IMG/VR virus record: IMGVR_UViG_3300037293_000459
Location: 1 to 35,276 of that record
Source: a virus
Reading direction: 5' to 3' (one strand)
DNA length: 35,276 nt
Shown: piece after piece, positions 1 through 35,276 of the stretch
Layout: each line of letters opens with the position of its first letter
Numbering within the stretch: position 1 is the stretch's first letter
The notes under the pieces: model-generated
Told to the model about the DNA's origin: nothing
Databases searched by the model: none
The model's input: only the letters and a program-made list of their open reading frames with translations
Translations under genes and position numbers: made by a program

Positions 1-681
1 TTAATTTTCAACTCGTATTACACCTATTACAATAGCTATATTAACAATATCTTCACTACTTATTGTGAATAATGGATAGCTTGAATTGTCTGAAACAAGG
101 TCAAATTTATTTTTGTTTTCTGATTGCATTATTCGTTTAACAACTGTACCTCTATCCTTGATAGTTATAACATGAGGGACACCCCATTGAAAAAAACTAA
201 AAGTTTGAATATGTTTACAAGCTAGTATATCACCTCCGTAATATTTAGGTTGCATTGAGGAACCTTTTACAGGTATTAAAAAATCAGCATTAGAAAATTC
301 GGGAATTTTATAATATTCTAAAACGTCATGTTCCATAATGGTAAATTCACCAGTACCAAATCCCGCAATCGCATCAATAGGTATAAGTGGCAACTTCTTT
401 TCTTTTTTATCGGGTTTTGGATAACTCTTAAAAGAAGTTTGGCTTTCTGAATTTACCATCTCTCCAACACCAGTTAAAAGCCAATTAGAATTAATTTCTG
501 GAAACCGATTTATCAAATTTTGAATTGGAGTGATACCTGCATTTGTCCTTTTTTTACATATTTCTGTAATTAATGAAGTACTTACATCAATTTCATTAGC
601 AAAACCCTTGGGAGTATGAACCAGTTTATTTTTTTTTAGCCAACTATAAACTTCTAAAAACCTAACAGTTATATCATTCAT
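1..681 (-). CDS. Phage repressor, HTH plus S24/LexA-like C-terminal domain
   Basis: Probable lysogeny repressor, 226 aa, transcribed leftward and away from the early operon. Residues about 1-75 look like a helix-turn-helix DNA-binding region. Residues about 98-225 fit an S24 (LexA/CI-like) domain: the segment KGSSMQP places a nucleophile-like Ser at about 142, VVKR places a Lys at about 182, and an Ala-Gly pair lies at 106-107 where LexA-type proteins are cleaved. SOS-type self-cleavage is therefore possible but inferred. It is divergent from the small regulator at 771, with a palindromic operator between them, which is the usual Mu-like c/ner arrangement. Start ATG at 681; the stop lies at the very edge of the window. 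Confidence 0.88.
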   Translation of the reverse strand: MNDITVRFLEVYSWLKKNKLVHTPKGFANEIDVSTSLITEICKKRTNAGITPIQNLINRFPEINSNWLLTGVGEMVNSESQTSFKSYPKPDKKEKKLPLIPIDAIAGFGTGEFTIMEHDVLEYYKIPEFSNADFLIPVKGSSMQPKYYGGDILACKHIQTFSFFQWGVPHVITIKDRGTVVKRIMQSENKNKFDLVSDNSSYPLFTISSEDIVNIAIVIGVIRVEN

Positions 682-700
682 ATAATTAATTTTACAAAAT

Positions 701-744
701 TCTGTACAAATAATTTTTTATATACAGATTTCTGTATATATTTG
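701..744 (+). promoter_or_regulatory. Early promoter with overlapping palindromic operator
   Basis: TATACAGA (721-728) and TCTGTATA (731-738) form a perfect 8-bp inverted repeat with a 2-bp spacer. A related half-site, TCTGTACA, lies at 701-708. The right arm runs into TATATTTG (737-744), an exact match to the Bacteroidota -7 consensus TAnnTTTG, so a repressor bound here would block rightward early transcription. The gene at 771 starts about 20 nt after the predicted transcription start. No clear -33 TTG is present. The regulator that binds is inferred. Confidence 0.65.
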
Positions 745-770
745 CTCCAATAAAAGGAACAAAAAACGCA

Positions 771-971
771 ATGGACAAATGTAAAACAAAAAATACAAAA
801 TGGAACACTGAGGTATTAAAAGCTTTGGCTTTAAAATACGATTTTTCCACGAGATACATTAAACAATGTATTACAGGAGAGAGAACTCCAATTTTTGCTG
901 ATAGAATTAAAGCAGAGTATAATGAATTAGTAAAAGAATTAAATAAACTATTAAACAATAATAAATTATGA
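771..971 (+). CDS. Small early regulator (Ner/Cro-like position)
   Basis: 66 aa, basic, predicted mostly helical, first gene of the rightward early operon directly behind the operator/promoter. Its position opposite the repressor matches Ner of Mu-like phages, a small DNA-binding protein that dampens early and repressor transcription. The middle segment (about residues 15-45) could hold a helix-turn-helix, but no motif is clear enough to name the family. Its stop overlaps the ATG of the next small ORF (ATGA), suggesting translational coupling. Confidence 0.6.
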   Translation: MDKCKTKNTKWNTEVLKALALKYDFSTRYIKQCITGERTPIFADRIKAEYNELVKELNKLLNNNKL

Positions 972-1084
972 AAACTAAAATAATCCATCACGTGAATAGA
1001 GATTTCACACATCAAGTAGTCGAAAAAATTACAACGCTTTTTGGCTATGTGGTAAATAGAACATTGATTACTAAATTTTTATAA
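968..1084 (+). CDS. Small hypothetical protein, 38 aa
   Basis: Short reading frame with ATG at 968 overlapping the preceding stop as ATGA, running to TAA at 1082-1084. The product is basic and mixed in composition with no motif I recognise. Support is only the coupling geometry, which is common to true genes in this phage. Confidence 0.4.
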   Translation: MKTKIIHHVNRDFTHQVVEKITTLFGYVVNRTLITKFL

Positions 1085-1123
1085 TACAACAATTTTCTGA
1101 GGGTTTTTTTTAATAGCTGTAAC

Positions 1124-1163
1124 TCCCGAGTGGCACACTTCCAGTTTCGAGTACTGGACGGGA
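1124..1163 (+). ncRNA. tRNA-like three-helix RNA element in the transposase leader
   Basis: Forty nearly fully paired bases just before the transposase gene. Closing stem TCCCG (1124-1128) pairs with CGGGA (1159-1163). Inside are a small hairpin AGTG-GCA-CACT (1129-1139) and CCAGT-TTCGAGT-ACTGG (1141-1157), which has the 5-bp stem and 7-nt TTCGAGT loop of a tRNA T-arm. There is no anticodon arm, so it is not a working tRNA. It could be a tRNA remnant or a regulatory fold in the mRNA leader; the transposase ATG is 15 nt downstream. Confidence 0.5.
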
Positions 1164-1178
1164 ACAAATAAAAAATTT

Positions 1179-3266
1179 ATGGAAACACCATACGAGTTTT
1201 ACGATAATCAATTAGGAGTAAAAATAAGCTACTTAATTACAGATGTAGATAGAAAACATCAAGATAGCTTATGTTTATTTAAGTATAATACATTGTATGT
1301 AAAATTACGTTCAAATAAACAATCTTTTCAACGTTTGAACGAAAGAGCGTGCTTTGGTCAAGAAGCATTAATTCTATTTTCATCACTAGACCGTCAAACA
1401 AAAGATGCCGTAACTATAAAATTTGGTAATCCAAAAACAGAGGTTAAAAAGAGCTATTTCGCTCAGCATTATCTTGCAGACCGTGAAGCTTTCAATTTTT
1501 ATTTAGCACATACATACGGTACTGAAAATAAAAAACTGGATTTAAAATATGTTGAGCAATATACTTACAATGCTTCAGTACTAAATACCGTTTTGCTCGT
1601 TAAAGATAACCGTAAAAATTATATTAAAGCCCTTGGTGCAACTTCGGTTGATATTTGGCAAAGTCTGTCAAATGATGTAAATGCCTTTCGAGAAGTAGAA
1701 CATAATTTACCTACGAATAAGGATTCACTTAGACGTAAAGTAACACAATATGCTAAAGATGGCTATTCAAGTGTAATATCGGGTAAGCACAACGTTAAAA
1801 ATGCATCAAAAGTTACTACTAATGAACAAATGGCATTATTGGATGAACTACTTGCAAAACATACCAATTTAGATAATCAAACGGTTTCTGAAATATATAA
1901 AACTATTGCCGAGCGCTTAAATTGGAAATCCATTTCAGCTCAAACGGTCGCCAATCGTAAAACCGAAAGCAACTTGGTAACATTTGCGGGTCGAAATGGG
2001 TCGAGTGCCTTGAGTAATAAAGTGCTTATGCAAACTAAAAGAAGCAAACCTACTAAACCTATGTTGTATTGGACTATGGATGGTTGGGATGCTGAACTTT
2101 TGTACCAAAAAACATTTGTAGATAAAAAAGGCTATTCCACAACTACTTATCATAACCGATTAACGATGGTTGTAATATTAGATCCTTTTAATAAATACCC
2201 TGTTGGATTTGCAATTGGAACACACGAAACTCCCGAACTGATAAAACAGGCAATGCTCAACGCCATATTACATACAAAAGACCTTTTTGGAGCTTATTAC
2301 AAACCCTACCAGTTGCAATCGGACAATTACGCCATTAAGACGTTAACGCCAATGTATGAAGCGTGTACTAAACACTTCACTCCTGCAAGAGTAAAAAATG
2401 CAAAGTCAAAAGTTATTGAGCCTTATTTTGGTTATATCAATAAAAAATATTGTCAAATGTTTGACAATTGGAGCGGTTTCGGGATGGCTTCTGGAAGCAA
2501 GAACCAACCTAATGATGAAATGTTAAATAAAATTCGTCATAGCTTTCCAGATGAAGCCGGGTGTCGAGCTCAATTAGAAAGTGTGATAACTGCCGAACGT
2601 TCTAAAAAGCAATTGGATTTTATTACAAAATGGCAGGACGTTTCAGACGAATATCGTTTACCATTTAGCCAAGAAAACTTCCTTTTAGCACTTGGAGCCA
2701 AAACAGGAAATACAAATAAATTAACAGGAGAAGGCATACGAATGAAAATTGAGGGTCAAGCCGTTTTCTATGACAGTTTTGATTTGAATTTTAGAAAACT
2801 TAACCACATTGATTGGCAAGTTCTATACAATCCAAACAATTTGAGTGAAGCGATGGCAATCAGTCCAAATGGTGACCACCGTTTTTTATTAGAACAAAAA
2901 TACGTTCAACCAATGGCAATTGCCGAACAACAGGAAGGCGATGCAATGGAACGGCAGAGGATTAAAAATTTCAATAAAACAGTAACGAGCTTTATTACTG
3001 ATGAACGGCAAAATAACCACGAAATTTTACAACCACTTTTACAAAATCCGCTATTAAACGACACTTTGGCAAAGCACTTATTGGTCAATAGCCATGGTCA
3101 ACACAAAGACCAAAGGAACGAACCTAAAAAACTGATTGCAAATGCCGAAAAGGTTTTGAAAAAGCAAGAAAAGGCAATTGAAAAAGCGAATCAGAAAACG
3201 TGGCAAGACGAACAAAACGAGTACATAAAAGAAAAGATTGACCTAACTAAATACCTACAAGTATGA
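1179..3266 (+). CDS. Mu-like DDE transposase (MuA-type)
   Basis: 695-aa DNA transposase that would excise, join and replicate the phage genome. The catalytic triad is legible: Asp301 in the segment MDGWDAE, Asp382 in QSDNYA, and Glu414 in KVIEPYFGY, as expected for an rve/RNase H-like fold. The N-terminal ~290 residues would hold end-binding domains. The C-terminal ~100 residues are Lys/Gln-rich and helical, where MuA contacts MuB. It is followed with a 4-nt overlap by a MuB-like ATPase, the canonical Mu order. The D-to-E spacing is 32, shorter than that remembered for MuA itself. Confidence 0.93.
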   Translation: METPYEFYDNQLGVKISYLITDVDRKHQDSLCLFKYNTLYVKLRSNKQSFQRLNERACFGQEALILFSSLDRQTKDAVTIKFGNPKTEVKKSYFAQHYLADREAFNFYLAHTYGTENKKLDLKYVEQYTYNASVLNTVLLVKDNRKNYIKALGATSVDIWQSLSNDVNAFREVEHNLPTNKDSLRRKVTQYAKDGYSSVISGKHNVKNASKVTTNEQMALLDELLAKHTNLDNQTVSEIYKTIAERLNWKSISAQTVANRKTESNLVTFAGRNGSSALSNKVLMQTKRSKPTKPMLYWTMDGWDAELLYQKTFVDKKGYSTTTYHNRLTMVVILDPFNKYPVGFAIGTHETPELIKQAMLNAILHTKDLFGAYYKPYQLQSDNYAIKTLTPMYEACTKHFTPARVKNAKSKVIEPYFGYINKKYCQMFDNWSGFGMASGSKNQPNDEMLNKIRHSFPDEAGCRAQLESVITAERSKKQLDFITKWQDVSDEYRLPFSQENFLLALGAKTGNTNKLTGEGIRMKIEGQAVFYDSFDLNFRKLNHIDWQVLYNPNNLSEAMAISPNGDHRFLLEQKYVQPMAIAEQQEGDAMERQRIKNFNKTVTSFITDERQNNHEILQPLLQNPLLNDTLAKHLLVNSHGQHKDQRNEPKKLIANAEKVLKKQEKAIEKANQKTWQDEQNEYIKEKIDLTKYLQV

Positions 3267-4201
3267 TGACACCAGAACAAAAAAACAAGATAGTTGATGC
3301 CTTGGAACAGTATCTAACAAAATTTGAAATGTCGGCTAATGTTTTCGTTGATAAAACTGGAATTAATGAATCTTATATTACCAATATGCGAAATAGAAGT
3401 TTCAAAATTGGTAAGACTGAAATTAGAGATAATTGGTTTGAAGCTGTAGCCAATAAAATTGGGTTTGAATTACAAAAAAACTATTGGAAAACAGTTTTAA
3501 CCAATCAAACAACAACTATGCTATCTGTTTTAACCGATGCTAAAGAATATGGCTACACTAATGTAATTATTGGCGAAACGGGAAGCGGCAAAAGCTATAC
3601 GGCTAAATTATTTGCAGATGTAAACCCGCAACATTTATTCATTATCAAAGTAGGAAGTTCGGACAATTTGAGTGATTTAATTGATAAAATTTTAGATGTG
3701 GCTAAAATTCCAACAGCTAAAACCAAATCAAAAAATATTGGTGCAATTGTCAAGTTTTTTCAGAAGCTAAAATTTGAAGGACATAAACCGATGCTCATTT
3801 TTGACGAGTGTGAATATGTGAAACAACCCACACTTTGCATGATGAAGGAACTTGTGGACGGTTTGCTAAAAAATTGTGCCATTATCTTAATTGGAACTGA
3901 CGAACTCATTGATAAACTGGACAAAATGCGAAAACGTAAAAAAGAAGGAATACGTCAGTTTTATAGACGATTGAAATTCACAATTAGAATTTTGCCAAGC
4001 ATTGATACCACTTTTAAACAGTTTTTAAATGATGTTGAAGATTCAAAATTGAAATCTTTTTTACAACGAAATTGTGAAAACTATGGAGAGCTTCACGATG
4101 CCTTAGTTCCTGCAATGCGTGAAGCCGATAGAACTGGCGAGCCATTGACCGAAAGCTTTGTTCGTAAAGTGTTGAATATACCAGAAACAATGTTTGCCTA
4201 A
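3263..4201 (+). CDS. MuB-like AAA+ ATPase, target-DNA activator
   Basis: 312 aa. Residues about 1-75 resemble a helix-turn-helix domain, as in MuB. Walker A GETGSGKS lies at 104-111 and Walker B MLIFDECEY at 177-185. The domain order, HTH then AAA+, and the position directly after the transposase support a MuB role: ATP-dependent DNA binding, target choice and transposase stimulation. ATG 3263 overlaps the transposase stop; a second ATG three bases later is an equally good start. The gene is coupled to the next ATPase gene by a shared base at 4201. Confidence 0.9.
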   Translation: MMTPEQKNKIVDALEQYLTKFEMSANVFVDKTGINESYITNMRNRSFKIGKTEIRDNWFEAVANKIGFELQKNYWKTVLTNQTTTMLSVLTDAKEYGYTNVIIGETGSGKSYTAKLFADVNPQHLFIIKVGSSDNLSDLIDKILDVAKIPTAKTKSKNIGAIVKFFQKLKFEGHKPMLIFDECEYVKQPTLCMMKELVDGLLKNCAIILIGTDELIDKLDKMRKRKKEGIRQFYRRLKFTIRILPSIDTTFKQFLNDVEDSKLKSFLQRNCENYGELHDALVPAMREADRTGEPLTESFVRKVLNIPETMFA

Positions 4202-4857
4202 TGAATAAAAAGACGAAGCCAAAAGCCTTATTAAAAGCGTTAAGTGTCGCCAATATCATTAACCAAGCAGTTCAAAGAATAAAGTTTACAGGCGAATGGT
4301 TTCAAGCATTCAAACAACCACAAGATAAAGGGGTTTGGTTTATTTGGGGAGGTTCGGGAAGTGGTAAAAGTACGTTTGTTTTGATGCTCTGCAAAATATT
4401 AGCACAATTAGGTTTTAAGGTATTTCTTAATCTGATGGAGGAGGAAATGGACGACACAGATTTTATTGATAGAGTGAATTTGCTCGAAATGAATGAAGTC
4501 GAAAAGAATTTTTTAGCACGGAGTTATGTTTATGAAGATTTGGTTATTTATCTAAAAAAGAGGTTAAGTCCAAAAGTAGTTGTTATTGATAGTGCCACTT
4601 ATTTTTTTGAAAGTTTTGATCAATACAAAGATTTCAAAAAAATGTTTAGTAACAAAATTATAATTATTACAGGTCATGCAAACGGTAAAAACCCACGTTC
4701 AAAACTCGAAGAGGATATAATGTACAATGCTAAAATGAAAATATTTGTAAATGGTTATCTCGCTTTATGTAAAGGAAGAACCATTGGCCCAAATGGTGGA
4801 AGGTTTATTATTTGGAAAACAGGCTATGAAAATTTAAACGGAGAAACAAATGATTAA
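4201..4857 (+). CDS. Second P-loop ATPase of the early operon
   Basis: 218 aa. Walker A GGSGSGKS lies near residues 50-57, preceded by the hydrophobic strand VWFIW; a Walker B-like strand VVVIDSAT lies near 122-129, followed by a strand IIIITGHANGK. This layout is RecA/AAA-like and also resembles phage ATP-binding replication or recombination proteins. It is distinct from the MuB-like protein: no N-terminal HTH and different motif text. It abuts that gene (TAATG), so the two are likely co-translated. Exact function unknown; helper of transposition or replication is an inference. Confidence 0.65.
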   Translation: MNKKTKPKALLKALSVANIINQAVQRIKFTGEWFQAFKQPQDKGVWFIWGGSGSGKSTFVLMLCKILAQLGFKVFLNLMEEEMDDTDFIDRVNLLEMNEVEKNFLARSYVYEDLVIYLKKRLSPKVVVIDSATYFFESFDQYKDFKKMFSNKIIIITGHANGKNPRSKLEEDIMYNAKMKIFVNGYLALCKGRTIGPNGGRFIIWKTGYENLNGETND

Positions 4858-5242
4858 GACTATGGATATAAAAGAAAAATTGCAAGAAATTTTTAGTACT
4901 GGTTTAGATACTGAAACCGCTACACTCGAAATTTATATGTTATGGTGCGAAACTGTAACTATTACTGCAAGAGAATATCAGCAAGTTTTAGCCAATTCAA
5001 AAGTTTGTAACTGGTTTACTTATGAATTAGCAAAACACGAGCTTGAGTATGCAATTTTAAGTAACCATTATCCCGATGCAATACTTCAAGATAAAATGAA
5101 GCTTTATGCAAACTGCCTTTATAAACTGTTTTCTCGCTTTCCAAAATCATTACTTATAAAAGCAAAAGCTAGAGAAGTACAACCTAAAACCACAGTAGTA
5201 GCTGGAATTAAAATAGAATTTTCAACCTATAACCAAAACTAA
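4850..5242 (+). CDS. Hypothetical early protein, 130 aa
   Basis: Mostly helical protein with no motif I can name. ATG 4850 overlaps the end of the preceding ATPase gene by 8 nt; an in-frame ATG at 4862 is an alternative start. It lies in the early operon between the ATPases and small unknown genes. It is not evidently an Avd-type four-helix accessory protein, although its size would allow that, which makes it worth a structural comparison given the DGR-like locus downstream. Confidence 0.65.
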   Translation: MIKTMDIKEKLQEIFSTGLDTETATLEIYMLWCETVTITAREYQQVLANSKVCNWFTYELAKHELEYAILSNHYPDAILQDKMKLYANCLYKLFSRFPKSLLIKAKAREVQPKTTVVAGIKIEFSTYNQN

Positions 5243-5244
5243 AA

Positions 5245-5451
5245 ATGTCAAAACAACAACTAAAAAACAAAATTGCCGACTTGAAACAATGGCTTACTGA
5301 TAACTCTCCAGAGCACGAAGCAAGACCTAGCATTGAAGCCGATTTAAGAAGAGCTATTGACGAATTAAATTCACTGAGCAATCACAGAACTTTTGAGCGT
5401 GATACTTTCGACTTACGAGAACACAACTTTACACCTGCAGATGGAAAATGA
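5245..5451 (+). CDS. Small hypothetical protein, 68 aa
   Basis: Charged, helix-rich 68-aa product. The first ~45 residues are likely coiled-coil or amphipathic helix (alternating K, L, E, D). It starts 2 nt after the preceding stop and overlaps the next ATG by 4 nt, so it sits firmly in the early operon. Family not recognised. Confidence 0.6.
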   Translation: MSKQQLKNKIADLKQWLTDNSPEHEARPSIEADLRRAIDELNSLSNHRTFERDTFDLREHNFTPADGK

Positions 5452-5699
5452 AAAAATACGAACCTCCCAAAAGATTAGTACAATTAGGACGGGTTTTGCA
5501 ATACGACTCCGAACGTCAAGAAATTGGTTTTAGTTCCCTTTTATCAATTGAAAATAGGATTTTGATTAACCAAGAACGAGGCATGATAATGAAAGGAAAT
5601 TTTGATTATAAGCAATTAATTGACACAAAAATTAATAGCATTTTACTCGAAATAAGAAAAGAAAATTGGAAACCCAAAACCGACATTCAATATGACTAA
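5448..5699 (+). CDS. Small hypothetical protein, 83 aa
   Basis: 83 aa, no recognisable motif. ATG overlaps the previous stop (ATGA). Basic N-terminus, charged throughout, no membrane segment. Its 3' end overlaps the next small gene by 8 nt, continuing the pattern of coupled genes. Confidence 0.55.
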   Translation: MKKYEPPKRLVQLGRVLQYDSERQEIGFSSLLSIENRILINQERGMIMKGNFDYKQLIDTKINSILLEIRKENWKPKTDIQYD

Positions 5700-5844
5700 C
5701 AAAGAACACAGACGGCGTTACAGGTTACATAAAAAGGTAAGGGAATATGTTAACCTTTTGCCACGCCAAAGAACGATTAGTGTGCCTTACGGATTTGAAA
5801 CTACTAACAAGTATATCATGGAGCTCATACAACGATTTCACTAA
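5692..5844 (+). CDS. Small basic protein, 50 aa
   Basis: ATG at 5692 lies 8 nt inside the preceding gene; stop TAA at 5842-5844. The product is strongly basic, with an Arg/Lys/His cluster near the N-terminus (EHRRRYRLHKKVR), so nucleic-acid contact is plausible. Family unknown. The 84 nt that follow hold no gene I would stand behind. Confidence 0.5.
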   Translation: MTNKEHRRRYRLHKKVREYVNLLPRQRTISVPYGFETTNKYIMELIQRFH

Positions 5845-5928
5845 TGTACAATTTCATATTCCAATCCCGGACACAAATTCAATTGAAGTAAATGAACCCG
5901 AAATACTAACAAATTAAAAATTATTTAT

Positions 5929-6585
5929 ATGGACTTAAAAAATTTAACAGCAGAACAACGTAAAGAATTAGCGGCTCAATTGAAGCAAGAAGACCTTCAA
6001 GAAAAGCAACGGAAACAAAATGAGACGAAAATACTCCAGGAACTAACTGAAGAAGTCATTGATACCAATATTGATGAATGCTTAAAAGTACAAGAAATTA
6101 GTAACGAACACATTTTAAAATTATTTGTTCAAGCCGAAACTATTATTACTGCACGAGCCGAAACGTATGGCAACAAAAAAAGAGACCAAGACTCTCACAC
6201 TTTAACCAAGCGTGATGGGACGGCTTCTATAAAATTGGGTTGGAATGTTAAACCCACTTTTGATGGTACAGAAACTGAGGGAATTGCTAAAATTAAGCAA
6301 TACATGACCTCGTTAACAAGTGATGAGGAAAATTCTAAAATAATGATGGAATTTTTGAATGAGTTTTTAAAAACCGATATGCAAGGAAATTACAATCCTA
6401 AGCAAGTGCGAAAGCTCAACGAAAAAAGAGATACAGCCAAAAGCGACTTATTTAACGATGGAATGGACATAGTAGAAAAAGCCATTATCGACATTAGAAC
6501 AAGTCAATTTGTGAGAGGTTACAAAGTGGTGGAGTTTGAACCAGGAGTGAGTAAAAGATTTGAATTTTCATTTAGCATAAAATAA
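5929..6585 (+). CDS. DUF3164-like Mu-type early protein
   Basis: 218 aa. A Lys/Glu/Gln-rich helical N-terminus (about 1-60) is followed by a mixed domain. The C-terminal third, with segments KQVRKLNEKRD, DGMDIVEKAIID and SQFVRGYKVVEFE, resembles the end of DUF3164, a conserved protein of Mu-like early regions with no established activity. Length and early-operon position agree with that family. No catalytic motif is visible. Homology is judged by eye only. Confidence 0.55.
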   Translation: MDLKNLTAEQRKELAAQLKQEDLQEKQRKQNETKILQELTEEVIDTNIDECLKVQEISNEHILKLFVQAETIITARAETYGNKKRDQDSHTLTKRDGTASIKLGWNVKPTFDGTETEGIAKIKQYMTSLTSDEENSKIMMEFLNEFLKTDMQGNYNPKQVRKLNEKRDTAKSDLFNDGMDIVEKAIIDIRTSQFVRGYKVVEFEPGVSKRFEFSFSIK

Positions 6586-6587
6586 TT

Positions 6588-6749
6588 ATGAGTGTAGAAC
6601 TAAAGAAAGTAAACGAACGTCAATACACAGTTAATGACAAAGTATTGCAATTAGATATGAATAACAATTGGGTTTGTAATGAAGAGCTCACCGTTTATGA
6701 AAGTGAAGTTTTTAGAAGGCATTTAGCAACTTTAGAAAGCGAAAATTAA
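6588..6749 (+). CDS. Small hypothetical protein, 53 aa
   Basis: ATG at 6588, two bases after the preceding stop, and TAA at 6747-6749. Acidic, no membrane segment, family unknown. It ends 10 nt before the tRNA-like element. Confidence 0.5.
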   Translation: MSVELKKVNERQYTVNDKVLQLDMNNNWVCNEELTVYESEVFRRHLATLESEN

Positions 6750-6759
6750 AAAGAATACA

Positions 6760-6829
6760 TCCCGTATAGCTCAATGTTAGAGCATCAAGTTTTTTACTTG
6801 AAGGTTATGGTTCGAATCCTTTGCGGGAA
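6760..6829 (+). tRNA. Degenerate tRNA-Lys(UUU)-like gene
   Basis: A cloverleaf can be drawn. Acceptor TCCCGTA (6760-6766) pairs with TGCGGGA (6822-6828). The D-arm is GCTC/GAGC. The anticodon stem TCAAG/CTTGA encloses a 7-nt loop of six T and one A, which reads anticodon TTT. A TTCGAAT T-loop follows. Faults: the T-stem is weak (mismatches), the base after the anticodon is T rather than a purine, and the 3' end runs straight into AACAAAA. It lies inside the early operon 20 nt before the next ATG. It may be a decaying phage tRNA or a tRNA-like mRNA element. Confidence 0.45.
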
Positions 6830-6849
6830 CAAAATTAAAATACAACAAG

Positions 6850-7053
6850 ATGGCAAAACAAATAGAATTTAATAAAGTAATTGCATTTGACGAAATTATG
6901 AAATTACTTCAATTACCTCCAAATACATCGGTTTCAGAAACTATGAAAGCACTTCAAGTTGCACAAAATTTTTTACAAAAAATTCACGATGATGCTTTTG
7001 CTCTAGGTTTTGAAACTGGATGTGAAGCTAATAAAAAGATAGATGAGATATGA
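6850..7053 (+). CDS. Small hypothetical protein, 67 aa
   Basis: 67 aa, mixed helical, no recognised domain. Starts 20 nt after the tRNA-like element and overlaps the GemA-like gene by 4 nt (ATGA). Confidence 0.55.
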   Translation: MAKQIEFNKVIAFDEIMKLLQLPPNTSVSETMKALQVAQNFLQKIHDDAFALGFETGCEANKKIDEI

Positions 7054-7556
7054 AAACAGTAAATACTAAAATCCCAACTAAATACAACCCAAAGGGAGCT
7101 ATTACAACTTTTCAAATAAAACGTATAATGCACAATTGTTCCTACCAAGTGGATACTAAAAACGAGTGGGTTCAATGGGTTACTGGAGATGTAAACCGTA
7201 CAAGTCTAAAAAGTATTACTCAAGAACAGGCTGTTAAAATTATTAGACAACAAACGGGAAGCCTCTCCTCTGGAGATAATGGGGAGACTGAAAATTGGGG
7301 CTATTTTGACAATAATAACAAGCAACATAAAACCATACTTTCTACTTTAATAATGGCTAAAATCACGGTAAAAGATGCACGACACGGATTAGTGGCTGAT
7401 ATGAAAGGTTGGTTTTCCAACTTTTTAAAATCCAATAAATGTCCCGTAAATAAACCGTTAAAGCAAATGACTACAGATGAAGTTTCAAAGATAATTTTTG
7501 TACTTGAGCAAGTATTAGAACACAACCATAGCAAACCTAATGGCAAAAAAGTGTAA
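7050..7556 (+). CDS. GemA-like (Mu gp16/DUF1018-type) protein
   Basis: 168 aa. The order of elements recalls DUF1018: an N-terminal helix with IKRIMHNC, a segment 'TSLKSITQEQAVKII' followed by RQQTG, and a final part on how the protein ends with helices before a Lys-rich tail. In Mu, GemA modulates host gene expression and DNA supercoiling. The middle (about residues 70-90) contains a Gly/Asn-rich linker. Position in the early operon agrees. Assignment is by pattern only; divergence is large. Confidence 0.5.
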   Translation: MKTVNTKIPTKYNPKGAITTFQIKRIMHNCSYQVDTKNEWVQWVTGDVNRTSLKSITQEQAVKIIRQQTGSLSSGDNGETENWGYFDNNNKQHKTILSTLIMAKITVKDARHGLVADMKGWFSNFLKSNKCPVNKPLKQMTTDEVSKIIFVLEQVLEHNHSKPNGKKV

Positions 7557-7668
7557 ACATAAAAACAAGGTTATAAGAGTTCTTAAAACCATTGTTACTT
7601 GTGAAACTACCGCCACATTTTGTATTGATTGTGGCAAACAATTAACTAAACCTAAAACCTATTTTTAG
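7540..7668 (+). CDS. Small zinc-ribbon-like protein, 42 aa
   Basis: ATG 7540 overlaps the GemA-like gene; TAG at 7666-7668 directly abuts the next ATG. The product begins with CKHKN and ends with CIDCGK, giving Cys/His pairs about 20 residues apart, as in a small zinc ribbon. No other domain. Role unknown, possibly a nucleic-acid-binding accessory. Confidence 0.55.
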   Translation: MAKKCKHKNKVIRVLKTIVTCETTATFCIDCGKQLTKPKTYF

Positions 7669-7857
7669 ATGCAAAGACACTTTACAATTAGCACTCCAGT
7701 TGCTAAAGACAAAATTAGATTCGTTATAGAATATGAAGTCTTCGGAATTATGTTTTCCACTGAAATTGATGAAGTTGACGAAAATTGTGCAATAGCATAT
7801 TTTAATAAAATGTATTCATCTGCTAGAATGAATTCAATAAAAGAGAAAGGAAAATGA
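7669..7857 (+). CDS. Small hypothetical protein, 62 aa
   Basis: Starts immediately after the zinc-ribbon-like gene and overlaps the next by 4 nt. Beta-rich first half, no recognised motif, no signal or membrane segment. Confidence 0.5.
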   Translation: MQRHFTISTPVAKDKIRFVIEYEVFGIMFSTEIDEVDENCAIAYFNKMYSSARMNSIKEKGK

Positions 7858-8195
7858 AAATTGAACTTGAACTATCAAAATTTCAAATTCATTTTATATC
7901 TGATAAAATGGAGTTATTTGAAAATGGATTGGAACAACTGAATTGGGTTTTTCAATCCAAAGAAAGAAAATTGGTGCTTTCTATTTGTAGTGATATTTCG
8001 GATAAATTTCATAACAAAAGTCGGGCAATTAGAAAGGACAACAAACCTAAAAAAAAGCCTTATAAAGTTACTTTAAAATGGTATGAAGCTTATGCCTTGA
8101 ATGTGGTGATTTGTTCGACAACTATTAATTCTAAAGACAATGGAGATATTTCGATAGGAAATAATTTACAAATGATAATTCAACAAAAATTATAG
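7854..8195 (+). CDS. Hypothetical protein, 113 aa
   Basis: Lys-rich protein with no motif I can name; residues about 60-75 contain a strongly basic stretch (NKPKKKPYK). Part of the coupled early operon. Confidence 0.55.
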   Translation: MKIELELSKFQIHFISDKMELFENGLEQLNWVFQSKERKLVLSICSDISDKFHNKSRAIRKDNKPKKKPYKVTLKWYEAYALNVVICSTTINSKDNGDISIGNNLQMIIQQKL

Positions 8196-8197
8196 TG

Positions 8198-8713
8198 ATG
8201 GAACAACTTTCAACATACAGAGCCAAAGGAAATAAAGGCGAACTCGTATTACTGTTTAAATACGATTTAATTGGCAATTTAATGGCATTTGAAGTTTCGG
8301 AAAGTGAACTATCACCGGAACAATGGCAATGGTTGTTTTCTGACCGATTTCCAGCACACGAAAGCATTATTTTAAATGTTTGGATGAAAGAGGAATTATA
8401 CCTGAAGTTTTTTACAATAGTCAAGTCTCCAGCTGATATTTCATTTGAAGCCGCTTGGACTTTATATAATCATAAAATATCCAAACAAGACGCTCAAAAA
8501 GCATTCAAGAAAATGTCTGAAGCTGAAATCATACAGTTTTTTGTATCGATACCAAATTACGAAGGCTATTTGAAAAAAACAAAAGTATCTAAAGCCAATA
8601 TGGAACGCTACATCAACGGTAAGTATTGGGAAAACGAATATCCCGAAATTGTTGGGAAACGAAATTACAATCCTGTTTTAAAGGATTTGGCGAAATTGAA
8701 AACGAGTAAATAA
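8198..8713 (+). CDS. Hypothetical protein, 171 aa
   Basis: I chose ATG 8198 over GTG 8195; both are in frame just after the preceding stop. Mixed alpha/beta protein, Trp- and Glu-rich in the first 60 residues, helical and Lys-rich at the C-terminus. Family unknown. It is the last gene before the DGR-like cassette, from which it is separated by a 24-nt AT-rich gap. Confidence 0.6.
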   Translation: MEQLSTYRAKGNKGELVLLFKYDLIGNLMAFEVSESELSPEQWQWLFSDRFPAHESIILNVWMKEELYLKFFTIVKSPADISFEAAWTLYNHKISKQDAQKAFKKMSEAEIIQFFVSIPNYEGYLKKTKVSKANMERYINGKYWENEYPEIVGKRNYNPVLKDLAKLKTSK

Positions 8714-8737
8714 ATAAATAATTAAACAACAAATAAA

Positions 8738-9214
8738 ATGAATGAAACATTAACAGCCGATAAAGGCAAAGTATTAGAAGCTTACAACAAAGCTAAATCA
8801 CCACGAAAAGTAATGTTAGAAAATCTTTTCGGAATCAAGACTTTTCATCCCGATGTAAAAGCAAGAATCAAAACTTTTGACGATGTTCTTGCAGAACTAC
8901 AAATTACACCTAGAGATTTTGCACAACAATGCACCGGCTTATCGGCTGATGAAATTGCATACCGAAAGGTAAAATATATTGTACAAGTTTTCAATGAAGG
9001 ATGGACGCCCGATTGGTCAAATTCTAATGAGTATAAATATGTGCCTTATTTTAAAATGGGTTCTCCTCCGGGTGGCGGTTTTTCGTGCGGCGCCTGCGGT
9101 TTTTGGGGCACGGCTTCGAATGTCGGCTCGCGCCTTTGCTTTAAATCTTCTGATTTAGCAAAACATGCAGGAAAATTGTTCGAGACTATTTACAAAGATT
9201 TTTTAACACTTTAA
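8738..9214 (+). CDS. Variable protein 1, DGR-target-like, 158 aa
   Basis: Residues about 1-90 are helical and unlike the neighbour's N-terminus. Residues about 90-107 hold the conserved lead-in (WTPDWSN, YKYVPYF). Residues 108-134 are encoded by the variable repeat: GSPPGGGFS, then a variable tract rich in Cys/Gly, then NVGSRLCF. The Gly-Gly, Trp and final G-x-R pattern recalls the C-type-lectin-fold variable domains of DGR targets. About 24 residues (KSSDLAKHAG...) follow the variable part, unlike classical targets, where it ends the protein. No signal peptide. Role unknown; display of a variable binding surface is inferred. Confidence 0.8.
   Translation: MNETLTADKGKVLEAYNKAKSPRKVMLENLFGIKTFHPDVKARIKTFDDVLAELQITPRDFAQQCTGLSADEIAYRKVKYIVQVFNEGWTPDWSNSNEYKYVPYFKMGSPPGGGFSCGACGFWGTASNVGSRLCFKSSDLAKHAGKLFETIYKDFLTL
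9061..9140 (+). repeat. Variable repeat VR1
   Basis: 80-bp copy inside the first variable gene. Against the non-coding copy at 9636-9715 it differs at 17 of the 20 template adenines but at only 2 of the 60 other positions (offset 8 T to C, offset 76 G to T). Markedly GC-richer than its surroundings. Confidence 0.88.
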
Positions 9215-9225
9215 TTATAAACAAA

Positions 9226-9603
9226 ATGGACTACACAGAAATTAAAACATTTGAAGACGCTTGTACAGCTTTAAAATTAGACGCTACAACCGTAATTCCC
9301 GATTTTTCATTGTTCCCTGAAGCGGACAAATTAGCGATGATTGCACATGCAAAATTAGTATTAATTGCTAAAGCTTTTACAGGCGATTGGGTACCTGATT
9401 GGAGCGACTGGAGCCAATACAAGTATTTTCCTTGGTTCGAAATGGGTTCTCCTTCGGGTGGCGGTTTTTCGTCCGACGGCTGCGATTTTTGGACCTCGTA
9501 TTCGCATGTCGGCTCGCGCCTTTGCTTTCCAACTCGTGAAATGGCAAAATATGCAGGAAAACAATTTGAGGACTTGTACAAAGCCTATTTTGTAAAAGCA
9601 TAA
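9226..9603 (+). CDS. Variable protein 2, DGR-target-like, 125 aa
   Basis: Paralogue of the gene just upstream, 11 nt after its stop. The N-terminal ~55 residues differ from it, but the lead-in (WVPDWSDW, YKYFPWFEMG), the variable domain (residues 74-100, ending HVGSRLCF) and the C-terminal tail (MAKYAGKQFEDLYKAY) are shared. The variable tract differs from that of protein 1 at nearly every position where the template has an adenine. No signal peptide or membrane segment. Two such targets beside one template suggests either separate partners or a heteromer. Its stop is in frame with the template copy 33 nt downstream. Confidence 0.8.
   Translation: MDYTEIKTFEDACTALKLDATTVIPDFSLFPEADKLAMIAHAKLVLIAKAFTGDWVPDWSDWSQYKYFPWFEMGSPSGGGFSSDGCDFWTSYSHVGSRLCFPTREMAKYAGKQFEDLYKAYFVKA
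9447..9526 (+). repeat. Variable repeat VR2
   Basis: 80-bp copy inside the second variable gene. It differs from the template-like copy at 15 of 20 adenines and at only one other position (offset 76 G to T). VR1 and VR2 differ from each other at 11 positions, 10 of which are template adenines. Confidence 0.88.
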
Positions 9604-9635
9604 ATAAATAAGGTTGTGTGGTGCCGTTGCTGTAG

Positions 9636-9715
9636 TTCTCCTTCAGGTGGCAGTTTTTCGTACAACGACTACGATAATTGGAACACGAATTCGAATGTCA
9701 GCTCGCACCTGAGCT
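9636..9715 (+). repeat. Template-like repeat (TR), non-coding
   Basis: 80-bp third copy, 33 nt after the second variable gene. It has no start codon and is preceded by a stop in frame. Translated in the frame of the VRs it would give a tract of Tyr, Asn and Asp (YNDYDNWNTNSN) followed by a stop, the AAY/TAC-rich codon use typical of DGR templates. Adenines mark almost all positions that vary in VR1 and VR2. The 3' end (CTCGCACCTGAGCT) matches the VR ends except at offsets 72, 76 and 77, comparable to the IMH*/IMH difference in known DGRs. Confidence 0.85.
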
Positions 9716-9736
9716 AAAATATTAAAACATTTTTCG

Positions 9737-9763
9737 TTGACATCAAATATTTTTATATATTTG
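9737..9763 (+). promoter_or_regulatory. Bacteroidota promoter for the RNA after the TR
   Basis: Exact TAnnTTTG match, TATATTTG at 9756-9763, with a TTG at 9737-9739 (16-nt spacing, slightly short for the -33 element). The predicted start is about 9767-9768, exactly at the base of the long stem of the structured RNA. Confidence 0.65.
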
Positions 9764-9767
9764 TCAT

Positions 9768-9905
9768 GCAAAACATTACCAAGGAGCAATCCTTAAACCA
9801 TTTTTTTTAACAATAAGCGTTAGCCTCAACACGATGAAGGTGCTAGTGATAGCCCTAACTCATTCCTTGGAATGTTTTGCACATCCGACTTGAGGCTTTC
9901 GTGCG
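9768..9905 (+). ncRNA. Structured non-coding RNA downstream of the TR
   Basis: A long-range stem pairs 9768-9777 (GCAAAACATT) with 9871-9880 (AATGTTTTGC), and, after one bulged base, CCAAGGA (9779-9785) with TCCTTGG (9864-9870). AAGGA-GCAA-TCCTT (9781-9794) can instead form a GNRA-capped hairpin, so two folds compete. Inside are GTTAG/CTAAC (9819-9823, 9855-9859) and the GNRA hairpin GCTA-GTGA-TAGC (9842-9853). GCCTCAA (9823-9829) can pair with TTGAGGC (9890-9896) as a pseudoknot. It has no good reading frame of its own. It may be an independent RNA or the counterpart of the structured spacer 3' of the TR in known DGRs. Confidence 0.6.
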
Positions 9906-9921
9906 TTTAATATTTTCTAGT

Positions 9922-10440
9922 ATGCAAAAAGAAAATCAGAGACCAGTTCAGTCTAAAAATGAGCAAATCATGCATCTGCAAGTAACCGATGGTTTAGCAG
10001 TTGCTGTAATTCAAAATTCAAATTTTGAATTTATAATGCCTACAAAAGATGTGGCATTGGGTTATGGAATTTCTGGTGGAACTATCAGAAAACATCAAGA
10101 GAGATATAGCGATGATTTTGTAGAAGGAAAGCACTATGTAAAGGGTGCGACTATTAGTCACACCCTTTCAAACGTCCAACCACATGCTGTATTTTGGACA
10201 AAAGCAGGAATTATTCGTTTGGGCTTTTTTATCAAAAGTGAAAGAGCCAAACTTTTTAGAGATTGGGCAGAAAGTGTAATTTTAAATTATTCTGCACCAG
10301 CTGTACAACTTCCCGAAATTACTAAACGTAAACACAATCGGTTAACACAGGATAGAATGATAGGCATTTTGGCTGATATTGCAAAAATTGATGACAAAGC
10401 TTTGCGTTTAAGTTTAATCTCTAAATTAGGAATATCATGA
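9922..10440 (+). CDS. Antirepressor-like DNA-binding protein (Bro-N/ORF6N type)
   Basis: I chose ATG 9922 (172 aa); an upstream TTG at 9877 would lie inside the structured RNA. The N-terminal ~110 residues (FIMPTKDVALGYGIS, then HQERYSDDFVEGKHY, VFWTKAGIIRLGFFIKS, KLFRDWAE) have the order of phage antirepressor or Rha/Bro-N-like domains. The C-terminal ~50 residues are helical and basic. Such proteins often control the lytic switch. Its place directly after the TR and structured RNA makes a link to that system possible but unproved. The 3' end overlaps the next gene by 4 nt. Confidence 0.6.
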   Translation: MQKENQRPVQSKNEQIMHLQVTDGLAVAVIQNSNFEFIMPTKDVALGYGISGGTIRKHQERYSDDFVEGKHYVKGATISHTLSNVQPHAVFWTKAGIIRLGFFIKSERAKLFRDWAESVILNYSAPAVQLPEITKRKHNRLTQDRMIGILADIAKIDDKALRLSLISKLGIS

Positions 10441-10664
10441 TACCAACAAAATACTTTAGTACGAAATCAGAACTAACTGATTTTGCCAAAGCATTTAGAG
10501 CAATGCATCCTCTAAATTGGTTTTTGCGAACCACTTTAGAATGCGACCACAAAGTAAACGAACGTAGAAAGTCAATTATTTTGATTGCTGATGAAAAAAT
10601 AGTGCAACGCCTTACTATTTGTGGCACTTGCAAAAATGCGAATGTTGAACCTAAAAAACTTTAA
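10437..10664 (+). CDS. Small hypothetical protein with a CxxC pair, 75 aa
   Basis: 75 aa, coupled to the previous gene by ATGA. It contains one Cys (LECDHK) near residue 36 and a CGTCKNA pair near the C-terminus, which might bind a metal. Otherwise unrecognised. Confidence 0.55.
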   Translation: MIPTKYFSTKSELTDFAKAFRAMHPLNWFLRTTLECDHKVNERRKSIILIADEKIVQRLTICGTCKNANVEPKKL

Positions 10665-10666
10665 TT

Positions 10667-10939
10667 ATGAACACGTCTCACAACAATCATAGAAACCCTA
10701 TCGGGTTTAAGGTTACAGATAATAAGTTAATGGTTATAGAAGCTAATAATGAAGAGTCGGAAATTGACCCATTAATCCTACACAATAAAGCAATTTTAAA
10801 AATGGCAATAGAAATTCACAACATGATGGAAAAAAGAGCGAAAATGTTTATAAATGACCAACCATTTTTTGATATTGAAGGAAAAAAGATAGTTCCCTTA
10901 CTAAATAAATTGTACGTCAAATGGTACGAAAAATTTTAA
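10667..10939 (+). CDS. Small hypothetical protein, 90 aa
   Basis: 90 aa with no motif I recognise. Asn-rich N-terminus, then a helical, charged remainder. Two bases after the preceding stop, so co-transcribed. Confidence 0.5.
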   Translation: MNTSHNNHRNPIGFKVTDNKLMVIEANNEESEIDPLILHNKAILKMAIEIHNMMEKRAKMFINDQPFFDIEGKKIVPLLNKLYVKWYEKF

Positions 10940-10942
10940 ATT

Positions 10943-10955
10943 ATAAAACCACTCA
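10943..10955 (+). repeat. Left copy of a 13-bp direct repeat flanking the secreted-protein gene
   Basis: ATAAAACCACTCA here is identical to 11564-11576, which is the left arm of the terminator after the next gene. Downstream bases TTGAGCGATTT (10961-10971) make a weaker, mismatched stem-loop, suggesting an eroded terminator. Confidence 0.6.
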
Positions 10956-10974
10956 TTTATTTGAGCGATTTACT

Positions 10975-10982
10975 TAGTTTTG
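10975..10982 (+). promoter_or_regulatory. Possible promoter -7 element for the secreted-protein gene
   Basis: TAGTTTTG matches TAnnTTTG, 24 nt before the ATG at 11007. No TTG lies at the expected -33 distance, so support is partial. Confidence 0.4.
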
Positions 10983-11006
10983 ATTAACCAATAAAAACAG
11001 ATAAAG

Positions 11007-11561
11007 ATGAAAAAATTAATAATACTTATCGCTTTATTATTAAGCGGAATTGTTCAATCTCAAAATATAGATTATTTAAAAACATTAAGCAAATGTGATG
11101 AAACTTTTGCTCGTAAGTTTTCTGATTCAATTGCTAATAATTGTAAAACAAAGTATCAGTTTTATGGAATTTTAAAAAGTGAAAAAAGAAGTACTTATGT
11201 AGTTTTATATGTTCCCGAAACTTTTACTGAAGATGAAAAAAAACAAGTTAAAGATTTTGAAAACTCGAAAGAGTATCAAGATTTTGAGTTTCCAAACTGT
11301 TTATCCGTACATTTCTATACATTTAATGATGGCGAAAATAAAAATTTAGAAATTAAAGGAGTTGAAAAATTAAAATTTCATAGTGTAAAGAGTAAATATT
11401 TAAACATATTCCCAACTTGGAAAATATTCTTTGATTCTACCGCTGATTTGGAAAATACTTTAAAAGTGTTCTCACCAAGATATGATAACGCTCAAAATAA
11501 ATTACGGTTTTATTTAAAGAATTATAATGATTTATGGGAGATTAGCAACTGGTCTAACTAA
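11007..11561 (+). CDS. Secreted protein of unknown function (probable moron)
   Basis: 184 aa. Residues 1-18 (MKKLIILIALLLSGIVQS) are a clear Sec signal peptide with no lipobox Cys. The mature part is charged, mixed alpha/beta, with no named domain. It has its own candidate promoter, a strong terminator and flanking 13-bp repeats, the layout of a phage cargo gene expressed from the lysogen. It could alter the host envelope, such as receptor masking, but that is speculation. Its codon use is very AT-rich, like the rest. Confidence 0.7.
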   Translation: MKKLIILIALLLSGIVQSQNIDYLKTLSKCDETFARKFSDSIANNCKTKYQFYGILKSEKRSTYVVLYVPETFTEDEKKQVKDFENSKEYQDFEFPNCLSVHFYTFNDGENKNLEIKGVEKLKFHSVKSKYLNIFPTWKIFFDSTADLENTLKVFSPRYDNAQNKLRFYLKNYNDLWEISNWSN

Positions 11562-11563
11562 CA

Positions 11564-11592
11564 ATAAAACCACTCACTTGAGTGGTTTTTTT
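11564..11592 (+). terminator. Rho-independent terminator
   Basis: AACCACTC (11568-11575) pairs with GAGTGGTT (11580-11587) over a 4-nt loop, followed by a T run to 11592. The stem is perfect. It directly follows the stop of the secreted-protein gene. Confidence 0.85.
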
Positions 11593-11609
11593 ATGCGGTA
11601 AAAATCGAC

Positions 11610-11640
11610 TTGTAAAATTGTTTTTATTGCAATAATTTTG
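11610..11640 (+). promoter_or_regulatory. Promoter for the 77-aa gene
   Basis: TTG (11610-11612), 20-nt spacer, TAATTTTG (11633-11640): a good match to TTG-N-TAnnTTTG. The ATG at 11646 lies only 5 nt beyond, so the mRNA may be leaderless or the true start may lie further in. Confidence 0.6.
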
Positions 11641-11645
11641 GCACT

Positions 11646-11879
11646 ATGGCAAACACTAGAGCTAATGGTGTTCAACGGAATAAGCTTTTACGTTATCAAG
11701 CAGCTGTTGAAACTTATTTATTACATAAAACTGACGACATTCCTTTTGCAGTAGTGTGGCGAAACTATGTATATCCTAAACACTTTATTAGCAAAGGAAC
11801 ACTTTATACAGCCTTGAGTACTCCAATTAAAAAACAACTAAAGGAAATTGATAATCAAATAAAGTTAGATTTTGATTAA
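11646..11879 (+). CDS. Hypothetical protein, 77 aa
   Basis: Basic, helical 77-aa protein; the stretch from about residue 30 to 60 could be a DNA-binding helix pair but no family is clear. It has its own promoter after the terminator, so it is a separate transcription unit. A small late-gene regulator is one possibility given its place before the structural genes (inference). It converges on the leftward head block; the two stop codons share the sequence TTAA. Confidence 0.5.
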   Translation: MANTRANGVQRNKLLRYQAAVETYLLHKTDDIPFAVVWRNYVYPKHFISKGTLYTALSTPIKKQLKEIDNQIKLDFD

Positions 11880-12325
11880 ACGTTAGTTGCTTCAAAATTA
11901 TAAGTTATAAAATATTCTTGAACTCCATCGTCCCGAACGCTTTTTTGCAAATTACTCCGCAACATTTTACTGCAATTTTCTCCAGGACTAAACCCGTGTA
12001 TTTTTTCGTGGAGCTTTTCACTTAAATCCCAAATAAACCATGCCCGGTCTTTTTGTAATTGTGGAGCTTTGCCACTTGTGTGTGTCAGTTTTAAATTTGC
12101 TAAAGTGAATTTAACCGTTATCATTCCATTTTGGCGGTTCTGTGGGTTCTTGGATCTGTCGATACCTAAGTTGGTATAATTTACAGTCGAAATATCAATT
12201 AAACAACATGGCCACTTTACGGGCGGTTGATACATATTTAACTGACCCCAATCTTCATCAACATATTGTAGTTCGGTTATTTCGGCTAAAATTCTATCTT
12301 GAATATTCTGTAAAATGATTTTCAT
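11876..12325 (-). CDS. Neck/tail-terminator-like protein (Mu gpJ/gp37 position)
   Basis: 149 aa, last gene of the leftward head block. Alpha/beta protein with a helical start (ILQNIQDRILAEI), a Trp/Pro segment (QPPVKWPCCLID) and a beta-rich C-terminus, which is the general form of phage tail-terminator or neck proteins. Order after gpG agrees with a gp37-like role. No decisive motif. Overlaps the gpG gene by 4 nt. Confidence 0.55.
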   Translation of the reverse strand: MKIILQNIQDRILAEITELQYVDEDWGQLNMYQPPVKWPCCLIDISTVNYTNLGIDRSKNPQNRQNGMITVKFTLANLKLTHTSGKAPQLQKDRAWFIWDLSEKLHEKIHGFSPGENCSKMLRSNLQKSVRDDGVQEYFITYNFEATNV

Positions 12326-12789
12326 TTTTGTCTATTTTTTATAATTTCATCACTCAATTTTTTTAAGTTTCTATCTACAATTGTTACAATAGCAGCTCTT
12401 AACTGTTTATGGTCTCCAATAAACTGACGTTGTGGAATTGAAATATTTACTTTTCTACTAAATGCCCGGACTTTTTGCACCTTACCTTTAACAGTTCTGT
12501 TGAACGCTCGAACATTTTGAGTAGTTTTTATAGTTCCACCTTCGTTATGAATTTTAGCATAGGGAACGTCAAACTGCCATGTAATGGTATTGTTGCTTCT
12601 TTTTGAAGTATGAATTCCTTTTCTTAACCTTCCAGTTCCCATTAATAAACCTCGACCAGAATCAGCAATTTTTCGCTCTTTCCATTTTGAGCCAAAAAAA
12701 CCACCTTGTTCAAAGTTTCTATCAAATAATTCAGTCGCTTTAACTTCAATGTCTTTTAAAGTTTTATCGGTAAATTGCTGAAAATTCAT
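12322..12789 (-). CDS. Phage virion morphogenesis protein (Mu gpG-like)
   Basis: 155 aa. Segments SGRGLLMGTGRLRKGI, then VPYAKIHNEGG, then SIPQRQFIGDH match the signature of the virion morphogenesis/tail completion family (gpG or gpS), which acts at the head-tail junction. Length is normal. It sits between the gpF-like gene and the neck gene with 4-nt overlaps on both sides. Confidence 0.82.
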   Translation of the reverse strand: MNFQQFTDKTLKDIEVKATELFDRNFEQGGFFGSKWKERKIADSGRGLLMGTGRLRKGIHTSKRSNNTITWQFDVPYAKIHNEGGTIKTTQNVRAFNRTVKGKVQKVRAFSRKVNISIPQRQFIGDHKQLRAAIVTIVDRNLKKLSDEIIKNRQK

Positions 12790-13628
12790 AATTTCTTTTT
12801 AAATTCTTTTATAACTATTTTCGCTCCAGCAACTTTAGTATAAGGATGTGATGGAGGGAATACCACTTTTTGTTTACCCGGATTGAACCTAAATATTTCG
12901 AGTTTGTTTTTACCGTCCTTTCCTATTTGGCTTGTAGCCAACTCACCTTGTGCAATTGCCTTTTCACTATCACTAGCCTTATAATCTTCTGGCAAAACTT
13001 CTACAACTGTACAACGACATCTCCAACCATTAGGAGGCATGAAGCTGTCCCAAAACGTATCGCTTTTGGGTAATGTAGTATCTCGTAATTTATCGTGGCT
13101 GTCTCGAACTCTTTTATCTCCTGCAGTACGGTATTGCAAATTATAATCGTTATCAAAATTTGACCATTTATTAGCCATTTGAGACGAAGCAATTGCAAAC
13201 TGATATTCTGATTCTAAATATTGTCTATTGTACGTTTCATTGATACTTTGAACTTCTTTAAAAAATTGTGGAAATATTTTTATTTTTCCATCACTATTTA
13301 ATAATAGTTGTGAAGCTTCAAAAAGTTGAGCATGGGTTTTTAGTGCCGAAAAGTAAAAAGTATCATTCTGTAAATTTTCTAAAAGTGTTCCATCAACAAC
13401 ATTATCAATAATTGTTTTATCAAAAATGGCATTGGTATCGTTTATTAAATTTTGAAACTCTTTTGTATTTAGTAAGTCGCTAGTTTTATAAACTTGGTTG
13501 GAATGTAACTTTTTAAACGCCTTTTCAGCGGTTTTTAAAAGCTTTTTAAATTTACTTCCAATAGATAAGGAAAGTGCCTCTTTCTCGCTTTTACAAGTCG
13601 AACAATTGCAGTCATAAATAAAATGCAA
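12786..13628 (-). CDS. Head morphogenesis protein (Mu gpF-like)
   Basis: 280 aa from the TTG at 13628. The C-terminal half carries the typical Mu F/SPP1 gp7 signature: RTAGDKRVRDSHDKLRD and PPNGWRCRCTV, the latter a Cys pair at the end of the domain. N-terminal Cys pair CNCSTC. The start is problematic: no ATG lies in frame, and the frame stays open upstream with protein-like text (KYFGALHERL) back into the portal gene. Either TTG is used or the product is made by frameshift from the portal gene (see the slippery site). Confidence 0.82.
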   Translation of the reverse strand: MHFIYDCNCSTCKSEKEALSLSIGSKFKKLLKTAEKAFKKLHSNQVYKTSDLLNTKEFQNLINDTNAIFDKTIIDNVVDGTLLENLQNDTFYFSALKTHAQLFEASQLLLNSDGKIKIFPQFFKEVQSINETYNRQYLESEYQFAIASSQMANKWSNFDNDYNLQYRTAGDKRVRDSHDKLRDTTLPKSDTFWDSFMPPNGWRCRCTVVEVLPEDYKASDSEKAIAQGELATSQIGKDGKNKLEIFRFNPGKQKVVFPPSHPYTKVAGAKIVIKEFKKKL

Positions 13629-13660
13629 TCGCTCATGTAATGCCCCAAAATATTTAGGGC

Positions 13661-14932
13661 TTAGACGAAAAAATCCGAGTCGAAGTTTAAATTTTGATTG
13701 TCTTTTTTAGTAGTATCTTTTGGTGGAGTTGGAGTTGTTCTTATTCCCGTAAGTTTGAAACCAAATGTTTTATTAGCCCATTCTAAATCCATATCATAAC
13801 CATTTCCTAAAGCTTCATGTGTCATTTTCCAAAGTTGGTCTATGTCTTCACTTTCTGGATAAGAAAAAACCAAGTCGCTTGGTATGATTCCAATATTTGC
13901 CAATGCCGGTAAAACTACACTATTCCAATATTGTTCAATCAATGACAAATCACTATCTACAAGGGTTTGTAGCGTTTCTTGCATAGCCGATTCTTTGGAA
14001 CGTGAACCGTTTTTAGTATCTTGACCCATTACAGCTCCAGAGATTAACATTGAAATTTCATTGTTACAAAAAGTCATCAATTTCTCGTAAACATCTCCAG
14101 TTGCTTTAGACGATTCAGCCCATTCAAATTTCTCGTTTTCATCAATGATAAACCAAGCGGCGGCACCCATATCTTTCATCATTCGTTCGGCACGTCTCAA
14201 CATTGCGATATTTTGCGTGTCCGTTTTCATTACTCTTGGTGGTATTCCTGCTATTTCGCACAATTCCGACCAACAACTTTGAGCAAATCGTTTGAATAAA
14301 ACGTGAGGCACGGCATTGTTTAAAAGGCCTAATCCTTCGGTATTTCCAAACTCTAAAATGTAAGTACCGTACTCTTTCATTTCACGGTATTTTATAAATT
14401 TATCGTCTGAATAGTCCGGATAAAATAAACCTTCCCTTGGTTCAATATTTTGACGTTTAATAATGGTACATCTTAAATCATTATTTGCAGGGTCGCCAAT
14501 TCGTTCAAGTTCTACAACCGTATGCTCTTTTGTTCTTGTTTCTAAAATACCTTTATTGATTTCATTTACAAAAATTTTGTCTTGTAGAAAAGCCGTTACT
14601 TCATCATTCACTTTTCCATTTTTATCTGAAATAATAAATGTAGCACCTAATGATTTTAAAAATCGGTTGTTAATTTGAGAACTCAAAAGTCCATCGATAG
14701 TGATTTCATCATATAAATTGTGCAATAAAAACCGTTTTGGTTTTTCTGCTTTTCGTGCCATTGTCAAAGCCGTGTTCCACGAAGCAACATCTTGACGAAC
14801 TCTCGAAAGGGATTTTTGAGCAATTTGATTAACCAGAAGATTATTAAATTTTGCCGTATTTGGATTTGCCGCTAAAGTGGCTGTTTCTGATTTTTTATTT
14901 AAAAACCCGAAAAAGTTATTTTTGTATTTCAT
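13661..14932 (-). CDS. Portal protein (Mu gp29/DUF935-like)
   Basis: 423 aa. Portals form the dodecameric ring at the head vertex for DNA entry and exit. Features seen: TIDGLLSSQINNRFLKSLG, a region FKRFAQSCWSELCEIAGIPP, the segment FCNNEISMLISGAVMGQDT and GSRSKESAMQETL, all in DUF935 order. Normal length for compact versions. Starts 1 nt from the DUF1320 gene stop; ends at 13661 with a run of Phe codons that is a candidate frameshift site into the gpF frame. Confidence 0.85.
   Translation of the reverse strand: MKYKNNFFGFLNKKSETATLAANPNTAKFNNLLVNQIAQKSLSRVRQDVASWNTALTMARKAEKPKRFLLHNLYDEITIDGLLSSQINNRFLKSLGATFIISDKNGKVNDEVTAFLQDKIFVNEINKGILETRTKEHTVVELERIGDPANNDLRCTIIKRQNIEPREGLFYPDYSDDKFIKYREMKEYGTYILEFGNTEGLGLLNNAVPHVLFKRFAQSCWSELCEIAGIPPRVMKTDTQNIAMLRRAERMMKDMGAAAWFIIDENEKFEWAESSKATGDVYEKLMTFCNNEISMLISGAVMGQDTKNGSRSKESAMQETLQTLVDSDLSLIEQYWNSVVLPALANIGIIPSDLVFSYPESEDIDQLWKMTHEALGNGYDMDLEWANKTFGFKLTGIRTTPTPPKDTTKKDNQNLNFDSDFFV
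13667..13673 (-). other. Candidate -1 frameshift site at the portal 3' end
   Basis: On the minus strand the last portal codons read GAT TTT TTC GTC TAA, giving the heptamer T TTT TTC in the X XXY YYZ register. A -1 slip avoids the stop and enters the open gpF frame, reading through RLSPKYFGALHERL into the annotated gpF protein. Confidence 0.4.
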
Positions 14933-15360
14933 TATATATCGTGTTTAAATTTAAGTCTTGAGCCAAAACCAAAAGTGTCAGTTTCACTTTCATTTGCTTC
15001 AATACTAATTAGTGGAACATCAGAAAGTGAAACCGTACCTTTTGATAATTTTGTTAGCCACGAAATTGCTCTGTCGTATCGGTCTTTTGCCTGTTCTTGA
15101 ATAATATCGGCATTGCACAGTTCAATAATATACCATTTGGCAATAGTTTTAGTATGTGCCAAAAGCAATGCGTTTCTTGACGTTCCAGTTGCTAAAAAAA
15201 TTAGCGACGTATCATACAATGTGTCTGATAAAAAACTTTTTACTTCCTGTACAGCGGCTTCAATAGCTTGTAATACTATTTCATCATTACCTTCAGTTAT
15301 TTGGTCTATTTGATAACCATAAATTGCACTTGATAAATCTGTTTTGTCTAAAAATGCCAT
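14932..15360 (-). CDS. Mu gp36-like (DUF1320) head-tail connector protein
   Basis: 142 aa, helical, starts with FLDKTDLSSAIYGYQIDQI, then a helical core with AIEAAVQEVKSFLSD and a region LLLAHTKTIAKWYIIELCN. This matches the DUF1320 pattern (N-terminal helix, then helical bundle, late Asp/Arg 'DRYDRAISWL'). These proteins act at the connector. Unlike Mu, it lies between terminase and portal. Confidence 0.7.
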   Translation of the reverse strand: MAFLDKTDLSSAIYGYQIDQITEGNDEIVLQAIEAAVQEVKSFLSDTLYDTSLIFLATGTSRNALLLAHTKTIAKWYIIELCNADIIQEQAKDRYDRAISWLTKLSKGTVSLSDVPLISIEANESETDTFGFGSRLKFKHDI

Positions 15361-15363
15361 ACT

Positions 15364-16893
15364 TTAAAATTTTCTATTACTAATCGCTCCATAGGCATAA
15401 CCGCCTTCCATTGGTACAGTTCGGTTTTCTAATAACCAACATGCACCTTCTAACATATCGGGTCCATCCATCATTTTTGCATTTGCTGAAACGCCTAACA
15501 TTTGACCTTCCATAACTATCATATCGGGATTGTTTTTTTCGTCAATGTTAAAAATCAGATTTCCTTTCGAGTTGATTGGTTCTAACGTTCCCTCAATCCT
15601 ATCGAACTTATCGCCTTTTTTTCTTTTGTCTTCTGAAATTGGCAAATACATATCAAGTTCAAGATTTACTTTTTTAATTTCCGGTGTTATCACTTGTTCG
15701 TAATGTGGTGCCTGGAGTGAATTATTTTCAATCCAAATTCGTTTCACGTCCACATTGTTTTCCTGCAAATATTTATAAGCTTCAAAAAGCCATCCTACAA
15801 ATTTTGAATTGCCCGTTTGCTTCAACCATATTTTATACAAGTAGCGTTTAGAACCTTTTTTTCCAACCACTCCAACCGATTTATAAGAAGCTTGTTTATT
15901 TGGGCCTTTGTCTCTATTTGAAGTTGACGGATCTGCATAAACAATGACTTTATCACACGAGCTTAATTTTGGACATTTGTCCCAATACAATTTTTTGAAA
16001 ACATCGCCATCAGAAACAGGATTATTATAGTATTCTTTTTGTTGAGCACTCCACGATTGTTTAGAGAGCGACCTATCAATTAAAGCTTCAGTATTTTTTT
16101 GTGGCCAAGTACTAACTCCTTTTTTATCTCGAATATTTATGATTTCGTGAATGTCGGCCACTTTTGCCATTTCAGTAATACAGCAATAAAGTGCAATGAT
16201 ATTTCCACAAGCAATCCACAATAAAGAATTGGAAATTGAACGAGTTCCATAAAGAGCTTCTTCCAACCACTTCATTTTATTTTTAACTATGGTCGGATTT
16301 CTACATTCCTCATCAGTATCAAAGTCGTCAATTAAAATGGTATCGGGACGTACTTCATCTTTTCGAGTTCCACGAGGACTTTGACCGGCTCCAAGGGCTC
16401 GAAACGAAACACCTTTCTTAGTTACAAACTCTCCCGCTTCCCATTGTCCTATGCTTTTTTGTTCGCCATAGTCATTTATAATTCTATCATTGAATTCTAA
16501 ATTTCCTTTGTAGGGTAATAGAAATCGTTCTGCATTATCATAAGTGCTTGAAACGAATAAAATATTTTTCTTTTTTCCAGTCAAGGCTAGAAAAAGGACT
16601 TCCATCATTGTACGTCCCGTTTTTGAAAGTTCACGAGACCAGGAACGAACTTCATACCATTCGGGATTTGCTAAAACTCGCTTTGTTGCCGCAATATGAA
16701 ATGGAGCAGGTTCTGAACTGTAGAATTTAGGAAAGTAATATTTAAACCATTGTTCCGGGTTTTTTTCCAGTTTTGCAATACGGTTTTGTTTATCAACTGT
16801 ACTTTCGTTTAAATCAACAGGAGTTGCTTTTCGAGTATTGTCACGAAATTTTTGCCACAGGTCAAAATACTTTTTATCTTCTGCTTTAGCCAT
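15364..16893 (-). CDS. Large terminase subunit (Mu gp28-like)
   Basis: 509-aa DNA-packaging ATPase/nuclease. A deviant Walker A, SRELSKTGRTMM, lies near 86-97; Walker B TILIDDFD is at about 185-192; the RNase H-like nuclease motif VIVYADPSTS follows with Asp321. ATP hydrolysis would drive DNA into the prohead and the nuclease would cut packaged DNA. Length is normal for Mu-like large subunits. Start overlaps the upstream gene by 1 nt (TAATG). Confidence 0.9.
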   Translation of the reverse strand: MAKAEDKKYFDLWQKFRDNTRKATPVDLNESTVDKQNRIAKLEKNPEQWFKYYFPKFYSSEPAPFHIAATKRVLANPEWYEVRSWSRELSKTGRTMMEVLFLALTGKKKNILFVSSTYDNAERFLLPYKGNLEFNDRIINDYGEQKSIGQWEAGEFVTKKGVSFRALGAGQSPRGTRKDEVRPDTILIDDFDTDEECRNPTIVKNKMKWLEEALYGTRSISNSLLWIACGNIIALYCCITEMAKVADIHEIINIRDKKGVSTWPQKNTEALIDRSLSKQSWSAQQKEYYNNPVSDGDVFKKLYWDKCPKLSSCDKVIVYADPSTSNRDKGPNKQASYKSVGVVGKKGSKRYLYKIWLKQTGNSKFVGWLFEAYKYLQENNVDVKRIWIENNSLQAPHYEQVITPEIKKVNLELDMYLPISEDKRKKGDKFDRIEGTLEPINSKGNLIFNIDEKNNPDMIVMEGQMLGVSANAKMMDGPDMLEGACWLLENRTVPMEGGYAYGAISNRKF

Positions 16894-17384
16894 TATTTCA
16901 TTTTAGCAGTTATGAAAACATCAAAAAAATCAGTAATTTTTTTGGCTAATTCTAAATTTTGAGGTCGCACAAATTCAATAAAGTTTCTTGCAACTTCTAC
17001 TGTGTCGCCTATTGAGGTTTCTGTTTCTAACTTTTTTATTGCAGTCGTAAGTTTTATAATTACATCCGCCTCTTTACTTGTGGCATATTTACCTCTCTGA
17101 ATGAGTAATTCAAACTGATCAGGTTTTTCATTTGGATCTAATGGATTCGGTCTTTTAGAAATATCTGTATTCAAAAAATCCAATTGGTCGTATAAAAATC
17201 CAAGTTGATTTTGCTTTGTGGTTAACAATGATTTTTTCAAACCATCCCATTTACCCACTTTTATCCATTTAGTAAGTGTTGTTTCAGTAACCGAAATACG
17301 TCCAGCAATTTCCTTTTGAGTTAATCCACCACCTAAATAAAGTGATTTTGCAAACTCTTTTTCTTGCACTTTTGATAAGCCCAT
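16893..17384 (-). CDS. Small terminase-like/Mu gp27-type HTH protein
   Basis: I place the start at ATG 17384 (163 aa), because codons upstream to 17579 encode unlikely text and cross the divergent intergenic region. Residues about 1-45 hold a helix-turn-helix (GLTQKEIAGRISVTETTLTKWI), as in small terminase subunits that recognise phage DNA. The remainder is helical. It is the first gene of the leftward head block and is coupled to the large subunit. Confidence 0.75.
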   Translation of the reverse strand: MGLSKVQEKEFAKSLYLGGGLTQKEIAGRISVTETTLTKWIKVGKWDGLKKSLLTTKQNQLGFLYDQLDFLNTDISKRPNPLDPNEKPDQFELLIQRGKYATSKEADVIIKLTTAIKKLETETSIGDTVEVARNFIEFVRPQNLELAKKITDFFDVFITAKMK

Positions 17385-17476
17385 AGTCTCAATTTTATAA
17401 GCAAAATTGATGAAGTAATGACGTTTAAAAAAAATACTAACCAAGCTTTGAATAGTTATAAAAAGCCTTTGATTAC

Positions 17477-17499
17477 AAGTGTTCAACCATTGAACACTT
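17477..17499. promoter_or_regulatory. Perfect 10-bp palindrome in the divergent late control region
   Basis: AAGTGTTCAA (17477-17486), CCA, TTGAACACTT (17490-17499). It lies in the 182-bp gap between the leftward head block and the rightward capsid block. A T run follows on the plus strand, so it could serve as a terminator, but nothing rightward needs stopping here. A binding site for a late activator or repressor acting on both blocks is more likely. TA-ATA-TTTG at 17524-17532 is an off-consensus -7 candidate for the rightward block. Confidence 0.5.
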
Positions 17500-17566
17500 A
17501 TTTTTTTTAGAGTTTTCAAGTAGTAATATTTGTACTCACAAAAAGAAATAATAATAATTCGAGCCA

Positions 17567-18514
17567 ATGAGCAAACCATTTGTTTTTAATGACCAAACTC
17601 AAGAAAACAGTTATGGATTTAGAATTCTAACTGCCGGTATAAGTTTGAAGCGGTTTAACAAAAACCCAATGATGTTGGATCAACATTATAACTCGACATC
17701 AAGTGTATTAGGCAAATGGCAAAACGTTAAAGTTGAAAAGGATTTGCTTTTGGGCGAACCTGTATTTGACCTCGATGACGAAACTGCTTTAAAAATTTCG
17801 GGCAAAGTAGAACGTGAGTTTATTAACTCCTGTTCGATGGGAATCACATTCAAACGTGAAGACTTGAAAATTATCGGTACTGAATTGATAATGGAAAAAT
17901 GTGAACTTTATGAGTGTTCCATAGTTGCAGTTCCATCAAATGCCAATTCAATTCGCCTTTATGCAGAAAGTGGGGAATTATTAAAAGATGAAGAAGTGAA
18001 ACAACTTTGTTTATCGCTTCAACCTTTAGAAAATCAAATTTTAGAAATTAAAACAATTGATATGAAAAAAATCACATTATCACTAGCCGTATTGGTGGCT
18101 TTAAGTTTTGATAAAACAACTCCCGAGGTGGATGTAGAAACGGTCGAAGCGGCTGTTTTGAAACTATCAAACGAGAATGCTACACTCAAAGCTAAACAGT
18201 TGGCACATGAAGCGGCTGCCGAAACCGCTCAAGAAAAAGCAATCGAAGAAATGGTAACACTTGCCATAGTTGAAGGTAGAATTCCTGCGACTAAAAAAGA
18301 AGACTTTATTCAACTTGCAAACGCAAATTTTGAATTAGCTAAAAACACAATCGCCTCCATTCCTGCTAAAGTGAATTTAGGTACTCAGATTGTTCCTGGA
18401 ACAAATACTTCTGTAGCCACAAAAGCAGATTTCCAAAAATTGACTCTTGACGAACAATTGGCTTTCAAAACCAATAATGAGGTTGAGTACAAAAAAATGT
18501 TTAACGTAAAATAA
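17567..18514 (+). CDS. Prohead protease with C-terminal scaffold (Mu gpI/Z-like)
   Basis: 315 aa. The N-terminal ~140 residues fit a serine prohead protease: MLDQHY with His40, FINSCSMGI with Ser90 and ELYECSIVAVPSN. A helical, Ala/Glu-rich C-terminal part (about 166-315) looks like a capsid scaffold. An in-frame ATG at 18062 (Met166) could make the scaffold alone, as Z is made inside I in Mu. The protease would process capsid scaffold during maturation. The gene is the first of the rightward late block. Confidence 0.78.
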   Translation: MSKPFVFNDQTQENSYGFRILTAGISLKRFNKNPMMLDQHYNSTSSVLGKWQNVKVEKDLLLGEPVFDLDDETALKISGKVEREFINSCSMGITFKREDLKIIGTELIMEKCELYECSIVAVPSNANSIRLYAESGELLKDEEVKQLCLSLQPLENQILEIKTIDMKKITLSLAVLVALSFDKTTPEVDVETVEAAVLKLSNENATLKAKQLAHEAAAETAQEKAIEEMVTLAIVEGRIPATKKEDFIQLANANFELAKNTIASIPAKVNLGTQIVPGTNTSVATKADFQKLTLDEQLAFKTNNEVEYKKMFNVK

Positions 18515-18520
18515 TAAAAT

Positions 18521-19447
18521 ATGCCTGCAAATTTTCCAGAAATTTGGTTAGATCGAGTTATTGAAAATCTTGATAATTCAGACCAAGCGCCCTTTTTTGA
18601 TGGCGTAGCAGAACTTGATGCCGATGTTACCCAACTAGGAGAAAATACCGCTACTGAATCAAACCTTATTCATATTGCCGCTACTGATTTTGACGTAGAT
18701 GTTTTAATCAATAACAACACTTACCCTATTCCTGTACAGGTTTATGAGGATGGAACTTTGACATTTTCACTTGACAAGTATCAAACAAAAGTAGTAACCG
18801 TTTCTGATGACCAAATCATGGGTGCTTCTTATGATAAAATTGATGTGGTTACAAGAAAAGGAACAAAAGCAATTTTGATCTCAAAATTTGGTAAAGCCGT
18901 TCACTCGGTTGCTCCAGTTGAAAACACACCAAAGACGCCTGTTTTTTTTGCAACTGGTGTCAATGGAACGGATGCTCCATTAGTTGGTAAAGCGGGTCGA
19001 TTGAGATTGACTTATGACGACTTAGTACGCTTTAAAGATGAATGTGATGAAGCAGGATTCCCTGAAGAAGATAGACGTTTGATTTTATGCAATAACCATT
19101 GGAACGATTTATTACTTGACCGTAAAAACTTTGGCAATCAATTAGTGGATTATGCTAAAGGAAAACCATCTCCAGTAATTGCAGGGTTTGAGTTATTCAA
19201 ATATCTAAAAATGCCTAGATATACTGATGTTGGTGTAAAAAGAGCTTATAACTCAATTCCTGCGGGAACGGATAAAATAGCCTCAGTTGCATTTTACAAA
19301 GATGGTATTGCGAAAAAAACAGGTTTAACAAAACAGTATTTCGCAAAAGCGGAAACTAACCCTACGGGTCAAACAAATGATTTGGCATACCGTCATTATT
19401 TCTTAGCAACTCCTTTTAGAGCGGAGTTCATTGGAGCGATTTTATAG
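18521..19447 (+). CDS. Major capsid protein (Mu gpT-like)
   Basis: 308 aa, straight after the protease/scaffold gene. Mixed alpha/beta with long strands (QVYEDGTLTFSLDKY) and a region LILCNNHWNDLLLDRKNF typical of HK97-fold capsids; the C-terminus DLAYRHYFLATPFRAEFIGAIL fits a capsid end. Size and position agree with gpT. Followed by a strong terminator. Confidence 0.82.
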   Translation: MPANFPEIWLDRVIENLDNSDQAPFFDGVAELDADVTQLGENTATESNLIHIAATDFDVDVLINNNTYPIPVQVYEDGTLTFSLDKYQTKVVTVSDDQIMGASYDKIDVVTRKGTKAILISKFGKAVHSVAPVENTPKTPVFFATGVNGTDAPLVGKAGRLRLTYDDLVRFKDECDEAGFPEEDRRLILCNNHWNDLLLDRKNFGNQLVDYAKGKPSPVIAGFELFKYLKMPRYTDVGVKRAYNSIPAGTDKIASVAFYKDGIAKKTGLTKQYFAKAETNPTGQTNDLAYRHYFLATPFRAEFIGAIL

Positions 19448-19452
19448 AAACT

Positions 19453-19482
19453 AAATGGCTCTCGAGATAGAGCCATTTTTTA
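19453..19482 (+). terminator. Rho-independent terminator after the capsid gene
   Basis: AAATGGCTCT (19453-19462) pairs with AGAGCCATTT (19469-19478) around a 6-nt loop, followed by T residues. It separates capsid from lysis genes, perhaps as a partial terminator that lowers downstream expression. Confidence 0.8.
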
Positions 19483-19494
19483 AAAAAAATGTAA

Positions 19495-19845
19495 ATGCGA
19501 GATTTTATCTTACCTATTATTGGAACATTAATTACTGCTTTAATCACTTGGTTTCTTGCTAGACGTAAAAACAATGCAGATGCTAAATCGGCTGAAATTC
19601 AAAACGAAATTAAATCGGCTGAATTTTATAGGGGTTTGCTCGATGATGCCACAAAACGGATTAACGAGTTTATAGCGATTATTGAAATTTTGAATACCAA
19701 AATTGAAGATAGAGATAAGAAAATTGAGCAAAGAGAATTTGAAAATTTAGAGCTTAAAAAGCATATCGCAGAACTTATGAGTTCAAACGAAACTTTAATT
19801 AAAGAGTTGCAAAAATTTAAACAGTTAAACGGAAAGGGCATATAG
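19495..19845 (+). CDS. Membrane-anchored coiled-coil protein (holin or gp25-like)
   Basis: 116 aa. Residues about 4-21 form one membrane helix (FILPIIGTLITALITWFL), followed by RRK (inside) and a long charged coiled coil (about 25-115). The layout is like Mu gp25 (DUF2730) and like some Bacteroidota phage holins. Next to the amidase gene with 1 nt spacing, so a lysis role is likely but unproved. Confidence 0.6.
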   Translation: MRDFILPIIGTLITALITWFLARRKNNADAKSAEIQNEIKSAEFYRGLLDDATKRINEFIAIIEILNTKIEDRDKKIEQREFENLELKKHIAELMSSNETLIKELQKFKQLNGKGI

Positions 19846-19846
19846 T

Positions 19847-20281
19847 ATGAGACAAATTATTTATATAGTAATCCATTGTACTGGTGCTCCACAAAACCAA
19901 ACCATTGCAGTAATTAAATCCTTTTGGAAAAATGTAAAAGGTTGGAAAAATGTAGGCTATCATAAAATTATTGAAGCAGATGGTGCGGTTACAGAGTTAG
20001 CGAAGCCTGAAACTATTACTAATGGTGTAGCTGGTAAAAATAGCAAGTCCTATCACATTTGTTACATCGGTGGACAGAAAGGAATTGACAATAGAACGGC
20101 AAAGCAAAAGGAGTCTCTTTTAGCAGAAATTAAAAACGCAAAAAAGGCTTTCCCAAATGCGGTTGTTCTTGGTCATAGAGATTTATCCCCCGATTTAAAC
20201 AATGATGGAATTATACAATCAAATGAATGGACTAAGCTATGTCCAAGTTTTGATGCAAAAACAGAATACAAATCAATTTAA
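19847..20281 (+). CDS. N-acetylmuramoyl-L-alanine amidase (endolysin)
   Basis: 144 aa. Amidase_2-type zinc enzyme cutting the bond between muramic acid and the stem peptide. Candidate zinc ligands are His10 (VIHCTG), His110 (LGHRDLSPD) and Cys132 (KLCPSFD); His39 sits in GYHKI. Length is typical of compact phage endolysins. No signal peptide, so it needs a holin for export. It sits in the lysis cassette before the spanin-like gene. Confidence 0.88.
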   Translation: MRQIIYIVIHCTGAPQNQTIAVIKSFWKNVKGWKNVGYHKIIEADGAVTELAKPETITNGVAGKNSKSYHICYIGGQKGIDNRTAKQKESLLAEIKNAKKAFPNAVVLGHRDLSPDLNNDGIIQSNEWTKLCPSFDAKTEYKSI

Positions 20282-20298
20282 AAACCAATTTATTAAAA

Positions 20299-20814
20299 AT
20301 GAAAAATAGTATAATTAGAAGTTTGTTGTCCTTCTTGATTTTGTTTGTTGTTTTGGTAGGAACGCTCACCGCTTGTAAAAGTAAGAGCGTTTTACCACCA
20401 ACAAAAACCGAAGTTACAAGTACAATAACAATTAAAGAAGTGGTACGAGACACCATTTTTGAAACCAAAAAAGACAGTAGCTATTATAAAGCCTGGTTAG
20501 AATGTAAAGACGGTAAAGTTATAATTAAAAACCAACCCAAAACCGCCAAAGGAAAGTACCTGCAACCGCCAAAAGTTATTATAAAAGACAATTATTTGGA
20601 TGTTGAATGCGAAGCAGAAGCCCAAAAGTTATTTGCTCAATGGAAGGACATTTATAAGAACTCCGAACAAAAAACGGAAACCACAATTCCAGTTGAAGTT
20701 GAGAGGAAACTCACATTTTGGCAAAGTTTTCAAATATGGTGTGGTCGAATATTTTTAGTCATTACACTATTTATAATCGCCAAATTTTTAATCAGAATTT
20801 ATAAACCTATATAG
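20299..20814 (+). CDS. Probable unimolecular spanin (u-spanin)
   Basis: 171 aa. Residues 1-25 are a lipoprotein signal with lipobox LTAC (Cys26), which would put the N-terminus in the outer membrane. A C-terminal membrane helix (about 146-166, IFLVITLFIIAKFLI) would lie in the inner membrane. The periplasmic middle is charged and partly helical. One protein spanning both membranes is the design of u-spanins, which finish lysis by fusing membranes. The lysis-cassette position right after the endolysin supports this. Confidence 0.75.
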   Translation: MKNSIIRSLLSFLILFVVLVGTLTACKSKSVLPPTKTEVTSTITIKEVVRDTIFETKKDSSYYKAWLECKDGKVIIKNQPKTAKGKYLQPPKVIIKDNYLDVECEAEAQKLFAQWKDIYKNSEQKTETTIPVEVERKLTFWQSFQIWCGRIFLVITLFIIAKFLIRIYKPI

Positions 20815-20816
20815 TT

Positions 20817-21230
20817 ATGAAAAACAAAATTTTTAAAGCTAATCCTAAATTGGACTGCTATTTTGAAACAACTGATGGCGAATGTTTTTTCACTGAAAAT
20901 TCTGCTAAAGACCATGCAAGAAATTTAGAAGATAAAACAGTTAAACCATTTCACAGAGCTAATTATATCGTTGTCGATTCTATTGATGTTAATGATGAAA
21001 TTTTTGAAACAATTGCTCCAGTTGTTCAAACTGAAGCTTTAAATGAAATCATTGAAATAAAAGCTCCAGTAGAAAATACTGAAGATGTGAATGACGTTAC
21101 TGAGCAAATTGCAACGATTGAAAAAATTGAAACAATTGTACCAGCTGTTGTAGCTCCAGAAGTTATTAAACCAGTTGAAGTAAATGCAAAAGCCCCTGCA
21201 AAAGGAAAAGCTAAAATCACTAAAAAATAA
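20817..21230 (+). CDS. Hypothetical protein with Glu/Val/Ala-rich tail, 137 aa
   Basis: The N-terminal ~55 residues form a compact domain (NPKLDCYFETTDGECFF, ENSAKDHARNL). The rest is low-complexity (repeats of I/V-E-x-I/P-V and A-P/A-K) ending with a Lys-rich tail, probably disordered. Between lysis genes and tail sheath; a head or tail accessory is possible. Family not recognised. Confidence 0.6.
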   Translation: MKNKIFKANPKLDCYFETTDGECFFTENSAKDHARNLEDKTVKPFHRANYIVVDSIDVNDEIFETIAPVVQTEALNEIIEIKAPVENTEDVNDVTEQIATIEKIETIVPAVVAPEVIKPVEVNAKAPAKGKAKITKK

Positions 21231-21233
21231 ACA

Positions 21234-22415
21234 ATGAATACAGTTTCATTTAATAGACAAGGTGGCGGTTTAGCCAAAAGACTTCCGGGTCAGGATCATA
21301 TTAGCGGATTAATTGTTTACGGACAGCCGAACGTTAATAAAGACCTACTTATTGAAGCTGAAGGTTTGGCTTCAATTGGAATTACTCCAATATCGCACCC
21401 TGTTCTACATTATCACGTATCGGAATATTTCCGAGTTAATCCAGGATCACAATTATACATTGTTTCAGTTCTTGAGAATGACGGACAATTTATTGAAGTT
21501 AAGCAATTGCAACAATTTGCTGAAGCAAAAATTAGACAAATTGGAATAGTTGATTTATTAACTCCTTTTGCTGATTTACAAACGGCTTCTACAACCATAA
21601 AAGCCTCATTGAATGAATTAGGTAACTTGAGTATGCCTTTAGAGGTAGTTTATTCAATTCACGAAATGACTGCTGCAAACTTAATTGCTTTGCCGGACTT
21701 ACACACTTTCGACAATGAAAGATTTAGTGTTTGTATTGGTCAAGATGGTGCAGGTCTTGGAAATTATGTTTCTGGAATATTTGGAAAAAAAATTGGAGTA
21801 ATTGGAGCTACTCTTGGTGCAATTTCAAGAGCTAATGTTCACGAGAGTATTGCATGGGTTGAAAAACAAAATCTTGTTACAAACACCTATCCAAAAGTAT
21901 TAACAGGAAATGTTGTTGTAGCTCGTGAACTTGACGTTCCAGCATTCATTGACGGTACTATGTTGAACTCATTAACGCCTGCTCAAGTGCAATCGATTAA
22001 TGATAAAGGATATTTGTTTCTAATAAAACATATCGGCTATACGGGTACTTTCTTCAATGATAGTTATACTAGTACGACTTTAGAAAGTGATTTTGCAACT
22101 ATCGAAAATAACCGAACCATTGACAAAGCTCAACGTGGAGTTTATGTAAAACTTTTACCGAAAATTTCGGGACCGCTTTATATTGATTCTTTAACTGGTC
22201 AAATTAGTGAGGACTCAATTGCTTCTTTAGAAGCTATTGGTTCAATTCCATTGGAACAAATGGAGCGCGATGGAGAGATTAGCGGCTTTAAAATTTACAT
22301 TAACCCAGAACAAGAAGTTTTAACTACTTCTAGGCTTCAAGTTACATTGAAAATTGTACCTGTTGGAGTGCTTAGAGAGATAGTTGTAAATCTTGGTTTC
22401 GCATTACAAGTATAA
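21234..22415 (+). CDS. Tail sheath protein (DUF2586-like)
   Basis: 393 aa. Sheath subunits contract to drive the tube through the envelope. The start (FNRQGGGLAKRLPGQDHISG), internal beta regions and the C-terminal segment EVLTTSRLQVTLKIVP, VGVLREIVV fit Bacteroidota/Mu-like sheaths. The tube gene follows in two bases, the standard sheath-tube order, which shows that the phage has a contractile tail. Confidence 0.8.
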   Translation: MNTVSFNRQGGGLAKRLPGQDHISGLIVYGQPNVNKDLLIEAEGLASIGITPISHPVLHYHVSEYFRVNPGSQLYIVSVLENDGQFIEVKQLQQFAEAKIRQIGIVDLLTPFADLQTASTTIKASLNELGNLSMPLEVVYSIHEMTAANLIALPDLHTFDNERFSVCIGQDGAGLGNYVSGIFGKKIGVIGATLGAISRANVHESIAWVEKQNLVTNTYPKVLTGNVVVARELDVPAFIDGTMLNSLTPAQVQSINDKGYLFLIKHIGYTGTFFNDSYTSTTLESDFATIENNRTIDKAQRGVYVKLLPKISGPLYIDSLTGQISEDSIASLEAIGSIPLEQMERDGEISGFKIYINPEQEVLTTSRLQVTLKIVPVGVLREIVVNLGFALQV

Positions 22416-22417
22416 TT

Positions 22418-22834
22418 ATGGATTTTACTCCTTTAATTAATGGTCGTGAATACGGCTGGGCTGATATAGCCGTGAATATTTCGGGAGCCCCTATAATGGG
22501 TGTTCGAGCTGTGAAATATGAAGAAGAGCAAGAAAAAGAAAATATTTATGGAGCTGGTAGAAATCCTGTTGCTCGTGGATATGGTCGTGTGAAAACGATG
22601 GGTTCAATAACATTGTTATCTGCAACGGTTCTTGCTATGCAAACTGCCGCTCCAAAAGGTAAATTGCACAACATTTCGCCTTTTCCAATTGTAGTGGCTT
22701 ACCTTCCTGAAGGTGGACTTATCGTCAAACACATTTTAAAAAATTGTGAGTTTAAGAAAACTTCTTTTGATTGGAAAGAAGGCGATATGTCGAAAGATAT
22801 TGAACTTGAATTGATAATCTCGCATATAGATTAA
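22418..22834 (+). CDS. Tail tube protein
   Basis: 138 aa, beta-rich, directly after the sheath. Segments NVSGAPIMG-like near residue 20 (VNISGAPIMGVRAVKYEEEQ), GRNPVARGYGRVKTMGSITLL and a final beta strand resemble contractile tail tube proteins. Length and position agree. Confidence 0.75.
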   Translation: MDFTPLINGREYGWADIAVNISGAPIMGVRAVKYEEEQEKENIYGAGRNPVARGYGRVKTMGSITLLSATVLAMQTAAPKGKLHNISPFPIVVAYLPEGGLIVKHILKNCEFKKTSFDWKEGDMSKDIELELIISHID

Positions 22835-22835
22835 A

Positions 22836-22875
22836 ATCCTCCCTTAACCCCTCCAAAAGAGGGGAACTTGGAGGA
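22836..22875 (+). repeat. Bacteroidota-type intergenic palindromic repeat
   Basis: CCTCCC...CCCCTCCAAAAGAGGGG...GGAGG: CCCCTC (22848-22853) pairs with GAGGGG (22859-22864), and outer CCTCC with GGAGG. Such CCTTAACCCCTCC/GAGGGG repeats are scattered through many Bacteroidota chromosomes as I remember. Here it sits between tail tube and chaperone genes, so it may be host-derived. Confidence 0.6.
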
Positions 22876-22907
22876 ATGAAAGTAATAATTTAAAAACAAC
22901 ATCAAAA

Positions 22908-23234
22908 ATGAATACGGAACAAACAACAGTTTGCGGATTAGATGAAAATCAAATTGCATTATTAAAAAAGAAACACGGCTTTCTTGTAGTCGTAGAAATT
23001 AAACAAGGTGATTCAGTCTTGAACGCTATTTTTAAAGAACCCACTTTTGAAGTTCTTGAAGCCACTGGAGCCATAGGCAAAAATTCAGAAATCAAAGGTA
23101 CAGTTGCACTTTATGAAAACTGTATTATCAAAGCTGATGACGAAATTAACAACCGTGATTTTGCAAAATTAAAAGCTTTAGAAGGTTTGGCACAGCACAT
23201 GAATTCCTTTTCTGTTGGCGTAAAAAACTTGTAG
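22908..23234 (+). CDS. Tail assembly chaperone, short form
   Basis: 108 aa, between tail tube and tape measure, where tail chaperones lie in nearly all long-tailed phages. Small acidic alpha/beta protein. Its last codons contain A AAA AAC (23222-23228), which allows a -1 slip into the extension ending at 23425, giving the usual short and long chaperone forms (Mu gp41/42, lambda G/GT logic). These proteins coat the tape measure during tail assembly. Confidence 0.75.
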   Translation: MNTEQTTVCGLDENQIALLKKKHGFLVVVEIKQGDSVLNAIFKEPTFEVLEATGAIGKNSEIKGTVALYENCIIKADDEINNRDFAKLKALEGLAQHMNSFSVGVKNL

Positions 23235-23425
23235 CCCGTCTGCAAAACGGCGGGGACGATGTGGGAACAATGCAAGGTGATGCCTTAATAATGGCAAACT
23301 TTAAAGTAAATCCAAAAGAATTGCAAGTTACCCAATGGGGGGAATATTACGCAAAAGCAATGTGGTTGGAGCGTTGGCGATTAGAAAACCAAGCAGAAAT
23401 GTTTAGGAATTTATTCGGGGGTTGA
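23222..23425 (+). CDS. -1 frame extension of the tail chaperone (GT-like)
   Basis: In zero frame GTA AAA AAC TTG TAG ends the short form. A -1 slip at A AAA AAC continues AAA CTT GTA GCC CGT and on to TGA at 23423-23425. The added ~65 residues read like real protein: RLQNGGDDVGTMQG, QWGEYYAKAMWLERWRLENQ. There is no good ATG at its start, as expected for a frameshifted domain. The heptamer, frame and position all fit the conserved tail-chaperone pattern. Confidence 0.8.
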   Translation, partial: KKLVARLQNGGDDVGTMQGDALIMANFKVNPKELQVTQWGEYYAKAMWLERWRLENQAEMFRNLFGG

Positions 23426-23587
23426 TTAACGTTTATTCGCTTTATATGTTTTGTTAGCAAAGTTGATTATTGCATACAAAAACCATCCACCAAAAACTAC
23501 TGGAATTAAAATAGGAATGAAAAGAGCTAAAACAATACTTATTACCATAACGTAAAAAAGAGGTTTTGCGGTGTATTTAAATTTCAT
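23426..23587 (-). CDS. Small opposite-strand membrane protein, 53 aa
   Basis: ATG at 23587, TAA at 23426-23428. Product starts MKFKYTAKPLFYV and has two hydrophobic stretches (VMVISIVLALFIPILIPVV, then GGWFLYAIINF) with a basic tail, so it is a probable one- or two-pass inner-membrane protein. It is the only gene running against the late operon here and has its own TATATTTG upstream. It begins 38 nt from the tape measure start and ends next to the chaperone stop. A lysogen-expressed gene, such as superinfection exclusion, is possible but inferred. Confidence 0.65.
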   Translation of the reverse strand: MKFKYTAKPLFYVMVISIVLALFIPILIPVVFGGWFLYAIINFANKTYKANKR

Positions 23588-23609
23588 TTTTTAAAAATTT
23601 TTAGCCTTA

Positions 23610-23617
23610 CAAATATA
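23610..23617 (-). promoter_or_regulatory. -7 element for the opposite-strand gene
   Basis: Minus strand TATATTTG, exact TAnnTTTG, 22 nt before the ATG at 23587. No TTG at the expected -33 position. Confidence 0.5.
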
Positions 23618-23625
23618 CGAATAAA

Positions 23626-26064
23626 ATGGATAGTATTAATTATAATTTGAATTTCACAAGCAACGGAGGGCAGTTATTTACTACCATTAACTCCGAGCTT
23701 CAAAAAGTTCAAAATAATACTGCCAAAACCACTAAAGTGTTTGGAGACTGTTATAAGGCATTAATGTCTGTAAATTTAGCCTCTCAAGGGATTCAACAAT
23801 TACGTCAAACTTTAGATAGTGTTGTTGCACCAGGAATTGCATTAAATACACAAATGGCAGATTTATCAGCCATTACAGGATTAACTGGTCAAGGTTTAAA
23901 AGATATTGAATTAGCCGCTCGTTCAAGTGCTAAAACTTTTGGAACTGATGCTTCACAAAATGTAAATTCTTACAAACTCATACTTTCCCAATTGTCTCCA
24001 GAGATTGCAAAAAATTCAGAGGCAATGAAATTGATGGGTAATTATGTAAGTATTTTATCTAAAACAATGGGAGGCGATACCGTAGCGGCTACAAATGTTC
24101 TTACCACGGCAATGAACCAATATGGTGTTAGTCTTGATGACCCAATAGCGGCAAGTAAAGTGATGGCCGACATGATGAATGTTATGACGGCTGGAGCTAA
24201 AGAAGGTTCTGCTGAATTGCCACAAATTAAAGATGCTTTAGAACAAGTGGGAATGGTTGCCAAAACTACAGGAATTTCATTTGTAACCACAAATGCCGCT
24301 ATTCAAATGTTGGATAAAGCTGGTAAAAAAGGTTCTGAAGGCGGAGTGGCTTTACGAAATGTTTTAACCACATTATCAGAAGGACGGTTTGCAGGAAAAG
24401 ATACTACTGCAGGTTTAAAAGCAATGGGAATTTCAACTTTGAAATTAGCAGATGCAAGTATTCCATTAACCGACCGTTTGCGAATGTTAAAACCCGTAAT
24501 GACTGATACAGCATTAATGACTAAAGTTTTCGGTAAAGAAAATATGGCAGCGGGTATTGCTTTAATTGAAAGTGCGGATGCTCAAGATGAATTAGCCAAA
24601 AAGATTACCGGTACGAAAACCGCTGTGGAACAAGCGAATGTTGTAATGGGAAGTTATCAGGAACGAATGAATAGAATGACTGCCACTTTTACGGATTGGA
24701 AAATTTCAATATTCAATGTTACTCAAGCTTATTTACCCTACATACAATCAGGTATTAAGGTGTTTGTAACTGGCGGGAAAATAGCAGAAAGTTACATCTC
24801 TATGAAAAGTATTATTGAAGCTATGATTCCAAAAATATTTTTAAAAACAGTTGCAACAGAATCTGATACAGTTGCTACAGCAATTAATAGTAATGCAATT
24901 AGACAAAATTCATTACAAAAATTAAGAGCTTCGATTGCCTCATCAATATTGACCATTCAAACAAAGTCAATCAATGCACAAATGTTGATTGGTGCTATAA
25001 TGTCTAGGATACAAGCTAACGGTTTAACTGCTGTAGCAAGGTCATTTACAATAGCTACTATTGGAGCTACTGGTTTTAAAATCGCAATGAATGCTTTAGG
25101 AATTGGTTTAGTAATAACGGCGGTTGTAGCACTCGTAGCCGTGTTTAAATATTTATGGGACAACTCCAAACGATTTAGAGAAATTCTATTCGGTATTTGG
25201 GAAGCCGCTAAAGCAGTATTTCATAATATAGGAGTGGTTGTAAAACGAGTTTGGGACATGGTTGTCAAGCCTATAATTATGGCTTATTACAGCGTTTTCA
25301 AATTTGTATTTACAAAAATTTGGGACTTTATAAAATATGTTTTTAATGGAATTGCAGTCGTGTTTTTTTGGATGCAGGAAGTTGCCATTTCCGTTTTTAC
25401 AAGTGTACAAGAATTTGTAGTTGGTGTTTTTGATTGGATTGTTGAAAAAGTAACTGGAGCTCTCGCAATTGTTGGTGCTTTTTTTAGTGGCATTTGGGAA
25501 TGGTTTAGTAGTGTTTTTTCGGGATTTGTCAAATTTATAGACGTGTGGTTGCTTCAACCGATTAAAGAAGCCTTTAATGGTATTTGGAATTTTATTGTAG
25601 GAATATTTGAAAAAGTGATGGGTAAACTAACTGGCATTTTTGCACCAATTAAGAAGTTTTTTAAAACCTTGTTTTCAAGTGAAGGAATGACTGATGTCAA
25701 TGTAGCTTATAATGAGGGAGAGAAAAAAGGGGATGCAAGTTTTGACAAAGACCATCCAAAAGATAAAACTCAAAAAGTAGAAGTTGTTTCTGAGGAAAAA
25801 AATGATAAAAACGCCTTTGACGTAACAAAAGGGTTTCAAAATGCAGTTGCACCAACTAAGCCAATAGCAGGAGTTGGAGCCAAAGAAAAAAGAGAAGGCG
25901 GTTCTGGAGGCGGTTCGGGTTCAAGAAGTTTAACTATTGGTAAATTAATTGAAAATATGACTTTGCACTTTCACGGTACAGTTAAAGAAAGTAAAGAAAG
26001 TATTCGACAGGCTATTACTGAAGCGGTGTTGACTTCTGTAAATGATATAAACCTTACCAACTAA
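23626..26064 (+). CDS. Tail tape measure protein
   Basis: 812 aa; sets tail length and passes into the host membrane on infection. Residues about 60-330 contain a TP901-like core (DLSAITGLTGQGLKDIE, LTTAMNQYGVSLDDP, VATNAAIQMLDKAGKKG-like text). A long membrane segment lies near 483-508 and several hydrophobic, Trp/Phe-rich helices near 540-660. The C-terminus has a Gly/Ser linker followed by a small beta domain. It is followed with a 1-nt overlap by the baseplate genes. Confidence 0.9.
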   Translation: MDSINYNLNFTSNGGQLFTTINSELQKVQNNTAKTTKVFGDCYKALMSVNLASQGIQQLRQTLDSVVAPGIALNTQMADLSAITGLTGQGLKDIELAARSSAKTFGTDASQNVNSYKLILSQLSPEIAKNSEAMKLMGNYVSILSKTMGGDTVAATNVLTTAMNQYGVSLDDPIAASKVMADMMNVMTAGAKEGSAELPQIKDALEQVGMVAKTTGISFVTTNAAIQMLDKAGKKGSEGGVALRNVLTTLSEGRFAGKDTTAGLKAMGISTLKLADASIPLTDRLRMLKPVMTDTALMTKVFGKENMAAGIALIESADAQDELAKKITGTKTAVEQANVVMGSYQERMNRMTATFTDWKISIFNVTQAYLPYIQSGIKVFVTGGKIAESYISMKSIIEAMIPKIFLKTVATESDTVATAINSNAIRQNSLQKLRASIASSILTIQTKSINAQMLIGAIMSRIQANGLTAVARSFTIATIGATGFKIAMNALGIGLVITAVVALVAVFKYLWDNSKRFREILFGIWEAAKAVFHNIGVVVKRVWDMVVKPIIMAYYSVFKFVFTKIWDFIKYVFNGIAVVFFWMQEVAISVFTSVQEFVVGVFDWIVEKVTGALAIVGAFFSGIWEWFSSVFSGFVKFIDVWLLQPIKEAFNGIWNFIVGIFEKVMGKLTGIFAPIKKFFKTLFSSEGMTDVNVAYNEGEKKGDASFDKDHPKDKTQKVEVVSEEKNDKNAFDVTKGFQNAVAPTKPIAGVGAKEKREGGSGGGSGSRSLTIGKLIENMTLHFHGTVKESKESIRQAITEAVLTSVNDINLTN

Positions 26065-26657
26065 TGTTTATAAACTTTCCAGACCCAAAGCAAGCCGCAT
26101 TGACTTTAGCAAGTCAAGTGATAGTTGCAGGAATGTCGCAAATTTTTGCAGGAAAACCATTTGAAGCAAAAGGCGAAGCTGATGAAATTAAATTTAGTTA
26201 TTCGGATTATACTGGAGTTCCAACTTTAACAAGTTTGGCACTCCAGTACCAAGGCAAAAGAATTGAATTAATTGAATGTATTATAACTGTAAATCAAGAA
26301 AAGTATATTGTTTCAACACCTATGCAAGGTCGAGATGGAACTATCAAAGAATATATAAGCGATGGAGATTTTGCCATAACAATTGATGCTGCTGTTAATA
26401 ATTATAATGAGAATGATGATGAAAATAGTAAGGCTTACCCAATTGAAAAGTTACAAGAATTAATTTTTTTATTAAAGATAAAAGATGGTTTAGAAGTTCA
26501 AAGTGATTTTTTAACCCTATTTGAAATAAAAAACGCTGTTATCAAGTCGTATGGAATGATACAAGAAACACATAGTAATCGGCAGGCGTTTCAAATTCAA
26601 ATGTTAAGCGACTCGCCTTATGAAATAAAAATTCAACAGGATGCTCAAGTTAGTTAG
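26064..26657 (+). CDS. Tail/baseplate protein (DUF6046-like)
   Basis: 197 aa, between tape measure and baseplate hub, in the place of Mu gpN/DNA circulation proteins. Mixed beta-rich protein with repeated 'Y/F-S-Y-S-D-Y'-like start and a helical segment IEKLQELIFLLK. I believe it is the Bacteroidota-phage family DUF6046, by memory only. Overlaps the hub gene by 17 nt. Confidence 0.55.
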   Translation: MFINFPDPKQAALTLASQVIVAGMSQIFAGKPFEAKGEADEIKFSYSDYTGVPTLTSLALQYQGKRIELIECIITVNQEKYIVSTPMQGRDGTIKEYISDGDFAITIDAAVNNYNENDDENSKAYPIEKLQELIFLLKIKDGLEVQSDFLTLFEIKNAVIKSYGMIQETHSNRQAFQIQMLSDSPYEIKIQQDAQVS

Positions 26658-27615
26658 TGAAATAGTTATCGAAGGTTCTGAAACGTGGAAATTTAGTGCC
26701 GTAAATAATATTAATATTATTGAAGACACAAATACATTAACAGACACGTGTGAATTGATATTGCCAAAAAAAATTGATTGGGAAGGTTCAGAAAACTTCA
26801 CGCTTCCAATAAAAAGAGGTGATAAAATTACGGTTAAGTTAGGTTACAATGGAATTTTAAAAACTCGTTTTACGGGATTTATAAGAACTATTGATACTAA
26901 AAACCCGATAAAGATAACTTGTGAAGATGGTATGTTTTTGTTAAAAACGGTTGAAGCAAAAAAGAAAGGTTATGCAAAAATTACCTTGAAACAATTGATA
27001 ACCGATTTATTAGCTGGTACTGGAATACAGTTTCAATTAATTGATGAAGACATTGTTTTAGGGCCTTATAGAATTACTAAAAATACCGTTGCTGAAGAGT
27101 TAAACGAAATTAAAAGGGAGTTTGGTTTACGGGCTTATTTTAGAACAATTCAAGGAGTTTCAAAATTGTATGTAGGTTTTACTTATCCCTTTGACAATAG
27201 AAAAACAGAACGCTTCATTTATGGCAAAAATATTATTAATGAAGATTTTGTATATCGTATTGCTGAAGATGTAAAAATAAAGATAAAAGCCATTTCCATT
27301 GATGCAAAAAATAAACGAACCGAATATATAACTGGGGACAAGGACGGCGAATTATTCACAGTTTATAAATACAATGTAGGAAAAGATGAGCTAAAACGAT
27401 TTGCTGAAAGTGAATTGATACGATTTAAAACAACTGGGTTTAAAGGAAGTTTTGAAACTTTTGGAGAGCCATTTGTAAATAAGTGCGACATAGCTTATAT
27501 CGAAGCTTTAGATGGTAACAAAGGAAGTTTTTTGATTAAAAAATTAGAAGTCAATTTTGGAATGAGTGGTTATAGACAAAAAATTGAAATAGGACAACCG
27601 CTAAATTTAGAATAA
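26641..27615 (+). CDS. Baseplate hub protein (Mu gpP/P2 gpD-like)
   Basis: 324 aa. Beta-rich N-terminus with DKITVKLGYNG and FTGFIRTID, a helical section KQLITDLLAGTGI, and NTVAEELNEIKREFGL; this order fits gpD/gp44-type hub proteins, which form the trimer under the tube and carry the spike. Located between tail protein and spike gene as expected. Start overlaps the previous gene. Confidence 0.78.
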   Translation: MLKLVSEIVIEGSETWKFSAVNNINIIEDTNTLTDTCELILPKKIDWEGSENFTLPIKRGDKITVKLGYNGILKTRFTGFIRTIDTKNPIKITCEDGMFLLKTVEAKKKGYAKITLKQLITDLLAGTGIQFQLIDEDIVLGPYRITKNTVAEELNEIKREFGLRAYFRTIQGVSKLYVGFTYPFDNRKTERFIYGKNIINEDFVYRIAEDVKIKIKAISIDAKNKRTEYITGDKDGELFTVYKYNVGKDELKRFAESELIRFKTTGFKGSFETFGEPFVNKCDIAYIEALDGNKGSFLIKKLEVNFGMSGYRQKIEIGQPLNLE

Positions 27616-27616
27616 A

Positions 27617-28132
27617 ATGGATAGTGAAAATAACCTAGCTGAAGCTTTAAAAAACATTACAAAATCAAGTGATGAAGTTTATGCAAAAGTTTGTGAGGTT
27701 TTTGAAATTAACCAGGACGAAAAAACAGTAAATGTAAAACCTATTGACGACACGGCCGAAATATTCAACGTTCGTTTACAAGCCGAAAGCGAAACGGGAG
27801 GTTTGGTTTTTTATCCAAAAATTGGGAGTATGGTTTTAGTTGTTTTCATTGACAAAAATAATGCGGCTGTTGTCAATACAGGGGGAATTGAAAAATTAGA
27901 TTTAGTTATAAAAACCGTTCAATTTCTAGTTGACAAAGATGGTTTTTTATTGAAAAAAGAAAATGAAACTTTAAAAATTTTAATTTCAGATTTGATAGCA
28001 GCTATTAAAAACTTAAGCTTTATCGTCAATACAACAGGTACGGCTTTAGCTCAAACAGGACAAACAACCACAATTGTTAATCTAGTAGAATTTACAAGCG
28101 TCGAAAACAGGTTTAATCAGTTTTTAAAATAG
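27617..28132 (+). CDS. Baseplate spike protein (gpV/Mu gp45-like)
   Basis: 171 aa. The first ~100 residues form an OB-like region (KVCEVFEINQDEKTVNVKPI, YPKIGSMVLVVFIDKNNAAV) as in spike proteins that pierce the outer membrane. The C-terminal part is helical/short, without a clear metal-binding tip motif. Fits the hub-spike-wedge order. Confidence 0.7.
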   Translation: MDSENNLAEALKNITKSSDEVYAKVCEVFEINQDEKTVNVKPIDDTAEIFNVRLQAESETGGLVFYPKIGSMVLVVFIDKNNAAVVNTGGIEKLDLVIKTVQFLVDKDGFLLKKENETLKILISDLIAAIKNLSFIVNTTGTALAQTGQTTTIVNLVEFTSVENRFNQFLK

Positions 28133-28142
28133 GTTTAAAGTT

Positions 28143-28427
28143 ATGACAGATTTTATTTTAGACGAAAATCAAGATTTAAAAATAGTGGATGGCGATTTTT
28201 TTATCGGTAATAGTACCGACCAAAACGTAGAGTTGCTTTTTATAACAACGCCAGGGGAATTAAAAGAACATTTGGAAACTGGTGTAGCAATTAATAGAGC
28301 CATTAATGGAAATATAGACCGATTTTTAGACCGAACAATTAGAGTACAAATGGCAGCCGATGGTTATGAAATTGACAAATTACAAATAAGTGAAAAAGGA
28401 ATTTCAATAGAAGGAAGTTATGAATAA
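28143..28427 (+). CDS. Baseplate wedge protein (gpW/gp25-like, Mu gp46 type)
   Basis: 94 aa. Begins with an acidic 'DENQDLKIVDGDF' segment then 'QNVELLFITTPGELKEH', matching small lysozyme-like wedge proteins (gp25/gp46). It would link hub and sheath. Overlaps the next gene by 8 nt. Confidence 0.72.
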   Translation: MTDFILDENQDLKIVDGDFFIGNSTDQNVELLFITTPGELKEHLETGVAINRAINGNIDRFLDRTIRVQMAADGYEIDKLQISEKGISIEGSYE

Positions 28428-28716
28428 TTATTTAGTAAATGAAAATCAAACCTTATTAGATGTATCCGCTCATGTTTATGGTCGTGTAGATTTAGTTATG
28501 GCGTTGTCGCTACTAAATGACATTTCAACTACAGAAGTTTTAACAGCCGGGCAAATAATTAAACTGATTGAAGCCCCAATAAATTCATTTGTAAAAAAAT
28601 CAATTGAAAACAGAAATATAATTCCTGCAACGGCAATTTCACAAAACATAAATATTCCAACGGGACCAACTGGCATCGGTTCAATGATAATAGAAACTAA
28701 TTTTATAGTAGCATAA
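28420..28716 (+). CDS. LysM-like tail protein (gpX-like)
   Basis: 98 aa. N-terminal ~50 residues read as a LysM fold (YLVNENQTLLDVSAHVYG, LNDI, LTAGQIIKL). Small LysM tail proteins such as gpX sit in contractile tails near the baseplate. The C-terminal tail is Pro/Ile-rich. Overlaps neighbours at both ends. Confidence 0.7.
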   Translation: MNNYLVNENQTLLDVSAHVYGRVDLVMALSLLNDISTTEVLTAGQIIKLIEAPINSFVKKSIENRNIIPATAISQNINIPTGPTGIGSMIIETNFIVA

Positions 28717-29549
28717 TGGCAAGAAGTATAGAAAATATTGCAAATGAAATGTTCACGAAAATTTCGACTGACCCTAATTTAGCAGGCTTAAACTCTACAA
28801 GTAAGGTTTCTATTTACCGGTTGTTTGTTTTTATTGTTGCGTTTTCTATTTGGGTACTAGAAACCCTCTTCGACACCCACAAAAAAGAAGTTGAAAACAT
28901 CATAGAAGAAAAGTTTCCCCATCGTCCAAGTTGGTATAGAACCAAAGCCAAAGCTTTTCAATATGGTTACGACCTCATTGAAGATTCGGACAAATACGAT
29001 AATACAGGACTTACGGACGAAGAAATCGAAGCAGCAAAAATTGTAAAATATTCGGCAGTTACAAAAAATGGTGGTCAATTACTTATTAAAATTGCCTCAG
29101 AAACCGACGGTGTTTTAGCACCAATTACGGCACCACAAAAAGTAGCGTATGATGCTTATCAAGAAGAAATAACTGATTGTGGTGTGAAGTATATTGTGAT
29201 AAACAATCCGCCGGACATTCTGCTTTTGAACTTGCAAATATTTCGTGACCCTTTGGTTATGGATGCAAACGGAATGAACATTTTAACGGGTAAATACTCA
29301 GTTCAAGATGCGATTTTAGAATACATGAAGGAACTTCCATTTAACGGCGAATTGGTTCTTTTTGAATTAGAACGCAAATTAAAAGCGGTTGAAGGTGTGA
29401 GAATTCCAAATATTGTAAATGCACAAAGTCAAGTGATTGTTCCAGGAACAAATGATTATACAGACCCCCAACCGATAACCGTAAAAACAGTTCCCGAAAG
29501 CGGTTATTTCACAGTTCCAAATTTTGACAACGTAAGCTATGTGGTATAA
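28716..29549 (+). CDS. Baseplate J-like protein
   Basis: 277 aa. N-terminal helical part with LETLFDTHKKEVENII, a central beta domain, and C-terminal segments PFNGELVLFELERKLKAVEGVRIPNIV that match baseplate J/gp47 proteins, which form the wedge ring holding fibres. It is shorter than most J proteins but of the type common in Bacteroidota phages. Overlaps the next gene by 11 nt. Confidence 0.72.
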   Translation: MARSIENIANEMFTKISTDPNLAGLNSTSKVSIYRLFVFIVAFSIWVLETLFDTHKKEVENIIEEKFPHRPSWYRTKAKAFQYGYDLIEDSDKYDNTGLTDEEIEAAKIVKYSAVTKNGGQLLIKIASETDGVLAPITAPQKVAYDAYQEEITDCGVKYIVINNPPDILLLNLQIFRDPLVMDANGMNILTGKYSVQDAILEYMKELPFNGELVLFELERKLKAVEGVRIPNIVNAQSQVIVPGTNDYTDPQPITVKTVPESGYFTVPNFDNVSYVV

Positions 29550-30003
29550 AGTAGATTGGGACAGACTTGTTTTATTGTTGCTGCCGACTTTTTTGCGAAA
29601 GCCTAATTTGTTTGGGTATATAAAAGCCCTGTTGTCTCCAGTTGATAGTTTGCACTACAATTGGAAATTAATGCGAGAGGCTAATTTGAATAAATTGAGT
29701 TACAACGGTCAAAAATGCTATTTACGAAAAGCATTAAATGACATTGCCGATTTTGAACTTAGACGAATTTACATAAATGAAGTACCCGTATTAGACCCAA
29801 ATTATTTATATCAACCTGAAGAAAATTTAGACTTCTATCTTGACACGATGTTTTTGGACTTGGACTATTCCGAACAAGGAGAAACGGTAGATTTTGTTGT
29901 TTATGTTCCAACCGATGTATTAGAATTAAAAGAAAATGAAATTATTGCTACGCTTGAGTTTTACACCTTAGCAGGCAAAACCTATAAAATTTTGACAATA
30001 TGA
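29539..30003 (+). CDS. Baseplate wedge/tail protein I-like (Mu gp48)
   Basis: 154 aa. Starts WYKVDWDRLVLLLLPTFLRKP, typical of gp48/gpI-type connectors, then an Asp-rich middle. It would attach fibres to the wedge. Position between J and the collar-domain fibre supports it. Confidence 0.68.
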   Translation: MWYKVDWDRLVLLLLPTFLRKPNLFGYIKALLSPVDSLHYNWKLMREANLNKLSYNGQKCYLRKALNDIADFELRRIYINEVPVLDPNYLYQPEENLDFYLDTMFLDLDYSEQGETVDFVVYVPTDVLELKENEIIATLEFYTLAGKTYKILTI

Positions 30004-30863
30004 ATATCATTAATTTTACGCTGTTAAATGGACTTCCTATGAACCAAATGGTTCTCGGACGTTTGCAAACTGCCTTTAGCTTATTCAACGCCCTTGGTGC
30101 AATTGCTGGAGATAAAACAATTATATCGGGTTGTGTGGTTACAGGTTCTAACGTTAGTGATGGAGTTGTCTTTGTCAATGGCGAAGTATTTGAATTTAAA
30201 GGCGGGGTTATCCAACCGAAAGTAATTGTCCTTGAAACTGTGACTAACTTGACTTTTAAAAATGACAATTCCTATCCAGTTGTTAAAACCCGACAAATTG
30301 CGTTCGGTAGTGGTGTTGGTCAAATGGATTGGGTGGATTTTCAAAGACCAATCGAAACCAAATCAATACCAACCGACCTTGTAACTCGATTGGAAAATTT
30401 AGAAAAGAAATCAGCAGTATTTCAAGCAGGAGGCGGCATGGTTCTTTGGAACAAACCCGCTATTAATATTCCTGCAGGTTGGGCGGAAGTTGTCAATTGG
30501 CGTGGTAGAATTCCTGTTGGAATGGATGTGACACAAACCGAATTTAACACACTCGGTAAGCAAGGCGGTGCTAAATCTAAAATACTTTCTGAAGCTGAAA
30601 TGCCAGAACATGGACATAAAATGTTTACAAACGAGGACAGACCCGGAAGCCCGTCAAGTTCAGCAAACCGATTAGCAACTGAGAACCCGGATAATTATGT
30701 AGCCGCTCGATGTTCAGATGGAGGCGATAATGATTATTCGCTTACAAAAGCTAGTACAGGCTTAACGCCATCTGCCGGTAATTCTGGTACAAGTGGTTCT
30801 GGTCAATCTTTTTCTATTTTAAACCCGTATCGAACTGTTTTATTTATTGAATATATACTATAA
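30000..30863 (+). CDS. Tail fibre with phage tail-collar domain
   Basis: 287 aa. First ~140 residues are a beta-rich anchor. Residues about 145-285 are a tail-collar (MdpB-like) domain: PAGWAEVVNWRGRIPVG, the segment EMPEHGHKM with the typical His, a Gly/Ser-rich section, and LNPYRTVLFIEYIL at the end. Collar-domain proteins sit at the fibre base. Overlaps previous stop by 4 nt. Confidence 0.8.
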   Translation: MNIINFTLLNGLPMNQMVLGRLQTAFSLFNALGAIAGDKTIISGCVVTGSNVSDGVVFVNGEVFEFKGGVIQPKVIVLETVTNLTFKNDNSYPVVKTRQIAFGSGVGQMDWVDFQRPIETKSIPTDLVTRLENLEKKSAVFQAGGGMVLWNKPAINIPAGWAEVVNWRGRIPVGMDVTQTEFNTLGKQGGAKSKILSEAEMPEHGHKMFTNEDRPGSPSSSANRLATENPDNYVAARCSDGGDNDYSLTKASTGLTPSAGNSGTSGSGQSFSILNPYRTVLFIEYIL

Positions 30864-30865
30864 TT

Positions 30866-31852
30866 ATGGCTACAACTAATAAAAGCATTTTAAAAGTTTG
30901 GTTTGAAACTGGCAAAAAGCCAACACAAGAACAATTTTGGGCTTGGATCGATAGTTACCGACACAACAACGAACAAATACCTTTAACGGCAATTGATGAG
31001 ATTGAACAAATTTTGAACGCAAAAGCGGAAGCCGCTGTACTTACAAATCACTTGACGGATGCAAATGCACATTCAGAATTATTTGCAGATTTTGAATTGA
31101 AAAGCAATAAAGGCATCGCAAACGGCTACGTTCCATTAGATGAATTTAGAAAGATTGCTATTGAGTTTTTGAACGTGGTTAATGATTTGGTAACGGGTGG
31201 AGCTGATGCCGTTCTAACTGCTGAACAGGGTAAGTTGTTGCAAAATCAAATTAACGGAATTAACTCTTTATTGAGTTCTGACGATGTAAACCTTGACACC
31301 GTTCAAGAAATCATTGATGCTATTAAAGAGGTGGAAACATCGCTTGAAACAATATTGGTTAACGACCTCATTACGGGTGGAACTACAAAAGCTTTAACGG
31401 CTGAACAAGGTAAAGTGTTGTTCGCAATAACTCAAGATTTAGATGCTAATAAAGTAAGCAAAGTTACAGGCGAACGATTGATTAATGCGGCTGAAATTGT
31501 CAAATTAGGCAATCAAAGTGGTATTAATACTGGTGACCAAGATTTAAGCGGCAAACAAGACATCGACAATCAAATATTTGTAGATTCATCAGGATTATTT
31601 CAAGATTCGTGGCACGGTAAAATTGTGACGTTTACGGTTTCATCTACTCAAACAGTTCCTGCAGTAGGTTTGCGTGACGGCTTTAAATTTGACGGCATTG
31701 TTGACCCAACAATCACAATTACAACCGCAATTACAGCCCCGAAAGCGTGGTACGGTGGTTATGCAGGTGCAACCATTCCTGAGAATAGCATTTTTACGTT
31801 TATTCAGAGAAAAGGCGATGTGAATAAGGTTTCAATTTATGGTTTAATGTAA
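30866..31852 (+). CDS. Tail fibre protein with LTAEQGK repeats
   Basis: 328 aa. Start SILKVWFETGKKPTQEQFWAWID is the typical N-terminal fibre segment of Bacteroidota phages. Two copies of a trimeric-fibre motif, NDLVTGGADAVLTAEQGKLL and NDLITGGTTKALTAEQGKVL, lie 60 residues apart. Long helical linkers separate them. The C-terminal ~90 residues are beta-rich. Likely the fibre shaft; starts 2 nt after the collar fibre. Confidence 0.75.
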   Translation: MATTNKSILKVWFETGKKPTQEQFWAWIDSYRHNNEQIPLTAIDEIEQILNAKAEAAVLTNHLTDANAHSELFADFELKSNKGIANGYVPLDEFRKIAIEFLNVVNDLVTGGADAVLTAEQGKLLQNQINGINSLLSSDDVNLDTVQEIIDAIKEVETSLETILVNDLITGGTTKALTAEQGKVLFAITQDLDANKVSKVTGERLINAAEIVKLGNQSGINTGDQDLSGKQDIDNQIFVDSSGLFQDSWHGKIVTFTVSSTQTVPAVGLRDGFKFDGIVDPTITITTAITAPKAWYGGYAGATIPENSIFTFIQRKGDVNKVSIYGLM

Positions 31853-32766
31853 TGACAGTTTTAAGAACAACAATATTTGGAAAGATAAAATATAAACCTA
31901 ACACTTTTATTGGTGGAGTTAGCACAACTATATATACACCGGCATTGTTGGCAACTAAGTTGGGAATTTCTACCTCAAGGATAAAAGTTTTTAAAATTGT
32001 TGGTAGCGATATAGAGTTTGCTATAATCAGCGGAAATTATAGCATAGGGACACTAGCGTTTTTTGATAATATAGATGGAATAACCTTTTACAGAGATAAA
32101 AGTTCCTTAATAAGTACAGTTGGAGATAGAGCCTTTTTTCAGGAATCGAAAATAGTTAATTATATGTCTGAATTAATTTTAAAAGGCGTAATTTTTATCT
32201 TAAGAAAAGCTTTTGAGAGTTATTTTTCAGGCTATATAAGACTAAGATTTGTAGAAATAGATAATTGTATTTCTATTGGAAATGAAGCTTTTAAAGGTCT
32301 GACTTACTTAGATATTTTTTATGCACCAAATTGTACAAATTTAGGCACTTCATCTAATAATAATGACGTTTTCAAAAGCTCAAAAGCAGCGGGTTCTGTT
32401 TATTATTTCAACCCATATCTAGCAACAAATAGAGCGGGAGCTACTGACGGTGATGTTGCAGATTTAATATCACGAGGAGCGGATGTTAGATTTGTTGCTA
32501 ATTTCTCTCTCCCAAATTATATAACTGATTTGAATGCGGATCTTATTACAAGTATTTCGGTTAGTATAACATTTTCAATTCCAACTTCGACAAATGCAAT
32601 TGATTATTATGAGGTATGGTTAAATGGAATCTATTTCCAAAAATTGGTTTCTAATACTGTAACAGGTTTAACTGCTGGAACTTTTTATAAAATAGAATTA
32701 AAGGCCGTTGATATATTTTATAACAAATCGGCACTAAGTAATTCAATAACTATAACAACTTTATAA
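31852..32766 (+). CDS. Tail tip/receptor-binding protein with LRR-like and FN3 domains
   Basis: 304 aa. The middle (about 75-190) has BspA-like leucine-rich text (YMSELILKGVIFI, LRFVEIDNCISIGNEAF, LDIFYAPNCTNLG). Residues about 220-303 resemble a fibronectin type III domain (PNYITDLNA, YYEVWLNGIYF, TGLTAGTFYKIELKAVD). Both fold types bind surfaces or glycans, so this is a good candidate for the receptor-binding protein. No signal peptide. Codon use is slightly AT-richer than neighbours. Confidence 0.7.
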   Translation: MTVLRTTIFGKIKYKPNTFIGGVSTTIYTPALLATKLGISTSRIKVFKIVGSDIEFAIISGNYSIGTLAFFDNIDGITFYRDKSSLISTVGDRAFFQESKIVNYMSELILKGVIFILRKAFESYFSGYIRLRFVEIDNCISIGNEAFKGLTYLDIFYAPNCTNLGTSSNNNDVFKSSKAAGSVYYFNPYLATNRAGATDGDVADLISRGADVRFVANFSLPNYITDLNADLITSISVSITFSIPTSTNAIDYYEVWLNGIYFQKLVSNTVTGLTAGTFYKIELKAVDIFYNKSALSNSITITTL

Positions 32767-32772
32767 CATTAA

Positions 32773-33120
32773 ATGATACAATCAAAAATCCCTTTATTAT
32801 ATGCTATTCGAGATAGTGAAAAAAGAGCAATTATTCTAAAAGTAGTTGTTAGTTGGGTAACTTCTGAAAATGGTGTAACCTATACTGATAATGAATATGC
32901 CCTCGTAAACGATACTCGTGAACTTATAGGTACTCAAGAACGTCATCGAACTTGGGACCAGATAAATTCAATGCAAGAATATCTTGCCGCTCAAAAAAAC
33001 TATTCAAATTTGAATGAAAAGCAAAGAGAATTTGCAAAAGTGCAAGATGCTTTATTAGTTGAAGAACAAACTAAGCCGTCTTATATGTCAACTGCTGATG
33101 TTTGGGATTTGAGTAGTTAG
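32773..33120 (+). CDS. Fibre-associated hypothetical protein, 115 aa
   Basis: 115 aa, last gene of the late operon, after the receptor-binding protein. Charged, no motif recognised. By position it could be a fibre assembly chaperone or minor fibre part. Confidence 0.5.
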   Translation: MIQSKIPLLYAIRDSEKRAIILKVVVSWVTSENGVTYTDNEYALVNDTRELIGTQERHRTWDQINSMQEYLAAQKNYSNLNEKQREFAKVQDALLVEEQTKPSYMSTADVWDLSS

Positions 33121-33125
33121 GTAAA

Positions 33126-33266
33126 GTTCCGGGAGGTGGGAACTAAAAAAAGCCCTCCAACAAATTTAAAAAACTTCCGAGGGTATTTTTAAATAGCAAC
33201 AAAGCCAGCGTTGGAGGACAAAAGTCTTCAATGCTGGCTTTGCTATTTTAAATAATTTACCCTCGG
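33126..33266 (+). terminator. Strongly folded intergenic region with competing hairpins
   Basis: CCGAGGGTA (33177-33185) pairs with TACCCTCGG (33258-33266); inside, 33200-33213 pairs with 33229-33242 over 14 bp with one G-T, and AAATAG (33191-33196) with CTATTT (33243-33248). CCTCCAAC (33154-33161) can instead pair with GTTGGAGG (33210-33217), and GTTCC with GGAAC (33126-33142). It could be a terminator of the late operon, an attenuator before the methyltransferases, or a structured RNA. The T run after the outer stem is weak. Confidence 0.5.
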
Positions 33267-33320
33267 AGGCATGGCAAATATAATATAAATCAATCATCAA
33301 TCAAAAAACGAATTAAAAAA

Positions 33321-34175
33321 ATGAATTCAGAAAAAAAGAAAACGTACACGTCAGCTCCATTACCTTTTATGGGGCAAAAAAGAAGGTTTTTAAAAGATTT
33401 TAAAAACGCTGTAGCCACTTATCCAAGCGATGCCACTTATGTAGATTTATTTGGAGGGAGCGGATTTTTATCCTATTTGACAAAACAAGTCCATCCAAAT
33501 GCAACTGTAATTTATAATGACTTTGACAATTACCGTGAGAGAATTTCTAACATTGATAAGACTAATCAACTTATTGCAGATTTGAGAGAAATTTTAAAAG
33601 GTAGTCCAACTGATAAAAGAATAGTTGGAGATTTTAGAGTAAAGGTTTTAGATAGAGTCAAACTGGAAGACAAGAAAGGCTATGTAGATTATATTACATT
33701 GAGTAGCTCTATACTTTTCTCAATGAAATATGTCCAATCTTTTGCGGCATTACAAAAAGAAACTTTATATAATACTTGTCGACAATCAGATTATACCGCT
33801 GTAGGTTATTTAGATGGATTAAATGTTGTGGAGCTTGACTACAAAGCATTATTTAATGAATATAAAGACGTTCCCAATGTGGTTTTTTTAGTTGACCCTC
33901 CGTATTTGTCAACTGATGTTTCCACTTATAAAAGTTACTGGAAACTTAAAGACTATTTAGATGTTTTACAAGTATTGAATGGAACTAATTATTTTTATTT
34001 CACATCTCAAAAGTCCTCAATTATTGAACTTTGTGAATGGATTGAAACGAAAACGCCTTTAAGCAATCCGTTTATTGGAGCTAACAGAATGGAAACAACT
34101 AACCCGGTTAACTATTCATCAAAATTTACAGATATAATGCTTTATAAATGGGTTTCAAATGATACAACATTATGA
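33321..34175 (+). CDS. Adenine-specific DNA methyltransferase (Dam/D12 class)
   Basis: 284 aa. SAM-binding motif DLFGGSGFL at about 42-50, catalytic VDPPY at 191-195, and PLPFMGQKRR near the N-terminus, the D12-class order. It would methylate adenine N6, protecting phage DNA or timing gene expression. It is paired with a cytosine methyltransferase and no restriction enzyme lies nearby, so it is a phage orphan enzyme. Confidence 0.88.
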   Translation: MNSEKKKTYTSAPLPFMGQKRRFLKDFKNAVATYPSDATYVDLFGGSGFLSYLTKQVHPNATVIYNDFDNYRERISNIDKTNQLIADLREILKGSPTDKRIVGDFRVKVLDRVKLEDKKGYVDYITLSSSILFSMKYVQSFAALQKETLYNTCRQSDYTAVGYLDGLNVVELDYKALFNEYKDVPNVVFLVDPPYLSTDVSTYKSYWKLKDYLDVLQVLNGTNYFYFTSQKSSIIELCEWIETKTPLSNPFIGANRMETTNPVNYSSKFTDIMLYKWVSNDTTL

Positions 34176-34276
34176 AAATGAGAAAAAAACAAAGAGAGTT
34201 TACTAATAGAGAATTAGATATTAATACCATTAAAAAAGATTATGAAAAAATTAAAATACGATTGGCTAAAATCTAA
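34172..34276 (+). CDS. Small basic ORF between the methyltransferases, 34 aa
   Basis: ATG 34172 overlaps the adenine methyltransferase stop (ATGA); TAA 34274-34276 lies 35 nt inside the next gene. Very Lys/Arg-rich. May serve only to couple translation of the two methyltransferases. Confidence 0.35.
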   Translation: MKMRKKQREFTNRELDINTIKKDYEKIKIRLAKI

Positions 34277-35276
34277 TGATTACCCAAAAAGTGAGGATTT
34301 AAAAGTATTTGGCACGTTCGTTTGTGGTGGAGGTTCAACCATGGGTTATAAATTAGCAGGTTTTGAACATTTGGGAGGTGTAGAGATTGACAAACGTATG
34401 GCAACTATTTACAGAACTAACCACAATCCAAAACATTTTTATTTGGAAGATATTCGAGATTTTAATAAACGAACTGATTTACCCAGTGAGTTGTATAATT
34501 TAGATATATTAGACGGTTCGCCACCATGCTCTACATTTTCAATGAGTGGTAATCGTGAAAAAGATTGGGGACGAGAGAAAGTTTTTAAAGAAGGTCAGAA
34601 GAAACAAACACTTGACGATTTGGTTTTTGTGTATTGCAAAACAATTGAAAAATTACGTCCAAAAGTAGCAATTTTAGAGAATGTTTGCGGGATAGTAGCA
34701 GGTAAAGCAAAGGCTTATACTATTGAAATTTATGAGCGATTAAATGGAATAGGTTATGATGTTCAGATATTCCAACTTAATAGTGCGACTATGGGTGTTC
34801 CACAAGCACGAGAAAGGATTTTTTTCATTGCAAGGCGTAAAGATATTGGTTTGCCTAATTTAACGCTTAATTTCAACGAAAAACCAATTTTATTTGGAGA
34901 TGTAGTTGATAAAGGTTCTACAACCCATAAACGTCTGTGGGATTCAATAGATAAGCGTTGGCCTCATATTGAAGTTGGAGACCAAAGTTTAAAATTTGCC
35001 GATGCAAAATATAGAAATTTGAACACTCACAATGCTTTTTTTAGTACAGCGATAATGTATGATAATGCAGTTATGCCAACATTGACAAGTAATGGAACGA
35101 CGGTTTACTATGATGAAAAACGCAATCTAAATGATAAAGAATACGTTCGTGTGAGTAGTTTTCCTTCAGACTTTGACTTTTGTGGTTCTGACGTTCGTTA
35201 TGTATGTGGAATGAGTGTTCCACCCTTAATGACAGCCAATATTGCTAATGCAATAAAGACACAATGGTTTAGCTAA
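34242..35276 (+). CDS. DNA (cytosine-5) methyltransferase
   Basis: 344 aa. Motif I FVCGGGS (about 26-32), motif IV GSPPCSTFS with catalytic Cys96, motif VI ENV (146-148), motif VIII QARER (188-192) and a C-terminal motif ending NAIKTQW. It transfers a methyl group from SAM to cytosine C5. Complete; the stop is the last codon in the window. Orphan enzyme, probable anti-restriction role in a phage. Confidence 0.9.
   Translation: MKKLKYDWLKSNDYPKSEDLKVFGTFVCGGGSTMGYKLAGFEHLGGVEIDKRMATIYRTNHNPKHFYLEDIRDFNKRTDLPSELYNLDILDGSPPCSTFSMSGNREKDWGREKVFKEGQKKQTLDDLVFVYCKTIEKLRPKVAILENVCGIVAGKAKAYTIEIYERLNGIGYDVQIFQLNSATMGVPQARERIFFIARRKDIGLPNLTLNFNEKPILFGDVVDKGSTTHKRLWDSIDKRWPHIEVGDQSLKFADAKYRNLNTHNAFFSTAIMYDNAVMPTLTSNGTTVYYDEKRNLNDKEYVRVSSFPSDFDFCGSDVRYVCGMSVPPLMTANIANAIKTQWFS

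Follow-up and report, generated by a model that had tools for sequence, protein, structure and literature searches.

A probable remnant of a diversity-generating retroelement, truncated by recent module exchange, in a Mu-like phage of Bacteroidota

The window (the whole 35,276-bp viral record analyzed here) belongs to a Mu-like phage of Bacteroidota, and its nearest relatives point to Flavobacterium as the probable host. Two small genes in tandem each contain a variable repeat (VR), and they are followed by a non-coding template repeat (TR), a homology breakpoint, and an antirepressor gene with its leader RNA. The features are as follows:

8738-9214, plus strand: target gene 1 (158 aa, phrog_11581), an intact ORF that contains VR1
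9061-9140, plus strand: VR1, variable repeat within target gene 1, aligned to TR over 80 nt without gaps
9226-9603, plus strand: target gene 2 (125 aa, phrog_11581), an intact ORF that contains VR2
9447-9526, plus strand: VR2, variable repeat within target gene 2, aligned to TR over 80 nt without gaps
9636-9715, plus strand: TR, non-coding template repeat, identical at 80/80 positions to the TRs of related loci L004, L024, L103, and L156
9716-9743, no strand: mosaic junction marked by nucleotide homology breakpoints; the spacer RNA, reverse transcriptase (RT), and ~98-aa ORF of the relatives are missing here
9755-9921, plus strand: structured leader RNA of the antirepressor module (P1 arms 9767-9786/9863-9881; pseudoknot 9821-9829/9890-9898)
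9922-10440, plus strand: Bro-N-type antirepressor (172 aa), which occupies the place of the relatives' RT

Both VRs are in frame in the 3' part of their ORFs, with about 24 codons beyond the VR, as in the relatives. VR1 was changed at 17 of the 20 template adenines (12 A>G, 3 A>T, and 2 A>C) and at 2 of the 60 other positions (T>C at 9068 and G>T at 9136). VR2 was changed at 15 of the 20 adenines and at 1 of the 60 others (G>T at 9522), and the two VRs differed from each other at 11 positions. On recount, these positions and numbers agreed exactly with those given in the preliminary description. Pooled over the two VRs, 32/40 adenines but only 3/120 other positions were changed (Fisher's exact test, p = 9e-23). 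No further copy of the repeat was found on either strand of the window. The G>T changes at 9522 and 9136 occupy the same alignment position. This position belongs to the 3' boundary, at which family TRs have ends such as CACCTGAGCT or CACCTATGCT and the VRs end in CGCCTTTGCT, so the shared G>T is apparently a fixed difference between VR and TR at the boundary rather than noise. Thus, the T>C at 9068, which lies on the 5' edge of VR1, is the sole non-adenine change without an explanation.

A search with target 1 recovered 40 viral and 17 genomic loci, and a search with the TR pattern recovered 66 viral contigs. In most loci of the target 1 search, VR1, VR2, and TR were arranged in this order on one strand with almost no non-adenine change, and the VR1-VR2-TR layout was found in about 60 loci. 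When 58 loci were pooled (118 distinct VR-TR pairs), 1337/1940 adenines (69%) and 12/3960 other positions (0.3%) were changed, and 106 of the 118 pairs carried no non-adenine change at all. Alignment with related phages, which the preliminary description had proposed as a check, thus found the changes confined to template adenines, and its reading of the repeats as the signature of a diversity-generating retroelement (DGR) is supported both in the window and across the family. Judged by this substitution pattern, VR1, VR2, and TR are a genuine DGR footprint.

The order of elements in the family is target 1 (~155 aa), target 2 (~125 aa), TR, a spacer (~100-150 nt), RT, and an ORF of ~98 aa. The RT of the relatives is mostly 316-350 aa long (~320 aa), matches RVT_1 and phrog_1423, and carries IGNYLSQ, which fits the DGR-RT motif (I/V/L)GxxxSQ. 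The ~98-aa ORF overlaps or abuts the RT end, is present in nearly all relatives, and was not Avd-like in a family search. In L004 (9908-10204), the AlphaFold2 model of its product was beta-rich with a pLDDT of 92, and the best PDB matches were weak and included OB folds. The spacer RNA of the relatives is about 110 nt long, conserved, and covarying, and 10 of its 13 predicted pairs show two-sided compensated changes. The product of the ~98-aa ORF is perhaps a nucleic-acid-binding accessory protein in place of Avd. Small tandem targets with a tail of about 24 residues had been described as not the classical layout. Since the VR1-VR2-TR arrangement recurs throughout these loci, this is, by comparison, the normal layout of the family, and DGRs with two to four VRs or with two or more targets have been reported earlier (PMC3521204).

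The annotated function of phrog_11581, to which both target proteins belong, is unknown. The target proteins had no Pfam or NCBIfam match, and neither their sequence nor their structure matched any PDB entry. The AlphaFold2 model of the target was mostly helical, with confident helices surrounding a low-confidence VR loop (pLDDT 84 overall, 41-67 across most of the VR), and Foldseek searches with this model gave good scores only to uncharacterised viral proteins and no lectin. The lectin-like character previously ascribed to the VR domains was thus not confirmed. The target genes have the transposition genes on one side and the antirepressor on the other, and lie about 20 kb from a tail-protein match at 30000-30863. 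Such a position, early or accessory and remote from the tail genes, speaks against a tail fibre as the obvious role of the target proteins. A single distant relative turned up among deposited phages.

No RT was found anywhere in the 35,276-bp record, and tblastn with 43 RTs of relatives detected no RT remnants in the window. Similarly, tblastn with 36 ORFs of relatives gave no trace in the window of the ORF that follows RT. The best hit of the spacer RNA model (R1) in the window had E = 5, which is no match, and the same model matched over its full length in each of the TR-bearing relatives searched (E 9e-17 to 4e-4). Of the 47 related records and genomes, 44 carried RT, and 33 of the 34 viral records in this set each gave exactly one RT match. 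Among the 66 TR-bearing contigs, 60 carried a full-length or contig-cut RT beside TR, and two more carried it just outside the fetched stretch. In L109, RT was reduced to a 48-aa stump. It was absent from the fetched TR-bearing contigs of L140, L143, and L145, of which L140 and L143 are short contigs whose RT may lie elsewhere in the phage. L048, in a Chitinophagaceae MAG without an RT match, is another RT-less case. These five relatives without an intact RT keep the spacer RNA (E 4e-9 to 9e-17). The cassette of the window had been taken as a working DGR, but the RT, the template-RNA spacer, and the accessory ORF that are present in nearly all relatives are absent here.

Nucleotide homology to the DGR cassette of the relatives stops at 9723-9731, and homology to phages without a DGR starts at 9743 (L155) or at 9716 (L159, which has the same module). 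At this breakpoint, the spacer, RT, and downstream ORF were thus replaced by the antirepressor module. The flanks of TR are only 72-87% identical to those of L004, L024, L103, and L156, which all bear RT, while TR itself is identical, and on this comparison the loss of RT is judged to be recent.

The junction is known from one record only. No second record with the same junction was found; the three hits to the pattern came from the spacers of RT-bearing phages. An assembly or binning artefact would mean that RT is really present and that the TR end was joined to the antirepressor module of a second prophage. Two prophages with common DGR sequence can confuse assembly, as seen in the scaffold Ns of L145. 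However, there is no N at the junction, the sequence on both sides matches the same relatives or the same kind of phage (downstream of the module, L003 at 11582-13697, 72%), and the swap falls exactly at the module boundary, as in L155 and L159. We therefore regard an artefact as quite improbable.

The leader RNA of the incoming module, compared across the window, L154, L155, L159, and L165-L175, forms a long stem, a hairpin, and a pseudoknot. Two-sided changes occurred in 19 of 32 pairs, 90% of cells were paired, and covariation was 0.383 versus 0.151 when shuffled. Two mutually exclusive pairings covary, a local one (AAGGA-GNRA-TCCTT) and a distal one between TTTTGCA and the start codon (TGCAAAA), suggesting that the leader may be a translation switch. 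It had no Rfam match even at E <= 10. The leader RNA was found in about 60 of 399 Flavobacterium-group genomes, and in the ten loci read it precedes a ~90-aa ORF of unknown function. The hairpin at 9767-9881 was also considered as a substitute DGR spacer or a retron. This was rejected, since it is part of the antirepressor module, is present in the DGR-less L154, L155, and L159, and also precedes the ~90-aa ORF in Flavobacterium-group genomes.

We consider that the locus is a DGR remnant that was recently stripped by module exchange and is now static, with a probability of about 0.83 for the whole account. In the ancestor, following the known DGR pathway, the RT would have made cDNA from the TR transcript, inserting random bases wherever the template has adenine, and this cDNA would have replaced VR1 and VR2, leaving the footprint observed. 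A recent module exchange with a related phage then replaced everything 3' of TR by the antirepressor module and its own leader RNA, as the comparison at the junction shows. Two intact, static variant target proteins and an idle template would be left over, with no reverse transcription in cis. In BPP-1, the folded spacer recruits bRT-Avd, and an adenine within the spacer primes cDNA synthesis (PMC12875486). Judged by BPP-1, the TR of the window would not be copied in cis, nor easily in trans, and since the spacer was lost together with RT, an RT encoded elsewhere in the cell would hardly rescue the cassette. The cassette is thus probably dead in cis and the system frozen, its present silence being read from these absences. 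VR and TR have no visible decay outside the adenines, which counts against the frozen state, as the same would be expected if homing continued. In favour of that state, a 2012 survey described DGRs whose RT is inactivated but whose VR/TR pairs are clean, and read them as very recent inactivation (PMC3521204).

Another explanation is that the cassette is a "satellite" DGR, still diversified by a DGR RT encoded elsewhere in the host, such as in another prophage. The clean VR/TR pairs are consistent with this, as are the several relatives in which VR, TR, and spacer RNA persist although RT is not intact. A decayed RT beside a distal target has precedent, and this arrangement has been taken as a sign of one RT serving several sites (PMC3521204). 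One Flavobacterium-group genome (G323) contains three RT copies. IMG genome 2897748404 carries both an RT-bearing prophage (L092) and the RT-less L145, which have 200 nt of TR and spacer in common at 99.5% identity. This genome shows two VR haplotypes per target, which differ only inside the VR and, except for one base, at template adenines. L145 (11837-13280) is a scaffold with single Ns, and the flanks of its two haplotypes are otherwise identical. As a proof of trans use, the pair is not decisive, because the haplotypes may belong one to each prophage, and the same picture is equally expected if only the RT-bearing copy diversified. It is compatible with service in trans. However, the window also lacks the spacer RNA that other RT-less relatives keep and that BPP-1 needs for RT recruitment and priming, and continued diversification of the window's cassette is very unlikely. 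In a wider and rather doubtful reading, RT-less DGRs might form a recurrent satellite class that keeps targets, template, and mostly the spacer and depends for diversification on the RT of another prophage in the same cell, acting in trans; the window would then be an extreme case, having lost the spacer as well. Two paralogous genes might have a repeat in common, but ordinary paralogous repeats that diverged under selection without a DGR are refuted by the family comparison, since changes are confined to the adenines of a non-coding template in the window and in the 118 VR-TR pairs, with RT beside nearly all of them, and this explanation is scarcely credible.

The DGR remnant proposed here resembles several known systems. 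Hankyphage is also a transposable Bacteroidota phage (Mu-like, in Bacteroides) with adenine-specific VR/TR differences, and its small ORF near RT is a further likeness. However, it has one VR, at residues 2188-2225 of a single large ORF that encodes a C-type lectin domain, and its RT is present (PMC6199706), whereas the window has two small tandem targets, no detected lectin fold, and no RT. In BPP-1, a Bordetella phage, the VR likewise precedes TR, with A-to-N changes and a conserved 3' VR/TR boundary. BPP-1 has avd, TR, a structured spacer, and bRT (PMC12875486), whereas the window is without spacer, RT, and accessory gene, and its relatives differ from BPP-1 in their non-Avd-like ORF after RT. 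The inactivated DGRs of the DiGReF survey, with truncated, frameshifted, or IS-broken RTs, are similar in keeping intact VR/TR without a working RT (PMC3521204). In contrast to these, the RT, spacer RNA, and accessory ORF of the window were wholly replaced by a foreign module.

A large DGR survey sought RT first and then repeats around it (PMC8144416). Because large surveys begin from RT, RT-less cassettes are invisible to them. About six loci of the present family have lost or truncated RT, with targets and template clean, and such loci offer a way to test whether cassettes can be served by an RT in trans and to time the decay of a DGR that has lost its enzyme. From this family, a template-RNA spacer with covariation can also be defined, together with a small target protein that has no recognised lectin fold and whose gene lies at a distance from the tail genes.

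Two minor observations were made. In genome G286, L162 is a solitary target gene of the VR type; the fetched stretch contained no TR, the genome gave no match to the family RT, and the gene may represent either a later stage of decay or a captured target. In the window, a lone tRNA-Lys(TTT) gene is located inside the phage at 6760-6830.
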